Below are positions 1 through 64,000 of a stretch of 64,000 nucleotides of DNA, piece by piece. The DNA is from an uncultured bacterium (GTDB lineage Bacteria > Verrucomicrobiota > Kiritimatiellia > CAIKKV01 > CAIJXV01). A program made the position numbers and the translations under genes. Under the pieces are notes generated by a model, which searched no databases, had not been told where the DNA came from, and saw only the letters and a list, made by a program, of their open reading frames with translations. Numbering within the stretch: the stretch's first letter is position 1; each line of letters begins with the position of its first letter. The stretch is taken from positions 1 to 64,000 of the forward strand of contig CAIJXV010000061.1 of assembly GCA_903824675.1 (NCBI GenBank), read 5' to 3'.

Positions 1-1
1 C

Positions 2-94
2 CGCTACTGTTCTTATGACAAACGCCTCCGCTCCAACTTCATTGATAATCTTCAGGGTCTATGGCCACAGCCAGATTCGATTCCTCACCGTTAG
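2..94 (+). CDS. Possible 3' end of an unidentified gene (partial)
   Basis: One frame is open from the left edge to a TAG at 92-94 and would give a 30-residue C-terminus ending WPQPDSIPHR. I recognise no motif in it. A GC-tract repeat of a kind that lies between genes elsewhere in this window begins just after it, which fits a gene end here. A second forward frame also stays open but runs on into the repeat. It could be a chance open frame. Confidence 0.35.
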   Translation, partial: RYCSYDKRLRSNFIDNLQGLWPQPDSIPHR

Positions 95-106
95 CTTGAC
101 GCGCAT

Positions 107-208
107 GCCCGGCGCGGGGGAGGGCCTGGGGTGAGGGGATCCTCCGAAGCGAAGCACGGTTTTTCAAAGAGCCCCCTCACCCTACCCTCCCCCGCGCCGG
201 GGGGAGGG
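107..208. repeat. GC-tract inverted repeat, copy 1
   Basis: The left arm (108-141) contains GGCGCGGGGGAGGG followed by GGGTGAGGGG. The right arm (171-208) is its near reverse complement, with CCCCTCACCC, CCCTCCCCCGCGCC and a GGGGGGAGGG tail. Related copies lie at 1116-1188, 9254-9395 and 46231-46272, always between genes. The paired arms could fold as a long hairpin. The rest of 1-340 outside this repeat and the possible gene end shows no other feature. Confidence 0.7.
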
Positions 209-340
209 AAGAATCTGCCTAACCTAATACTCTAATAGCCATTCACAAAAACCGCGTTTTTTGCGTGTAACAACTCTCGAAAAGAGTTACTATAAACCTG
301 TTTTAAAAATGCGTTTCGTTATCCAGAAAGGGTCTCGCGC

Positions 341-1024
341 ATGCCAGAGGAAATCAACACTCTCATTCCGCCCGTACTCACCCCGCTCGAAGCGCGCGTG
401 CTCGCCTGTCTGTTCGAAAAATCGGTCGCCACTCCCGAATATTATCCGATGACCCTCGTCGCGCTGACCGCCGCCTGCAACCAGAAATCCAATCGCGACC
501 CGGTCCTGCAATCCCATGAAATTGAGATTGTGACCGCATTGGACGGACTCCGCGACAAGAAACTGGCCTGGACCGTCAGCCTGGCCGGGAGCCGGGTTCC
601 CAAATATCGGCACAGCTTCCCCGAAGTGTATCCCCTGCCCCTGCCGGCATTGGCACTCCTCTGCGAATTGATTCTGCGCGGCCCTCAAACCGCCGCCGAA
701 CTGCGCGCCCATGCCTCCCGCCTCGTTCCCTTTGAGGATGCCAACCAAGTTCAGGCCTTGTTGGAGAGCCTGCTCGCGTACGAGCCGGGGCCGCTGGTCA
801 TCCGTCTTCCCCGTCAACCGGGACGCCGCGAAGAACGCTTTGCCCATTTGATCTGCGGTCCTGTTTCCATCGAAGAAGCCCAGCCCGCCCCTGAACCCGC
901 CCGCCTCGCCGTCCAAGCCGAAAACGAACGGATCGCCCACCTCGAATCCGAAGTGCGCGCGCTCACCGATGAAGTCAACCGGCTCAAAGCGCAATTCCAG
1001 GATTTCATCAGTCAGTTTAAATAA
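341..1024 (+). CDS. YceH-like (DUF480/UPF0502) protein
   Basis: The 227-residue protein has the YceH/UPF0502 opening LTPLEARVLACLFEKSVATP, followed by the family's YYPMTLVALTAACNQKSNRDP region at about residues 31-51. Two winged-helix-like domains follow (about 12-90 and 100-170), and the C-terminus (about 192-227) is a heptad-patterned coiled coil with a QENERI-type start. Family members are about 215-230 residues, so the gene is full length. The molecular role of the family is not settled; the fold suggests a DNA-binding or regulatory protein. It stands alone between two repeat-bearing spacers. A long antisense open frame over it is a codon-bias shadow. Confidence 0.9.
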   Translation: MPEEINTLIPPVLTPLEARVLACLFEKSVATPEYYPMTLVALTAACNQKSNRDPVLQSHEIEIVTALDGLRDKKLAWTVSLAGSRVPKYRHSFPEVYPLPLPALALLCELILRGPQTAAELRAHASRLVPFEDANQVQALLESLLAYEPGPLVIRLPRQPGRREERFAHLICGPVSIEEAQPAPEPARLAVQAENERIAHLESEVRALTDEVNRLKAQFQDFISQFK

Positions 1025-1115
1025 GAATCAGCATATTGCCACGGATATCCCAGACGCTCGCGATATTCGAGATTGAACAATTCTGTCTTCTCCTCGCATT
1101 ATGGGATCATTTTTT

Positions 1116-1188
1116 CACCTCCCTCCAGCGCGGGGGAGGTCGGCCTCGATCGCCGCTCCGGCGCATCGAGGCCGGGTGAGGGGGATCC
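1116..1188. repeat. GC-tract repeat, copy 2, with internal hairpin
   Basis: The sequence has the CCTCCCTCC...GCGGGGGAGG and GGTGAGGGGG blocks of the GC-tract family. Between them is a strong hairpin: CGGCCTCGAT (1141-1150) pairs with ATCGAGGCCG (1165-1174), and inside it CGCCG pairs with CGGCG. No U-run follows on either strand, so it is not an obvious terminator. Confidence 0.6.
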
Positions 1189-1263
1189 GTTTAGACAAAA
1201 TGCAAGGTTTCGTTCGCGTCAGGATCTGGATCGAAGGTAGGGCGAGGCGTCCCTGCCGAGCCG

Positions 1264-2118
1264 CTATCCAACCCTATTTTTTTCTGACCCGGAATCGGGG
1301 TTGTCTATCTCCGCCCCACCTTTTTGCTCCAAACGGGCCGAAAGTTCGTCGAGTTTTTTAAGAATTAGATCCGATTTGTCTTCTTCTTGCTGGATGTCTT
1401 GCTGCACAAAAAACGACGCGACGGTTGCCGTGAATGTTCCAAAAAGAGCAACGCCCGCTACCATCAGGACGGCGGCAACGAGGTGTCCCAAAGTCGTTCG
1501 CGGATAGACATCACCATAGCCGACCGTTGAAACCGTCGCAAGGGACCACCACAGGGCATCTTCCGCAGTCTTGATGCTTGAGTCAGGAGCCGTCTCTACA
1601 TTAAGCACGGCAACCGATGAGAACACCACCAGGACGAACGTAATCAACGCGACCGTGGCAAATGTTCCGCGAGCTCGGTTTTTAAAAAGATGCGTAACGA
1701 TAACTCGTACGGAGCGAACACCACGAAGGATCCGTAAAATTCTGATCAGGCGGACTAACCGGCCGATACGCAGGAACGGCAGGCTCGGAATGCTCGATAA
1801 GAGGTCAATCCACCCCCACTTAAGGTATCCCCACTTGTTTTTGGCCGTTTTCAACTGCAGAAGAAAGTCAGCCGCAAATACTGCGCACACCCCGACATCC
1901 ACGACAGCCAGCAACCGTGAGACTTCCACGGGTAGCGAAAATGCCGCTTCCACCAAAAGCACAGCGAGCACATAGACAGACAGAAACAGCATTAGGCATT
2001 GCCAAATTGAGAGACCATGCGGTTGCGATTGTGTCATTAACCCGCTCTCCGAAGCCGTTGCGTCTCCCTCGTAACACATGCCACAGTGTGGACATCGCAG
2101 CCGATTCTCTATAGTCAT
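1264..2118 (-). CDS. Voltage-gated-type potassium channel with N-terminal Cys motif
   Basis: The 284-residue protein has six membrane segments: S1 at about 37-57, S2 65-88, S3 103-115, S4 117-142 with regularly spaced arginines (RLVRLIRILRILR), S5 150-174 and S6 209-238. The pore loop carries the K+ selectivity filter TVGYGD at 198-203. The C-terminus (239-272) is a charged coiled coil, as expected for tetramer assembly. The N-terminus has CPHCGMC (Cys 9, 12 and 15), which looks like half of a zinc ribbon and is unusual for this family. A start at Met28 would remove it. The channel would sit in the inner membrane and pass K+. No regulatory RCK domain is visible. It is not obviously in an operon. 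Confidence 0.9.
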   Translation of the reverse strand: MTIENRLRCPHCGMCYEGDATASESGLMTQSQPHGLSIWQCLMLFLSVYVLAVLLVEAAFSLPVEVSRLLAVVDVGVCAVFAADFLLQLKTAKNKWGYLKWGWIDLLSSIPSLPFLRIGRLVRLIRILRILRGVRSVRVIVTHLFKNRARGTFATVALITFVLVVFSSVAVLNVETAPDSSIKTAEDALWWSLATVSTVGYGDVYPRTTLGHLVAAVLMVAGVALFGTFTATVASFFVQQDIQQEEDKSDLILKKLDELSARLEQKGGAEIDNPDSGSEKNRVG

Positions 2119-2299
2119 TATTTTTCGCTTTCACTACTTCTTTGCCACCAAACCCGATGCATAGAAAATAGGCTACCCTTATCGTGGTTCCAATATGAGA
2201 TGCAACCATATGCACTCATTGCCAGAATAATAGATGGCGCGTCGGCGAACAATTATTTATTCCGAAAATGATTTACATTGAGCCCAATATTTTGCCCGG

Positions 2300-3166
2300 T
2301 CACCCTCCCAGCGTCCGGGCAAAACGGCGGGGGGTTTGTCCGGTTTTGGCTTGAAAGGCCCGGGAAAAATGGGCCGCATCGTAAAACCCGCACTGTTCGG
2401 CGATATCATCCAACTTATAACCCCGCATTAACAGGCTTTGGGATTGCTCGATCCGAAGTTGCACCAGGGTTTGCATCGGACTCATCCCCGTCAAGGCCTT
2501 ATATCGGTGAGACAGGCTTGATCGGCTCAAATGCAAAGCCCGGGCGATATCGTCCAAAATCACCGACTCGGCCACCCGGGGTTTTAAAAACGCCTCGACC
2601 TCCGCCACCAAACCCTTGGGCACCTCGCCCGCCATCTCGCGGACCGTCCACCGCCCATCCGTTTCCTGCCGGGCACCGGATAATATCGACAAAAGCACAC
2701 ACAGCGTCTCCTGGGCCCGCCAAAAGGAGATTTCACCGACCGGCATTCGCGCAACTGCCTGGGCGCCCTCTTTGAGTCGCAGACCGATCAATCCTTCCGG
2801 ATCGGCAATCTGAACATGACCCTCGCCCGGGTTGATCAACTGGCGCAAAAAGATATCCTGGCCGGCATTGAAAATGACATATCCGCCCTGGATGGCGCCC
2901 GGGTTAAGCTCCCATTCCCAGTACGGAGTTCGGGGCGGATATAAATGCGCCACCTGAGCCCCGCGTAGCCGCCAAGGAGCGCGATCGGACCCGACCCGGA
3001 TCCGGGCCGACGCATCCGGCGAATAATCTAAGACCCAGTACGGATGTTGCAGGCGGGCGCTCTTGCCGCTGCGCGAGCGGCGATACCAGGACAGTCCGAC
3101 GACGCACGGATTTACATGCCGCCTGACCGGCCAATACTTTCCATTCCCGAATTCCTTGATTTCCAT
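2300..3166 (-). CDS. AraC-family transcriptional regulator
   Basis: The 288-residue protein ends in a typical AraC two-helix-turn-helix domain at about 185-285, with LDDIARALHLSRSSLSHRYKAL and then LDDIAEQCGFYDAAHFSRAF and the closing TGQTPRRFA. The N-terminal part (about 10-150) fits a cupin-like sugar-sensing domain. It is transcribed away from the six-hairpin glycosidase-like gene at 3276, and the shared 109-bp spacer carries an inverted repeat. By context it probably controls that gene in response to a sugar, but the ligand cannot be read from the sequence. Confidence 0.93.
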   Translation of the reverse strand: MEIKEFGNGKYWPVRRHVNPCVVGLSWYRRSRSGKSARLQHPYWVLDYSPDASARIRVGSDRAPWRLRGAQVAHLYPPRTPYWEWELNPGAIQGGYVIFNAGQDIFLRQLINPGEGHVQIADPEGLIGLRLKEGAQAVARMPVGEISFWRAQETLCVLLSILSGARQETDGRWTVREMAGEVPKGLVAEVEAFLKPRVAESVILDDIARALHLSRSSLSHRYKALTGMSPMQTLVQLRIEQSQSLLMRGYKLDDIAEQCGFYDAAHFSRAFQAKTGQTPRRFARTLGG

Positions 3167-3185
3167 GAATTATACGTCTCGTGTG

Positions 3186-3216
3186 GTTTGCATTTTTATA
3201 CAATTTTTTTGCAAAC
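3186..3216. promoter_or_regulatory. Candidate operator between AraC regulator and glycosidase gene
   Basis: An inverted repeat GTTTGCA (3186-3192) and TGCAAAC (3210-3216), separated by 17 AT-rich bases, lies in the spacer between the divergent genes at 2300-3166 and 3276-5915. Its position suits a regulator binding site for one or both promoters. AraC proteins often bind direct rather than inverted repeats, so the assignment is tentative. Confidence 0.4.
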
Positions 3217-3275
3217 TTATCAATGGCATTATCGGATCAATCCGGTGAGAATGGGTTCAAACGAAGGAGTATCCC

Positions 3276-5915
3276 ATGCGCACAATTCAGCTGGCAATCG
3301 AATGGCAAAATGATCAACCCCGCGGTCGTATTGAAGTCATCAACGGCGGGTTCGGCGGCAGCCGGGTGGTGTCCGGCAAGGGGACCTGTAAAAAGGACAC
3401 TTTTTCGTTCACCGGCCGGGGGAACTGCCGACTCCAGTTCACCGTGACCGACGCCAAGTTGGACCCGGGTCCCCATCAAACCCGGATTACCCTGCATAAT
3501 GGCAAACGCTCATTCACTTTCTTTGCCCGGGATGTCCACTCGACCCATCCCATTTTAATCGAGGTCTATGGCGTAATGGTCCTCCCGGCGAACGATCGCC
3601 GTTCGTATGCGGAAATCGACGCCGCTCTCCGTGCCACGGGGGCCCGAACGATTCAAAATCAGATCGACCAGGAACCGGAAGAAACCTTCGCCAATGCCGC
3701 CAACGGGAATCGCGTACAAACCTGTCCCACCTGGCTGGGCCTCAGCCGTGAACTGCGTTTCTTTGAATTCGGCCGTCATTCCACGAATGGGTATTGGGGC
3801 TATGTCCAACCCCGATTCCATTCGGTTCTTCCCACGATTCCCGAAATCGATAACAAACCCTATATGTTGAATTTTGCCATCGGCAAGGGGGATGCCTGCC
3901 GGCATGATATTACCAGCCGGCTCGACGACGGCTATCTGCCCATCGTGCGTTCCATCCAGCGGGAAGACACGATGGCCTACCAGGTTACCGCTTTCGCCAC
4001 CCTTGAGAAATCGCCGCTCACGCTGAAAACCTTGCGCGGATCGGAATGGGAAGCCTGCTACCCAAACACCAACGGGAATATGTTGACCGCCGAAGAGCGC
4101 GAAAAGATCAAGGACTTGATCGCGCAGGAAACCACGGGCCGCGAGGAGGAAACCGTTCTGTGCATCCGAATCACGGCCGTCAACTCCGGACCGGTGCCGC
4201 ATTATGCCTGGTTTAAAACCGCGTATTGTCAATGCGTCGGCCACTGGTTACCGATGACGAATATCGCCTATGACGCCAAGCGGGGATTGAGCCATTTTTC
4301 CTCCGGACGGGTCTATGCCATTTCCCGGCTCGACGGAAAACCGGCCCCGGCGGAAGAACTGGCCGTCCTGGTCCAACCCGGCGCCAGCGTCACCCTGGAA
4401 ATCCTGATTCCGCATCAACCGCTTCCCAAGGCCAGAGCCATCCAACTCGCCTCTCTCAACTTCGACACGAAGTTGGATGAATGTCGAAAATTCTGGCGAT
4501 CGAAGCTGGATTTGGGCGCCTCGATCAGCGTTCCGGAACTCGCCATTGACGAACGCATCAAGGCTGGCCTGCTTCATTGCGACATCGCGGCCCTGGGCCG
4601 TGAACCCGCCGGCCCCGTACTCGCCACCATCGGCTGGTACGCCCCCATCGGTTCGGAAAGCTCGCCCATCATCCAGTTTTTCGACGCCATGGGCTGGCAC
4701 CAACTCGCGGAACGCAGTCTCGAATTCTTCCTCGCCCGCCAACGCAAAGATGGTTTCATCCAGAATTTCGGCGGGTATCAACTCGAAACCGGTCCGGCCC
4801 TCTGGACCATGGGTGAACATTTCCGCCATTCCCGGGATACCAAATGGGTGCGCCGGATCAAACCCAAACTGCTCAAAGCCTGCGACTATCTGCTGGCCTG
4901 GCGCGAACGCAACAAGAAGCCGGAATTGCGCGGCAAGGGATATGGCCTGATCGACGGCAAGGTCGCCGATCCCGAGGATTTTTACCGTTCCTTTATGCTC
5001 AATGCGCTCTCCTATATCGGCCTTCAGCGGGTCGGCGAAATGCTGAAGGAGATCGATCCCACCCAGTCACGAAGGCTGGAACGCGAGGCCGGCGAATACC
5101 GCGAAGACATCCGCACGGCTTTCTATGAATCCATCGTCAAATCCCCGGTTATTCCGCTCGGGGACGGCACCTGGATTCCGACTGTACCTTCCTGGGCGGA
5201 ATATCCGGGACCGCTCTCCTTGTATGCCGAGGGGGGCAAGTGGTTTACCCATGCGGCCTTTGGCGCGCGCGACTCCGTGATCGGCGCCCTATATCTGGTC
5301 ATGGGCGAAGTCCTCACCGCCCATGAAATCGGTACGGATATTCTGCTGAAAAATCAACAACAGCTGTTCACGGTGCGCAATGCGGCTCTGACCCAGCCCT
5401 ATTATGTGCGCCACGACTACACGCATTTGATTCGAGGCGAGGTCAAGGCCTTCCTCAAAATCTATTACAACCAGTTGACCGCTTTGCAGGACCGCCAAAC
5501 CTACACCTTCTGGGAGCATTATTGCCAGGCGAGTCAGCACAAGACTCACGAAGAGGGCTGGTTCCTGATGCAGACGCGCTGGATGCTCTGGCTGGAGCAG
5601 GGATCGACACTGAAACTCCTGGCCGGAATTCCACGGCAGTGGATGAGCAATGGAAAAACGATCGAACTCAACCGGGTGGTCAGCCATTTCGGGCCGCTTA
5701 ATCTCAAGGTGGAATCCCATCTGGCAGAGGGAGTGATCGAAGCGTCCGTTACGCTCCTCGACAAAAAACGGCTTCCGGCTTCCGTCGTCATCCGGCTACC
5801 CCATCCCGAAGGCTGCAAAGCACTCCGCGTCGAGGGAGGCACGTATGACTCCGTCACCGAAACCGTCACGATTAAACCGTTCCGCGGCAAGGCCACGGTG
5901 AAGCTGACGTTTTAA
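3276..5915 (+). CDS. Large six-hairpin (alpha/alpha)6 glycosidase-like protein
   Basis: The 879-residue protein has an N-terminal beta-rich region (about 1-400), a helical region with the look of an (alpha/alpha)6-barrel glycosidase (about 415-800), and a short beta C-terminus (about 800-879). Supporting stretches are TIGWYAPIGSESSPIIQFFDAMG, then FLARQRKDGFIQNFGG and GPALWTMGEHFRHSRDTKWV, which resemble the repeated helix-loop pattern of such barrels. There is no signal peptide, so it is probably cytoplasmic. I cannot assign a CAZy family or substrate. AAGGAG at 3264-3269 fixes the start. It is divergent from an AraC regulator that probably controls it and is followed by a GH63-like gene. 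Confidence 0.7.
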   Translation: MRTIQLAIEWQNDQPRGRIEVINGGFGGSRVVSGKGTCKKDTFSFTGRGNCRLQFTVTDAKLDPGPHQTRITLHNGKRSFTFFARDVHSTHPILIEVYGVMVLPANDRRSYAEIDAALRATGARTIQNQIDQEPEETFANAANGNRVQTCPTWLGLSRELRFFEFGRHSTNGYWGYVQPRFHSVLPTIPEIDNKPYMLNFAIGKGDACRHDITSRLDDGYLPIVRSIQREDTMAYQVTAFATLEKSPLTLKTLRGSEWEACYPNTNGNMLTAEEREKIKDLIAQETTGREEETVLCIRITAVNSGPVPHYAWFKTAYCQCVGHWLPMTNIAYDAKRGLSHFSSGRVYAISRLDGKPAPAEELAVLVQPGASVTLEILIPHQPLPKARAIQLASLNFDTKLDECRKFWRSKLDLGASISVPELAIDERIKAGLLHCDIAALGREPAGPVLATIGWYAPIGSESSPIIQFFDAMGWHQLAERSLEFFLARQRKDGFIQNFGGYQLETGPALWTMGEHFRHSRDTKWVRRIKPKLLKACDYLLAWRERNKKPELRGKGYGLIDGKVADPEDFYRSFMLNALSYIGLQRVGEMLKEIDPTQSRRLEREAGEYREDIRTAFYESIVKSPVIPLGDGTWIPTVPSWAEYPGPLSLYAEGGKWFTHAAFGARDSVIGALYLVMGEVLTAHEIGTDILLKNQQQLFTVRNAALTQPYYVRHDYTHLIRGEVKAFLKIYYNQLTALQDRQTYTFWEHYCQASQHKTHEEGWFLMQTRWMLWLEQGSTLKLLAGIPRQWMSNGKTIELNRVVSHFGPLNLKVESHLAEGVIEASVTLLDKKRLPASVVIRLPHPEGCKALRVEGGTYDSVTETVTIKPFRGKATVKLTF

Positions 5916-6270
5916 GGGATTCGGGCGTCGTGCGACGAGTCCCGCCCTGGATGCAGGATGTCTCGCACGTCGGTTTGACCCTTCCTTATTCCTCGCCATT
6001 AAACCGGAGAACCAGACGCGTGACGCACGATCCCGTTTCGGGAGCGCTCGTCGCGCGGCCTTTTTTTCGGCCTCGCTCCTCCGCGAACTCTGCGCCTCCG
6101 CGTGAAAACAATCCGATCCATCCAGTTTCCACCGGTCATTCTCAACCAGTTTTCGACCGGCGCTCACACTCCTTCACTCACACGCCGCGTTTGTTTTCCA
6201 GATGACAGACCTCTCCTTTCGTGCCAGACTACGACCCGTTTTTGACCTTACCCGAGCAGGAGACCCCATT
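5916..6270. other. Intergenic spacer
   Basis: This 355-bp spacer holds short GC-rich imperfect hairpins (for example around 5928-5950) and a CTCCGCGAACTCTGCGCCTC stretch of a kind common in intergenic DNA. An upstream in-frame ATG at 6202 exists, but it has no ribosome binding site and adds no conserved residues to the next gene. No terminator with a U-run or other gene was seen. Confidence 0.5.
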
Positions 6271-7776
6271 ATGTCCGCCATCGATTTTAAGCGCCTGCCC
6301 CAGCCGTTCGCCACCGATCACCCGGGCTGGATCGAACTATATGATTTTGCCTGGCGGGTTGCGGCCAGCCATATCCGCACCCGCAAGGAACGCGCTTACA
6401 TGGATGCGGCCTGGGACGCGTCCCGAAATTACCAGTGGGTCTGGGATACCTGCTTTATGGCTCTCTACTGTCGCTATGCCCCCGACCAGTTCCCCGGCAT
6501 TCAGAGCCTTGATAATTTCTACGAACTCCAAAGCCCCGACGGCTACATCTCCATGACCTATTGTCTGGACACCAACCGGGAGGTCTGGCCGGATCGCATT
6601 AATCCTCCGCTCTTTGCCTGGGCCGAATGGGAATATTACCGGTCCACCGGCGATGGATCCCGCCTTGAGCGCGTCATCCCCCATATTGAAAAACTGATGG
6701 CCTGGATCGATGCCCACCGGCGGACCGAACCCCATCGCCGTCGCTGCGCCGGGGATGGTTCCCTGGAAAGCCGGGGGGAATCCACCGATAATTTCCAACT
6801 CTATTTCTTTCGCGATGCGGGTTCCTCGGGAATGGATGATTCGCCCCGCTCCCCCCGTATGGCCGAAGCCGGCCAGTATTTCGACTGGATCGATCTCTCC
6901 TGCCAGATGGTCCTCTCCTTTAACTGCCTCGCCCGTATGCTCTCCGTCCTGGGGCGCTCAACGGATGCTGAAAAATGGACCCGACGGGCCCGCGAAACCG
7001 GGGACCTGATCAATAGTGAACTCTGGAGCGACCGTTCGCATTTTTATCACGACCGCATGCTTCCCACTAATTTCATTGCGTCTAAAACCGTCGCCGGTTT
7101 CTGGCCTATTCTCGCCGATTGTTGCCCGGCCGACCGTCTCCGTGCTCTAGTCGAGCACCTCAATAATCCCGCCGAGTTCAATCGTCCGATCCCCATTCCC
7201 TCGCTCTCGGCCGATGACCCCAATTACGACCCCGAAGGCACTTACTGGATTGGAGGCGTCTGGGCGCCCACCAATTACATGGTCACCCGCGGCCTCCAGT
7301 TCGCCGGCGAAGGCCACCTCGCCCACTCCATCGCCCAACGTTATCTGGACGGCCTCGTCCGGACGTTCAAAACGTTCACCCCCGCCACCCTGTGGGAATG
7401 CTATTGCCCCGAAGCCGACCGCCCCGGTTTGCATGCCTACCTCCGCAAAATTGCCCGCCCCGATTTCGTCGGCTGGTCCGGCCTCGGTCCGATCGCGATG
7501 CTGATCGAAAACCTGATCGGCCTCGACGCTGATGTCCCTGCCCGCCAGGTCACCTGGACGGTCCGTCTCACCGAAGAACACGGGGTTCGCAACTTCAACT
7601 TGGGATCGCTCGGCCACGCCGATTTCCTCATCGAAAAACGCGCCTCAAACACCGATCCCATCCGCGGTTCCGTGCGCGCCGATCAAGCCTTTACGCTCAA
7701 CCTGATCTCCGGCAAACGGAAAAACCGGATCGCGATTCAGCCCGGTCCAGCCGTGCCTTTTCAACTGAACAGTTGA
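6271..7776 (+). CDS. GH63/trehalase-like glycoside hydrolase
   Basis: The 501-residue protein matches the GH63/GH37-type (alpha/alpha)6 barrel. It has YQWVWDTCFMALYCRYAP near residue 50, an aromatic ...DGYISMTYC... loop, and the late motif YWIGGVWAPTNYMVTRGL with TLWECYCPEA, which parallels the 'W-P-TNY' and catalytic Glu region of GH63 enzymes. It would hydrolyse an alpha-glucoside such as a disaccharide or glycosylglycerate; the substrate is not readable. No signal peptide is visible. The start at 6271 is chosen because CAGGAGA lies at 6257-6263; a start at 6202 lacks a binding site. It lies downstream of another barrel glycosidase-like gene and may share its regulation. Confidence 0.82.
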   Translation: MSAIDFKRLPQPFATDHPGWIELYDFAWRVAASHIRTRKERAYMDAAWDASRNYQWVWDTCFMALYCRYAPDQFPGIQSLDNFYELQSPDGYISMTYCLDTNREVWPDRINPPLFAWAEWEYYRSTGDGSRLERVIPHIEKLMAWIDAHRRTEPHRRRCAGDGSLESRGESTDNFQLYFFRDAGSSGMDDSPRSPRMAEAGQYFDWIDLSCQMVLSFNCLARMLSVLGRSTDAEKWTRRARETGDLINSELWSDRSHFYHDRMLPTNFIASKTVAGFWPILADCCPADRLRALVEHLNNPAEFNRPIPIPSLSADDPNYDPEGTYWIGGVWAPTNYMVTRGLQFAGEGHLAHSIAQRYLDGLVRTFKTFTPATLWECYCPEADRPGLHAYLRKIARPDFVGWSGLGPIAMLIENLIGLDADVPARQVTWTVRLTEEHGVRNFNLGSLGHADFLIEKRASNTDPIRGSVRADQAFTLNLISGKRKNRIAIQPGPAVPFQLNS

Positions 7777-7828
7777 GCCCTCACCGGAAACACGTGCATC
7801 GGGAACAGAAATGATTTAATTTAGTTTT

Positions 7829-8320
7829 ATGCACTTCACTTGGCTCATCATCGATGGGAATAATCTCCTGCACCAGATTCCGGAACTACGGGATCAGGTC
7901 CGCCAGGATTTTGACGGTGCCCGGGCGGCGCTGGTCCGTCAATTCGAGCCTTTGGTGGGATCCCTGGCCGATCGCATCACCATCGTCTTCGATGGGCGCC
8001 TGCCAGGCCAAACGCCCCCCCTGCAGTTTGATCGCACCCCCGCCCCGGCCGGGGTTGAAATTATCTTTTCGCCCTCCCACCTGACCGCGGACTCCCTGAT
8101 TGAACGGCTGGTGGTCGAATCGGAAAATCCTGATAAAATTGCGGTGGTCAGTTCTGACCTGGCAGAACGCCACACGGTGGAAGCCGCCGGCGCGTATACC
8201 CTCTCCTGCCGGACGTTTCTGGAATCCCTCGCCCGGATGCGCACGGACCGGGCGCCATCACTCCCCCCCCAACGATCTACGCTGGGGGATTTTTTTCCGC
8301 CGCCTTCCGGCTCGGAATAG
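7829..8320 (+). CDS. YacP-like NYN-domain protein
   Basis: The 163-residue protein begins with the NYN/PIN-like signature LIIDGNNLLHQIPEL and has a second acidic strand, ITIVFDGRLPGQTPP, then IAVVSSDLAERHTVEAAGA near residue 110-130. These conserved aspartates form the metal site in PIN-like nucleases, and YacP (Rae1) homologues act on RNA. The start is preceded by an AT-rich stretch without a clear ribosome binding site. Its last 44 bases overlap the end of the convergent uracil-DNA glycosylase gene. Confidence 0.85.
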   Translation: MHFTWLIIDGNNLLHQIPELRDQVRQDFDGARAALVRQFEPLVGSLADRITIVFDGRLPGQTPPLQFDRTPAPAGVEIIFSPSHLTADSLIERLVVESENPDKIAVVSSDLAERHTVEAAGAYTLSCRTFLESLARMRTDRAPSLPPQRSTLGDFFPPPSGSE

Positions 8321-9164
8321 GCCGCCCTAATTTCTTCAATACCGCCTGTAGATCGTCCCACGTCGGAACTTTCTTGGTCGGATCCCGCAATAAATAGGCC
8401 GGATGAAAAGTCGGCATGACCGGAATCCCTTCGAATTCCTGCCACGTTCCCCGCAACTTACTGATCGGGATATCGGATTTCAACAACCCCCGGACCGCCG
8501 TCGCACCCAACGCGACGATGACCTTGGGTTTCAACACCGCAATTTGGGCTTTGAGATAAGGAATGCAGGTGTCCATCTCTTCCGGCTGGGGGGGGCGATT
8601 ATTCGGCGGGCGGCATTTATTGATGTTGCCGATGAACACCTCTTCCCGGCTAAAGCCCATCGCAATGATCATCTTGGTCAATAACTGGCCGGCCTTTCCG
8701 ACAAAGGCCAGTCCTTGCTCATCTTCATCCGCGCCGGGCGCTTCCCCGACAAACATCAATTCCGGCCGGGGATTCCCCTGACCCGGCACCGTATTCGTGC
8801 GGGTCGCATGCAAGCCACAGGCTTTGCAGCCCGCAATTTGCTGCGCAATCTGGCTCAACAGTTCGGCGGAGTCGCCACCCGATTTCCCCGAAATGACCAC
8901 GACCGGCCGAATCGGTTGGGCCGCAGTCTCCGGCACCGGGGTCCGGCGGGGCGGGGGCGGAGTTGAGGATGTGGGACTGGGCGCCGCAACCGGCCGCGCG
9001 GCCGGAGCACGAGTACCGGCGGAAGCCGCCGCCGGTCGGCGGCGCAGAGCCGCAACTGTTTCCGCCCGCAAATTGACAGCTTTGATTTTTTCCTCGTCCC
9101 GTATGAATTCCAGGTAGGCCTTGAAATCGGCCGCCCATTGTTGTGGTGAATCCTGCTTGGCCAT
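8277..9164 (-). CDS. Type-4 (Fe-S) uracil-DNA glycosylase
   Basis: The 295-residue protein has an Ala/Pro-rich N-terminal arm (about 25-90) and a C-terminal family 4 uracil-DNA glycosylase domain. Visible motifs are GEAPGADEDEQGLAFVGKAG, NINKCRPPNNRPP, and HPAYLLR. Four cysteines (CKAC, then two 16 residues apart) are placed as in the 4Fe-4S cluster of the family. It removes uracil from DNA to start base excision repair. The start at 9164 has GGGGG just upstream; a start at 9233 would add 23 non-conserved residues. It is convergent with the YacP-like gene, with a 44-bp overlap and no terminator between them. Confidence 0.93.
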   Translation of the reverse strand: MAKQDSPQQWAADFKAYLEFIRDEEKIKAVNLRAETVAALRRRPAAASAGTRAPAARPVAAPSPTSSTPPPPRRTPVPETAAQPIRPVVVISGKSGGDSAELLSQIAQQIAGCKACGLHATRTNTVPGQGNPRPELMFVGEAPGADEDEQGLAFVGKAGQLLTKMIIAMGFSREEVFIGNINKCRPPNNRPPQPEEMDTCIPYLKAQIAVLKPKVIVALGATAVRGLLKSDIPISKLRGTWQEFEGIPVMPTFHPAYLLRDPTKKVPTWDDLQAVLKKLGRPIPSRKAAEKNPPA

Positions 9165-9508
9165 AATCCCCCGTCGGTTGAAAGGAGAAATGTAAGCGAA
9201 ATATGCCCTGCCTTCAATCCCGTTTATTTCCATCTTCGCGTTCTCGGCGAAATACCCCTCCCCCCACCCTCTCCCTCAGGGGCGAGGGAGGAACAATTTG
9301 TATATCCTACCCCCTCGATTCCATAACCCCACTGGCAGCCGCTTTTTCGCTCCTCCCGCCCTCCGGCGAGGGGGAGGGCGGGGGTGAGGGGGAACCCTTC
9401 TTATTTTCTATTGTCTACAGGACGAAAATAAAGAACTTCTCTTTTTTCGCCAATCGTCTTAAATTTACCGAAATCGTTGATCGAGACCCTTCAACCTAGG
9501 AAATTCAA
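9165..9508. other. Intergenic spacer between UDG and SDR genes
   Basis: This 344-bp spacer separates the divergent UDG and SDR genes. It is occupied mainly by the GC-tract inverted repeat at 9254-9395. An AT-rich stretch from about 9410 to 9480 precedes the SDR gene and may hold its promoter; I see no strong hexamer pair. Confidence 0.5.
9254..9395. repeat. GC-tract inverted repeat, copy 3
   Basis: The left arm at about 9254-9291 (CCTCCCCCCACCCTCTCCCT, then GGGGCGAGGGAGG) and the right arm at about 9350-9395 (TCCTCCCGCCCTCC, GAGGGGGAGGGCGGGGGTGAGGGG) are near reverse complements. It is the same family as copies 1, 2 and 4. Confidence 0.65.
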
Positions 9509-10249
9509 ATGAAACTTCTCCTCACCGGCGCAGGCGGTTATACCGGCCGCGGCCTGTCCGAAGTCCTCGCAGCGCACCACTCTGTCCGTGGCGTCGATAT
9601 TGTTGAAAAGAAAACGGCTTGCCAGGAATTTAAAGTGGCCGATATCTCAAACTATGAAACCTGTCAAAAAATAATCGAGGGACTCGACGCACTGGTCATG
9701 TGTCACATGGCGCCCAACCCGCACGGCTACAAGACGCCGCCCATGTCCTTCGATATCAATGCCAAGGGGACGGCCAATCTCTATCACGCCGCCCAGGAAG
9801 CGGGCATCAAGAAAGTAGTGCTGATTTCATCCTGCGGGGTCCTCGTGGAGGGCAAATCTAATCGCGATGCACAAATCGGTGTGGGCCCCTATAATTACGG
9901 CAAGGGCCTTTACACCCTGACGAAGATCATCCAGGAATGCATTGCCCTCGACTATTTCAAGGCCGCTCAAATCGCGACCGCCGTCCTCCGTCCCGGCTGG
10001 ATCGTTTATGATGGCGAATTGGTGACCAAATACGGCGAAAAAATGGAGCGGTATTATTCATCCCTGCTCGATCCCCGCGATATCGGCACCGCTGCCCTCG
10101 CCGCCCTCGCTCTGCCGGATCTCGGCTTGGAATCCTTCAATATCGGTCAGCACGATTATTCCGAAGTCAATTCCACCACCACCCAAGCCCGCCTGAAATG
10201 GACCCCCACCTACCGCTTCGAATCCCTGCCCCGGGTGGATGATAAATGA
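9509..10249 (+). CDS. NAD(P)-dependent epimerase/dehydratase (extended SDR)
   Basis: The 246-residue protein has the Rossmann motif TGAGGYTG at residues 6-13, an LISSCGV strand carrying the catalytic Ser near 112, and the catalytic pair in YTLTK near 137-141. It therefore belongs to the extended short-chain dehydrogenases that act on sugar nucleotides or similar substrates. At 246 residues it is shorter than most epimerases (about 310), so the substrate domain is reduced. AGGAA before the start supports the ATG. The substrate cannot be inferred from its isolated position. Confidence 0.85.
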   Translation: MKLLLTGAGGYTGRGLSEVLAAHHSVRGVDIVEKKTACQEFKVADISNYETCQKIIEGLDALVMCHMAPNPHGYKTPPMSFDINAKGTANLYHAAQEAGIKKVVLISSCGVLVEGKSNRDAQIGVGPYNYGKGLYTLTKIIQECIALDYFKAAQIATAVLRPGWIVYDGELVTKYGEKMERYYSSLLDPRDIGTAALAALALPDLGLESFNIGQHDYSEVNSTTTQARLKWTPTYRFESLPRVDDK

Positions 10250-10293
10250 TGAGTTAAGCGTTTATCAGAGGTCACAGGGGGTGAGGGATTACA

Positions 10294-10905
10294 ATGACCA
10301 CGCTTATTCCGCGGCATGGCGGCTACCGGCAACTCAAGAGTTTCCAGGTGGCCCAACTCGTCTACGATATCACCGTGCGTTTTTGTGATCGCTACATAAA
10401 CAAGTATAGCCGCACCCACGACCAGATGGTTCAGGCGGCACGGTCAGGTGTGCAGAATATTGCCGAGGGCAGTCAGGCCTTAGGAACTTCGAAAAAGACC
10501 GAACTCAAACTAACGAATGTGGCACGCGCCAGCCTTGAAGAGTTACGCCTGGATTATGAAGATTTTCTTCGCCAACGCAACCTGCCGATCTGGGATCGCA
10601 CCGACCCACGCCGGCAAAGTCTGATCGACCGGCGTTGTGCAACCGCCGATGATGTGGCGCAATGGATAAGGGAAACCACGCGACACGCGGGACAAAGTGG
10701 ACCTGCTGGACCTCAGGGACAAGCCAAGTCAACTTCGTCCACCCAGTCCACTTACCCCGCCCTGGCGGCGAATGCCACCCTGGTTTTATTGGCGGTTGCC
10801 TGCAGACTGCTCGACCGCCAGATTGACGCCCAAGCAACCGCCTTCGAAACTGAAGGCGGTTTCACCGAGCGCCTCTACCGCATTCGTGCCCAAAGACGCC
10901 AATAA
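10294..10905 (+). CDS. Four-helix-bundle protein with C-terminal 'suffix' domain
   Basis: The 203-residue protein has an N-terminal four-helix-bundle domain of the 23S-insertion/S23 type at about 10-125, with MVQAARSGVQNIAEGSQALG and ARASLEELRLDYEDFL. The C-terminal suffix (about 148-203) is LAANATLVLLAVACRLLDRQ and a helical tail. The linker at about 128-147 is encoded by 9-nt repeats that give GPA-GPQ-GQA and then STS-STQ-STY. The function of the family is not established. GGTGAGGGATTACA before the ATG supports the start. Related repeat units continue after the stop codon. Confidence 0.85.
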   Translation: MTTLIPRHGGYRQLKSFQVAQLVYDITVRFCDRYINKYSRTHDQMVQAARSGVQNIAEGSQALGTSKKTELKLTNVARASLEELRLDYEDFLRQRNLPIWDRTDPRRQSLIDRRCATADDVAQWIRETTRHAGQSGPAGPQGQAKSTSSTQSTYPALAANATLVLLAVACRLLDRQIDAQATAFETEGGFTERLYRIRAQRRQ

Positions 10906-10950
10906 AGTCCCGCTCCCGTCCACATGGTCCATTCCGTCCACCCTGGTCCA
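10698..10950. repeat. 9-nt GTCCA/TGGAC repeat array in and after the four-helix gene
   Basis: TGGAC-type units start at 10698, 10707 and 10716 (the last is GGGAC), and GTCCA units at 10737 and 10746, all with a 9-nt period and inside the linker of the gene. After the stop codon, GTCCA recurs at 10918, 10927, 10936 and 10946. The 9-nt step keeps the reading frame, so the unit number could change without breaking the protein. The first three units are in the opposite orientation to the rest. Confidence 0.75.
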
Positions 10951-10959
10951 CCGCACAAA

Positions 10960-11505
10960 TTAAACCCGCTTAATAATATGGGGACAACCGGGCGCCAAGG
11001 GGATGGACAAGGCTCCTTTATTTCCGGGCTCCGGCCAATAACGGGCGCGGTGATTATCGTAGACCGCTTTGACATCCAGAATCATGCCGTCATGTTTCGG
11101 GCAGTCACTGGGTTCCCTTTTCAGTTGCACTCCCCGGACAACTTGACATTTCGTTACGCCTTCATCCATCAAGCGTCGCGCCAAACCCCGTACATACCAG
11201 GTGCTGAATTCCGTTGTCGCCAGTCGTTCGGCGGATTGCGGAATGTTCCGCGTGCGCTCCTGGGCCGCCCCGTCGCGCATGAATTTTTCAATCGGATCCC
11301 AGAGGCTGGCATCCGCCAAGGCCGCGGCTAGGGTCACTTCGGTGCCCTGCTTGATGGCGTCGCGCATGATCTGAGGGAAAGCCTCCTGCCCGTGGGCCGA
11401 TAGAGCCTTGCTGCGATAGGGATTGGCGCCGGCCTGCTCCGCATCGAATTCCGAAAGCATGGTCGCCCGGGTCTTTTCATCCAACTCCGCATATTGCATG
11501 GGCAT
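10960..11505 (-). CDS. Conserved-looking protein of unknown function
   Basis: The 181-residue soluble protein starts MPMQYAELDEKTRATMLSEF and contains NPYRSKALSAHGQEAFPQIM, an LADASLWDP segment, FSTWYVRGLARRLMDEGV and a Cys/His-bearing C-terminus (GVTKCQVV..., DCPKHDG, GCPHIIKR). I recall similar hypothetical proteins from distant bacteria but no function. The spaced Cys and His residues might bind metal. AGGAGA before the ATG supports the start. It precedes nothing obvious in operon; the next minus-strand gene upstream is the GspE-like fusion about 100 bp away. Confidence 0.75.
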   Translation of the reverse strand: MPMQYAELDEKTRATMLSEFDAEQAGANPYRSKALSAHGQEAFPQIMRDAIKQGTEVTLAAALADASLWDPIEKFMRDGAAQERTRNIPQSAERLATTEFSTWYVRGLARRLMDEGVTKCQVVRGVQLKREPSDCPKHDGMILDVKAVYDNHRARYWPEPGNKGALSIPLAPGCPHIIKRV

Positions 11506-11601
11506 TTGATCTTCTCCTGTTCGCGTTTTTCCGGCTTAACGTATCGGAGGATAATATGCGGTGAACGGGTAAGCAAGTCTGGAACGACGGCCCACGGGAA
11601 T

Positions 11602-13137
11602 TCATGGGTCGTTGGGGGTCACCCGCAAGATTTCATCGAGTGTGGTCACTCCTTCGGCCACCAGGTCCAGTCCTTCCTGGCGCAGAGTTTTCAAGCCGCC
11701 CGCCTCGGCTTCCGCTTGAACTTCCGCCAGCGTGCTCCCATCCAGCGTCAATTTACGCAGGATCCCACCGGTCGGCTCGAAAAACTCAAAGATGGCCTGC
11801 CGCCCGCTATAGCCGGTTCCATTGCATTTCGCACATCCCTTCCCCGCATACAGCTTGGGTCGGCCGCCCTTGGGGAAAAATTCCCGCATCCACGGCTCCA
11901 CTTTGATCTCCGCTTTGCAGTGGGGACAAATCTGGCGAACCAATCGCTGGGAGATAACGCCGACGAGAACGCTCGCGAGCAGATGCGGCTCCACGCCGAT
12001 ATCCACCAGCCGTTGCGCCGACTGCACGCCGCCATCAGTGTGCAGCGCCGTCAAGACTCGGTTACCCGTCAAGGCCATCTCCGTCAGGATCGACACGGTT
12101 TCCTGATCCCGTACCTCACCGACCATGACAACGTCTGGATCCTGCCGAAAGGCCACGCGCAACGCCGCTGGATACGTCAGCCCGAGCGCCGGATTGATCG
12201 CTTGCTGGCATACGCCAGCCAGTCGATATTCCACCGGATGTTCAATCGTCATGATTTTGGTCTGAACCGGGTCGAACGACTTGAGGATCGAATACAGCGT
12301 GGTCGTCTTGCCGGAACCCGTTGGCCCATTGACCACGATCAGACCGGCCGGCCGTTTCAACCACCGCTGCAAAGTCGCCAGATGATCGGCCTTGAAAATC
12401 CGGTCCAAATTCGGCAAAGAAACCGGAGCCGTCAACACGCGGAGCACGATCGATTCCCCGTCGGTAATGGGCAGATAGGAGATTCGCAAGTCAACCAACT
12501 GGTTGGCAATACTGATATGGATCCGACCATCCTGGGGGAGGCGTTTGTCGGAAACATTCATGTTCGCCATGATCTTGAAGCGATTGATGAGGGCCGGCCC
12601 GACGGCTTTGGGCGGACTCGCGATCTCCTGCAAGGCGCCATCCACACGAAAACGCACCTGGATCGCGTCCGACAGGACCTCGATATGGATCGCCGAAGCC
12701 TTTTGATGATACGCCTCGTAGAGAATGTTAGCGGCGATATTGATGATGGGCAGGTCACTCTCGGGAACTGGTTGGTCCGTGGCTTCGGCGGGAGCGATAG
12801 TCCCCATCCCCTCCTCCGACGGTCCGACCGGAAAACTGCCTTCTTCGATTCCGGCGGCCAGGCTCAGCATTGACTCCGGCAGTTTGCCGGTCATCTCGCC
12901 AACCTGGATCATCTTCAGCATGGAGGTCGAAAAGTATTGCGGCAAACGGACGAGGGCATCATACACTGTGTTGCCAGCCTTCACCTCTTCGAGCAGCAAC
13001 CGGCAGGTTTCCTCAATGGCCGGCTGGGTGGATTCCTTTTGAATGGTTTCAAAGGTCGCGAGAATGGGAATGCCGGTATCCAGCATGCGGGCCATCTTTT
13101 TCCAGAACTCGATCCATTCCTGTTTCATTGTTTTCAT
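11602..13137 (-). CDS. GspE/PilB-type ATPase with N-terminal GspF-like segment
   Basis: The 511-residue protein joins two type II secretion/type IV pilus modules. Residues about 8-100 resemble a cytoplasmic GspF/PilC domain (MARMLDTGIPILATFETIQK, ... MLKMIQVGEMTGKLPE) without its membrane helices. After a Pro/Glu-rich linker (101-130) comes a complete GspE ATPase: an N2-like region at 131-240, Walker A GPTGSGKT at 271-278, FRQDPDVVMVGEVRDQET at 330-347, a TALHTDGG His box at 363-370 and a Cys4 zinc site (Cys 404, 407, 435, 438). The usual GspE N1 domain is replaced. It would power a pilus- or secretion-like machine, but no pseudopilin, GspD or full GspF is in the window. GGAGA at the usual distance supports the start. 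It follows the sigma/anti-sigma pair on the same strand. Confidence 0.85.
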   Translation of the reverse strand: MKTMKQEWIEFWKKMARMLDTGIPILATFETIQKESTQPAIEETCRLLLEEVKAGNTVYDALVRLPQYFSTSMLKMIQVGEMTGKLPESMLSLAAGIEEGSFPVGPSEEGMGTIAPAEATDQPVPESDLPIINIAANILYEAYHQKASAIHIEVLSDAIQVRFRVDGALQEIASPPKAVGPALINRFKIMANMNVSDKRLPQDGRIHISIANQLVDLRISYLPITDGESIVLRVLTAPVSLPNLDRIFKADHLATLQRWLKRPAGLIVVNGPTGSGKTTTLYSILKSFDPVQTKIMTIEHPVEYRLAGVCQQAINPALGLTYPAALRVAFRQDPDVVMVGEVRDQETVSILTEMALTGNRVLTALHTDGGVQSAQRLVDIGVEPHLLASVLVGVISQRLVRQICPHCKAEIKVEPWMREFFPKGGRPKLYAGKGCAKCNGTGYSGRQAIFEFFEPTGGILRKLTLDGSTLAEVQAEAEAGGLKTLRQEGLDLVAEGVTTLDEILRVTPNDP

Positions 13138-13220
13138 GGTGTATCTCCGGTTAACGAAATTTAATGTTGCCCTTCACCTATTCAATACAAGATCCCGCCG
13201 GTCAGTGTTTCAATTTCTTA

Positions 13221-13697
13221 TTATCGGGTCACCGTAATCTGGCAATACGGATCGTTCTTCGGGATCCCATCGAATGGTTCCTCCGGCTCAAACCGATGTT
13301 CACGCCCTTCGATCCAGCGTTCCACGCTGGATCGCCGAAAGAGGAGCTTCCCTCCCAGTTCAAAGGAGGGCAGATCGTCCAGATAGTGCCCCACCGTCTC
13401 CAAGGGCACCCGCAAAAATTCAGCCAACTCCTCGACATCCATGACCGGCCCGAAATCCACCCGGCGAGGTTTCGGGGCCAGGTGGTGGATGGCAACATTG
13501 ATCGCCAGAGTGGAACGGTCGGTCGGCGCCAACCGAGGCAAGCCTTGGATATCGGCCGCCAGCCCGCGCATGATTCGCTGGGTTTCCCGGCAGGACTCAC
13601 AGGTGGCCAGGTGGGCATTGAGTTCCACAACGTGTTCCGCCGCCAATTCACCATCGAGTTGAGCGGATAGCCATTCGGCGTAAGTATCACAATTCAT
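13221..13697 (-). CDS. Zinc-finger anti-sigma factor fused to an excisionase-type HTH
   Basis: The 158-residue protein begins MNCDTYAEWLSAQLDGELA and has the ZAS zinc-finger pattern H...CESC at about 29-36 that anti-sigma factors use to hold ECF sigma factors. Residues about 85-135 look like an HTH_17/excisionase DNA-binding domain (MDVEELAEFLRVPLETVGHYL, ... LLFRRSSVERWIEG). No membrane segment is present, so it is cytoplasmic, unlike most anti-sigma factors. It lies 12 bp after the ECF sigma gene and 83 bp before the GspE-like fusion, with AAGGAG before its start. It probably restrains that sigma factor; the HTH may give it a second DNA-binding role. Confidence 0.82.
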   Translation of the reverse strand: MNCDTYAEWLSAQLDGELAAEHVVELNAHLATCESCRETQRIMRGLAADIQGLPRLAPTDRSTLAINVAIHHLAPKPRRVDFGPVMDVEELAEFLRVPLETVGHYLDDLPSFELGGKLLFRRSSVERWIEGREHRFEPEEPFDGIPKNDPYCQITVTR

Positions 13698-13709
13698 GGT
13701 TATTCTCCT

Positions 13710-14294
13710 TCAAGTCGCTGGTTGGGCCACTAATCGGCATAATTGGGCTCGCGCCCGGTGAAAATGAGTTCGCACCGTTGCCGGATTCAGCTCCAATACT
13801 TTCGCAATCTCTTCGTGCGACAAACCCTCCACCGCATGCAACAAGAACACCTCTTTGGCCGGGGACGGCAAAAGGTCAATGATCCGATCCCATCGCCCCA
13901 CTTCATCCTTCGACGCGATGGCTTTGAACGTGTCATCTTTCCCCGCCAGTTCCCGGCCCGGCCGGTCCGAAGTGAGATCGGTCAATTCATCGAAGGAAAT
14001 ATTTTTTCGTGCGCTGGCGACGGCGCGGGACCGCAAATGGTTCAACCCGTGATTCCGTGCGATGGTATACACCCAGGGGCGGAAAGGAGACCGGGGCTCA
14101 TAGAGTTCCCGGGCTTTTGCCAGTTTGATAAACACTTCCTGAAGCACATCTTCCGCGCTCTCCCGTTGGAAATGCAACAGACGCAGGAGAAAGTTGAACA
14201 GCGGCAACCGGTAGCGCTCGAATAACCGTTCGAACGCCGCCGTGTTTCCCTGCTGAAACATGACCATCAACTCTTCATCGGTCAGGTCGGTCAT
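13710..14294 (-). CDS. ECF-type RNA polymerase sigma factor
   Basis: The 194-residue protein has sigma region 2 at about 20-95 (DVLQEVFIKLAKARELY, FRPWVYTIARNHGLNHLR) and region 4 at about 138-187 (LPSPAKEVFLLHAVEGLSHEEIAKVL..., TVRTHFHRARAQL), the two-domain layout of ECF sigma factors. It redirects RNA polymerase to a small set of promoters. The zinc-finger protein just downstream is its probable anti-sigma partner, and the GspE-like fusion may be in the same operon. GAGG lies just before the ATG. Confidence 0.95.
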   Translation of the reverse strand: MTDLTDEELMVMFQQGNTAAFERLFERYRLPLFNFLLRLLHFQRESAEDVLQEVFIKLAKARELYEPRSPFRPWVYTIARNHGLNHLRSRAVASARKNISFDELTDLTSDRPGRELAGKDDTFKAIASKDEVGRWDRIIDLLPSPAKEVFLLHAVEGLSHEEIAKVLELNPATVRTHFHRARAQLCRLVAQPAT

Positions 14295-14610
14295 TTTGCC
14301 TCAAGAGTCGGGGTTCGACATCCTCTACGATTGATATACACGCAAAAGCGCGATTATGTTTCAACTTATTTTTCTGGTATTACAACTTCATTGCACGATA
14401 TCAAAATGCAAAGGCTATAGGTTGTTAGGCAGTAGACTATTAGAAAAGCCACAGAAACCGCAAAATTCGTCCCACTTAAACCTGCGTGCTAATTCTGATT
14501 TCCTACGCTCCTCATTCTGCTTTGACCTAACAGCCTAAAGCCTAAGCCCCTATGGCCTGAGAGTCCCTGTGGAACGCTAAAGGCACACTGGGGATAGGTT
14601 ACAGGAACAA

Positions 14611-14690
14611 CACGCGCCTCTTGCGGCGCTACTACAAACCCGTATCGTTACACGGTGGTGTTGGTAGTAGGCGCGCAGGAGCGCCGTTCT
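14611..14690. repeat. REPIN-like double hairpin, GTAGTAG type, copy 1
   Basis: The right arm reads GTAGTAGGCGCGCAGGAGCGCC (about 14664-14685). The left arm carries the reverse-complement head (ACTACAAAC) next to GCGCCTCTTGCGGCGC. Each arm can form its own GC hairpin, and the two arms are inverted about a loop of about 24 bp. The element at 55968-56050 has the same heads and layout. Confidence 0.65.
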
Positions 14691-14737
14691 GCGCAGGGTG
14701 AACTGAATAATCCCGTCGCGTATCGTTGCGCAAGGAC

Positions 14738-14762
14738 GGGCGGCCGACGTCCGCCCCCACAG
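14738..14762 (-). repeat. REP-like hairpin with TGTGGGGG head
   Basis: Read on the minus strand it is CTGTGGGGGCGGACGTCGGC followed by CGCC. The head TGTGGGGG is followed by a GC hairpin (GGCGG/CCGCC). The same head and hairpin occur at 62569-62592 on the plus strand. Confidence 0.55.
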
Positions 14763-14802
14763 AAGAGGCATTCATAGCCCTTCGGGTCACGCAAGTTTGA
14801 CC

Positions 14803-15933
14803 TTATAACTCAAATACCGTTTGCCGACGTCCATCGCCGACAGGCCGGACCGCGCTCCGGATGTTGGTCAAAATCTCGTATGGGATGGTTTTGCACCAGC
14901 GCGCCAATTCATCCGCCCCAATCGCATCGTCGCCCTGACGTCCCAACAAAACCACCTCATCACCCGGTCGGACGGTGGATCCGGGACCGACATCGACGGT
15001 GGTAAAATTCATGCTGACCCGACCCACCACCGGGACCCGCCGCCCGCCAATCAATACCCGACCGCCATTGCTCAACAGACGCGAAAATCCATCCGCATAT
15101 CCCACATTCAGGGTCGCCAATACCGTCGGACGCTCGGTCCGATGGGTACTCAAATAGCCGACCGGATAATCGCGGGGAACGGCACGCACCTGGACCACGG
15201 TGGTTTTCCATTGCAAAAAAGGACGCGTCTGCACGCGTCTTTCCGGCCGGCCGCCATAGCCATATGCCAGGATCCCGCACCGTATCCCCTCATAATCCCA
15301 GTCGGGTCGGGTGTTAAACGCCGCGCTATTGGCGACATGACGAAAAGGGATCTGGAGCCCTTCGGCCCGACAGGCGTCCATTACCGTCGCAAATCGGCGG
15401 GCCTGCTCTTCCGCAAAAGCATCCCCTTTGCGACCCGCCGAAGCAAAATGAGTGCACAGCCCCTCAATCGCAAAGACCCCTGTCCGATGTAGCGTCAAAA
15501 TCTCCCGCGCCGCAATGGCCCAATCAAAGCCGAACCGTCCCATCCCGGTATCCACCTTGACATGGCAGGTCATTTTTTGACCGGCCCGGATCAAGGCCTG
15601 CGACATCTCCGCTCCTTGTTCGGGAGCGATCAGGACCGGGGTGATTTCCCGGCTGACCAGGAACGGAATCATTTCCGCCGACACCGCCCCCAACAGCAGA
15701 ATTCGCGCGGCCGGCAAAACTTGCCTCAATTCCCGGGCCTCTTCGAGATGGGAAACGATAAAGCGGCGCACTCCGCACTCCCAGGCGGACCGGGCAATCA
15801 ACGGCAAACCGTGGCCATAGGCCCGGGCTTTGATCACCAGGATCACTTGCGAGGCAGGATGCGCCGCCGCCCGGATCTGGCGTAAATTGTCGCAAAAAAT
15901 CGAGACGTCTAATTCAATCCACGTGTTATTCAT
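14803..15933 (-). CDS. alr: Alanine racemase
   Basis: The 376-residue protein has the fold-type III PLP enzyme layout: the PLP lysine region VIKARAYGHG at about 32-41, CHVKVDTGMGRFGFDW near 128, a C-terminal Tyr/Arg region with VGRVSMNFTTVDVGPG at about 305-320, and ILTNIRSAVRP at the end. It interconverts L- and D-alanine for peptidoglycan. The PLP motif has Arg where many homologues have Asn (KANAYGHG), a mild variant. The ATG at 15933 is chosen over a TTG six bases upstream. It starts nine bases after the DUF6941-like gene, so it closes a packed four-gene set with GH20 and PlsC. Confidence 0.95.
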   Translation of the reverse strand: MNNTWIELDVSIFCDNLRQIRAAAHPASQVILVIKARAYGHGLPLIARSAWECGVRRFIVSHLEEARELRQVLPAARILLLGAVSAEMIPFLVSREITPVLIAPEQGAEMSQALIRAGQKMTCHVKVDTGMGRFGFDWAIAAREILTLHRTGVFAIEGLCTHFASAGRKGDAFAEEQARRFATVMDACRAEGLQIPFRHVANSAAFNTRPDWDYEGIRCGILAYGYGGRPERRVQTRPFLQWKTTVVQVRAVPRDYPVGYLSTHRTERPTVLATLNVGYADGFSRLLSNGGRVLIGGRRVPVVGRVSMNFTTVDVGPGSTVRPGDEVVLLGRQGDDAIGADELARWCKTIPYEILTNIRSAVRPVGDGRRQTVFEL

Positions 15934-15942
15934 TAACAAATC

Positions 15943-16374
15943 TCAAAGGCTGCCCGGCTCCCCCGATGGATTTCCGCCCGGAGCGGAAGCCGGTGCCGGA
16001 ATCCGGTTCGCCCGCAGGGGGTACCGAAGCTTAAGTTCATTATCCAGCAAAATTTCCACCCAGTACAATCCTTCCGCGGGGATCTGCACATTCATGAAAA
16101 CCTGGATATTGGTCGCAAAATTCTCCGGCGACGACAAGACGACCGGAATCGGCTTGCCTTCACCCAGCTTGGCGCCATCCGCCCCCACCACCCGCGTCAG
16201 CTCCGTGAATTTTCCCGAACCGCAACACCACCGGTTGACGATGCACAACCGCTGGAACATCATGGGAAACGTCGGAGAAGCGATCAGATCGAATACGCCG
16301 ATCAGCAGGAATTTTCCGTTTCGTTCCTGGCGCACATCGTCGCAGACGATACTGGATTGCAGATCAGGAATCAT
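15943..16374 (-). CDS. DUF6941-like protein
   Basis: The 143-residue protein opens MIPDLQSSIVCDDVRQERNG and continues KFLLIGVFDLIASPTFP, a pattern I associate with the DUF6941 family of small beta-rich proteins of unknown function. A central IPVVLSSPENFATNIQVFMNV and a final WVEILLDNELKLRYPL fit a beta-sandwich. The start at 16374 overlaps the stop of the PlsC-like gene as ATGA and has GGAGAGGTG upstream, so the two are translationally coupled. The C-terminal Pro/Gly/Ala tail is probably disordered. Confidence 0.78.
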   Translation of the reverse strand: MIPDLQSSIVCDDVRQERNGKFLLIGVFDLIASPTFPMMFQRLCIVNRWCCGSGKFTELTRVVGADGAKLGEGKPIPVVLSSPENFATNIQVFMNVQIPAEGLYWVEILLDNELKLRYPLRANRIPAPASAPGGNPSGEPGSL

Positions 16375-17198
16375 GGTTTCACCTCTCCGGATTTGATCGG
16401 AATTTGCCACTCGCGCAAATGCTTGAGAATATGGGCCACCACCTGTTCCTGCGTGGACCGACCGGTCCCTTCCACCGCCAGAGGCGCGCCGAAATAATAC
16501 CGGGTCGCTTCGCGCGGATCGATCCGTCCAAAATCCTTCAGCCGCGTCCCGTTTTCCTGGAAATTGGTTTTCAGCACCAGGGGAATCACCGGCACTCCCG
16601 CACGGGCGGCCAACTTGACACCCAACGAATTGAACCCTCCGGCATCGAATTCCACGGAACGGGTGGCCTGGGGAAAAATGGCGACATTGACCCCCTGCTT
16701 CAGCAGCTGAGTCCCCTGCTCCAGCACCTGTCGGAGATCCTCGCGGGGATGGGTGCGGCTGACCGCTATGTTTTTGACCGAGCGCATGATTTCCCCGAAA
16801 ATGGGATACGTCAGCAGGCTGGTTTTAATCACGAATCCAACATCCCGGAACGGAAGAATCAAACCGGGCAACATCCCGGTTTCGAGGGAACTCATATGGT
16901 TACTGATGATGACCGCCGGACCGGGCCCCGCCAGATTCGCAAGCCCTTGCACATCGACTTCTCCACCCAACGATTCCACCAACTGCAGAATCCGATGTGA
17001 GGCGAGCGTATATTGCTCCAGGGTATATTTCCCCTGACGGGCAATCCGGGCACTGGCCATATAGATCGCCATCAATCGGGTATAGTACCGTATTCCCGCG
17101 AATCCCCGCCACCGACGAACGGTGTCCGGAGACGAGCGGTAGGCTCCTTCCTGCCGAAAACGTTCGGCAAGGGCTTGACTGTCTTTTAAGGTCAACAT
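16371..17198 (-). CDS. PlsC-like 1-acylglycerol-3-phosphate acyltransferase
   Basis: The 275-residue protein has the acyltransferase blocks NHMSSLETGMLPG (about 98-110), FPQATRSVEFDAGGFNSLGV (about 174-193) and VPVIPLVLKT. These correspond to the HX4D, substrate-binding FPEGTRS and VPVIP motifs of PlsC enzymes, which add the second acyl chain to make phosphatidate at the inner membrane. The first block has Glu where the catalytic-site Asp is usual (HX4E), and FPEGT is FPQAT, so the acceptor may differ. The gene starts ten bases after GH20 ends and lacks its own clear ribosome binding site, as expected for coupled translation. Confidence 0.82.
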   Translation of the reverse strand: MLTLKDSQALAERFRQEGAYRSSPDTVRRWRGFAGIRYYTRLMAIYMASARIARQGKYTLEQYTLASHRILQLVESLGGEVDVQGLANLAGPGPAVIISNHMSSLETGMLPGLILPFRDVGFVIKTSLLTYPIFGEIMRSVKNIAVSRTHPREDLRQVLEQGTQLLKQGVNVAIFPQATRSVEFDAGGFNSLGVKLAARAGVPVIPLVLKTNFQENGTRLKDFGRIDPREATRYYFGAPLAVEGTGRSTQEQVVAHILKHLREWQIPIKSGEVKP

Positions 17199-17208
17199 GA
17201 TATTACTA

Positions 17209-19110
17209 CTATTTGATGTAACTGGGGGTTTTCATGCGCCCGTGACTGATACAGGAAAATTCCGGTTTGATCTCCACCCAGGGGTCATGTAAATCAGCCG
17301 TCAATTCCGGTACGCTATCGATTCGGCCGGCGAGATAATCATTCAAGCGATCAATCACGGTATCGAACCGAGCCAGCAATCCGCCATACCGATGCTCGAT
17401 GGTTTCCCACCCGAACGGCTTATAGGTCGACATCCACATCGCGCGATGCCCCCGCCAGAGTGCTTGAATCGCCCGACGGGCGGACCGAACCTCACCGACC
17501 AACCGCCGGATCCGGACCTTGTCTTTCCGTTTCAAGGCCGCGCACAAATCGCGGCGGAGATCGACGCGGGCCGCGATCGCCCGAGCCACCAGCAACGGGT
17601 AACGCAACCGGCCGGCCAGGGGGCCTTTCCGGACCGCCCGTTCCAAATCGGCGGCCAGATCGGTATAATGTTTTTTGAGGTTGGGCCGCCAGGCGTGGGG
17701 ATCCATGAGGGCCAGGGCCGGATCCTGCCAGAGCAGGGCACAAGAGGTATTGGCGTAGCTTTTCTCGGGCTCGCGAATTTGGGGAACCATATCGATGTCC
17801 GACGCCCGGACCCAATCCTGGAACGGACTGCCCTGGCTGATCGCCTCGAACCGGCGGGCCGCCGGCCCGAAGTCCGCCTGCCCGGTAAAGACCTGTTCGC
17901 AAAATAGCTGAATCCCCGGCAGGGCGCTCAGGAAATCCACTTCCGCCCCGTCATCGCCCCACATCGTCATAAAGGCTTCCTTCACTCCCTCCGACTGACA
18001 GGCCTGCATCGCCGCCTGAAGCACGGTAAAGGAATACGGCAGGGCGCACCACTTGTGGCTCCAGGTCCAGATGCCTCCGGCAAAAATCGGTTCCGACCCC
18101 AACTTGCGATGAAAGGCGATCATCTTACGGTAAAAATCGGCATCGGCGTGGTAATAATCCCAATATACCAACTGGACATCGCGGGGAATCTCGTTCAGCG
18201 CCTTTTCCGGGATCTTCCAGTTCAGGTCGTAGTAATCATGGGTTTCGGACCCCAGCCGGAAATACATATCGCTCCAGATCATCGGTTGAAGCCCCAGTTC
18301 GCGGCAGATGTCACGGACCCGGCCCAAATGGGTGTTGATGATGTCAAAGGGGTTCTTCTCACCATGCAGTTTGCGGTATTTCCCGGTACCCAACCCGTGC
18401 GCCTCATCCATGCCCAAGTGAATCCGCTTCGACCGGAACGGGGCACTGGCGGTCTGGATCAGCTTGCGGATGAACTCGTAGACCTTGGGGTCCTCGGCCA
18501 GCAGAATATTGGTCGTGTCCTGGTAGGAGAAGTAGGGATCCCATTGCAACATCTGCTCGAGATGGGCCAGGGCCTGGATGCAGGGAATCATTTCAATCCC
18601 CAGCGTCGCGGCATATCCGTCCAGGTCTTTCAGTTCAGCCTGGGTATAGGCTCCCCGTAAATATCCAAAAAAGGGTTCGCCGGGAACCTGGTAGGTGTCC
18701 TCGGTATAGAGCATCACCAGGTTGATCCCCATCAGGCTCACCCGTCGCAAAATATCCTTCAAGGCATCGGGCCGGATCACGGCATTCCGACTGCAATCGA
18801 ACATCAGCCCCCGCATGGAAAAACCCGCCTGCTCCGTCCGGTTCAATCCGGCCAGATCTTCAACCGGGCTGGCCAGAACCGTACCCAACCCGCGAAAAGC
18901 CGCCGAAAGGGAACCGTAATGCAGGGTCACCGTCCGGTCGGCCGCGCCCACCACCCGAATCGCGCCCTCACCCAGTCCGGGTTCTTCCTGGAACTTCAAT
19001 ACCCAATTGCCGGCGGCCGATCCGAAGCGGTCGGCATAAGCGGACCGGATCTCTGCAAGCCCTTTACGCAAGGCGACGGGCGCCGAATTGAATCGAAAAC
19101 ATGCCTTCAT
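17209..19110 (-). CDS. GH20-type beta-N-acetylhexosaminidase
   Basis: The 633-residue protein has an N-terminal GH20b-like alpha/beta domain (about 1-100) and a TIM barrel with GLMFDCSRNAVIRPDALKDI (about 103-122), MLYTEDTYQVPGEPFFGYLRGAYT, IPCIQALAHLEQM and the catalytic HLGMDEAHGLG (about 230-242), which holds the Asp-Glu pair for substrate-assisted catalysis. It would release terminal GlcNAc or GalNAc. There is no signal peptide, so it is probably cytoplasmic. GGGAG eight bases before the ATG supports the start. It heads the GH20-PlsC-DUF6941-alr set, which links hexosamine handling with wall and membrane genes. Confidence 0.9.
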   Translation of the reverse strand: MKACFRFNSAPVALRKGLAEIRSAYADRFGSAAGNWVLKFQEEPGLGEGAIRVVGAADRTVTLHYGSLSAAFRGLGTVLASPVEDLAGLNRTEQAGFSMRGLMFDCSRNAVIRPDALKDILRRVSLMGINLVMLYTEDTYQVPGEPFFGYLRGAYTQAELKDLDGYAATLGIEMIPCIQALAHLEQMLQWDPYFSYQDTTNILLAEDPKVYEFIRKLIQTASAPFRSKRIHLGMDEAHGLGTGKYRKLHGEKNPFDIINTHLGRVRDICRELGLQPMIWSDMYFRLGSETHDYYDLNWKIPEKALNEIPRDVQLVYWDYYHADADFYRKMIAFHRKLGSEPIFAGGIWTWSHKWCALPYSFTVLQAAMQACQSEGVKEAFMTMWGDDGAEVDFLSALPGIQLFCEQVFTGQADFGPAARRFEAISQGSPFQDWVRASDIDMVPQIREPEKSYANTSCALLWQDPALALMDPHAWRPNLKKHYTDLAADLERAVRKGPLAGRLRYPLLVARAIAARVDLRRDLCAALKRKDKVRIRRLVGEVRSARRAIQALWRGHRAMWMSTYKPFGWETIEHRYGGLLARFDTVIDRLNDYLAGRIDSVPELTADLHDPWVEIKPEFSCISHGRMKTPSYIK

Positions 19111-19225
19111 CGTCTCTCTCCCTGAGGTTATTCGTCAAAGCATGATAATGGGTCCGGGGAAAACTGCAACACAAGAAGCATATTTTGTCGTGGCCGTCGC
19201 GCAAAAATAGTGTATTTTTCACGCC

Positions 19226-20641
19226 ATGAAGGTTCTGTTCATCTATCCGGTGCCGCCGTCAAATCTGCAAATTCTGCGCTATCAGCAGGGCATTGGGTCC
19301 TTGGCCGCCGTCCTCAAACAGGCCGGACACTCCGCCGAACTCCTCGTCTTGCAACGATTTGACCCCGAATTGATCGATGCCACGCTCGCTCGCATCCAGC
19401 CGAACCTGGTCGCCCTGTCGCTCACCAGTAACTTTTTCGAGATCGGACGCCAGGTCACCCGCCACGTTGCCGCTCAACATCATCTTCCGGTCATTCTGGG
19501 TGGAATCCACCCCACCCTCTGCCCCGAGGAAACCATCGAAGCCGAGGGCGTCTTTGCCCTTTGCCGCGGTGAAGGCGAATCCCCCCTCCTGGAACTCTGC
19601 GAAGCTCTTCAAGCCGACCGCGATCCCACCGGCATTCCAAATTTGTGGGTGAAATCCGCCGGCAAAATTTACCGTAACGAGATCCGGCCGTTGATCGATC
19701 CCCTGGATCAACTCCCTTATCCCGACCGCGAAATCTTCGATTTCACGAAACTCCTCAAACAATTTCCTGAAGCCGAGTTCATGGGCAGTCGCGGGTGCCC
19801 CTTCCAATGTACCTATTGCGCCAACCACGCGCTCGTCGAACTTTACCGCGGCAAAGGACCCTATGTCCGGTTTCGTTCCATACCCCACCTCATGGGTGAA
19901 ATCGAATCGGTCCTCCAACGCTATCCCGAAATCGGCTTTCTCGGCTTCCATGACGATACCTTCACCCTCAATCCGCGCTGGACCCACGAATTTCTTGACG
20001 CCTATTCGGCCCGTTTCAAAACCCCCTTCTGGTGCAATGCCACCGCAGACTCAATCACTCCCGAACTCGCCGCCCGCCTCAAACAAGCCGGCTGTTATGA
20101 GGTGCGCATGGGTGTCGAAAGCGGAAGCGATACCATCCGGACCGAGATTCTCCGCAAAAAAGTCCCGCGAGAGGCCATCGTTTCCGCCTTCAAAATTCTG
20201 CGCGAGGCCGGAATCACCCGGTATGCCTTCAATATGGTCGGCCTTCCTTTTGAAACCCCGCAAACCATCCGCGAAACGGTGGCACTGAACCAGGAAATCC
20301 AACCCGATCAGGTTTTTTGTTCGGTCTTTTATCCCTACCCCGGCACCCAATCCTGGGAACTGTGCCGATCCAAGGGCTGGATATCCGAAACCACCGTCTC
20401 CAGTTATTTCGCGCACGAATCCGCACTGGACCAGCCCACCATCCGTCGTCGTGAAGTCGTGTTCACCCACGAGATTTTCCGCGACCTCGTCCGTTGGCCG
20501 CGCTGGGACTGGCTGATCCGCGCCCTGCACCATATCCCCGTCACCCGCACCAAATCCGCCTGGAACCTGTTCCGCCGGTTACGCGCCAAAACCCGTGAAA
20601 CCCTCGACCGCTTCGCTGACCAACCCCACCACCCTGAATGA
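19226..20641 (+). CDS. B12-binding-type radical SAM protein
   Basis: The 471-residue protein has an N-terminal cobalamin-binding-like Rossmann domain (about 1-140; VLFIYPVPPSNLQILRYQQG, LVALSLTSNF, VILGGIHPT) and a radical SAM domain (about 180-400) with the cluster motif CPFQCTYC at about 191-198, then FHDDTFTLNP and EVRMGVESGSDTIR. This is the class B methyltransferase/BchE-like architecture that acts on unusual carbon centres. The start has no clear binding site. It overlaps the next gene as ATGA. Its substrate is unknown; the glycosyltransferase partner suggests a cell-surface or glycolipid product. Confidence 0.93.
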   Translation: MKVLFIYPVPPSNLQILRYQQGIGSLAAVLKQAGHSAELLVLQRFDPELIDATLARIQPNLVALSLTSNFFEIGRQVTRHVAAQHHLPVILGGIHPTLCPEETIEAEGVFALCRGEGESPLLELCEALQADRDPTGIPNLWVKSAGKIYRNEIRPLIDPLDQLPYPDREIFDFTKLLKQFPEAEFMGSRGCPFQCTYCANHALVELYRGKGPYVRFRSIPHLMGEIESVLQRYPEIGFLGFHDDTFTLNPRWTHEFLDAYSARFKTPFWCNATADSITPELAARLKQAGCYEVRMGVESGSDTIRTEILRKKVPREAIVSAFKILREAGITRYAFNMVGLPFETPQTIRETVALNQEIQPDQVFCSVFYPYPGTQSWELCRSKGWISETTVSSYFAHESALDQPTIRRREVVFTHEIFRDLVRWPRWDWLIRALHHIPVTRTKSAWNLFRRLRAKTRETLDRFADQPHHPE

Positions 20642-21819
20642 AACGCGCCCAAAAAATCGCCTTTGTCTCGCCCCGCTTCGCCGCTGAAGGAACGGTTGGC
20701 GGCGCTGAAACCCTGCTCCGCCGTTTGGCGGAACGCGCCGCCGCCGATGGCCGCGAAGTCGTCTTCCTGACCACGTGTGCCCGGAATCATTTCACCTGGG
20801 ATAACGACCTGCCCCCGGGCCGCCGCCCCTGCGGATCGCTTGCGGTCGAATATTTTCCGGTCGATGCCCATCGGGATGTCGACGCCTTTCTCCAGGCCCA
20901 AACGGCCATCTCGCGCGGCCGGCCGGTTTCGCCAGAAACGGAGGAAACCTGGATCAACAACAGTGTCAATAGCCAGCCGCTCTGCAATTTTCTCATCCAA
21001 CACGGCGATGAATTCGATGCCCTTATCATGGGCCCTTATCTCTTCGGGCTCGTTTATCACGCGGCGCTCATCCACCCCGAAAAAACATTCCTCGTCCCCT
21101 GCCTGCACGACGAATCCTTTGCCTATTTGGCCCTCATGCGCAACCTGTTCAATACGGTCCGCGGCTGTTTGTTCAATACCCCTCCCGAAGCCGACCTCGC
21201 CCGCCGGCTCTTCGATTATCCCGATTCCAAATGTGCTGTCGTCGGCATGGGACTCGAACCCTTCACCGTGGATCCCCAGGATTTCATTCGCCGCCATCAC
21301 CTGAATGACCCGTATGTTCTGTATAGTGGCCGGCGGGAGGGTGGCAAGGGAACCCCGCTACTCTGCGATTATATCGACACCTTCCGCCGTCGAACCAGCC
21401 GACCGCTTAAACTGGTCTTCACCGGCAGCGGACCCATTGAGGCCCCGCCGGACCTCTACCCCCATATTCTCGATCTCGGATTTGTTTCCGAAGCCGAAAA
21501 ACATGCCGCCATGGCTGGGGCCGCGGTTTTCTGTCACCCCTCGATCAATGAGAGTCTCAGCATCGTTTTACTCGAATCCTGGCTGGCCGGAACCCCGGCC
21601 CTGGTCCATGCCCGGAGTCCGGTCCTGCAATGGCAGTGCCGGCAAAGCGGAGGGGGACTCTGGTTTCGAACGTATCCCGAATTCGAGGAGGAACTCGCCC
21701 TCCTGATCGACCAACCCGAGTTGCGAAAAACGTTGGGGCAGGCCGGGAAAGCCTATGTCCAATCCGCCTACGCCTGGCCAGCCGTGGCACAAAGACTCTT
21801 CGCCGCGCTCGATGCCTGA
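20638..21819 (+). CDS. GT4-type glycosyltransferase
   Basis: The 393-residue protein has a two-Rossmann GT-B layout. The first half opens with FVSPRFAAEGTVGGAETLLR, where the GGAE loop is typical of GT4 donors. The second half (about 220-393) has VLYSGRREGGKGTPLL, LVFTGSGPIEAPP, and INESLSIVLLESWLAGTPAL, matching the donor-binding Glu-rich E-x7-E motif of the family. It would transfer a sugar from a nucleotide donor, probably at the inner face of the membrane. The ATGA overlap with the radical SAM gene marks one operon. Confidence 0.92.
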   Translation: MKRAQKIAFVSPRFAAEGTVGGAETLLRRLAERAAADGREVVFLTTCARNHFTWDNDLPPGRRPCGSLAVEYFPVDAHRDVDAFLQAQTAISRGRPVSPETEETWINNSVNSQPLCNFLIQHGDEFDALIMGPYLFGLVYHAALIHPEKTFLVPCLHDESFAYLALMRNLFNTVRGCLFNTPPEADLARRLFDYPDSKCAVVGMGLEPFTVDPQDFIRRHHLNDPYVLYSGRREGGKGTPLLCDYIDTFRRRTSRPLKLVFTGSGPIEAPPDLYPHILDLGFVSEAEKHAAMAGAAVFCHPSINESLSIVLLESWLAGTPALVHARSPVLQWQCRQSGGGLWFRTYPEFEEELALLIDQPELRKTLGQAGKAYVQSAYAWPAVAQRLFAALDA

Positions 21820-21886
21820 GCCGCGCGCGACGGATCCACCGGTCCCGCAGCAAATGCTCGGTACACTCTCCAATCTAATCAACAGG

Positions 21887-21914
21887 TTGACATATCATGA
21901 TACTTTGATATCAT
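21887..21914 (+). promoter_or_regulatory. Sigma70-type promoter with overlapping operator, predicted leaderless
   Basis: A perfect -35 TTGACA (21887-21892) and a -10 TATCAT (21909-21914; one mismatch to consensus) are 16 bases apart. The spacer holds the palindrome TATCATGATA (21893-21902) and an inverted repeat ATATCA (21892-21897)/TGATAT (21906-21911), as expected for an ArsR operator. The -10 box ends six bases before the ArsR ATG at 21921, so transcription would begin at or next to the start codon and the mRNA would lack a leader. Confidence 0.7.
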
Positions 21915-21920
21915 TCACCC

Positions 21921-22238
21921 ATGAAAAAGAATCCGGATGATTTGCCCCTCGAATTCCTGGAACGGGTTGCTCAAACCCTGAAGGTTCTCTCACATGCCCG
22001 GCGCCTAAAAATCGTCGAAGTTCTCCAAACCCGGGGGCCTCAGCCCGTTCACTCCTTGCAGGAAGCCCTGGGCCTGCCCCAACCCCTGGTGTCCATCCAT
22101 CTCAACCAGATGAAACGGGCCGGGCTTCTGGAATCAGAGCGCCGCCGGAAGGAGATCTGGTACCGCTTGTCCGATCCGAGTACCCTGACCATTTTGGATT
22201 GCATTCGCAAAAAATATAAAGCTCAACAGAAAGGTTGA
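21921..22238 (+). CDS. ArsR-family transcriptional regulator
   Basis: The 105-residue protein has the ArsR winged helix: LKVLSHARRLKIVEVLQTRG, then the recognition part LQEALGLPQPLVSIHLNQMK (about 52-71) and the wing ESERRRKEIWYRLSD. Only one cysteine is present (ILDCIRKK near 93), so it lacks the two-cysteine switch of BigR/SqrR persulfide sensors, although its partner gene handles sulfur. It is four bases upstream of the CoA-disulfide reductase fusion and probably represses both genes through the palindromes over its promoter. Confidence 0.93.
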   Translation: MKKNPDDLPLEFLERVAQTLKVLSHARRLKIVEVLQTRGPQPVHSLQEALGLPQPLVSIHLNQMKRAGLLESERRRKEIWYRLSDPSTLTILDCIRKKYKAQQKG

Positions 22239-22242
22239 AACC

Positions 22243-24723
22243 ATGAAAATCGTCATTGTCGGGGGAGTCGCCGCCGGGGCCTCAACGGCCGCCCGGGCGC
22301 GGCGTTTGAATGAACAGGCGGAAATTATCCTCCTTGAAAAGGGAAAGCATGTCTCGTTTGCCAATTGCGGCCTGCCCTATCATTTGGGCGGGGTGATCCC
22401 CGACCGCGAGGATTTGCTCCTTCAAACCCCACAAAGTCTCAAGGCCTCCCTCAATCTCGATGTTCGGGTCGGACATGAAGTCTTATCCATTGATCCCGTC
22501 CAGCAGTGCATCGAGATCCAGGAAGTGGAGTCGAAACGAGCCTACCGCGAAACCTACGACCAGTTGGTTCTCTGTCCTGGAGCCACCCCCATCCGCCCGG
22601 CTCTCCCCGGTATTAACCACCCCAAGATTTTCGTTCTCCGCAACATCGAAGACATGGACCAGATCAAAGCCGCGCTGGATGCCGGCGCCAAATCCGCCGT
22701 CGTCATCGGCGGCGGTTATATCGGCGTGGAAATGGCGGAAAATCTCCGGATGCGCAAGCTGGAGGTCGATCTCGTTGAAATGCTCGACCAGGTCATGCCC
22801 CCGCTCGACCGTGAAATGGCGCGGGACTTGGAAAACCATATGCGCTGGCATGGCGTCCGGCTCCACCTTGGAACGGCCGCTGCCGCCTTTCGCGATGAAA
22901 ACGGCAAGGTGTTGGTTGAACTCCAAAACTCGGAACACTTGAGCGCCGATCTGGTCATTCTCTCGGTGGGCGTCCGCCCGGACACCACTCTGACCAAAAC
23001 CTGTGGACTTCAAATCGGCCCGCGCGGCGGCATTCAGGTCAATGAATTCATGGAAACCTCGCGCCCTCACATTTATGCGGCCGGCGATGCCGTGGAGGTC
23101 ATCGATACCGTCACCGGCCAGCCGGCCATCATCCCCCTGGCGGGCCCGGCCAACCGGCAGGGCCGGATTGTAGCCGATAATCTCATGGGCGTGAAAAGCC
23201 GCTACACGTCCACCCAAGGCACCGCCATCGTCAAGATTTTCGATATGACCGGCGGTGGCACGGGAGCCTCTGAAAAAAGTCTTAAGAAAGCCGGTATTCC
23301 CTTCCGCAAGATTTACATTCATCCCTCCGGGCACGCGGGTTATTATCCGCAGACCGCCCCGATGCATCTCAAACTCCTCTGCACGCCGGACACCGGCAAG
23401 TTGCTGGGCGCACAAATCACCGGATACGATGGGGTGGACAAACGGCTTGATGTCCTGGCCACGGCGTTACGGGCCGGCTTGACGGTGTATGATTTGAAGG
23501 ACCTCGAATTGGCTTATGCGCCGCCCTATGGATCGGCGAAAGATCCGGTCAACATGGCCGGTTTTGTGGCCGAAAACCTTCTCCAGGATCGGATTCGGTT
23601 TTGGTATGCGGAGGACTATCCGGCCCAAACCAACGGCGGTGTCATTTTGGATGTTCGGGGACCGCAGGAATTCCAAACCTGGCACATTCCGGGCGCCTTG
23701 AATATTCCCCTGGGGAAACTGCGCACCCAACTGGACCAGCTACCCAAAGACAAACCCATCTTCGTCTATTGCAAGGTCGGGTTCCGGAGTTACCTGGCCT
23801 ATCGGATTTTGACGCAAAACGGTTTTGAGCGCGTAACCACACTGGCCGGGGGATCCATGACTTTTTGTAGTCATCATTCCCTGCCCGTCTGTTCCGGCAA
23901 ACCCGAACGCCCACTGCTGTCCTATGCCGAGGAACAGATGAGTAAACCGGCCCCCCCTCCCCTGCCCGCCTCAATAGCCGGAAAAGTGATCACCCTGGAC
24001 TGTACCCGGATGCAATGCCCTGGACCGATCAAAAAATTGAGTGAAACCGCGTCGGCTCTCGCTCCCGGAGATGAAATTCTCGTCACCGCCAGCGATCCCG
24101 GATTCGCCGCCGATGGTCCAGCTTGGTGCCGCCAGAATGGATGGGAAGTGGTCGCACTCACCCAGAACAAGGGACAAATCGAGTTGCGGGTTCGAAAATC
24201 CAAAGGCGGGTTATCGGCTCCGGCTTCCGCTTCCACCGGCGAATCGAATCGACCCGCCAAACTATCGCTGATCGTCTTCTCGGGCGATCTGGACAAAGTC
24301 ATGGCTGCCTTTGTCATCGCCAATGGCGCATTGGCCATGGGGCAGGCCGTCACAATATTTTTCACCTTTTGGGGTTTAAATGCCTTACGGAAAGGCAAAA
24401 TCCAACCCGAAGGAAAACCGTTCATGGATTGTCTATTCGGCTGGATGATGCCGAATGGCGCCCGAAAATTAAAACTGTCCAAGATGAACATGATGGGCAT
24501 GGGCACGCTGATGATGAATCACGTCATGCGCCAGAAAAACGTCATCCCCCTGCCGGACTTGATCCAGATGGCGCATTCCGGCGGTGCCCGAATGGTGGCC
24601 TGCACGATGTCCATGGACGTCATGGGCCTGACCCGGGAGGAACTGATCGACGGACTGGAATTCGGCGGGGTAGCGACTTTCCTGGAAGAAGCCCAGCAGT
24701 CGGGTACCGCGCTCTTTATTTAA
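22243..24723 (+). CDS. CoA-disulfide reductase / rhodanese / TusA / DsrE-type fusion
   Basis: The 826-residue protein joins four sulfur domains. Residues 1-445 are an FAD/NAD(P)H disulfide reductase with GGVAAG at 7-12, the CoADR active-site Cys42 in SFANCGLPYH and a second dinucleotide motif IGGGYIGVEMAE near 152. Residues about 448-541 are a rhodanese with catalytic Cys510 (YCKVGFRS). Residues about 583-650 are TusA-like with Cys592 in CPGP. Residues about 674-826 are DsrE2-like (LIVFSGDLDKVMAAFVIA, ...). Such proteins are known in bacteria that handle persulfides; sulfane sulfur would pass between the domains and be reduced with CoA. The small gap to the ArsR gene and AAAGG upstream indicate one operon. 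Confidence 0.94.
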   Translation: MKIVIVGGVAAGASTAARARRLNEQAEIILLEKGKHVSFANCGLPYHLGGVIPDREDLLLQTPQSLKASLNLDVRVGHEVLSIDPVQQCIEIQEVESKRAYRETYDQLVLCPGATPIRPALPGINHPKIFVLRNIEDMDQIKAALDAGAKSAVVIGGGYIGVEMAENLRMRKLEVDLVEMLDQVMPPLDREMARDLENHMRWHGVRLHLGTAAAAFRDENGKVLVELQNSEHLSADLVILSVGVRPDTTLTKTCGLQIGPRGGIQVNEFMETSRPHIYAAGDAVEVIDTVTGQPAIIPLAGPANRQGRIVADNLMGVKSRYTSTQGTAIVKIFDMTGGGTGASEKSLKKAGIPFRKIYIHPSGHAGYYPQTAPMHLKLLCTPDTGKLLGAQITGYDGVDKRLDVLATALRAGLTVYDLKDLELAYAPPYGSAKDPVNMAGFVAENLLQDRIRFWYAEDYPAQTNGGVILDVRGPQEFQTWHIPGALNIPLGKLRTQLDQLPKDKPIFVYCKVGFRSYLAYRILTQNGFERVTTLAGGSMTFCSHHSLPVCSGKPERPLLSYAEEQMSKPAPPPLPASIAGKVITLDCTRMQCPGPIKKLSETASALAPGDEILVTASDPGFAADGPAWCRQNGWEVVALTQNKGQIELRVRKSKGGLSAPASASTGESNRPAKLSLIVFSGDLDKVMAAFVIANGALAMGQAVTIFFTFWGLNALRKGKIQPEGKPFMDCLFGWMMPNGARKLKLSKMNMMGMGTLMMNHVMRQKNVIPLPDLIQMAHSGGARMVACTMSMDVMGLTREELIDGLEFGGVATFLEEAQQSGTALFI

Positions 24724-24995
24724 CGCGCCACCGAACGTGGGTCGCCCGTCAAAGGTGTCGGCAATTCGCTTGTCCCTATATGAAACATCAGCCGTGCGAT
24801 ACGCCCGGCTGTACTGAAACGCAGGCCTGGAGTAAAGCCAGACCTATGGGATGGCTTTCCCCTTTCTCACCAAAATTTGTCCTGCACCTCGTTCAGCCTT
24901 TGCCATGCCTTTGCGCTTTCACCTTTGAACCCTTTGCCTTAACATATGGCCACTTCGAACGGTCGCAACCATAGGTTTGTATCGTGAGGAACACC

Positions 24996-25406
24996 ATGAA
25001 AGTCCAGAAAAACGCCAACCGTCCTGATCCGCAATATCCCACTCGTCGCCAGTTTTTGGAATATAAAACGTTGTTGGGCGTGGCCGCGATTGGGTTGAGT
25101 GCCGTTACCGGACTGAGCGCTCCCGTGCGCACGGGGGGCGTTCCCAAGCTGCCGGGAAGATCGGCAAATCCCAAGGAACAAGTGTCCGAACCCCGGCCCG
25201 TGGAAACAAATTGTCCCCTCGAACAATCTACGGATGTGCGCCTCCGGGGAGATATAGCGGTGGAACCCAAGGTCACAAAATTACCTGGAGCTCCGCCGAT
25301 TGTTCCGCCCCAGGCCACCAATCGTCCGACTGGTCGACTTCCCCGGACTTCCGCCACCAACTCAACCTCGACTCCAATCATTAAGGGCGAGATACGGGGT
25401 AAATAA
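24996..25406 (+). CDS. Tat-signal, proline-rich small protein beside a radical SAM enzyme
   Basis: The 136-residue protein has a twin-arginine signal: TRRQFLE at 16-22, then a hydrophobic stretch LLGVAAIGLSAVTG and an L-S-A cleavage site near 42. The rest is rich in Pro, Arg, Ser and Thr, has one Cys (ETNCPLEQ), and repeats LPG-like motifs: VPKLPGR, VTKLPGA and TGRLPRT. No folded domain is recognised. The ATG at 24996 is chosen because GAGGA lies five bases upstream; a GTG at 24984 is possible. The radical SAM/SPASM gene follows after 36 bases, so the peptide may be its substrate. That is inference; it could also be an unrelated exported protein. Confidence 0.65.
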   Translation: MKVQKNANRPDPQYPTRRQFLEYKTLLGVAAIGLSAVTGLSAPVRTGGVPKLPGRSANPKEQVSEPRPVETNCPLEQSTDVRLRGDIAVEPKVTKLPGAPPIVPPQATNRPTGRLPRTSATNSTSTPIIKGEIRGK

Positions 25407-25442
25407 TAACCCGTCCCAGCCGATAGCCCCCATAAAGTTCCG

Positions 25443-26558
25443 ATGGACTTCACCCTGTGCTTGACCCATGCCTGCAACCTCCGCTGTGACTATTGTTATG
25501 CGGGGGCGAAATCAAACACTCGAATGGCATGGGATGTGGCTCGGAAAGCCATTGACTTCGCCTTCCATCATACCCTTCGGCGCGCCTCCCTGCGGGGCAT
25601 TCCTCCAGAAGCTCAAATCGGGTATTTTGGCGGCGAGCCACTACTCGAATGGCCCCTGCTGACGCGTTCGGCCGAATACGCCCTGGAATCAGCCGCCCGG
25701 GACGGCATCACCCTCAAAAAGACCGTCACGACCAACATGACCCTCCTTGATGAGGAGAAGATGACCTGGTTTCGGGCGCATGATTTCTATCTCGGCCTAT
25801 CCTTGGATGGCAATGCCGCCATGCATGACACTTTGCGACGCTTTCCCGATGGAACCGGTTCGCATGCGGCAGCATCAAAAGCCTTGCGGTTTTTCCGGGG
25901 ATCCCAACCTGCCGGGGAAATCATCCTCGTGGTGGATCCCCGGAATGTCGCGCACCTGACGAAATCAGTCGAATGGTTACTGTCGGAAGACATTCGCAAC
26001 ATTGCCCTCAATCCCAATTTTTATATCGAGTGGCCGGAATCCGCCTTACGCACCTGGCAGACCGCTTCCGAACGCATTGGAGACCTCTATATCGACACCT
26101 ATCGGGCAAGCCAGCCCGTCCGGATCAATGTCATCGACGGCAAGATTCGAACCCGGATCAAGGATGGTTATGCTTCATGTGACAAATGTGGTTTCGGGGA
26201 AAACGAGATTGCCATTGCCGCCAGCGGCAATATCTATCCGTGTGAACGGATCGTCGGCGACGACACCAATGAAGCACTCCGACTGGGAAATATTTTTACG
26301 GGTTTTGATTCCGCCAAGCGTTCGCAGATTGTCGCCTGTCGGGGCAACGTCATCGAAGAGTGCCGGGATTGTCCCGTCAAGGACCGGTGCATGAACTGGT
26401 GCTCTTGCATCAACTATGCCACCACCGGAGCGATCAATCGGGTCGACGGGTTGGTGTGCCATCACGAACGCATGGTCATCGGGGTCGCGGATCGGGTCGG
26501 GGCAACCTTGTTTGCCGAATCAAACCCCGCCTTCCTGGCCCGATTTTACGGGGCATAA
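25443..26558 (+). CDS. Radical SAM/SPASM maturase (anSME-like or peptide-modifying)
   Basis: The 371-residue protein has the radical SAM cluster motif CNLRCDYC at 11-18 and GYFGGEPLLEWPLL for SAM binding. The C-terminal SPASM domain (about 240-350) has GNIYPC and the CX2CX5CX3C pattern in ECRDCPVKDRCMNWC, giving two auxiliary 4Fe-4S clusters. This layout is shared by anaerobic sulfatase-maturating enzymes and by RiPP peptide maturases. The downstream sulfatase is Cys-type and needs maturation, which favours anSME; the upstream Tat-signal proline-rich gene favours a peptide target. Both readings remain open. Confidence 0.9.
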   Translation: MDFTLCLTHACNLRCDYCYAGAKSNTRMAWDVARKAIDFAFHHTLRRASLRGIPPEAQIGYFGGEPLLEWPLLTRSAEYALESAARDGITLKKTVTTNMTLLDEEKMTWFRAHDFYLGLSLDGNAAMHDTLRRFPDGTGSHAAASKALRFFRGSQPAGEIILVVDPRNVAHLTKSVEWLLSEDIRNIALNPNFYIEWPESALRTWQTASERIGDLYIDTYRASQPVRINVIDGKIRTRIKDGYASCDKCGFGENEIAIAASGNIYPCERIVGDDTNEALRLGNIFTGFDSAKRSQIVACRGNVIEECRDCPVKDRCMNWCSCINYATTGAINRVDGLVCHHERMVIGVADRVGATLFAESNPAFLARFYGA

Positions 26559-26928
26559 GCCAGAACGATTCAGTTGATGTGCATTTCTGAGTGGACCCGA
26601 CGCGCGTGTCCCGCCGTAGTGCTTGGACGAAGGCGGATCCCTGCGGCGGGATATTCTCTTCCTTCTTTATCGGAGGCCGTGCGAGGGTCCCTGCTTCGCA
26701 TCTTTGAAGCCTAGCTTCGCAGAGCTCGCCGGCCCGACCCACCCCGGAAATCGCGCTCACCGTTCAGTGAATAACTTCAAGTGAAGGATAGATGGATTTG
26801 ATCTTCATAACCGCGGACGGGTCAAAAGGTTACCCACTGTGTCGGTCATCGTTTCACCAGCCCTGTTTGCCCTTTTGGGGTTGCCGCTTTCCACGGTTTT
26901 GCTATGGTGCTACAGCATAACAACCGGA
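26559..26928. other. Intergenic spacer before the sulfatase
   Basis: This 370-bp spacer contains an inverted repeat TCCCGCCG (about 26610)...CGGCGGGA (about 26652) with other short GC repeats. An open frame continuous with the sulfatase extends back to a GTG at 26839 and would add a hydrophobic stretch, but it has no positive N-terminus or ribosome binding site, so I leave it out of the gene. Confidence 0.45.
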
Positions 26929-28503
26929 ATGGATAGCTTGATGAAAAACACCGCTCCTCCGAATATCCTTTTCATTACGACCGATCAGCATCATTGGTCA
27001 GCTATGGGATATCGCAACCCGGAAGTCCGGACACCCAACCTTGACCGGCTGGTCCAGCAGGGAACCACTTTTCACCGTGCCTATACCGTCAATCCCACCT
27101 GCACCCCCACCCGCGCCAGTTGGATTACCGGTCTGTACCCCAGCCAGCATGGCGCCTATTCACTGGGCACCAAACTGCCCGAAACCGTCCCGACCTTGGG
27201 CGATGCCCTTCAACAGCATGGCTATCGTACGGCGCTCGTCGGCAAGGCGCATTTTCAACCTCTCAAATCCACTCCCGAATATCCGTCGCTGGAAGCTTAT
27301 CCCATCGTACACGACCTGGATTTCTGGCGGCAGTTCAATGGACCCTTTTATGGGTTCGAGCACGTCGCACTGGCTCGCAACCACACGGATGAATCCCACG
27401 TCGGGCAGCATTACGCCTTGTGGATGCTGGGAAAAGGGTGTACCCATTGGCGCGATTATTTCCTGCCCAATCCCGATTACGTCCGCGACCCCGCCGACTT
27501 GGCACAGGATTCCTCCCGAACCCCCTTACCCAAGGGCGAAGGCTTGTGGAATATACCCGAGGAACTTCACTATAACACCTGGATTGCCGAACGAACCCAG
27601 GCGCTCATGGAACAGTATCACCGGGAGGATAAACCGTTCTTCCTGTGGGCCAGCTTTTTCGACCCCCATCCGGCCTACATGGTCCCGGAGCCCTACGCCA
27701 GTATGTATGATCCGGCCCACGTCACGGTGCCGGAACATGTGCCCGGCGAGTTCGATGACAAGCCACCCTATTTCAAGCGTTCCCAGGAAACTGACCCTGA
27801 TTTCAGCGATTTCGATGAACCCGAGGGACAGTGGGTGTTCGGCTCCGGTTCCCATCTCGTCCCCCACGACATTAAGGCACGCCGGATCGCCACCATGTAT
27901 GGCATGGTCACCATGTTGGACACCTACATTGGGAAAATTCTGGATCGACTCGATGCGCTCGGGTTGACCGAGAACACCCTGGTCTGTTTCACCACCGATC
28001 ACGGCGATTTCTGGGGCCAGCATGGCCTGACCGCCAAGGCCATCCACCATTACGACGACCTGCTGCGCGTCCCCCTGGTCATCCGCCAACCCGGGGTCAT
28101 CCCCGCCGGCCGGGTCTCGAATTCCCTTCAATCGACGGTTGATCTGGCACCTACGTTCCTCGGCATGCTCGGCCTTCCCGTCCCCCGAACCATGACCGGG
28201 ATCGACGAGACCCCGGTCTGGACCGGACGGCAGGAAACCCTGCGGGATCATGTGATCATCGAGAACCATCACCAACCGACCACCCTGAACCTGCGCACCC
28301 TGGTCACCGATCGACACAAGATTACCGTGCACTACAATAAATCTTATGGGGAAATGTACGATCTCGCTAACGATCCCGGGGAATACCGGAACTTGTGGGA
28401 TCTGCCAGAATTCCAGCCTTTGAAACAGGACTTATTGCTCAAATTCATGTATGCCGAAATGGGCCGTGCACCTCGGCCCATGCCCCGGATCACAGGCGCG
28501 TAA
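26929..28503 (+). CDS. Cys-type sulfatase (S1/alkaline phosphatase superfamily)
   Basis: The 524-residue protein has the metal and formylglycine layout of type I sulfatases: NILFITTDQHHWSAMGY near 13-29, the maturation motif CTPTRASWITG near 63-73, GKAHFQP and the late metal site TTDHGDFWGQHGL. The first residue of the CxPxR motif is Cys, which is converted to formylglycine by an FGE or a radical SAM anSME; the latter may be the gene at 25443. The start could be 26929 or 26941. A GTG start at 26839 would add a hydrophobic N-terminus that might be a poor signal peptide, so location is uncertain. The substrate, probably a sulfated sugar, cannot be read. Confidence 0.92.
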   Translation: MDSLMKNTAPPNILFITTDQHHWSAMGYRNPEVRTPNLDRLVQQGTTFHRAYTVNPTCTPTRASWITGLYPSQHGAYSLGTKLPETVPTLGDALQQHGYRTALVGKAHFQPLKSTPEYPSLEAYPIVHDLDFWRQFNGPFYGFEHVALARNHTDESHVGQHYALWMLGKGCTHWRDYFLPNPDYVRDPADLAQDSSRTPLPKGEGLWNIPEELHYNTWIAERTQALMEQYHREDKPFFLWASFFDPHPAYMVPEPYASMYDPAHVTVPEHVPGEFDDKPPYFKRSQETDPDFSDFDEPEGQWVFGSGSHLVPHDIKARRIATMYGMVTMLDTYIGKILDRLDALGLTENTLVCFTTDHGDFWGQHGLTAKAIHHYDDLLRVPLVIRQPGVIPAGRVSNSLQSTVDLAPTFLGMLGLPVPRTMTGIDETPVWTGRQETLRDHVIIENHHQPTTLNLRTLVTDRHKITVHYNKSYGEMYDLANDPGEYRNLWDLPEFQPLKQDLLLKFMYAEMGRAPRPMPRITGA

Positions 28504-28688
28504 CCGGCTTCAGCACAAAATCACGGACAACGAGTTCGGAACTATACATTCCAAGGGTGACATGGAGATCATCTATCAACAGAACGAGAGACGTCGCACC
28601 TGTGCCTTCACGGCCTGAAAATATCCTTGACCGTTATCTTCCTCTCCCTACACTCAAACCCTGAACCGAACCCAGGTGTGACCCTTTC

Positions 28689-29705
28689 ATGGATCCTCTT
28701 TTTCAACACTGGCAAAACCGAATCCGAGAAACCTTGCGACCCCTGTTGCCCCCCGGCACCCCGTGTGCGCTGACCTGTTTTCCCAACCATTGGAATCCGG
28801 GTGACTCGGCCATCTGGTACGGCACTCGCAAAATTTTAGCCGAACTTCAGATCCCGGTGCGCTATGTCTGTAATTTTCAGTCCTACCGGCGGGAGGACCT
28901 GAAAGCCGCTCTCCCGGAAGGTCCCATTCTCATCCATGGCGGGGGGAATTTTGGAGATGTTTATCCCGATGAAACCGGCTTGCGCCGCCGTATTTTCGAA
29001 GATTTCCCCAATCGTCCCATCCTGCAACTGCCTCAAAGCATCTGGTTTCAGTCACCCGATCATATCCTGCCTTTCGCCCGAACCATCGGCCGACTCAAGC
29101 GGTTCACGCTCTTGACCCGCGATGCCGCCAGTGAAACTTTTGCCCGGCGCCATTTCGATTGTCCCGTCGCCCTCTGCCCTGATTTAGCTTTGGCCCTGGA
29201 TCCCGCTGACTTTCGCTTTCATTCACCCGAGACCGATATTTTTGGGCTTCTGCGCCTGGACCGGGAAGCGCCCATTTCTGCCCTTCAGTCTCTATCCACT
29301 ATCGCATTCCCCCACCAGGATTGGCTGATCCCCGGTGCCGAAGTCGACCGATGGAAACCCTCGATCCGCGCATTTCTCCAATTCGACGAATGGATCGGCC
29401 AACTCTATCGCAAGCATGCCCTGACCGCCCGAATCCTGTGTCGCTGGAGCACCCCGGGATATGAGCGTTTGGCCCGTCTGCGAACCCAGCGCGGCATCGA
29501 TTTCACCTGCCGGGGGCGGGTCTTGGTAACCAACCGCCTCCATGGTCACCTGCTGGGATTGTTATCCGGTCGCCCCCAGGTGATTCTCGATTCTGTGAAT
29601 GGGAAAATTCGAAGCTATTACGACACCTGGACGCACGTTCAACCCCAGGTGCATTGGGCCGAAAATCTCCCCGAAGCACGCGACCTGGCGGCGACGTTGT
29701 TGTAA
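28689..29705 (+). CDS. Polysaccharide pyruvyl transferase family protein
   Basis: The 338-residue protein has the family's N-terminal loop FPNHWNPGDSAIWYG (about 35-49), ILIHGGGNFGDVYPDE (about 79-94), RDAASETFARRHF and a C-terminal TNRLHGHLLGLLSGRPQVIL. Pyruvyl transferases of this fold add ketal pyruvate to surface polysaccharides, and relatives act as glycosyltransferase-like enzymes. It is alone on the plus strand and converges on the Fe-S protein gene 13 bases downstream. It may decorate a cell-surface glycan made elsewhere. Confidence 0.9.
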   Translation: MDPLFQHWQNRIRETLRPLLPPGTPCALTCFPNHWNPGDSAIWYGTRKILAELQIPVRYVCNFQSYRREDLKAALPEGPILIHGGGNFGDVYPDETGLRRRIFEDFPNRPILQLPQSIWFQSPDHILPFARTIGRLKRFTLLTRDAASETFARRHFDCPVALCPDLALALDPADFRFHSPETDIFGLLRLDREAPISALQSLSTIAFPHQDWLIPGAEVDRWKPSIRAFLQFDEWIGQLYRKHALTARILCRWSTPGYERLARLRTQRGIDFTCRGRVLVTNRLHGHLLGLLSGRPQVILDSVNGKIRSYYDTWTHVQPQVHWAENLPEARDLAATLL

Positions 29706-29718
29706 AACGGTCGCCTGC

Positions 29719-30543
29719 TTATAGGGCCCGGACGGTCTGCATCGCACCGTCCAACCCCACCACCACCTCTTCCACCTGTAAATCGCCGCGCCCGCTGAGC
29801 TCAACCGCTTCCTCCAAAATCGCAGTCAATCCGCCACAGCAGGGCACTTCCATGCGGACCACGATGACTTTGGGCACGGTGGGCTCTGACAAAATCTCCG
29901 CCAGCTTTTCCACATAGCCGTCCCGCCGGTCTAATTTGGGACAGGCCACGATCACGGACCGTCCCCGAATAAACCGCCAATGCACGTCGGCCGAGGCAAT
30001 CGGTGCGCAGGTGCTGAGAAGGACCAACTCCCGGTTCTTAAAGAATGGAGCCTCGGGTGAAACGAGGTGCAATTGCACCGGCCATTGGGTTAATTCAGAA
30101 CGGTTGACCGTCGGCGGCAAACCCTGGGTCGCGGTCGGACGGTTGGATTCCGGCGAGCCGGTTGCCGCCCGCATGCGCTGGGCGCTTCCCGGACAGCCAC
30201 CCGACCGCGGAGCTGCAGGGACTGCCGGAGACGGCCCGGAGGGATGGCTGGCATGTACCGCCTGCGCCTTTTCGAACTGTTGGATCCCGGTGATGCCCCG
30301 GGTCTGCGCCAGATGCGTTCGGACCGCGTTTTCATTAAATTCGGGGGCCTCGCGTTCCACAACTTTCAAAGCGCCAGTCGGGCATTCCCCCACGCAATCC
30401 CCGAACCCGTCGCAAAATTGTTCTTTCACCACCCGGGCTTTGCCGTTGATAATGGCCAGCGCGCCTTCCGCACAACCCGTCACGCACTTCCCACAGCCGT
30501 TGCATTTCGTTTCGTCGATTTCAATGATTTTTCGCGGGGTCAT
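29719..30543 (-). CDS. Ferredoxin-type Fe-S protein, probable Hcp partner
   Basis: The 274-residue protein has an N-terminal 4Fe-4S site CNGCGKCVTGC (Cys 14, 17, 20 and 24) and a second site CDGFGDCVGECP in which Phe stands where a second Cys is usual, as I recall also from homologues near hcp genes. A variable Pro/Ser/Ala-rich linker (about 95-150) leads to a C-terminal domain (about 155-274) with further cysteines (STCAPIA, VACPKLD, VPCCGG). It probably passes electrons to the hybrid cluster protein. GGAGG precedes the start, and a perfect FNR-type palindrome lies upstream, matching one upstream of hcp. Confidence 0.88.
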   Translation of the reverse strand: MTPRKIIEIDETKCNGCGKCVTGCAEGALAIINGKARVVKEQFCDGFGDCVGECPTGALKVVEREAPEFNENAVRTHLAQTRGITGIQQFEKAQAVHASHPSGPSPAVPAAPRSGGCPGSAQRMRAATGSPESNRPTATQGLPPTVNRSELTQWPVQLHLVSPEAPFFKNRELVLLSTCAPIASADVHWRFIRGRSVIVACPKLDRRDGYVEKLAEILSEPTVPKVIVVRMEVPCCGGLTAILEEAVELSGRGDLQVEEVVVGLDGAMQTVRAL

Positions 30544-30587
30544 GAGTCTGTCCTCCTGAAGTCCTTTGGTTTTCTTTCAACGCCACC

Positions 30588-30630
30588 AGTATGCCTCAAG
30601 TTGGATCCGGGCGCCTTGATGCAAATCAAG
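30588..30630 (-). promoter_or_regulatory. FNR-type site and -10 box for the Fe-S gene
   Basis: CTTGATGCAAATCAAG at 30615-30630 is a perfect palindrome with the FNR half-sites TTGAT-N4-ATCAA. Its centre is 80 bases upstream of the ATG at 30543. A -10-like CATACT (minus strand, 30588-30593) is centred 32 bases from it, the spacing of a class II FNR-activated promoter. The regulator gene is not in the window. Confidence 0.75.
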
Positions 30631-30658
30631 AAAAAGGATTAATGAATAATAGTGAAAC

Positions 30659-30762
30659 ATCGGCGCGACGGAGCGCGCCTCCCACATTTCTTAAAATGTC
30701 CGTCCGTAGTCTTCCCGTCTATCTGCTTCCGGAATGTGGGAGGCGCGCTCCGTCGCGCCGAT
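30659..30762. repeat. REPIN-like perfect 30-bp inverted repeat
   Basis: Arms 30659-30688 and 30733-30762 are perfect reverse complements over 30 bases with a 44-base loop. Each arm itself contains a hairpin (GGCGCG...CGCGCC) and a TCCCACATT head, the plan of paired REP sequences (REPIN). The heads match the TGTGGG heads at 14738-14762 and 62569-62592. It sits between the Fe-S gene and hcp. Confidence 0.85.
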
Positions 30763-30777
30763 TCCGCTGTATGAAAC

Positions 30778-30813
30778 AAAAAAACGCCGACCCCCTCTCG
30801 GAGGCCGGCGTGG
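30778..30813 (-). terminator. Rho-independent terminator after hcp
   Basis: On the minus strand ACGCCG pairs with CGGCGT, with an inner CCTC/GAGG pair, followed by seven U residues. It begins about 20 bases after the hcp stop codon. Confidence 0.85.
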
Positions 30814-30832
30814 TTATTCATCCCTGCGGTTA

Positions 30833-32482
30833 TCAGCCGAGGATCGCCTTCAGATCTTCATCCGGAGTGGTGATCGGCATGATGTTGAATTTTTCATGCA
30901 ACACCTGAACCGCCGCAGGCGTAAGGAACGCAGGCAGGCTCGGTCCGAGCCGGATGTTCCGAACCCCCAAATGAAGGAGCGTCAGCAGGATGCAACACGC
31001 CTTCTGTTCGTACCAGGAGAGAATCATCGAAAGCGGCAACTCATTGACACCGCATTTAAACGCTCCAGCCAAAGCCACGGCGATCTGGATCGCCGAATAG
31101 GCGTCGTTGCACTGCCCGATGTCCAACAGGCGTGGAATTCCGCCGATATCGCCGAAGTCCAGTTTGTTAAACCGGTACTTCCCGCAGGCCAGGGTTAGAA
31201 TCACGCAATCTTTCGGCACCGCCTGGGCCAGATCGGTGTAATAATTACGGCCCGACTTGGCGCCGTCACACCCGCCGATCAGGAAGAAGTGCTTGATCTG
31301 TCCCGCCTTGACCGCATCGATCACCTTACCGGCCACGCTCATGACGGCCGCATGTCCGAACCCCACCAGAATCGTCTTTTCGGCGTCCGTCGCGGCAAAA
31401 CCCGCGGCCGTCTGGGCCGCCTGAATGACCGCCGTGAAATCGCTGTTCGCGATGTGAGGCACCCCGGGCCAGGCCACCAGCCCACAAGTAAAGAGGCGGC
31501 TCTGATAGGTCTCTTTGGGTTTCTGAATGCAGTTGGTGGTCATCAGGATGGCGCCGGGAAATTCATCGAATTCCTTGCGTTGATCCTGCCAGGCACCCCC
31601 ATAATTACCTACCAAATGCGGGTATTTTTTGAGCCCTGGGTAGCCGTGCGCCGGCAACATTTCGCCGTGCGTATAAATGTTGATGCCCTTGCCGGCGGTT
31701 TGCTTCAGCAAGTCTTCCAGATCCTTCAGGTCATGTCCCGAAACCAGGATCGCCTTGCCCTTCACCGGCGTGATGCGTACCGGGGTTGGAACCGGATCCC
31801 CGTAGGTCCCCGTATTGGCTTTGTCCAGCAGTGCCATTACCGCCAGATTGATCTCTCCGACCTTCAGGGCCATTCCCAGAAGATCCGGGACCGTCGGATT
31901 CGGCCGGGTCAGGAAATCCAGAGCCTCATGAAAAAAGGCATTCACGGTCTCGTCTTCCTGTCCCAGGATCAGCGCGTGATCCGCATAGGACGCAACCCCC
32001 TTCAGCCCGTAAATGATCAATTCCTGCAAACCGGTGGCATCCGGACCCAGACTCGCCATCCGCCCCGTGATCGACAACGCCGCGCCCTGGGCAACCAGCC
32101 CGGGCAAATCGGCAGCAGGTTTCCACGTTGCGGCACCCGTGAGAACTTCCGGCGTTTTACCGGCTTTCCGCGCGACATCCTCGTACAAGCGGCGGGCTTG
32201 TTCCTTGATGGCTTCCGCCTTCAGGAGAATTCCCTGCAATCGGGCCGGATCGAAATTCACATTGGTCACCGTGGTGAACAACCCTTCGATCACAAAACGA
32301 TCGACGTCATGGCTCCGGGCCTTCAACTGGCGGGCCCGGTGGGCATACATCGAGATCCCTTTGAGGGCCTGAATCAATACATCCTGCAAATTCGCCGTAT
32401 TGGGATCTTTCCCGCAAACCCCGACTTGCGTACATCCCGTGCCCTTCGCCGTCTGTTCACATTGGTAACAAAACATACTCAT
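30833..32482 (-). CDS. hcp: Hybrid cluster protein (hydroxylamine reductase), class I
   Basis: The 549-residue protein has the N-terminal CYQC...C...C motif spaced CX2CX8CX5C (residues 5-22), which is the class I type of strict anaerobes. The hybrid-cluster region has TTNCIQKP, RLFTCGLVAWPG, LIGGCDGAKSGRNYY, LTLACGKYRFNKLDFGDIGG and GQCNDAYSAIQIA. Hcp reduces hydroxylamine in vitro and acts as an NO reductase/nitrosylase in cells. The start at 32482 is chosen because AAGGAG lies about nine bases upstream; a more distal ATG adds 14 poor residues. It has its own FNR-type site and terminator. The Fe-S protein gene downstream is separated by a REPIN. Confidence 0.97.
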   Translation of the reverse strand: MSMFCYQCEQTAKGTGCTQVGVCGKDPNTANLQDVLIQALKGISMYAHRARQLKARSHDVDRFVIEGLFTTVTNVNFDPARLQGILLKAEAIKEQARRLYEDVARKAGKTPEVLTGAATWKPAADLPGLVAQGAALSITGRMASLGPDATGLQELIIYGLKGVASYADHALILGQEDETVNAFFHEALDFLTRPNPTVPDLLGMALKVGEINLAVMALLDKANTGTYGDPVPTPVRITPVKGKAILVSGHDLKDLEDLLKQTAGKGINIYTHGEMLPAHGYPGLKKYPHLVGNYGGAWQDQRKEFDEFPGAILMTTNCIQKPKETYQSRLFTCGLVAWPGVPHIANSDFTAVIQAAQTAAGFAATDAEKTILVGFGHAAVMSVAGKVIDAVKAGQIKHFFLIGGCDGAKSGRNYYTDLAQAVPKDCVILTLACGKYRFNKLDFGDIGGIPRLLDIGQCNDAYSAIQIAVALAGAFKCGVNELPLSMILSWYEQKACCILLTLLHLGVRNIRLGPSLPAFLTPAAVQVLHEKFNIMPITTPDEDLKAILG

Positions 32483-32572
32483 TTTCGCGCTCCTTATCGA
32501 TTTTTCGTTTTGCGGAAGGCCCACCGGGTTCTTCCAGCCGGTCGTAGCATCGCAGATCCCCGCCTAGAGTTC

Positions 32573-32588
32573 CTTGATTTGAATCAAG
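32573..32588 (-). promoter_or_regulatory. FNR-type site upstream of hcp
   Basis: CTTGATTTGAATCAAG is a perfect palindrome with TTGAT-N4-ATCAA half-sites, identical in plan to the site upstream of the Fe-S gene. Its centre is 98 bases before the hcp ATG. The expected -10 region has only a weak TGCTAC-like match. Confidence 0.75.
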
Positions 32589-32830
32589 ATTCCGTCCGAT
32601 TGTTTTATCGAACTTTTAGGCCGATTTTACTCTCAATGCGCGATTATAACAGCCCAAAGAGTGTCCGACCCGTTCTGGGGGTGTAAGATAAATTTTCGGG
32701 AAAAAGGGAGAAAAACCCTATAGCTTAACCCTCGGAAAAGATCATGGAGGGAACCATCCCAAGGAAGCACCCAAATCCTCGCCTAAAAACGCTTTGGCGA
32801 ATGACAACCTCATGCGTCATCCCTGCCCCC

Positions 32831-32928
32831 GCGGCTCATCCCGCAGGCTCGCGGGATTCGCCCTCCAGGAAAATCCTCTCGACTGTCTCGATGTCGTCTT
32901 TTGGAGGGCGAACGTCCTCGTGAGCCGC
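32831..32928. repeat. Imperfect inverted repeat, GGCTCA/TGAGCC type
   Basis: GCGGCTCA (32831-32838) pairs with TGAGCCGC (32921-32928), and TTCGCCCTCCA (32857-32867) pairs perfectly with TGGAGGGCGAA (32902-32912). A small hairpin, CCCGC/GCGGG, lies within the left arm. It resembles intergenic palindromes of unknown role. Confidence 0.6.
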
Positions 32929-33054
32929 AGCCACGGGTGTGAAACCGGAACGGACTGTTCGTAAGATATGCTGAAACAAGGGTCCCCCCTCCCCCTTTGG
33001 GAATGCGTGACGTCAGCCCTTCATTGATGGAGGGCGCGGTGCACTGGGCGCTGG

Positions 33055-33077
33055 GAAAAGCGGCAGTGAACTGCCGC
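33055..33077 (-). terminator. Possible terminator for efp-epmA
   Basis: The palindrome GCGGCAGT-GA-ACTGCCGC (33060-33077) is followed on the minus strand by TTTT. It is about 117 bases beyond the epmA stop codon. The short U-run makes the call tentative. Confidence 0.4.
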
Positions 33078-33193
33078 ACTCCAAATTCGAATGATCATAT
33101 ATCTTGCTTGAACTGGCGCTCTTCACCCCGTCATCGCAGGAGTGGAGGCCCAGGCTCAACGGTCCATCGAACAGCCGCTCCGCTCGCCCGACC

Positions 33194-34153
33194 CTATGTG
33201 CTTCCGGTATCCACCGGCGTCCGAAAAGGAAGCACGGTATCCAGCGAAGCGGCATTTAATAACACCATCAACAGCCGGTCCAGTCCCAGGGCAATCCCGC
33301 CGGTGGGCGGCAAACCGGACTCGAGAGCTGCCATGAATTCCGGGTCGACGGGATAAACCGACCGCTGATCGGCCTGCCGTTGGGCGGTCCAGTCCGCAAA
33401 CCGGGCCCGTTGTTCGACCGGATCGGTCAATTCGCTGAAGGCATTGGCTATTTCGATCCCGCCCAGGTAAAGCTCCCAGCGCTCCGCCACTTGTTCCCGT
33501 CCCGGCTTTCGTCGGGCCAGGGCGCCCAATTGGGCTGGATAATCCTTCAACACCACGGCCCGGTCCCGCGGGAAACCCGGTTCGATGATGCCGAGCAAGT
33601 CCCGATCAAACCGTTCGGCGTCGAAGTCTTCAACCGGATCCCAGCCCGCCCGTTCTTTAAATATTTCGTCCACGCTAAGAACCACCCACGGCAGATCCAG
33701 ATCGATCCATTGCCCCTGGAAATCCCAGCGCCGGCGCCCCAATACCTGGTCGGCGACACTCCGGATCAGGTCCTGGGTTTCTTGAAAAATCCCGGTATAA
33801 TCAGTTCCGATGCGATACCACTCCAGCATCGAAAATTCTTCGTGGTGGATCCGGCCGGTTTCCCCCCACCGGAAGCACGGACCGATTTGAAAAAGGGAGG
33901 AATATCCGGAGGCGACCAGCCGTTTCATGGCCAGTTCAGGAGAGGTTCGCAAAAAGGCGTTCCCGGACGGAAGGGCGTCGATGTGTAATTCGAGGGCGGG
34001 AACGGGAAGCCGAACGGGAGTCTCAACTTCCAGATAACCGCGGGACTTGAAAAACGATCTCACCGCATCAACCAGCCGCGCCCGCGCTTCGAATACCGGG
34101 CGGGCAGCGCGCAGTCGATTCAACCCATCTTCCGGCACGGAAGGGAGCGGCAT
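33194..34153 (-). CDS. epmA: EF-P (R)-beta-lysine ligase (EpmA/PoxA/GenX)
   Basis: The 319-residue protein is a class II lysyl-tRNA synthetase-like core without an anticodon domain: VRSFFKSRGYLEVETPVRLP, LRTSPELAMKRLVASGYSSLFQIGPCFRWGETGRIHHEEFSMLEWYR and the motif 3 GGIALGLDRLLMVLL. This is EpmA, which attaches beta-lysine to a lysine of elongation factor P. The EF-P gene is immediately upstream and keeps that lysine. The start could be 34153 or an upstream ATG at 34192 that overlaps the EF-P gene; the shorter matches the E. coli protein length better. EpmB, the aminomutase that makes beta-lysine, is not in the window. Confidence 0.94.
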   Translation of the reverse strand: MPLPSVPEDGLNRLRAARPVFEARARLVDAVRSFFKSRGYLEVETPVRLPVPALELHIDALPSGNAFLRTSPELAMKRLVASGYSSLFQIGPCFRWGETGRIHHEEFSMLEWYRIGTDYTGIFQETQDLIRSVADQVLGRRRWDFQGQWIDLDLPWVVLSVDEIFKERAGWDPVEDFDAERFDRDLLGIIEPGFPRDRAVVLKDYPAQLGALARRKPGREQVAERWELYLGGIEIANAFSELTDPVEQRARFADWTAQRQADQRSVYPVDPEFMAALESGLPPTGGIALGLDRLLMVLLNAASLDTVLPFRTPVDTGST

Positions 34154-34166
34154 GGAATAATACCTG

Positions 34167-34733
34167 TCATCGTTTCGAAACCCGGTCGGCATACCCCCCG
34201 GTACGGGTGTCGATCTTCACAATATCGCCCTGATTGATGAACAGGGGCACTTGCAACTCATACCCGCCGGCGATTTTGGCCGGTTTCAAAACATTGGTGG
34301 CCGTATTGCCGCGATTCCCCGGATCGGTCTCCAGGATCTGTTTTTCAACAAATGTGGGCAAAGTGACATCCACGGGCCGTCCATTATGGAACATGACCGA
34401 CACTTCAACATCCTCAAAAAGGAAATACTGGCTGTCCCCCAGAACGGATCCGGGAATCGTCACCTGCTCAAAATTTTCGTCGAGGAAAATGAACTGGTCG
34501 CCTTCAGCATAGGAATAGCGCATGGTCCGCTCTTCCAAATCGGGCTTATCAAAGGTGTCGTTGGAGCGGTACGCCCGCAATTGCGTCGACCCATCAAACA
34601 TGTTTTTGATGCGACAGGTGTAAATCGCGGCGCCTTTCCCCGGCTTGACAAACGTGAACTCCGTGACGACAAATGGAATTCCCTGAATTTCAATGCGCAA
34701 ACCTTTGCGCAAATCGGCGGCTGTGTAACCCAT
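34167..34733 (-). CDS. efp: Elongation factor P
   Basis: The 188-residue protein has the three-beta-barrel EF-P layout: an N-terminal KOW-like domain with the loop FVKPGKGAA, whose Lys33 is the site modified by EpmA in this subfamily, then an OB domain with YRSNDTFDKPDLEERTMRY and a C-terminal FVEKQILETDPG...VDTRTGGY. EF-P relieves ribosome stalling at polyproline. GAGG precedes the start. The end lies 14 bases before the epmA start at 34153 and overlaps the alternative epmA start at 34192. Confidence 0.97.
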   Translation of the reverse strand: MGYTAADLRKGLRIEIQGIPFVVTEFTFVKPGKGAAIYTCRIKNMFDGSTQLRAYRSNDTFDKPDLEERTMRYSYAEGDQFIFLDENFEQVTIPGSVLGDSQYFLFEDVEVSVMFHNGRPVDVTLPTFVEKQILETDPGNRGNTATNVLKPAKIAGGYELQVPLFINQGDIVKIDTRTGGYADRVSKR

Positions 34734-37638
<2,905 letters not shown>

Positions 37639-37650
37639 TAGGAATCGCGC

Positions 37651-40149
37651 ATGTACACGCAAAACGAGACTCTTGGCAGCATCAATATCGAAGAAGAAAT
37701 GCAGCGCTCCTACATCGATTATTCGATGAGCGTTATTATTGGCCGGGCCCTGCCCGATGCCCGGGACGGCCTCAAGCCTGGCGCCCGCCGCATTCTGTTC
37801 GCCATGAGACAGTTAGGCCTCCTGCATAACCGTCCCTACAAGAAATGCGCCTATGTCGTCGGTGAAGTGCTCGGGAAATATCATCCTCATGGCGACTCGG
37901 CCGTTTACGACACCCTCGTGCGGATGGCCCAGCCGTTCGCCATGCGGTATTGCCTCGTCGAAGGACAAGGCAACTTCGGCAGTATCGACGGCGATAACGC
38001 TGCCGCCTACCGGTACACCGAATCCCGTCTGCACCGGATCGCCGAGGAACTTCTCGCCGATATCGATAAAAACACCGTGGTCATGACCAAGAACTACAAC
38101 GGGGAACTCGATGAACCTTCTGTCCTCCCCGCCCGCCTACCCAACCTGCTGATCAACGGATCCACCGGAATCGCTGTGGGCATGGCCACCAATATTCCCC
38201 CGCATAACCTCGGCGAGGTCGTCGATGCCGTCATCCACCTCATCGATACCCCCCAGGCCAGCATCGTCGACCTGATGAAGTTCGTCCATGGCCCCGATTT
38301 CCCCACCGGCGGTATCATCTGCGGTCTCCAACCGATCTCCGACATGTACAAGACCGGGCGCGGTCTCTTGAAAGTCCGCGGCCGGGCCGGCGTTGAGGAG
38401 GGGAAACAGGGCAAGGAAAGCATCGTCATCACCGAAATCCCCTATGTCGTCAATAAGTCCACGCTCATTGAAAATATTGCCCGCCTGGTCCAGGAAAAAA
38501 TCATCGAGGGCATCTCCGATGTGCGCGACGAATCCAACAAGGACGGGATCCGGATCGTCATCGAACTCAAGCGCGGCACGGTGCCCAAGGTCATCCTCGG
38601 CAATCTGTATAAACATACCCAGCTCCAGACCACCTTCGGCGCCATCCTGCTCGCCATCGACCACGGCCGCCCCAAAATCATGAACCTGAAGGAAATCCTC
38701 CAGTGTTTCATCGACCATCGGATCGACGTCGTCACCCGCCGGGTCCAGTTTGATCTGCAAAAGGCCGAAGCGCGCGCCCATATCCTGGAAGGCCTGAAAA
38801 TTGCCCTCGATCACCTCGACCAGGTGGTTAAAACCATCCGCGAAGCCTCCAACCGGGATGAAGCCCGGATTAACCTCGTCAAGCGCTTCCAGCTTTCCGT
38901 CATCCAGGCCGACGCCATTCTCGACATGCGGCTCTACCAGTTGACCAGCTTGGAGCGCGACAAGCTCGAAGCCGAATACCTGGAACTGATCAAGCTGATC
39001 TCCTATCTCCGCGATCTCCTCGCCAGCCGCATCAAAATTCTGGGCGTCATCAAAGATGATCTCCGCGAAGCACGGCAGGCCTATGCCGACCCCCGCCAGA
39101 CCGACCTCGTCCCCGACGAGGGGGAAGTCAACATCGAGGACCTGATCGCCGACCGCGGTTTCGTCATCACCCTTACCCATGGCGGCTATATCAAGCGGAC
39201 CGCCGTCAGCACCTACCACGCCCAGCGCCGTGGAGGGAAGGGCGTCTCCGGCATGGACACCCGTGAAGAGGACTATGTCGAAAAACTCTTCATCGCCAAC
39301 ACTCATGATTACCTGCTTTTCTTTACCCCCGCCGGCCGGGTTTACTGGGAAAAAGTTTACGAAATTCCCGAGGCCTCCCGTAACGCCCGCGGCAAAGCCA
39401 TCGTTAATCTTCTCAACCTGCAAAGCGGCGAAAATATCGCCGCCCTGGTCAAGGTCCGCGAGTTCTCTGAATCCAATTTCCTGGTCATGGCAACTGAAAA
39501 AGGTGTGATCAAGAAAACCAATCTGGCCGCTTTCCAGCACCCCCGCCGCGACGGCATCATCGCCATTAATATCGATGAAGGCGACCGCTTGATTGGGGTT
39601 AATCAGACCGACGGGCACAACGATATCGTTCTGGCCACGCATAACGGCATGAGCATCCGCTTCCCGGAAAGCGAACTCCGGGATCTCGGCCGCGCCACCC
39701 GCGGCGTCTGCGGCATCGAACTCGATCCGGAAGACCGGGTCGAGGCCCTCGAAATCGTCGATCTCAAGGCCACCTTCCTGATCTGTACCGAAAACGGTTA
39801 TGGCAAGCGGACCGGCTTCGACGAATACCGGGTCCAGCATCGCGGGGGGCGCGGGCTCATCGCCATTCGCACCTCGGACCGCAATGGGAAAGTCGTCGGC
39901 GCCCACGCCGTCATGGAAAATGACGCCCTGATGCTGATCACCGCCAAGGGACAGATGATCCGCTCACCTGTATCGGATGTCCGCGTCATCAGCCGGGTCA
40001 CCCAAGGCGTCCGCCTGATCAACCTTGAGGATGGCGACCGGCTCGTGGCCGCCACCACGGTTGAACCCGAAGATGACTCCATCGCCCCGGAAGCCACTGA
40101 AGAAACTCCTCCGGAAAACGATATCCCCAAAGTTCCGGAAATCCAATAA
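37651..40149 (+). CDS. gyrA: DNA gyrase subunit A
   Basis: The 832-residue protein has the DNA-cleavage domain with HPHGDSAVYDTLVRMAQP, where the Ser and Asp positions that matter for quinolone binding are the sensitive types, and the catalytic Tyr in AAYRYTESRL. The C-terminal domain keeps the GyrA box QRRGGKG (near 525-531), which marks gyrase rather than topoisomerase IV, and six beta-pinwheel repeats follow. The acidic tail (about 805-832) is variable. AGGAA before the ATG and the 12-bp gap show one operon with gyrB. Confidence 0.97.
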   Translation: MYTQNETLGSINIEEEMQRSYIDYSMSVIIGRALPDARDGLKPGARRILFAMRQLGLLHNRPYKKCAYVVGEVLGKYHPHGDSAVYDTLVRMAQPFAMRYCLVEGQGNFGSIDGDNAAAYRYTESRLHRIAEELLADIDKNTVVMTKNYNGELDEPSVLPARLPNLLINGSTGIAVGMATNIPPHNLGEVVDAVIHLIDTPQASIVDLMKFVHGPDFPTGGIICGLQPISDMYKTGRGLLKVRGRAGVEEGKQGKESIVITEIPYVVNKSTLIENIARLVQEKIIEGISDVRDESNKDGIRIVIELKRGTVPKVILGNLYKHTQLQTTFGAILLAIDHGRPKIMNLKEILQCFIDHRIDVVTRRVQFDLQKAEARAHILEGLKIALDHLDQVVKTIREASNRDEARINLVKRFQLSVIQADAILDMRLYQLTSLERDKLEAEYLELIKLISYLRDLLASRIKILGVIKDDLREARQAYADPRQTDLVPDEGEVNIEDLIADRGFVITLTHGGYIKRTAVSTYHAQRRGGKGVSGMDTREEDYVEKLFIANTHDYLLFFTPAGRVYWEKVYEIPEASRNARGKAIVNLLNLQSGENIAALVKVREFSESNFLVMATEKGVIKKTNLAAFQHPRRDGIIAINIDEGDRLIGVNQTDGHNDIVLATHNGMSIRFPESELRDLGRATRGVCGIELDPEDRVEALEIVDLKATFLICTENGYGKRTGFDEYRVQHRGGRGLIAIRTSDRNGKVVGAHAVMENDALMLITAKGQMIRSPVSDVRVISRVTQGVRLINLEDGDRLVAATTVEPEDDSIAPEATEETPPENDIPKVPEIQ

Positions 40150-40249
40150 GCCGGGTGGGAAGTTGTTCGGTGCTGAGTTACTGGCTGGGGACTAAGTCGA
40201 TCCGTTCGTTAAAAAATGTTCAGGCTGGTTGTCGTCCCGAACGTCGTTG

Positions 40250-40340
40250 AGGCGACGGCCCTGAACTTGCCGAAGGGATCTCATATTCCAGCTAGCCGAG
40301 GCGGAGATAGATCTCTCGACTTCACTTCACTCGGGATGAT
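40250..40340. repeat. Degenerate CCCGAG...CTCGGG intergenic repeat
   Basis: The right part (about 40309-40340) reads AGATCTCTCGACTTCACTTC and then ACTCGGGATGA, close to the arm of the perfect inverted repeat at 54051-54114. The left part (about 40235-40290) is a decayed partner. It lies after gyrA. Confidence 0.55.
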
Positions 40341-40385
40341 GAACGAGGAGACTAGGATCAGATTCTCGAAACATCACAGAAATCC

Positions 40386-40814
40386 CTATTCCCTGTATTC
40401 ATCGATGACTTGAAACCGACCTCCTTGCCGAAGCAAGCCCAGACCGTGACCGGTGAAAGTTGCATGCCAGTCGTTTCCCTTAAGAACAACCGTCACCCCG
40501 TCCAATGCCGGCGAATGAGGATCATAGAGCTGAATCCATTTAGCATCTGAGGGTTGAAGACTCAGGGACGACAAATGGCGCAAGTCCTGGAAGATAAAGG
40601 TGACTTGCTTGACCGTTGAGGGAGGCGCGGAGAGGTCGAAGGCGTAGATCCCACGTGCCCCCCGGAAGGCGTAGGTCAGGCGGGACGCATCAATCTCCCG
40701 GATCACGATTTCATCCGGACCCAGATACCGGGGATTAATAGAGACGAAATTCCGGGGACTGAGGGTGCATCCTGCCAGGACGACGATACACAAACAGAGC
40801 AGGATGGCTTTCAT
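40386..40814 (-). CDS. Small lipoprotein of unknown function
   Basis: The 142-residue protein begins MKAILLCLCIVVLAGCTLSP, a clear lipoprotein signal with the LAGC lipobox (Cys17), so it should be anchored by lipid to a membrane. The mature part is beta-rich with no family that I recognise. The start at 40814 is chosen for the signal peptide; the longer frame to 40895 would bury it. It ends the minus-strand set that begins with the kinase/nucleotidyltransferase fusion. Confidence 0.8.
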   Translation of the reverse strand: MKAILLCLCIVVLAGCTLSPRNFVSINPRYLGPDEIVIREIDASRLTYAFRGARGIYAFDLSAPPSTVKQVTFIFQDLRHLSSLSLQPSDAKWIQLYDPHSPALDGVTVVLKGNDWHATFTGHGLGLLRQGGRFQVIDEYRE

Positions 40815-40891
40815 TTTAGGTTCGCAACGAGAGCCGCCTGGAACATGGCAAACGTCAGATCGACTGAAAGTCGGAGCCGGATGCCTTAAAA

Positions 40892-41302
40892 TCACCCATC
40901 GCGGGTCTTGGGCTTGTCGTCCACGCTCTTTACAATTTCCCGCAGAATCGTGCGATAGCCCTTCCCCTGGTCCATCTCCTGCGACACCTCCCGCAGGATC
41001 GTCTGGGCGCCCTTGGTCGACTTCCGCTCAATCTTGATCTGGGCGGATCCAATTCGGATCGTGTCGCCATAATGCAGGGTGGCCACCTCGACCTTTTGGT
41101 CGTTCAAGAAAGTGCCGTTACGCGACTTCAAATCCTTGAGCACATATTCCTCGTCCCAGAGCCGCACTTCGCAATGGTAACGCGAAATCCGGTCGTCAGG
41201 GATGCAGATATCCGCCTGCAGAGACCGCCCCAGCACCAGGACTTTGGAGCCCAGTTCGATCTCCACCTGCTTACCTTCAGCGTTAAGGTAGCGCAAAATC
41301 AT
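40892..41302 (-). CDS. FHA-domain protein
   Basis: The 136-residue protein has an FHA domain at about 20-95 with the phosphothreonine-binding pattern VLGRSLQADICIPDDRISRYHCEV and LKSRNGTFLN. It would bind phosphothreonine peptides in the cytoplasm. The C-terminal tail (about 98-136) has two TILRE motifs (QTILREV and YRTILREI), whose Thr residues might be phosphorylated and bound by another FHA. GGAGGG precedes the start, and it lies 25 bases after the decarboxylase gene. Confidence 0.93.
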   Translation of the reverse strand: MILRYLNAEGKQVEIELGSKVLVLGRSLQADICIPDDRISRYHCEVRLWDEEYVLKDLKSRNGTFLNDQKVEVATLHYGDTIRIGSAQIKIERKSTKGAQTILREVSQEMDQGKGYRTILREIVKSVDDKPKTRDG

Positions 41303-41327
41303 TGAAGGTCCCTCCCGTTGGCATACG

Positions 41328-42269
41328 TCAGACGTGACCCACTTGTTTCTTGAAATAATCGATGGTGATTTTCAATCCCGTTTCCAGGTCGACCTTGGGC
41401 GCCCACCCGAGTAGTTCACGGGCCTTGGTGATATCCGGCTGACGCACCTTGGGATCATCCACCGGCAGATCGCGATAGACGATCGGCGCCGAGGCGCCGG
41501 TCAAACGCCGGATGGTTTCGGCAAACTGCCGGATTGTCATTTCCGCCGGGTTGCCGATATTGATGGGGCCGCTCTCCTCGCTGGTCGCCAGACGGTAAAT
41601 GCCGTCCAGTAAATCGGCGACATAACAAAAACTCCGGGTCTGACTGCCATCGCCGAAAACGGTCAAAGGTTCTCCCCGCAGCGCCTCGCCGACAAACGCC
41701 GGGACGACCCGTCCGTCCTTCAAGCGCATCCGCGGGCCGTAGGTATTGAAAATTCGCACGATCTTGGTATCGACTCCATGGGCCCGCCGATAAGCCATCG
41801 TCATCGCCTCGGCGAACCGTTTGGCTTCATCATACACACCGCGCGGCCCCACGGGATTCACATTGCCCCAATAACTCTCGTTCTGGGGATGGATCAGCGG
41901 ATCACCGTAGACTTCGGAGGTCGAGGCCAGCAGAAAGCGGGCCTTTTTGGCCCGCGCCAGGCCCAACACCTTATGGGTTCCCAGGGCGCCCACCTTCAGA
42001 GTCTGGATCGGCAATTCCAGATAGTCGATCGGGCTGGCGGGCGATGCAAAATGGAAGATGAAATCCACCGGCCCCTGCAGGTAGATGTATTCCGTAACAT
42101 CATGCTTGATGAATTTAAAGCCTTCCCGCCCGGCCAGGTGTTCGATATTAGCGGTATTGCCGGTGATCAGATTATCCAGGCAGATGACCGAATGGCCCTT
42201 GGCCAAAAGTAAATCGCACAGGTGTGACCCTAAAAAACCCGCTCCTCCGGTGACTACGGATACTGGCAT
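41328..42269 (-). CDS. UDP-glucuronate decarboxylase-like SDR (UXS)
   Basis: The 313-residue protein has the Rossmann motif [41 protein letters not shown] with the catalytic Ser, Y-x3-K in [10 protein letters not shown], and [10 protein letters not shown] and [18 protein letters not shown]. These match UDP-xylose synthase, which oxidises and decarboxylates UDP-glucuronate to UDP-xylose. A related UDP-glucose epimerase is less likely because of the PASP and YDEAKR motifs. AAAGGAA precedes the ATG. It lies 17 bases after the kinase/nucleotidyltransferase, which may supply UDP-glucuronate. Confidence 0.9.
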
Positions 42270-42286
42270 ATAACGTTCCTTTCCGA

Positions 42287-44209
42287 TTAAGCATTACGAA
42301 AATCGATCAGCGTCTGGCGGTAGGCATCCGGCAATCCCACATCGAATCGCCGCCCCTGGACCACATAGCCCAAAAATCCCGATTCCCGGCGCAAGCGGTC
42401 CAGGCAGGAGGTCAATTGGAACTCCCCCCGCTCGCGCACGTTGTTGCGGATGTTTTCTTCCAGATAATTAAAAATTTCCGGTGACAAAACATACTGCCCA
42501 AAGACGGTCAGGTATTGGTCCTCATCGAATCCCTCGACCCGCAGATGCTTTCGCGCATATTCCAAATCCGGCTTCTCGGAGAATTCGGTGATGGCCAGTT
42601 CCGTCCGATCTGTCTGCCAGACTCCGGTCACGCACCCGAAATGGCGGACTTCCGTGCCCGGGGTCAACTTGAGGCCCACCACGCTTTTTCCCGCCTTCTC
42701 GTAGACATCCAGCAACTGCCGGGCGCAGGAGCGCTCCGTGTTCGACGCATAGAGGTGATCGCCCAACAGGAGCAGGAAGGGCTCATTCCCAATCCATTCC
42801 CGCGCGGCGAAAACCGCATGCCCGAATCCCTCCTGCAAATCCTGATGGATGAACTTGACGCGCCGTCCGACCTCCATCAGGTACTCGTTGTATTCCCGGC
42901 TTTCTTTGGACAACTTGTTGAAATTCTCATAGGGCGGCGGCGAGGCGAAAAATTCCTCAAACAACGCACGATCGCGGCTCTGCACGATGATGCCCACCTC
43001 TTCGATCCCGGCATTGACCGCCTCTTCCACAATCGCCAGGATGACCGGCTTGGCCCGCCCATCGCGGTCGATCACCGGGAACATCTCTTTCTTCATCGCC
43101 TTCGTGGCCGGAAACAGGCGCGTTCCAAAACCCGCCGCCGGGATCAGCGCCTTGCGCACCCGCCGCCCGGACCGCAAGGCCAATTTCAGGCTGGCCAACT
43201 TGAAATCCCGGGCCAGAATGTCGATCACCTTCTGCTGGGCCGCTTCGTCGCGCACGATGAATTGAGCGGTTCCATCTCCCTGCGATCCGACCCCCTTGCC
43301 CCCCCAGATGTAGGGCTGGATCGGCGGATGGGCCAACACCTTATGCAGAACCGGCGAGGCCAACTGCGTGGGACAGGCGGGAATGCAATACTGGTCGAAT
43401 TCGGCTTGAGCCTCGATCATCAATTGACCGATCGCCGGCGCATCCCCCCGCCGCAAGGCATCCGCGGCTTTCAAAACGATTCGCTTGTTAATCGGGCCCA
43501 GAACCTTCTGCACGCCCTGTTGGATTTCATCGTCGGCGAAAGGATAACAATGATTTAAACGATTGAGAATCTCGCGAGTATCCTTCCCGGCGTTTAAATC
43601 CACGATCACCCAGTATAAATCGGTCGGTACCGCCACCTCGTCCACATCCAGCCGGTCCCCGTCATACGTCATCAGGATCGGCCGGTTTCCATAGGCACAC
43701 CCCTGATCCATCCGCCCACATCGGGATGGCGTCGTGATTTCGCCCAGGTAGGCGAACTCCATTTCGCCTCGCACGGTCATCTTCAAATCGTAAATCCGGT
43801 TGAACGCCCGGGCCACCAGTACACACGTCGCCGCGCTGGAGGACAATCCCTTCCGGATCGGCAAATCGGTCAGGGTGTTGACGATTTCCAACCCGCGTAC
43901 CCGGTAATGGGTCAGAACCTGGTAGGCCACCCCGGCGATATAACTGAAAAAGCCCCCCTTTTGCGCCTCGGCCAAAAGGGCTTCGCGATCCATTGGCACA
44001 TCAAAGGTACTCGAACTGCCACCGGGATTGACGGAGGTCCGGAAAATGAGACGCGAAGGGTGCGGATTGACCTCGGCATACAGCCCCTGGTTGGTGCCGG
44101 TAATGATCGTATACCCGCATTCCAGTTCGCCATTGATGCGGCGATAACTTCCGGCCCAATCACTATGTTCGCCGAAAAGACAAATCCGGCCAGGCACAAA
44201 TATTTTCAT
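42287..44209 (-). CDS. GHMP sugar kinase / nucleotidyltransferase fusion
   Basis: The 640-residue protein has a GHMP kinase at about 1-345: [15 protein letters not shown] at 6-20, the phosphate loop GLSSSAATC at 121-129 and [11 protein letters not shown] near 304-314. A GalU-like nucleotidyltransferase follows at about 352-640, with [36 protein letters not shown] and LLGDHLYAS. Together they would turn a free sugar into a sugar-1-phosphate and then a nucleotide sugar. The order is the reverse of the fucokinase/GDP-fucose enzyme FKP. With the next gene a UDP-glucuronate decarboxylase, glucuronate is a plausible substrate, but galactose or another sugar is possible. Confidence 0.9.
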
Positions 44210-44378
44210 AAGCCCAATCTCCCTGTAAGAATCCGCCCGGAAGCCTTAAATCCGTGCCAGTATAGCGGTGCGCAGACCAAAATGCATCAAGTTTTTATAC
44301 TCCGCCGCCGTCATTTAGGTCTTCAGGATTCGTCAATCTGCGATTTGCTCTGGATCAAAACAACCGGCTCGCCCGGCC

Positions 44379-45203
44379 TTAACCTCTTCGCGCCCGGCCC
44401 TCTTCCAAGGCCGCCTGGACATCCGGGACCGCCGCCAGCAATTGCGCCGTGTAAGGATGTTGGGGAGACGAAAAAACGGTCTCGGTCGTGCCGCTTTCCA
44501 CGATTTGCCCGCGACACATCACCGCGACCCGTGGACAGAGGTAACGCACCACCGCCAAGTCATGGGCAATGAATAAGCAGGCAAAACCCAGTTGCGCCTG
44601 AAGATCCGCCAATAAGTTTAAAATCTGCGCCTGGACCGACACATCCAGCGCCGATACCGGTTCGTCCGCAATCAACAGTTCCGGCTCTAATGCCAACGCC
44701 CGCGCGATCCCCACCCGTTGACGCTGACCTCCGCTGAATTCATGTGGATACCGCGTCGCCTGGCGTGACTCCAGCCCCACCTGTCCCAGTAATTCGGCTA
44801 TCCGGGCCGGGCGCCGCTCCCGCGGAATCAGTCGGTGGACCGCCAATACCTCATCCAGCGCCGAGCCCACCGTCTGACGGGGATCCAAGGCCCCCATCGG
44901 ATCCTGGAAAATCATCTGCGCCCGGCGGCGGAATCGCTTGAGATCGCCCCCCCGCAAACCGGCAAGCGATTGTCCTTCAAATAAAATTTCTCCTCCGTCA
45001 ATCGGCAGGAGTCTCAAAAGGGCTTTTCCCAGCGTGGTTTTTCCCGACCCGCTCTCCCCCACCAAACCCAGACTGGTCCCGCGGTCCAGGGTCAGACTAA
45101 CCCGGTCCACCGCCGTTCGCAGGGCGGATCCGGCTCCCTGGGTCGCATCCCGAAAACGTATGGTTACTTCGCGGACTTCAAGCAATGACATCGTACCACC
45201 CAT
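44379..45203 (-). CDS. Opp/Dpp-type ABC transporter ATPase (OppF-like)
   Basis: The 274-residue protein has Walker [10 protein letters not shown] near 52-60, Q-loop [12 protein letters not shown], signature [15 protein letters not shown] and Walker [13 protein letters not shown] with the H-loop IAHDLAVV. It has the OppF/DppF-type peptide-loading C-terminus [13 protein letters not shown]. It would energise uptake of oligopeptides or similar solutes at the inner membrane. It overlaps the OppD-like gene, and two starts (45203 and 45191) are possible. No permease or binding protein is next to the pair. Confidence 0.93.
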
Positions 45204-46135
45204 TCTTCTTCAAACGTCGCCGGCATCGGCAGGGTCGTCGCACAAATCTCCATCGGCTGTCCACAACGCGGTTGAAAAGCACAGCCCACCGGCATTCGGT
45301 CGGCCGCTGGAATTTGCCCCTCGATCGCCGCCAGGCGGGTCCGCTGTCCGCGCAGGGTCGGCACCGCGGCCAACAACGCCCGGGTATAGGGATGCCCCGG
45401 CCGGGCGAGGACCGCGGACACCGGTCCGCGTTCGACCATCTGCCCGCCATACATCACCACCATCCGATCCGCCGCCTGGGCGACGACCCCTAAATTATGG
45501 GTGATCAGGAGAATCGAGAGATGGAAGCGGGCCTGAAGATCGCGCAATAGCCGTAAGATCTGGGCCTGCACGGAAACATCCAGCGCCGTGGTCGGTTCGT
45601 CCGCAATCAGTAAATCGGGTCGCCCGGCCAGCGCCATGGCGAGCATCACGCGCTGCTGCATGCCGCCACTGAGTTGATGCGGATAAGAGGCGGCCACCCG
45701 ATCGGGATCCGACAGGCCGGTCAAGGTCAGCAACTCGCGAATCACCGGACGGGGATCGACTCCAGGATTAACCTGCCGGACAGACTCGGCCATTTGGTGG
45801 CCCACGCGAAAAACCGGGTTCAGGGCACTGCCGGGCTCCTGGAAAACATAGGCGACTTTGCGGCCCCGCCACTCGCGCAGGCGGGCAGGCGGCAAATCCC
45901 GGATTTCCACTCCGTCAACCCGGATGGACCCTTCAGTAATCACCGCCGTGGGCGGGAGCAGCCGCATGATCGACAGGGCTGTAACGCTTTTACCACATCC
46001 GCTCTCGCCGACCAGCGCCACCGTTTCGCCAGGGCCAACCTCCAGGTCAAGCCCCCGGACCGCCGGAAGCAGACCGGCGCGGGTCCGAAAAGCCACCCAC
46101 AGATTATTCACTGCCAATACCGGGGACTCTGCCAT
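45164..46135 (-). CDS. Opp/Dpp-type ABC transporter ATPase (OppD-like)
   Basis: The 323-residue protein has Walker [10 protein letters not shown] near 39-47, signature [15 protein letters not shown], Walker [13 protein letters not shown] and the OppD-type Cys-rich tail with [20 protein letters not shown], which can hold a 4Fe-4S cluster in relatives. It pairs with the OppF-like protein as the two ATPase halves of an oligopeptide/nickel/glycoside type importer. Its 40-base overlap with the next gene indicates coupled translation. The transmembrane subunits must be encoded elsewhere. Confidence 0.94.
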
Positions 46136-46230
46136 TAGATTTCACTCCCTGGCACCAGGAAACAAAACGACCGTCGGGCCGCCGCGCGCGAGAACGTTTG
46201 GAATCGTAACTTAGGCGGGAGCGATACACG

Positions 46231-46272
46231 GTCCCCCCTCACCCCGCCCTCCCCCGCCTCGGGGGGCGGGAG
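46231..46272. repeat. GC-tract repeat, copy 4
   Basis: A single arm of the family: GTCCCCCCTCACCCCGCCCT, CCCCCGCC and GGGGGGCGGGAGG. The sequence can fold on itself around CGCCTCGGGG. It lies between oppD-like and xseB. Confidence 0.6.
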
Positions 46273-46355
46273 GCACTTGAGCAGCGAGCCTGAATGGAAA
46301 CCCGCCGTGGCCGTCTCGGGTCTCTGCGTCTTGACACGAAACACGCGGTCTCCGA

Positions 46356-46655
46356 TCAAGGCTTCACCCCATCCGCTTCTCCATCCGTTCCATCCCCGGA
46401 TTCCGTTTCGAAGGGCTCCGCCACGGTGTGCCCGTCCTTACGCACCAAAATTTCAATACGCCGTTCAACTTCGTTCAGTCGCTCAGAACAGACCTTGATC
46501 AACTGCTGTCCCTCCTCGAACGCGTTCATCAGGGCATCCAACGGCAGGGTGCCGTTTTCCATCTGTTCGACAATCTCTTCCAACCGGGCCAGTGATTTTT
46601 CAAAATTCGGAACGTCCGCAGACGCGGTGGCCTCACTGCTTTTACGTCGACTCAT
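46356..46655 (-). CDS. xseB: Exodeoxyribonuclease VII small subunit
   Basis: The 99-residue protein has the XseB helical hairpin with NFEKSLARLEEIVEQMENGT and LPLDALMNAFEEGQQLIKVC, plus an acidic tail. It binds XseA to form the single-strand exonuclease. The ATG at 46655 is chosen because GGAGG lies about ten bases upstream; the longer frame to 46751 overlaps XseA codons. The gene overlaps the end of xseA. Confidence 0.94.
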   Translation of the reverse strand: MSRRKSSEATASADVPNFEKSLARLEEIVEQMENGTLPLDALMNAFEEGQQLIKVCSERLNEVERRIEILVRKDGHTVAEPFETESGDGTDGEADGVKP

Positions 46656-47943
46656 GGCGCTTAACCTCCACTTCGATGGACCCGCGAGCCAGCCGGGTGT
46701 GCAGCGTTTCGCCGGGCTCCACCTCGGCTGCATTCCGCACCACCCGACCATCCGTTCGCTGGGTCAGACTATATCCCCGCTCCAAAACATTCAAAGGATT
46801 TAACACCCGCAGTTGAACCGTCAGTCGATCCAAATCCCGGCGGGCACTGATTCGGCGATCCTGCAAGGCGCGTTGGGTGCGTTGGCTCCATTCATCGACC
46901 CGTTGCTGGCGTTCGCGCCAGGCGCTTTCCAACGCGTGCCCTAATACCTGCCGATGTCGCCCCAGTCGTTCGCGCAAAACCCGGATCAAATGCGCCGGCT
47001 CCTTGAACACAGACCCGCGCCGGCAGATCTCGACCCGGCGCCGGTAGTGTTCAAACCGGATTCGGATCCCCGCCTCGAGACGGCGTCGGTCCTGATCCAG
47101 ATTCGCGACAAAATCCTCCTTGCGCCCGACCACCAGTTCAGCCGCAGCCGACGGGGTTGGCGCACGGAGATCCGCAACAAAATCGCTGATGGTGAAATCG
47201 GTTTCGTGCCCGACGGCGGAAATGACCGGGATCTTTGACCGGGCGATGGCGCGCGCCACGATCTCCTCGTTGAAACACCACAACTCTTCCAGACTGCCAC
47301 CGCCACGCCCGATGATCAAAACCTCCAGCCCCCCGCGGGCATTGAGTTCGTCGATGGCCGCCGCAATTTCCGCCGCCGCCCCCACCCCCTGGACCCGCGC
47401 CGGTGCGATCAGGACATGCACATTCGGAAAGCGTCGGCATAATACTTTCAGAATATCCTGGATGGCGGCCCCCGTGGGCGACGTCACCACCCCGATATGC
47501 CGGGACAAAAGAGGAATCGGACGTTTGCGCGCGCCCTCGAACAGGCCTTCAGCCTCGAGTTTTCGTTTGAGTTTTTCAAACTGCTGAAACAGCGCGCCTT
47601 CCCCCGCCTCTTCCAGGGTGGACACCGTCAGCTGATACGAACCGCGTTTTTCGTAAACCGTCACCCGGCCCCGGACCCGCACCCGCATCCCCTCCCGAGG
47701 CGTGCAGGCCATCCGGACCAGATCGCTCCGCCAGATCACCGCACCCATCTGGGCCGCCTCATCCTTCAGGGTGAAATAGAGATGCCCGGAGGCGGGCTGG
47801 CTGAGATTGGAAATTTCACCTTCGAGATACACCGAGGGAAAACCGCTCTCCAGCGCGCCTTTAATCCGGCGGGTGAGTTCGGTGACCGTCCACGGGGGAC
47901 GTTCCGCCTCGGAGGCATCCGGCCAATCAAACAGGGTCTTCAT
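46642..47943 (-). CDS. xseA: Exodeoxyribonuclease VII large subunit
   Basis: The 433-residue protein has an N-terminal OB fold (about 18-112; VTELTRRIKGALESGFPSVYLEGEISNLS) and the catalytic core with IGVVTSPTGAAIQDIL, IIGRGGGSLEELWCFN and PVISAVGHETDFTISDFVADLRAPTPSAAAE. The C-terminal coiled coil (about 290-400) anchors XseB, and the final YSLTQRTDGRVV is typical. The enzyme trims single-stranded DNA in repair. It starts in an ATGA overlap with the ymdB-like gene and overlaps xseB, so the three are one transcript. Confidence 0.96.
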   Translation of the reverse strand: MKTLFDWPDASEAERPPWTVTELTRRIKGALESGFPSVYLEGEISNLSQPASGHLYFTLKDEAAQMGAVIWRSDLVRMACTPREGMRVRVRGRVTVYEKRGSYQLTVSTLEEAGEGALFQQFEKLKRKLEAEGLFEGARKRPIPLLSRHIGVVTSPTGAAIQDILKVLCRRFPNVHVLIAPARVQGVGAAAEIAAAIDELNARGGLEVLIIGRGGGSLEELWCFNEEIVARAIARSKIPVISAVGHETDFTISDFVADLRAPTPSAAAELVVGRKEDFVANLDQDRRRLEAGIRIRFEHYRRRVEICRRGSVFKEPAHLIRVLRERLGRHRQVLGHALESAWRERQQRVDEWSQRTQRALQDRRISARRDLDRLTVQLRVLNPLNVLERGYSLTQRTDGRVVRNAAEVEPGETLHTRLARGSIEVEVKRHEST

Positions 47944-48743
47944 TCGTGGGGCGTTCCCGGGGCCCGGACGACGGCTTCCCGGATCCGGGTAATTTTCCGG
48001 GCCTTCCCGGTCGTTTCATCCAGATCGATCACCACCCCTTCCACCGAGACATCCTCTGTGGCGATTTCAAACTTACCGGGCATACCGGTCAGGAATTTGG
48101 GCAAAACGCTTTCAACCGTCCGACCGATGATCGACGCCTTCGGACCGGTCATCCCCAAATCAGTAATGTAGGCCGTTCCCTTGGGCAGTACGCGCTCATC
48201 CGCAGTCTGCACATGGGTATGCGTGCCCAGGACCGCGCTGACCCGACCGTCGAGATACCAGCCCAAGGCGACCTTTTCCGAGGTGGCCTCGGCATGAAAA
48301 TCCACCAAAATCATGCGCCCCAGGTTGGGCTCGCGCGACAACAGGGCGTCCACTGCACGAAAGGGACAATCATAGGGTGACATGAACACCCGGCCAATCA
48401 AGCTGATGACCGTCAATCGCCCCTTCGGCGTCTCGACATTCACCCAGCCTTTTCCGGGACAGCCGGGCGCAAAATTAGCGGGACGGACCAACCGGGGTTC
48501 GCGGTCCAGAATGGGAATTAAATCCTTCTGGTCCCAGGCATGATCACCGAGCGTCAACACATCGGCACCGGCCTGAAACAATTCTTCAGCCAGGGGCCGG
48601 GTGATCCCCCGCCCCGCGGCCGCATTCTCGGCATTGGCGACAACCGCTTCAACCCCATGCCGGGCCTTTAAGTCGGCCGTCACCCGGGCAAACGCCGTCC
48701 GCCCAACGCCCCCGACAATGTCACCTGCGATAAAAATTTTCAT
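47940..48743 (-). CDS. ymdB: YmdB-family metallophosphoesterase
   Basis: The 267-residue protein has the family residues GDIVGGVGR (8-16), VVANAENAAAGRG (about 34-46), TLGDHAWDQKD, LVDFHAEATSEKVALGWYLDGRV and GTHTHVQTADERVL, which bind two metal ions. YmdB proteins act as phosphodiesterases and in Bacillus lie next to rny, as here. It would act in the cytoplasm on cyclic nucleotide or RNA-like substrates. Its stop overlaps the xseA start. Confidence 0.94.
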   Translation of the reverse strand: MKIFIAGDIVGGVGRTAFARVTADLKARHGVEAVVANAENAAAGRGITRPLAEELFQAGADVLTLGDHAWDQKDLIPILDREPRLVRPANFAPGCPGKGWVNVETPKGRLTVISLIGRVFMSPYDCPFRAVDALLSREPNLGRMILVDFHAEATSEKVALGWYLDGRVSAVLGTHTHVQTADERVLPKGTAYITDLGMTGPKASIIGRTVESVLPKFLTGMPGKFEIATEDVSVEGVVIDLDETTGKARKITRIREAVVRAPGTPHE

Positions 48744-48905
48744 GAATTCTCCCTGGCCAGGCCTGCATTTCTGCGAATGAACTGCCGATAGACAAATGCG
48801 GAACAGCAGAATTTCGAAGTTAATGGTCCCTTCATCATTCGGCCCTCATCATTCGGCAAGCTGCAGTTCGTTCCCGTTGTTGAACAGTCCTGGTTATTGA
48901 GGTAA

Positions 48906-50462
48906 TTAGCGGGCATATTCTACGGCCCGGGTCTCGCGCACTACAACCACCCGGATCTGCCCGGGATATTGGACGTCCTGCTCAATTTTCTTCGAAATGT
49001 TCCGCGCCAGGACCATCGCCGCGTTGTCGTCGATCTTCTCGGGCAACACCACGACCCGGACTTCACGTCCGGCTTGGATGGCGTAGCTCTTGTCCACCCC
49101 GGGGAAACTATCGGCAATCGTCTCCAGTTTCTCAATCCGCTTGATGTAAATTTCGGTGGTCTCAATACGGGCGCCCGGACGAGACCCGGAGATGGCGTCG
49201 GCAGCCGAAGCCAGTACGGCATAGAGACTTTCGGCGGGCACATCCTGATGATGCGCCGCGGCGGCATTGACCACCACAGCCGATTCGCCATAGCGTTTCA
49301 GTAAATCCGCCCCGATCGTCGCATGCGCACCCTCCACCTCGTGATCGAGGGCCTTGCCGATGTCGTGGAATAAGCCGATCCGTTTGGCCAGCAGGGAATC
49401 CAGGTTCAACTCCGAGGCCATCACACCCATCAGCTGGGCGGTCTCCAATGAATGCATCAGCACATTCTGGGAATAGCTGGTTCTGAATTTCAAGCGGCCC
49501 AGCAATCGCACCAGTTCGGGATCGACCCCTTGCGCACCAACCATATAGAGGGCTTCCTCCCCGGCCAGGCGCAGGGCATCTTCCAGTTCCGCACGCGCCT
49601 TTTCCACCACTTCCTCAATGCGACCCGGATGAATGCGACCGTCCAGGATCAACCGCTCCAAGGCCATCCGCGCGATTTCCCGGCGGACGGGATCGAAACA
49701 CGAAATCACCACCGCTTCCGGAGTGTCGTCCACCAACAGATTCACGCCGGTGGCCGCCTCCAGAGCGCGAATGTTGCGCCCATCGCGACCGATGATGCGC
49801 CCCTTGAGATCGTCGCTCGGCAGGGCCACGGTGCTGGTCATCCGCTCGCAGGCATGACCGGCCGCATAGCGCTGAACGGCCAAGGCGACAATTTTCTGCG
49901 CCTCCCGCTCCGCGGTCTCCCGGGCATCTTCCTGCAACCGGCGAACCAAGCCCGCCGACTCGTTGTGCACCTCGGCCTCGATCCGGCTCATTAAAACCTG
50001 ACGCGCTTCCGCCTGTGTCATTCCGGCCACCCGCTGGAGTCGTTCCCGCTCCTCTTCCTGCATGCGCGTCAACTCGGTCGCCTTCTGCGCCAGATCTTTC
50101 TCAACCTTTTCCAAATCCTGCTGCTTCTGGTCCACTCCGCGTTCTTTCTTGTCGATCAAGGCCACCTTCCGGTCGAGGTTGGACTCGCGTTGCGCGATCC
50201 GCCCCTCAAGGGCAGCCAGTTCCTCCCGTCGGGATTTGGTCGAGTTTTCAAATTCTTCGCGATCCTTCAGCAGATCCGCCTTGGCTTGCAGACGGGCTTC
50301 CTTCAGTAGATTCTCGGCTTCCCGCCGGGCCTCAGACAAAATCCGGTCTGCAGATCGCTGGGAATCGGTCACCTGGTGGCGATTCTGAATCACCCGCAAG
50401 CCATACCCCAAGCCCAGCCCGGCCAATCCAGCCGCCAAGGCAATCATCACAGTAGTCAACAT
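48906..50462 (-). CDS. rny: Ribonuclease Y
   Basis: The 518-residue protein has an N-terminal membrane helix (about 5-23), a long coiled coil (about 30-200), a KH domain near 205-270 (LPSDDLKGRIIGRDGRNIRALE) and an HD domain near 325-430 with ...LFHDIGKALDHEVEGAHATIGADLLKRYGES... RNase Y is an endonuclease that starts mRNA decay at the membrane. The start at 50462 is chosen because GGAGGAG is a few bases upstream and it restores the usual length of about 520 residues. It lies two bases after the 5-FCL gene. Confidence 0.97.
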   Translation of the reverse strand: MLTTVMIALAAGLAGLGLGYGLRVIQNRHQVTDSQRSADRILSEARREAENLLKEARLQAKADLLKDREEFENSTKSRREELAALEGRIAQRESNLDRKVALIDKKERGVDQKQQDLEKVEKDLAQKATELTRMQEEERERLQRVAGMTQAEARQVLMSRIEAEVHNESAGLVRRLQEDARETAEREAQKIVALAVQRYAAGHACERMTSTVALPSDDLKGRIIGRDGRNIRALEAATGVNLLVDDTPEAVVISCFDPVRREIARMALERLILDGRIHPGRIEEVVEKARAELEDALRLAGEEALYMVGAQGVDPELVRLLGRLKFRTSYSQNVLMHSLETAQLMGVMASELNLDSLLAKRIGLFHDIGKALDHEVEGAHATIGADLLKRYGESAVVVNAAAAHHQDVPAESLYAVLASAADAISGSRPGARIETTEIYIKRIEKLETIADSFPGVDKSYAIQAGREVRVVVLPEKIDDNAAMVLARNISKKIEQDVQYPGQIRVVVVRETRAVEYAR

Positions 50463-50464
50463 GA

Positions 50465-51085
50465 TCACTCCTCCTCGTGTTGTCTTTCGGACGCGCAGGG
50501 CGTCCGGTAATCGCGCGTTTCCGTCATCACACCATCCAGACAGACATCCTGTTCCGTCCGGGGGATCTGATCCCTCACCTGAAAATCGAAGGCCCATCCG
50601 ACCTTGATCGCCCCGCTCAGAAGGGGTCGGATTAAGAGCCGGTCATAGATTCCCTTGCCATGCCCCAATCGGTTCCCTTGGGCATCGAAGGCCAAGCCGG
50701 GGACCACCACCAGATCGATCCCGGGGCTCACGAGCGGCACCAGCCCTTCCGGCTGAGGAATCCCGAAAGGGCCACGCCCGAGACGGGCGGCCGGATCAAA
50801 CTCCACCCAGTCATATTCGCGGCGGTCAGCCAGCCAGGCCGGCAAGTACAAGGCTTTGCCATCAGCCCGGGCACGGGTGATCAGGGGCCCTGTTGAAATT
50901 TCGCCGGCCACGGAGAGATAAATCCCCAGACGATCGGCGGCACCGTAGTCCGGCCGTTCCGCCAGCCGGGCCGCCAGCAGGCGCCCGGCGGACTCGGAGC
51001 GCCCGGCATCGATTCCAGTTCTCTGCTCATAGGCGATCCGGCGGAGCGCCTGTTTGCGGGCGGCAAGGTCCTTTTCCAGGTTCAT
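50465..51085 (-). CDS. 5-formyltetrahydrofolate cyclo-ligase family protein
   Basis: The 206-residue protein has RKQALRRIAYEQR at the start, GIYLSVAGEISTGPLITRA, the family's acidic YDWVEFDPAARLGRGPFGIPQPE and the glycine loop LVVVPGLAFDAQGNRLGHGKGIYDRLL, which binds ATP. It recycles 5-formyl-THF to 5,10-methenyl-THF. GGAGGA precedes the ATG at 51085, which overlaps the rarA stop as ATGA. In E. coli a gene of this family (ygfA) follows 6S RNA; here a 6S-like RNA lies upstream of rarA. Confidence 0.94.
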   Translation of the reverse strand: MNLEKDLAARKQALRRIAYEQRTGIDAGRSESAGRLLAARLAERPDYGAADRLGIYLSVAGEISTGPLITRARADGKALYLPAWLADRREYDWVEFDPAARLGRGPFGIPQPEGLVPLVSPGIDLVVVPGLAFDAQGNRLGHGKGIYDRLLIRPLLSGAIKVGWAFDFQVRDQIPRTEQDVCLDGVMTETRDYRTPCASERQHEEE

Positions 51086-52434
51086 GCCGGGTCCTCCCCC
51101 GCTTTGCGGCGAAATCCCGCCCAATGGGCCATCCGGGCGGCAATCGTCGCTTCATAGCCCTGATCGGAGGGCTCGTAATACCGGGTGGTGGTCGGCGCAT
51201 ATTCCTGGTCGACAAAATGACCGGGGAAATCGTGGGCGTATTGATAACCTTTGTGTCCCAACCGCTCGGCACTGGGATAATGCGCATCGCGCAAGGGGCG
51301 GGGCACTTCCAATACCCGGCCGGACTTGACATCGTCCAGGGCCTTATCAATCGCAACGATCGCCGAATTGCTCTTGGGGGCGGTCGCCAGGTAGGTGGTC
51401 ACCTGCCCCAGGGTGATCCGCGCTTCGGGCAGACCGATAAACTCCACCGCCTGGAGTCCCGCCACGGCCAAGGTCAAGGCGCGGGGATCGGCATTGCCGA
51501 TATCTTCCGAGGCCAGAATGATGAGCCGACGGGCGATGAACCGGGGATCTTCGCCGGCATGAATCATTTTCGCCAGCCAGTATACCGCGGCGTGCGGATC
51601 AGACCCGCGGACGCTTTTAATAAAGGCCGAGATGGTGTCGTAATGGCCATCTTCGTCATGATCGTAGACCACGGCTTTTTTCTGGATGGACTCCTCGATA
51701 ATCGCCTGGGTCAGGTGGATGCGCCCATCCGGCAAACGCTGGGTGGTCAGGGCTGCAATTTCCAGGGCATTCAGCGCCCGGCGCGCATCGCCTTCGCAAA
51801 CCCGCGCCAGGTGAACCAGGGCCGGTTCGTCAGCCCCAATCTGTTCCTCCCCCAACCCCCGCGGATCGGTCAAAGCCCGCCGCAGGAGAGAGACGACGGC
51901 CTCCTCGGAAAGCGGCTGAAGCTCAAAAATCTGCGACCGCGAGGTCAAGGGACTATTGATGAAGAAAAAGGGATTATGCGTGGTGGCGCCAATCAGGGTG
52001 ATCGACCCGTCCTCGACGAAGGGCAGGAGAATATCCTGTTGGGATTTATTGAAATGATGAATTTCGTCGATGAAAAGGATGGTCTCGCTTCCATCCAGCG
52101 CTTTGCGCTGAACGGCGGCGGCGAGCAGACCGCGCAGGGTCTGAACATTGGCCAGCACCCCGCTGGTTCGCTCGAATCGACGACGGGTGACGGTGGCAAT
52201 GACCTCCGCCAGCGAAGTTTTGCCACAACCCGGACCGCCATAGAGAATCAGGCTCCCCAGCCGATCGGCTTCAATGGCGCGCCGCAACAACTTGCCGGGC
52301 GCCAGAATATGATCCTGACCGGCAATCTCGTCAATCGCCCGGGGGCGCATTCGTGCCGCCAAGGGACTGCGTCGGGACGCCCCGGATGAAGCCGGGTCGC
52401 TTGCAAAGAGGGTCGCCTGTTCCGCCACTCCCAT
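51082..52434 (-). CDS. rarA: Replication-associated recombination protein A (RarA/MgsA)
   Basis: The 450-residue protein has SPLAARMRPRAIDEIAGQDHIL, Walker A LYGGPGCGKTSLAEVIA near 62-78, Walker B ILFIDEIHHFNKSQQD and sensor TTHNPFFFIN, then the RarA-specific C-terminal region GSDPHAAVYWLAKMIHAGEDPRFIARRL...ASEDIGNADP. It is a clamp-loader-like ATPase that acts at stalled forks. The ATG abuts the U-run of the 6S RNA candidate's terminator, and AAGGTGGGG in the terminator arm may serve as its ribosome binding site. Confidence 0.95.
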   Translation of the reverse strand: MGVAEQATLFASDPASSGASRRSPLAARMRPRAIDEIAGQDHILAPGKLLRRAIEADRLGSLILYGGPGCGKTSLAEVIATVTRRRFERTSGVLANVQTLRGLLAAAVQRKALDGSETILFIDEIHHFNKSQQDILLPFVEDGSITLIGATTHNPFFFINSPLTSRSQIFELQPLSEEAVVSLLRRALTDPRGLGEEQIGADEPALVHLARVCEGDARRALNALEIAALTTQRLPDGRIHLTQAIIEESIQKKAVVYDHDEDGHYDTISAFIKSVRGSDPHAAVYWLAKMIHAGEDPRFIARRLIILASEDIGNADPRALTLAVAGLQAVEFIGLPEARITLGQVTTYLATAPKSNSAIVAIDKALDDVKSGRVLEVPRPLRDAHYPSAERLGHKGYQYAHDFPGHFVDQEYAPTTTRYYEPSDQGYEATIAARMAHWAGFRRKAGEDPA

Positions 52435-52466
52435 AAAAAAAACCCCACCTTGCCGCAGGAGCAGGG
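52435..52466 (-). terminator. Terminator of the 6S RNA candidate, abutting rarA
   Basis: On the minus strand CCCTGC and GCAAGG form an imperfect stem, followed by GTGGGG and eight U residues that run directly into the rarA ATG at 52434. Read-through into rarA is likely to be partial. Confidence 0.55.
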
Positions 52467-52590
52467 ATTCTCTGGACCTCGCGTACGAGGTGGGAACTCT
52501 ACCCGCCGGCTTCCAAGTCCCGAATAAACGGGCGTGTGGGCACCGGCGAACTCGAATTCCCTAAGTCATTTGACTATAGGGTCAGAGAAT
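52435..52590 (-). ncRNA. ssrS: 6S RNA candidate
   Basis: Read on the minus strand from 52590, ATTCTCTGACC pairs with GGTCCAGAGAAT (52467-52478) to close a stem. Inside, an open bubble has an 18-base 5' strand and, on the 3' strand, the small hairpin ACCTCG/CGAGGT, and a terminal arm stacks GGGAATTC/GAGTTCCC, CGCCGG/CCGGCG and CCCG/CGGG. Closing stem, bubble with a 3' hairpin and long terminal arm are the hallmark of 6S RNA, the RNA decoy for RNA polymerase. It lies upstream of rarA, a neighbour also seen near 6S in Firmicutes. No sequence match was tested. Confidence 0.7.
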
Positions 52591-52599
52591 GCCGCTCGT

Positions 52600-52881
52600 T
52601 CACGAACAAGGCAGGGAAAATCGGATCTTTCGCTGCGTAGGAATCAGGCCCCAATGGCCAGGCGCCCTTTGAATGGCCGGAATCGGTATTCCGGGGCATA
52701 CCCCGGGGAAAACAACGTTCCTCCGAACCGACGAACAAAAGGACGCCTGCCGTCTCAACAACTCCGGGCACATCATCAGCAACATTCCAGAGAAGACCGG
52801 CCCAGCCCACAGGGCACAGACTCCAACGAGGAAGCAGCCCCCGGCCAGCCCCCATGCGATCGCTCTGAAAATGAGATCCAT
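52600..52881 (-). CDS. Possible small membrane protein
   Basis: A 93-residue frame begins MDLIFRAIAWGLAGGCFLVG and has one or two hydrophobic segments (about 3-40), then a basic Cys/Arg-rich tail. AAAGG lies at the usual distance before the ATG at 52881. I recognise no family. It ends ten bases before the 6S candidate begins, so it would share that RNA's promoter region. It may be a chance frame. Confidence 0.35.
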   Translation of the reverse strand: MDLIFRAIAWGLAGGCFLVGVCALWAGPVFSGMLLMMCPELLRRQASFCSSVRRNVVFPGVCPGIPIPAIQRAPGHWGLIPTQRKIRFSLPCS

Positions 52882-53127
52882 AACCTTTAACCTTATTCGT
52901 TCCAACTGCGACAGTTTAATGCCTTTTAAAGGGCAATTTCCGGTTAAACCGAACCTGTCACTTCAACTTCGCCAACAACGAAGTTCCAACGACGTCACTA
53001 TACCGAATTCCATCCGCTCCGTCAAAATATTTTCAGCTGAAAGGCGGTAGGCGTCTGATGCTGTATAGCTCTTCGGCGATGACCGTCTCATGGATGACGC
53101 TGGCCGCCCTCCCCGGCCCTAACTCGG

Positions 53128-53901
53128 TCACACCGAGGCGCCCACTCCACCGGGAGGCAGGACATGCTGTCGCAGATAGTCGGCCAGGACCTGGGCGGCG
53201 GCAATCATGCCCGCCGTATTGGGATGCGTATGCCACGCTTTTAAATCAAAACACAGTGTAGCGCCACCCTGTTTATAATCCCGTTCCGAAATCGTCCGAA
53301 TATCCAGCGCGGGCAGAAGTTTCTTTTCCACGATTAATTCATCCACCGCGGCGCACAGGGCGTCATAGACGTCCGTGCAGTCGCCTACGAAATACGGTCC
53401 GGTCCCCTCTCCATGGAACCAATCGTGTACTAGGAGGGTCCGGATGTTTTTCCCCTCCAAAGCATCAATGACGCGGCCGACCTGCTCTTTCCAGACCTGC
53501 GGTGCCGTTTTGATATCGTTGGCCATGATGGCAAAGACCGCCAGATCAAGGTCACGGGGCAGGACCTCGTCCTCGCGCGCGAAAATTTTACCGATATAAT
53601 CGTTGCCCTGCGGATCCCAGTCTCCGGCCGTGCCACCGGAATACCCTTCATTGAAAATTTGCACCGTGCCGGGGGGCAAAAAATCCGCGACCCGCACGAC
53701 CCACCCCGGCCCCCCTTCATTGCCAAGTGATCCATCGCCCCAGCGGGGCTTGATCTGGAACTTGCCATAATTCCAACCCCCTTCGGGAAGATGAGCGGGG
53801 AACAAACTGGGCGGCCGGGGAAAGGCATTCTCGACAGAAATTTCATTACCGTCGCCAGCGCCTTTCACAATCGAATGGCCAATGGCCAATATCTTAAGCA
53901 T
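53128..53901 (-). CDS. SGNH/GDSL-type hydrolase
   Basis: The 257-residue protein has block I as ILAIGHSIVKGAG (Ser near 10), the block II Gly in NEGYSGGTAGDW, the block III Asn in FAIMANDIKTA and the block V Asp-His region as WHTHPNTAGMI near 235-245. These give the SGNH catalytic residues of esterases that often deacetylate glycans. There is no signal peptide, so it should act in the cytoplasm. GGAGGGG a few bases before the ATG at 53901 supports this start. It is the first gene of the second sugar-catabolism region. Confidence 0.85.
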   Translation of the reverse strand: MLKILAIGHSIVKGAGDGNEISVENAFPRPPSLFPAHLPEGGWNYGKFQIKPRWGDGSLGNEGGPGWVVRVADFLPPGTVQIFNEGYSGGTAGDWDPQGNDYIGKIFAREDEVLPRDLDLAVFAIMANDIKTAPQVWKEQVGRVIDALEGKNIRTLLVHDWFHGEGTGPYFVGDCTDVYDALCAAVDELIVEKKLLPALDIRTISERDYKQGGATLCFDLKAWHTHPNTAGMIAAAQVLADYLRQHVLPPGGVGASV

Positions 53902-54050
53902 GCGCCCCTCCGTATGGCTGATTGAAAATGGGTACATATCACACCTTGGATTTCTTGTCCATCACGACACCGGGAAAACTATCAGGTGGCAGTTTATCTG
54001 CAACCGTAGGGTAACGGATTGCTATCATCCCGACATCCTCCCGCGGTTAA

Positions 54051-54114
54051 CCCGAGCGAAGTCGAGGGATCTCGTTCGTCCTGCCGTGCGTGAGATCCCT
54101 CGACTTCGCTCGGG
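54051..54114. repeat. Perfect 23-bp inverted repeat (CCCGAGCGAAGTCGAG type)
   Basis: Arms 54051-54073 and 54092-54114 are exact reverse complements of 23 bases with an 18-base loop. The arm reads CCCGAGCGAAGTCGAGGGAT and ends CTC. A decayed relative lies near 40250-40340. It is between the divergent SGNH and TIM-barrel genes. Confidence 0.85.
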
Positions 54115-54221
54115 ATGACGGAGGAATTAATCGGACCTAAAATGAACTTGCGCAGGGAAAGAGTCGGGGCGCATACTAACCCGACCTTCGACGGGTGTCG
54201 GACCTAATTCAGAGGATGACC

Positions 54222-55946
54222 ATGGCGTTACCTAATCGCAATCTCTTTACCGGCGACTGCACCTATCTGTTTCAGAGCAATCAATACAATCCCGGCGACG
54301 GCCCCTACTCGGCCAGAGTCTTCCACGATCATATCGCCCACTTGGCCCGGCATGGGATCGACACGTATCTTTGCAACCCGCAGGCCCAGGGGAACTGGTG
54401 GCCCAGCCGGCGGATGCCCACGGTATTCGACGGGTACCGCAAAGGCGATCGTGAATTTTGTCGCGGCCATCTGGTGTGCGAAGGAGGTCCGAGCGCTTTG
54501 GAAAACCCGGCTTGGGTTGAGGCGTCTCTGGACAAGCATGTGCGCCTGCTGAATCACTATCTCGAACTGCAGGAGGCCGGGATCGATTGGGTGGCGGAAT
54601 GTGCCCGCGCCTGTCGTCAGCACGGACTGGCCCCCTGGCTGACCATCCGCATGAACGATATGCACGGCTGCGAGAACCCGGCGAGTTATTTCAATGCCCC
54701 TGTCTTCCGCGATCCCGCCAACCGGTTGACCGGCCGCCACATTGAGGGCACGCGCACCTATTTCGCCGGCCTGAATTACCTGCGGCCGGCGGTGCGCGAG
54801 TTTATGATGGGCACGATCCGGGAATTGGTCGAGGACTACGACTTTGAAGGGATTGAGTTGGATTGGCTCCGGAACCCGATCTGCTGCGAACCGAATGCCA
54901 CCCAGGCACAGATCGATCAGATCACCGCCTTCCACGCCGACGTACGGTCATTGACCCAGGCCAAGGCAAAACAAACGGGTCGGCCTTATGCCATGGGGTT
55001 ACGAGTACCCCCCACCTTTGACCTGCTGCGAAGTATCGGCATCGATGTGCCGGCCATGGCCCAGGCCGAGTTGCTGGATTTTGTCAGCCCCAGCAATTTC
55101 TGGCAGACCACTTGGGATTTGCCTTACGATACCTACCGCGCCAAACTGGGGTCCGCGATCACGATCTATGGTGTCATCGAGTGTGCGGCCAATTGGGTGC
55201 CGTTCCTCGATGCTCATACCGGACTTCAGTCCTTCCGACATCAGCCCTTCAGCCCGGAATTGCTGCGCGGCAACGCGGCCGGAAAGCTGGCCCTGGGGGT
55301 GGATGGCCTCGAGTATTTCAACTTCTTCTGTGCCGATCAGCATTCCAGCAGCCTGCGGGCCGACTATGGGGCACTGGCCGATCTGCCGATTTTGAAAAAA
55401 CTACGCGGCCAATCCAAGCTGTATACGCTCTCCAGCATATTTGGCGACTGTTGGCTCCCGCCGTTTGAACAGTCAGAGCAGATCCCGGTGGTGCTGGAGC
55501 AGGGCTGGCGCCGTCAGTTCCACTTGAGCATGTGTGCCGAACCACCGAATGCCGGCACACTGGTGGTGCAGGTGGTGGTCGAGAAAAAAGATGATTTGCC
55601 GGTCCTTAGCGTGCGCTTCAATGAATGCTGGCCCAGCACGGACGGCGAAGCCACAAACTGTTTGCTGTTCCCAATTGGGAACCTGCCCCTTCCCATCGAT
55701 ACGCCTTCACAGATAAAGTCAACGTATGGGTTCAATGATCGCAACCCCATCGGACCGCTGACACATCTGGCGCCAGGTCATCAGGCCATGAACTACCGCT
55801 TCCCGGTCACCGCGATCCGCGAAGGCTGGAACGAGATTGAAATTTTCGCCCCGGGATGGGCAAGCGGCACCGCCCGGGAACGACTCGAACAAGCCGTCTG
55901 CGTGGTCAATCTGGATTTGGCCGTGATTCCCAATTCACCGACCTAA
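54222..55946 (+). CDS. TIM-barrel glycoside hydrolase-like protein
   Basis: The 574-residue protein looks like a GHL10/family 10-like TIM barrel with a beta-rich C-terminus. Supporting stretches are GIDWVAECARACRQHGLAPWLTIRMND near 125-150, LVEDYDFEGIELDWLRNP near 208-225, whose Glu/Asp lie where such enzymes keep a catalytic acid, and GVDGLEYFNFFCADQHSSS. No signal peptide is visible. I cannot name the family or substrate. AGAGG upstream supports the ATG at 54222. It is the plus-strand start of the region that continues with ThuA. Confidence 0.65.
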   Translation: MALPNRNLFTGDCTYLFQSNQYNPGDGPYSARVFHDHIAHLARHGIDTYLCNPQAQGNWWPSRRMPTVFDGYRKGDREFCRGHLVCEGGPSALENPAWVEASLDKHVRLLNHYLELQEAGIDWVAECARACRQHGLAPWLTIRMNDMHGCENPASYFNAPVFRDPANRLTGRHIEGTRTYFAGLNYLRPAVREFMMGTIRELVEDYDFEGIELDWLRNPICCEPNATQAQIDQITAFHADVRSLTQAKAKQTGRPYAMGLRVPPTFDLLRSIGIDVPAMAQAELLDFVSPSNFWQTTWDLPYDTYRAKLGSAITIYGVIECAANWVPFLDAHTGLQSFRHQPFSPELLRGNAAGKLALGVDGLEYFNFFCADQHSSSLRADYGALADLPILKKLRGQSKLYTLSSIFGDCWLPPFEQSEQIPVVLEQGWRRQFHLSMCAEPPNAGTLVVQVVVEKKDDLPVLSVRFNECWPSTDGEATNCLLFPIGNLPLPIDTPSQIKSTYGFNDRNPIGPLTHLAPGHQAMNYRFPVTAIREGWNEIEIFAPGWASGTARERLEQAVCVVNLDLAVIPNSPT

Positions 55947-55967
55947 AAAGAAGCCTCCGAGCGGTAA

Positions 55968-56050
55968 AAGAACGGCGCTCACACGCGCCTACTACAAACT
56001 GAGTTGTGCCCCCGTTCGTAGTAGCGCCATGTGAGGCGCGTTTTCCGTTC
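55968..56050. repeat. REPIN-like double hairpin, GTAGTAG type, copy 2
   Basis: The left arm is GAACGGCGCTCACACGCGCC then TACTAC, the right arm GTAGTAGCGCCATGTGAGGCGCG, inverted about a 17-base loop. Each arm folds alone (GGCGC/GCGCC). Heads and hairpins match 14611-14690. Confidence 0.7.
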
Positions 56051-56114
56051 GGCTGTCATTCCGAGCGTTTCTCGACAAATACCTGACTCCCTGAATTCGG
56101 AGGTCAATTTATTC

Positions 56115-56133
56115 TTGTGTTGCGGCAACACAA
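56115..56133. promoter_or_regulatory. Candidate operator upstream of the thuA-like gene
   Basis: TTGTGTTGC (56115-56123), G, GCAACACAA (56125-56133) is a perfect palindrome with a one-base centre, ending 90 bases before the ATG at 56224. It suits a LacI-type or other dimeric repressor. A related GCAACC/GGTTGC pair lies at 62524-62545. Confidence 0.4.
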
Positions 56134-56223
56134 AAATACACGGGATTGACAGACCCCGACGCTTTTGGTGGGATGAAGAGTTGCGGCGGATATTCCGCCG
56201 CTTGTTAACCGGGAGTCAGCAGC

Positions 56224-57003
56224 ATGATCAAAGTCACCATCTGGAACGAGTTTCGTCACGAAAAAAAACACGATATCGTCAAACATCTTTACCCCGACGG
56301 CATGCATACCGTCATCGCCCGCGGGTTGGCCGGTGACAAGGATCTACAAATTCGCACGGCCACCCTGGATGAACCCGAACACGGCCTGACCGAAGCCGTT
56401 CTCGCGGATACCGATGTCCTGACCTGGTGGGGCCACGTCGCGCATGGCGAAGTCCGAGACGAAGTCGTTCAGCGCGTCCAGAAACGGGTCCTGGAAGGCA
56501 TGGGGTTGATCGTTCTGCATTCGGGCCATTTCTCCAAAATCTTCAAGTCCCTGATGGGTACGAATTGTTCTCTGAAATGGCGTGAAGTCGCCGAAAAGGA
56601 ACGGATCTGGACCATCGAACCCTCGCACCCCATCGCGGCCGGAATCCCCGAGTCGTTCGAATTGCCCAATGCCGAAATGTATGGCGAACGGTTCGATATT
56701 CCCACGCCGGATAAATTGGTATTCCTGTCGTGGTTCCAAGGCGGCGAAGTATTCCGTTCCGGTTGTTGCTGGGAACGCGGACAGGGCCGGATTTTCTACT
56801 TCCGTCCCGGACATGAAACCTACCCGATTTTCTATAATCCCACGATCATCAAGATCATCGGCAACGCCATTCATTGGGCGGTTCCCCGTATCCAAAAGGA
56901 AGATGTCTGCCCCAACGCCAAATCACTCGAAGTGATTCCGCCCCGGAAGGTGGATTATTCCTTCGTGCCGGAGGCCATCCGGAAAAATATTCCGACGGCT
57001 TAA
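56224..57003 (+). CDS. ThuA-like (trehalose utilisation) domain protein
   Basis: The 259-residue protein matches the ThuA family, a class I glutamine-amidotransferase-like fold: [25 protein letters not shown] at the start, [34 protein letters not shown] and the closing [19 protein letters not shown]. ThuA-like proteins occur beside sugar catabolic genes; the enzymatic role is debated, with roles in keto-disaccharide metabolism proposed. A palindromic operator candidate lies upstream. The carrier gene follows after 18 bases. Confidence 0.9.
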
Positions 57004-57021
57004 GGACCGCACCGACTCCCT

Positions 57022-58281
57022 ATGTCCGGTTACCTTTTACCGTGGGATCAGGCGCCGATCGCGATCACCGTCGCGGTTTTCTGCCTGACCTACCTGGGTG
57101 TGGCCATCGGCGCGATTCCCGGTCTGGCGCTCGACCGGACCGGGTTCGCCCTGCTGGGGGCCATCGCCATGGTCACCCTCGGCGCCATTGGGTTGCCTGA
57201 CGCCCTGCACTCGATCGATGCCCCCACCCTGCTCCTGCTTTTCGCGCTCATGATCCTGTCCGCCCAGTTCCGGCTGGGCGGATTTTATACATGGACGGTT
57301 CTACGCCTCAGCGCCCTCATCAACCGACCCCGCGTTTTCCTGGCCTGGGTCATGGGCATCACGGCCCTTTTTTCGGCTTTCCTGGTCAACGATGTGGTAT
57401 GCCTGGCCTTCACGCCCATTCTGGCGGTCCTGCTCTTGCGAACGGGCATGAATCCCCTGCCCTTTCTGATCGGCATGGCGATCGCCAGCAATATCGGGTC
57501 TGCGGCCACGATCATCGGCAATCCCCAGAACATGCTCATCGGCCAGGTCGGCGGACTGGACTTCGGTCATTTCCTGCGCTGGTGTGCGCCCCCCGTCCTT
57601 CTGTCCCTCGTCGCCGCGTATGGCTTGATCCTTTTATTATTCCGTAATAAATGGACCGGGGCTCCGGCCCAGATCGACACATCAACCGCCAGTCCGGATT
57701 TCAACCGCTATCAAAGCGCCAAAGGCGGCATCGCTCTGTTATTGTTGGTCCTGTTCTTCTTCACTCCCATTCCACGCGAACTCACCGCACTGACTCTTGC
57801 GGGCATCATTCTCTGCAGTCGTAAAATGCGCACCCGCGAATTATTGGGCTATATCGACTGGCACCTGATCACCCTTTTCTGCGGACTCTTCATCGTGATC
57901 GCCGCCTTGGAGCGCACCGGGTTGCCCTTGGCGACCGCCCAGTCCCTTCAAAATCATGGGTGGTCCATCACTCAGCCGGGGCTATTGACCCTCTTTAGTG
58001 CGGCCCTGAGCAACCTGGTCAGCAATGTTCCGGCAGTGATGCTCTATGTCCGGTTTCTCGACCCTCATCAGCCGATTCAATGGTACACCCTCGCGTTGGC
58101 CAGCACCTTCGCCGGCAATTTAATCACACTGGGCAGCATCGCCAACCTGATCACCATTGAGCAAGCCCGCCAGTATGGAATCCGAATCAGTTTTTGGGAT
58201 CATGCCCGGGTCGGCATCCCGGTGACGCTCGTCTCCCTGGGTATCACCCTTCTCTGGGTCTGGTGGGGTCCGGGCGGATGA
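57022..58281 (+). CDS. SLC13/ArsB-type anion carrier
   Basis: The 419-residue protein has about 10-11 membrane segments and the ion-transporter superfamily repeats: LFSAFLVNDVVCLAFTPILAVLLL, ASNIGSAATIIGNPQNMLIGQ (about 157-177), SAALSNLVSNVPAVMLYVRF and FAGNLITLGSIANLITIEQAR. These paired NP/NV loops bind substrate and cation in ArsB/SLC13/NhaD-like carriers. It would move an anion, perhaps an organic acid, across the inner membrane. It lies just after the ThuA-like gene, so the substrate may be a sugar acid; that is inference. Confidence 0.88.
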   Translation: MSGYLLPWDQAPIAITVAVFCLTYLGVAIGAIPGLALDRTGFALLGAIAMVTLGAIGLPDALHSIDAPTLLLLFALMILSAQFRLGGFYTWTVLRLSALINRPRVFLAWVMGITALFSAFLVNDVVCLAFTPILAVLLLRTGMNPLPFLIGMAIASNIGSAATIIGNPQNMLIGQVGGLDFGHFLRWCAPPVLLSLVAAYGLILLLFRNKWTGAPAQIDTSTASPDFNRYQSAKGGIALLLLVLFFFTPIPRELTALTLAGIILCSRKMRTRELLGYIDWHLITLFCGLFIVIAALERTGLPLATAQSLQNHGWSITQPGLLTLFSAALSNLVSNVPAVMLYVRFLDPHQPIQWYTLALASTFAGNLITLGSIANLITIEQARQYGIRISFWDHARVGIPVTLVSLGITLLWVWWGPGG

Positions 58282-58342
58282 TGGCCGGCCGCTGAATAAC
58301 GCTGAATCCATTGGCAAAATCCTATTCCAAGCCGGGCGGGAT

Positions 58343-59995
58343 ATGATATTTTCTCCCGGCATGAATCCCAGCAAAACCTTTCGATTGGCACCGGCGCCCA
58401 CCGACGCCCCTTTGGCCCACGAAGCCACCCGCTTGCTCATCCGGGAACTGACGGAGCGAGCCGGCCTGGAGGTCATCCAAACCCCGCAAAACCCGGATCT
58501 CTCCTTACACCTCATCCCGGGTTCCGGCCCCGGAAGCTATCGTATTGAGAACGAGGGGGCGGTCCTGCGGATCATCGGCCGTGATCCGGCCGGACTGCTC
58601 TATGGTGTGGGCCGATTCCTCCATTCGGCCGTATCGGGTGACGGCACTTTTTCGCCGGGTACGTCCTGGCGGGGAACGTCGACGCCGGACTGTCAATTTC
58701 GGGGCCTGTATTTTGCCCATAACTTCCACAATTGGTATCGATCGGCCCCTCAAGCCGATGTGGTCCGTTATGTCGAGGATCTGGCCTTGTGGGGACTGAA
58801 CGCCATCGCGTTTCCTTTCGATACCAATCCTCATTGCCCGGCGGATGAAATCGAGAAGGTCATGCTTCCCCGGCAACTGGAGTTGATCAAAGCCGCCAAG
58901 CGGGTCGGCATTCGCACGGGAATGATCACCATCGCCAATACCCTGCTGACCGTACCGACTCCAGAAGTCGCCGCGACGCCCGTACCCGATGCCCAGCCTG
59001 AACGGCGCGGAAATATCGGCAACCGGGTCTGCCCCAGCCATCCGCAAGGGTTTGCCCTGCTCGCTTCACGATTCAATCGAAGTCTCGAAGCGTACCGGAT
59101 GGTGGGCCTCGATTTCGTGGTCGCCTTTCCCTACGATGAAGGGGGTTGTGGTTGCGCCGAATGTCGACCGTGGGGCGGCAAGGGTTTCATCAAAGCCTGT
59201 CGCGAACTCAGCCGTCAGGCCAAAGCGAAATTTCCCGATTGCCGTTTCATCGCGGGAACCTGGTGTTTCGATGTCCTGGATAAACCCGAAGGCGAGTTTG
59301 AAGGACTGGATCGCGAGATCCGAGCAAATCCCGGCTGGTGCGACGAGGTCATGTGCGATGCCCACGGCGACTTTCCAAGATGGCCCCTGGAACAGGGAGC
59401 CCCCGGCGGCTTGCCGATGATCAATTTTGCGGAAATCAGCATGTGGGGCCGTTGGCCCTGGGGCGGCTCCGGAGCGAACCCCTACCCTCACCGTATTGCC
59501 CGCATCTGGCGTCAGGCCCGGCATCTCCTGACCGGCGGATTACCGTACTCCGAAGGCTGTTTTGAAGACATCAACAAAGTGATGTGCCTCAATCTGTTTT
59601 GGGACAAAGCGGCCGACGCGGACCAGGTGACCCGGGATTATCTCGGTTATGAATTCGGCCCGGCAGCCGTCGACAAGATGGCCGAAGCCATTCGTCTTAT
59701 GGAGGACATCTATCCGCCCGAATGCCGCACCTTCGAAAAGGCCCAAAAGATATTTGATTTGATCCAGGAAGCCTCCACCACACTGCCCGCAAAAGTGCTC
59801 TCTTCCTGGCGGTGGCGGATTCTCTATTTGCGCGCCGTCATTGATTTTGAAGCCGTCACGCATCCCGGCCCAACCGGTGTGGTGTCCGACAAACAAAACG
59901 AGGCCTATGAAGAATTAGTTCGGCTTTACAGCGCCCAGCATTCACAGCCCTCGATTACTCCGATCGCCCGATCCGTTTCGGCCCATCGCCAGTGA
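58343..59995 (+). CDS. GH20/GH67-type glycosidase-like protein
   Basis: The 550-residue protein has an N-terminal GH20b/GH67N-like zincin-fold domain (about 10-105; YRIENEGAVLRIIGRDPAGLLYGVGRFLH) and a TIM barrel with CQFRGLYFAHNFHNWYR, LALWGLNAIAFPFDTNPH, FVVAFPYDEGGCGCAECRPW and MCDAHGDFPRW. The C-terminus is helical. The Cys-rich DEGGCGCAECRPWGGKG loop resembles glucuronidase- or hexosaminidase-type active sites, but I cannot name the family. No signal peptide. The ATG at 58343 follows GGGCGGGAT; 58361 is an alternative start. Confidence 0.75.
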   Translation: MIFSPGMNPSKTFRLAPAPTDAPLAHEATRLLIRELTERAGLEVIQTPQNPDLSLHLIPGSGPGSYRIENEGAVLRIIGRDPAGLLYGVGRFLHSAVSGDGTFSPGTSWRGTSTPDCQFRGLYFAHNFHNWYRSAPQADVVRYVEDLALWGLNAIAFPFDTNPHCPADEIEKVMLPRQLELIKAAKRVGIRTGMITIANTLLTVPTPEVAATPVPDAQPERRGNIGNRVCPSHPQGFALLASRFNRSLEAYRMVGLDFVVAFPYDEGGCGCAECRPWGGKGFIKACRELSRQAKAKFPDCRFIAGTWCFDVLDKPEGEFEGLDREIRANPGWCDEVMCDAHGDFPRWPLEQGAPGGLPMINFAEISMWGRWPWGGSGANPYPHRIARIWRQARHLLTGGLPYSEGCFEDINKVMCLNLFWDKAADADQVTRDYLGYEFGPAAVDKMAEAIRLMEDIYPPECRTFEKAQKIFDLIQEASTTLPAKVLSSWRWRILYLRAVIDFEAVTHPGPTGVVSDKQNEAYEELVRLYSAQHSQPSITPIARSVSAHRQ

Positions 59996-60157
59996 CGGAG
60001 GGAGAGGCCCTTACGGGCATACGCCTAACAACGCCGTTCGTATTGACGCCGTAAGAAGTCCCCCCGTCACGGACCCCTTGCCGACAGGTCTCGCTTTCAC
60101 TTTTCTGCGTGCCATGCAACTCAAGCTGAATATCAAGGCGGCAACCGGTGTTACCTC

Positions 60158-62500
60158 TCAACGAAGTTGAATCGACGCCGGCCTTAATCCTTCGCCGCTG
60201 ACCGTCAACAGGATCTCCTCCGCTTCAGCCGTTGCCTGGACAACCGCGGTCGCCAACCCCCGCCAAACCTGTCGCGTGTTCCCCGTAAACGATTCTTCCG
60301 ATGCCGGATCGCCATTGCCAACCGCCAGAACTTTTCCTGCGCCGCAGGCGGCAAAGAACAGGCGATTCGTTGCGGTCGGCACCCGAATACCTTTCTCATC
60401 CACAACCTCAACCGTAAGGTATGCCAAATCGCAGATCCCCTTGCCCAACTCGGTCCGATCGGCGGATAGACGAAGGGCGACCGGTTTCCCCGCCGTCTCC
60501 AACACGGTGCGAGACCGTTCGATCCCATTCCTCAGCCCCACCGCTTCCAGACGGCCGGGTCGATACTCCACTTCAAACGAAGCCAGGTAACGATGTGTTT
60601 TCCCGGCCGGTTTCCGGCCGATCTCCCGCCCGTTCAAGAGCAATACGACTTCGTCATCGGCAGCATAAACATCAACCGTGCTGGGTTTACCCTCCTGCCC
60701 CGGCCAGTTCCAGGACGACACGACATCCGGCCATCCCCACTGAGAGACCGCCATTAATTTACCGTGGTGGACCGGATCGTGAACGGCGAGATAGGGAGCC
60801 TGGGACACGCCCCAAACACAGTCGCGATAATAGGATTGGGGACGCTTCGTCCCACAAATATCGAGGTCCCCACAGTTCGCATGATGCCAGGGAAAAGGCC
60901 TCAAACCGTGGGTGGTTTCTCCAGGCGCCGTGTGCCCGATGCCCGCCTCGCCCAGATAATCCAGGCTCGTCCACACGAAATCGCCGATGACATGCGAAAA
61001 CCGTTCGGTACCCATCCAATAGTCAAAGGCATCCTTGGGAAAGGTCTCGGTTCCACAGATGATCCGCCCGGGGAAGCGCCGGCTATCTGGTTCATACCGG
61101 TGGAGCAGGTAGTTATACCCCACGACATCCAGGGGCGCCGCAAAATCGCCCGTGACCCGGGCCCAGCGTTCCAATTTATCGTCCGGCGTCTCTCCCGGCG
61201 GAGCCGGATCGTCCCAAACATCGCAGAGCGCATTGGTCACCGGCCGCGTCGAGTCCAGCGAGCGAGCATAGTCCGCCAACCGGCGCGACCATCCGGCCCC
61301 GTCCGAACAACCATTCCGTTCCGGGATTTCATTGCCGGTCGACCACATCACAATGGAGGGATGGTTGCGATCGCGCCGGATCATGGCCGCCAGATCGCGT
61401 TGCCACCATTCTTCAAACCAAAGACTGTAATCCCCGGGATTTTTGCCGTGGCGGAAGCAATCGAACGCCTCGTCGATCACCAGCATTCCCAAGCGATCAC
61501 AGGCCTCCAGAAAAGCGGGCGACGGGGGATTGTGGGCACACCGAACCGCATTGAAACCACTCGCTTTCAACAGCTCGACCTTGCGCTCTTCCGCACGGGC
61601 ATAGGCCGCCGAGCCGAGGAGCCCGCAGTCGTGGTGAACACACCCCCCCTTCATTTTTAGCGATTCGCCGTTGAGGCGGAAGCCCTGAACCGCATCCACC
61701 GAAATCGTTCGGAATCCAAAGGGGGTCTCCATCTCATCCACCCGCTGGCCGTCCTGCAGCACTTCGGTGCGCAGGACATGTAAAAAGGGATCCGTCAGCG
61801 ACCAGAGCCGTGAAGGCTTCACCGGAATGTTCTGGCCAACTTCACCGGAAGCGCCCGCCTTTACCGTCACCGGAGCCTCGGCAGTGGCCAGAACTCGGCC
61901 GGACGCCAGAATCGAGGAGCGAATCGTAAGAGACGCACCGGATGCCCCCTGGTTACGCACGGTGGTCATGACCCGGGCCGTCGAGGCGGCGGACGAGGCC
62001 GCCGGGGTTTCCACGGTCACATCCCAGGGCCCGACATGAATCTTTTCGCCGATCAACAGGTTCACCGGACGATAGAGACCGGATCCGCTGTACCAGCGGG
62101 TATTGGGTAATCCCCCGTTATAAACGTCGATCCGCAGAACATTGACGCCTTCCTTTAGATACGGCGTCAAATCACAATGAAAGGTGGTATAGCCATAGGG
62201 CTGACGGCCAACCAACTGCTGATTGATCGTTACCACGGCATTCTGGTAAACCCCTTCCACCTCCAGGAGAACCACTTTGCCCAGCCAGTCGGACGAAACC
62301 GCAAGGGTCTTCTCATAAATACAGTTGCATCCGGGATAAAACCCGTTGCTGGCGCCGCCCACCGCCGAGGGATCGCGCGGCAAACCAATGGACGCATCAT
62401 GCGGCAAATCGATGGGAAGCCAGTCCCGGCTCTCTTTCACACCCGGCGTTCCCATCCCGTATTTAAACTTCCAATCGCGATTCAAAGCCATTCGTTTCAT
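60158..62500 (-). CDS. GH2-type beta-galactosidase/glycosidase
   Basis: The 780-residue protein has the GH2 order: a sugar-binding beta domain (about 1-170), an immunoglobulin-like domain (about 170-270), a TIM barrel (about 270-575) and C-terminal beta domains. Motifs are FNAVRCAHNPPSPAFLEACDRLGMLVIDEAFD, the acid/base Glu in IVMWSTGNEIPERNG and the nucleophile Glu in ICGTETFPKDAFDYW. It cleaves beta-galactosides or related beta-linked sugars; GH2 also holds glucuronidases and mannosidases. No signal peptide. AAGGAA before the ATG at 62500 fixes the start. The AEC gene is upstream on the same strand. Confidence 0.93.
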   Translation of the reverse strand: MKRMALNRDWKFKYGMGTPGVKESRDWLPIDLPHDASIGLPRDPSAVGGASNGFYPGCNCIYEKTLAVSSDWLGKVVLLEVEGVYQNAVVTINQQLVGRQPYGYTTFHCDLTPYLKEGVNVLRIDVYNGGLPNTRWYSGSGLYRPVNLLIGEKIHVGPWDVTVETPAASSAASTARVMTTVRNQGASGASLTIRSSILASGRVLATAEAPVTVKAGASGEVGQNIPVKPSRLWSLTDPFLHVLRTEVLQDGQRVDEMETPFGFRTISVDAVQGFRLNGESLKMKGGCVHHDCGLLGSAAYARAEERKVELLKASGFNAVRCAHNPPSPAFLEACDRLGMLVIDEAFDCFRHGKNPGDYSLWFEEWWQRDLAAMIRRDRNHPSIVMWSTGNEIPERNGCSDGAGWSRRLADYARSLDSTRPVTNALCDVWDDPAPPGETPDDKLERWARVTGDFAAPLDVVGYNYLLHRYEPDSRRFPGRIICGTETFPKDAFDYWMGTERFSHVIGDFVWTSLDYLGEAGIGHTAPGETTHGLRPFPWHHANCGDLDICGTKRPQSYYRDCVWGVSQAPYLAVHDPVHHGKLMAVSQWGWPDVVSSWNWPGQEGKPSTVDVYAADDEVVLLLNGREIGRKPAGKTHRYLASFEVEYRPGRLEAVGLRNGIERSRTVLETAGKPVALRLSADRTELGKGICDLAYLTVEVVDEKGIRVPTATNRLFFAACGAGKVLAVGNGDPASEESFTGNTRQVWRGLATAVVQATAEAEEILLTVSGEGLRPASIQLR

Positions 62501-62523
62501 GGTCGATTCCTTATCTTTCGTCT

Positions 62524-62545
62524 GCAACCCACCGATTCAGGTTGC
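62524..62545. promoter_or_regulatory. Candidate operator upstream of the GH2 gene
   Basis: GCAACC (62524-62529) and GGTTGC (62540-62545) form an inverted repeat with 10 bases between. Its half-sites resemble the GTTGC/GCAAC palindrome upstream of the ThuA-like gene, so both might bind one regulator. Confidence 0.35.
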
Positions 62546-62568
62546 GAACTTACGGTGCTTCTCTTCAG

Positions 62569-62592
62569 CTGTGGGGGCGGCCGCTGGCCGCC
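62569..62592 (+). repeat. REP-like hairpin with TGTGGGGG head, copy 2
   Basis: CTGTGGGGGCGGCCGCTGGC and CGCC: the head is followed by a hairpin GGCGGC/GCCGCC. The same head and hairpin plan occurs at 14738-14762 on the minus strand. More GC palindromes (CCACGG/CCGTGG) follow up to about 62640. Confidence 0.55.
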
Positions 62593-62682
62593 TTGCCCTT
62601 GCCCTGTCGCCCACGGGGCCACCGGCCGTGGCTACAACGACCTATCCGTCGTATCCAGAGTATCGTGGGCACAACGCCGCCA

Positions 62683-63684
62683 TTACAATTTCCACCGCAT
62701 CATCGCATACACCCAGGCCGGCACGGTGACCAGGCTCAGCACGGTCGAATAAAAAATCGACGTCGCGCCCAACCCGACATCGCCTCCGTAACGTTCCAGA
62801 AATAAACTACAACTGACCGCCACCGGCATTCCCATGATGATATAAGTCGAATAGCGGTCCACCGGCGAAAGGGTCCATCCCAGGAGTTCCAGTCCCCGAA
62901 CCAACAAGATCGCCACCAGCGGGGCCACCAGCAAGCGGATCCCCAGAATCCCCCACAGGGCGTGGGTCGGCCGGTGTTGGGTCAGCGGCAAGGCCCCTAA
63001 TTGCGCTCCGGTCACCAATAAGGAAAGCGGAATCGTCACCATCCCCATCATCGAGAGCCCCTGAAGCACGGATGACCATCCGAGAAATACGGGAGTGGCG
63101 TCCACCGGAGGATGTTCCCAGAGCTTCAAGCTGGGAAACAGCAGAGCGGCCCCCACTCCGGCGACCGTCGCCCACAATCCTGGATTCGCCAATAAATGTC
63201 CCCAATCGCTCCCGGCCCGTTTGCCCTCGCGGGAACTTAAAATCCACACGCCTCCCGTCCAAAGCAACACCTGGGTTCCGAAATTAAAGAGCAGCACATA
63301 ACGAATCCCCGCAGCCCCGTATAAACTCTCGATGATCGGCAGCGGAATAAAAATCCAGTTCGGCATGGCGGCCAGGAAGACGAAACTCGCGCGATCCCCA
63401 TCCCGCCCCACCCAGGGCCAGAATAGCCGGCCCAACAGATAGCTGACCCCCAACACACCGATGGCGATCACGGGGATCTGCCAGTCCTGTGCCAGGGTTT
63501 CAATCCGGATGGTCGCCAATAAACTCACAAAGACCATGGCGGGAAACACCATATCCACCAGGACCCGGCCAAGGGACCTTGTGGATTCGGTATCCAATAA
63601 TCCTTTACGCCGGGCCAGCCACCCGGCCAGGATGATCAACACCATCGATGCGATTTTCATCGCCACCACTCGCCACTCGGTCAT
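62683..63684 (-). CDS. AEC (auxin efflux carrier-like) family transporter
   Basis: The 333-residue protein has about ten membrane segments in two five-helix halves. Typical signs are GWLARRKGLLDTESTRSLGRVLVDMVFPAMVFVSL at the start, FVFLAAMPNWIFIPLPIIESLYG in the middle and GMPVAVSCSLFLERYGGDVGLGATSIF near the end. AEC proteins carry small organic acids or solutes across the inner membrane by a bile-acid/sodium-symporter-like fold. AAGGGAA precedes the ATG at 63684. It may export or import a product of the GH2 enzyme encoded next on this strand. Confidence 0.9.
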   Translation of the reverse strand: MTEWRVVAMKIASMVLIILAGWLARRKGLLDTESTRSLGRVLVDMVFPAMVFVSLLATIRIETLAQDWQIPVIAIGVLGVSYLLGRLFWPWVGRDGDRASFVFLAAMPNWIFIPLPIIESLYGAAGIRYVLLFNFGTQVLLWTGGVWILSSREGKRAGSDWGHLLANPGLWATVAGVGAALLFPSLKLWEHPPVDATPVFLGWSSVLQGLSMMGMVTIPLSLLVTGAQLGALPLTQHRPTHALWGILGIRLLVAPLVAILLVRGLELLGWTLSPVDRYSTYIIMGMPVAVSCSLFLERYGGDVGLGATSIFYSTVLSLVTVPAWVYAMMRWKL

Positions 63685-63858
63685 GGGTTCCCTTTCATAC
63701 AAGAAACAGGCGATATTCTCTCGGATTTCATCCCCGGGTCAAGGGAATAGAGGCGAAAGGTTATGGCGTTTTATGTGGCCGTCACCCCGAAATAGCGGTA
63801 AGGTTAGGCACCCTGGACTGATCTGGGAGGCCTTTTAACTATTGGAGAAAACCCGAAC

Positions 63859-64000
63859 ATGAAAATCAAGCCCCATTCCAAACTTCTCATGATTGGCGAT
63901 TCGGTCACGGATTGCGGTCGTACCCGGCCGGTCGGCGAGGGCCTCTTTGGCGCCGGTGGCACGGGCTATGTGGCCCTGGTCGATGGACTCCTCTCTTCCA
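63859..64000 (+). CDS. SGNH/GDSL hydrolase, N-terminus only (cut by window edge)
   Basis: The reading frame starts at an ATG with GGAG eleven bases upstream and runs off the window after 47 codons. The start MKIKPHSKLLMIGDSVTDCG carries the SGNH block I IGDSVTD (catalytic Ser 15), and FGAGGTGYVALVDGLL follows. It resembles acyl-hydrolases that deacetylate sugars. It is the second SGNH gene of the region. Confidence 0.85.
   Translation, partial: MKIKPHSKLLMIGDSVTDCGRTRPVGEGLFGAGGTGYVALVDGLLSS

Follow-up and report, generated by a model that had tools for sequence, protein, structure and literature searches.

A small-protein gene beside a radical SAM/SPASM gene

The locus raises the question of what a radical SAM/SPASM enzyme acts on when its gene lies between one for a small, exported, proline-rich protein and one for a sulfatase. 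The original prediction, made from the DNA letters, had read the first two genes as a possible peptide-modification (RiPP) pair and had named an anaerobic sulfatase-maturating enzyme (anSME) as the competing explanation. In the window, i.e., the whole 64,000-nucleotide stretch that we analyzed, both genes and the 36-base gap between them were found exactly where they had been placed: the proposed substrate, a protein of 136 aa, is encoded by an ORF with an ATG start at 24996..25406 (+ strand), and the proposed maturase, of 371 aa, at 25443..26558 (+ strand). An RBS-like GAGGAAC lies immediately 5' of the small-protein ORF, and its start is backed by homologs beginning MKVxK or MDVKK. A promoter-like site was looked for upstream, and none was found. 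The neighboring sulfatase gene (26941..28503, + strand; PF00884), which we place outside the system, is of the Cys type as predicted, with a CTPTR motif.

The small protein opens with the sequence MKVQKNANRPDPQYPTRRQFLEYK (24996..25067, + strand), a proposed recognition signal for the enzyme that contains Tyr14-Pro15 and overlaps a Tat-like signal; Y14, P15, and F20 are invariant in eight near homologs, and the predicted TRRQFLE string is present at residues 16-22. A hydrophobic signal segment, LLGVAAIGLSAVTGLSA (25071..25121, + strand), comes after it; relatives are likewise hydrophobic at the corresponding positions, often with a lipobox-like Cys at the end. The remainder carries repeat units: KLPGRSANP (25146..25172), RLRGDIAVEP (residues 82-91, 25239..25268), KLPGAPPIVP (25278..25307), the degenerate RLPRT (25335..25349), and the C-terminal IIKGEIR (25377..25397), all on the + strand. 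RLRGDIAVEP is the best conserved of these, with GDIAVEP, GEIAVEP, GEVAVEP, and GDISVEP versions in near homologs. The three LPG-like strings noted in the original prediction do occur, at residues 49-55, 93-99, and 112-118, though the third lacks the Gly, and its list had missed both RLRGDIAVEP and IIKGEIR.

Farther upstream, a single 826-aa protein (22243-24723) joins a CoA-disulfide-reductase-like flavoprotein to rhodanese, TusA, and DsrE2 domains; it reads as a single-chain sulfur relay and is preceded by a short regulator-like ORF (21921-22238). A B12-type radical SAM gene (19226-20641), whose best model is HpnJ-like but far under the cut-off, runs into the start of the next gene, for a glycosyltransferase (20638-21819).

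Identity and predicted fold of the enzyme

The enzyme sequence opens straight at the radical SAM domain, with CNLRCDYC at residues 11-18, and it therefore has no N-terminal RRE domain. The full set of SPASM cysteines that had been claimed for it was confirmed (C246, C249, C267, C307, C310, C316, C320, C322, and C339), and those from C249 onward are invariant across 37 relatives of the enzyme. Pfam placed the radical SAM domain (PF04055) above its cut-off and SPASM slightly under (19.4 versus 21.5 bits). The top NCBIfam model was PapB (NF047865), at 218 bits and so short of its cut-off of 340, and PapB was likewise the best NCBIfam match for all 37 enzymes (best E among them, 3.9e-65). The AlphaFold model (pLDDT 94.4) has a predicted fold that is a complete radical SAM/SPASM fold, and its structural matches were the sactisynthase CteB (5WGG/5WHY; TM 0.82, the best match), anSMEcpe (TM 0.75-0.78), and ChlB with leader (TM 0.76), the last being, per its PDB title, a radical SAM protein whose structure was solved together with its precursor's leader region.

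Linkage of the two genes in other genomes

The enzyme family was gathered with a profile of five enzymes searched over the phylum and class, and it is present in about 50 genomes. One to four small proteins are encoded directly upstream on the same strand in 23 of the 25 tier-1 enzyme loci. When 20 longer regions were scanned for ORFs with Tyr-Pro and a hydrophobic segment, the matches almost only adjoined the enzyme, and among 97 near relatives the homologs of the window's small protein occurred in two genomes, both having the enzyme. Partners were missing in places: none was recognizable within several kb of the tier-1 enzymes L032 and L033 (genus g96), even at a minimum length of 24 aa, nor within 1.5 kb of three tier-2 enzymes. 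The small protein is more than a chance ORF, since it is kept beside the same enzyme in other genomes, and the recurrence of the pair in many Verrucomicrobiota-group bacteria is well supported. The co-occurrence with this enzyme subfamily where no sulfatase is present, which had been suggested as a check, holds in the related loci (97 relatives; 23 loci, 295 kb). Wherever homologs of the small protein were found, they adjoined this radical SAM subfamily and no sulfatase was close by; the proposal of a peptide- or protein-modification unit thus gains support.

The partners vary in form. The shortest is 43 aa long, in L030 and L034; both of these loci come from closed genomes of genus g96, and these partners are lipoproteins with about 18 residues past the lipobox. 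In that genus the short-partner genes next to the enzyme can be tandemly duplicated, reaching three or four copies. In L018 (3352-4958), a sigma-factor-like gene and an anti-sigma-like gene ending in LysM directly precede two partner genes.

A fixed-register leader and a repeated core

The small proteins have no Pfam or NCBIfam family, the only match being LysM (PF01476) in the L023 partner (E 5.7e-17). That partner (L023:818-1324) bears LysM by Pfam, and those of L046 and L047 (oriented) do so by sequence likeness. These proline-rich, low-complexity proteins diverge rapidly and align poorly, yet dN is below dS in most close pairs; in one such pair, L028/L029, the two are about equal. We compared 37 candidate substrates for shared elements. 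Tyr-Pro falls at residues 11-18 in 29 of them, with the Tyr usually exactly at 14. Shuffled sequences reach a mean of 0.72 and never more than 5, and 1% of background ORFs (22 of 2173) show the feature; these figures carry some selection and may be somewhat inflated because the 37 were gathered by position and inspection. The other eight have no literal YP.

The N-terminus also resembles an export signal. A lipobox-like Cys follows the hydrophobic segment in 26 of the 37 substrates, and a Tat-like twin Arg is present in six. For the window's protein itself, Tat export as originally proposed is a reasonable fit: S/T-R-R-x-F-L and a hydrophobic region make a fair Tat motif, here with TRRQF, and the genome encodes TatC, while the TAT_signal_seq model gave no match to this protein. 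As a feature of the whole family, however, the proposal lacks support, and we rejected Tat as the defining trait in favor of the conserved, fixed-register Tyr-Pro and the mostly lipobox-like Cys. The twin-arginine motif would then be a local version of the leader, and most members look like lipoproteins.

Downstream of the signal, the core motif h-x-G-x-[IVPA]-x-x-(x)-P occurs 48 times in the 37 substrates, whereas 500 shuffles of those cores gave 6.4 (sd 2.4) and never more than 14. Examples are RLRGDIAVEP in the window, RLRGEVAVEP (L018), HIEGDIAIAEP (L045), QVQGLIACPVP (L023), and HLGGAPLPPP (L025); the KLPGRSANP unit fits the same motif, written hxGx[PIVA]..(.)P, with the wider hxG pattern enriched across the 37 homologs. 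The LPG-like strings are thus part of a genuine repeated element. A sortase-like reading of LPG was considered and rejected, the actual unit being the variable hxGx[IVPA]...P.

A sister clade shares the leader but not the core

A sister enzyme clade (support 95/100) adjoins a distinct and larger partner of about 280-330 aa, located upstream of the enzyme in L039, L041, L043, L044, L052, L058, and L059 and downstream in L036 and L037. Its cores run, for instance, as GDGRGSFGCVAVNPP or GLPYRSSPFGTGMP, and as GDGxGxFGCVAxNPP or GLPYRSSPFGTGMPS, and its predicted structure is of low confidence. This partner nonetheless carries the same P-x-YP[ST] leader as the small proteins. That two otherwise unlike partner types have it in a fixed register is, in our view, the strongest case for recognition of the leader by the enzyme.

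The same observation weighs on the possibility that the small protein is an ordinary Tat/Sec envelope protein and that the enzyme acts on something else, the linkage being a matter of operon inheritance. Such an arrangement would fit the enzyme loci at which a partner is absent, but it does not readily account for a leader common to both partner types, for a linkage kept in many families across the phylum despite turnover of the other neighbors, or for the frequent tandem duplication of partner genes beside the enzyme. We consider it unlikely.

What the cores would allow the proposed maturase to do

The composition of the cores limits the reactions that could be general. Cys is wholly absent from three partners, of which two are the only partner of their enzyme, and 16 of the 37 cores are without it; F, W, and Y are absent from 19 of the 37, the window's included. 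The L031 partner has no Cys anywhere and a core without F, W, or Y. A Cys thioether and an aromatic cross-link were each rejected as a general rule on these counts, and with cores lacking both Cys and aromatics, neither thioether or aromatic cyclophane formation nor tyrosine excision can be what the enzyme generally does. A different reaction is probable, and the main candidates are cyclopropane formation, epimerization, and an aliphatic C-C link.

CteB forms Cys thioethers on SCIFF peptides, whereas the partners here have no obligatory Cys, despite the fold resemblance of the enzymes; the several core cysteines of sactipeptides or SCIFF peptides were not found as a feature of this system. Nor is the aromatic core residue of cyclophanes (triceptides) and spliceotides present throughout, as the counts above indicate. 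A closer parallel is the TVG system (TvgA/TvgB), in which, according to the accessible text of its report, a SPASM enzyme converts Val of TVGG repeats into cyclopropylglycine, working many rounds on a repetitive aliphatic-Gly core without a need for Cys (PMC9062424). The precedent shows that the modification of aliphatic repeats need not involve Cys. The TVG repeat is nevertheless a different one, the TVGG core not being found among our partners, and the accessible account describes a TVG cluster with a dioxygenase and transporters and reports no signal-peptide leader (PMC9062424). For a precursor that bears an export signal, the bufferins and other signal-peptide RiPPs offer a precedent, although their MNIO enzymes belong to a different superfamily and bufferins are described in the accessible text as copper chelators (PMC12452194).

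PapB, which matures freyrasin, is the closest curated model and shares the radical SAM and SPASM domains and a leader-guided mode of peptide maturation. One could accordingly imagine ranthipeptide chemistry of the PapB type, with the enzyme joining Cys73 in the window's small protein to an acidic residue close by: this single core Cys precedes Glu76 and Asp80 (CPLE or CPLEQSTD), PapB requires Cys plus Asp/Glu but tolerates variable spacing (PMC9413430), and no NCBIfam model fits the 37 enzymes better. The scores lie well under the PapB cut-off, however, and the enzyme lacks the N-terminal RRE through which PapB is expected to bind its leader. Across the 37 partners there is no conserved Cys-x3-Asp, nor is a Cys with a nearby Asp/Glu to cross-link generally present, the Cys-free cores and the three Cys-free partners noted above among them. 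We find this reading improbable.

That the enzyme is instead an anSME for the adjoining sulfatase, the small protein being unrelated, is scarcely credible: the CTPTR motif and an anSMEcpe-like SPASM fold of similar size without an RRE domain (4K36-4K39) would suit it, but the enzyme reaches only 102 bits on the anSME model (TIGR03942; cut-off 349) while another protein of the same genome reaches 385, this true anSME sits on an extremely long branch in a tree with the 37 enzyme relatives, the 295 kb of 23 related loci contain no homolog of the sulfatase, and the small protein and enzyme stay together. On the first three of these grounds we reject the alternative raised by the original prediction. 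The genome carries 11 sulfatases, spread across many contigs.

A proposed precursor and maturase

The features of a radical SAM/SPASM RiPP in the broad sense, i.e., a conserved precursor gene beside the enzyme, a leader, and a repeated core, were all found here, and in the libraries searched the pair matches no described peptide-modification system. No description of the small proteins was found in the literature searched, whose coverage of subscription papers and preprints was limited. With a probability of roughly 0.8, we interpret the two genes as the putative precursor and maturase of a hitherto undescribed RiPP-like system in Verrucomicrobiota-group bacteria, in which a Tyr-Pro leader would be bound and aliphatic repeats modified before export. 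In such a system, the enzyme, lacking an RRE domain, would bind the nascent small protein at its N-terminal leader, centered on Tyr14-Pro15, and would then, while still in the cytoplasm, use a 5'-deoxyadenosyl radical to modify the repeats [RK]-[LIMV]-x-G-x-[IVPA]-x-x-x-P. Modification would precede export, the signal peptide doubling as the leader: the same N-terminus would direct export, through a Tat-like signal in the window's protein and through one of the lipoprotein type in most relatives, and the modified repeats would finish on or in the cell envelope. As only two genes are needed, the proposal can be tested in E. coli.

Peptide maturation by a radical SAM/SPASM enzyme would here involve a leader and a core that are both new, and probably new chemistry as well, and the product is probably a modified peptide of a new kind located at the cell surface. 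More tentatively, and at somewhat less than even odds, the family may amount to widespread envelope-anchored modified (lipo)proteins in which the Tyr-Pro leader is itself the export signal and a new C-H modification falls on L-x-G-x-[IVP] with no need for Cys or an aromatic residue. The products appear to be surface-anchored instead of released, some with LysM and some only about 18 residues long after lipobox processing. If the proposal is right, radical SAM enzymes would gain a large and easily recognized substrate family, in a phylum whose RiPPs are almost undescribed in the literature searched.
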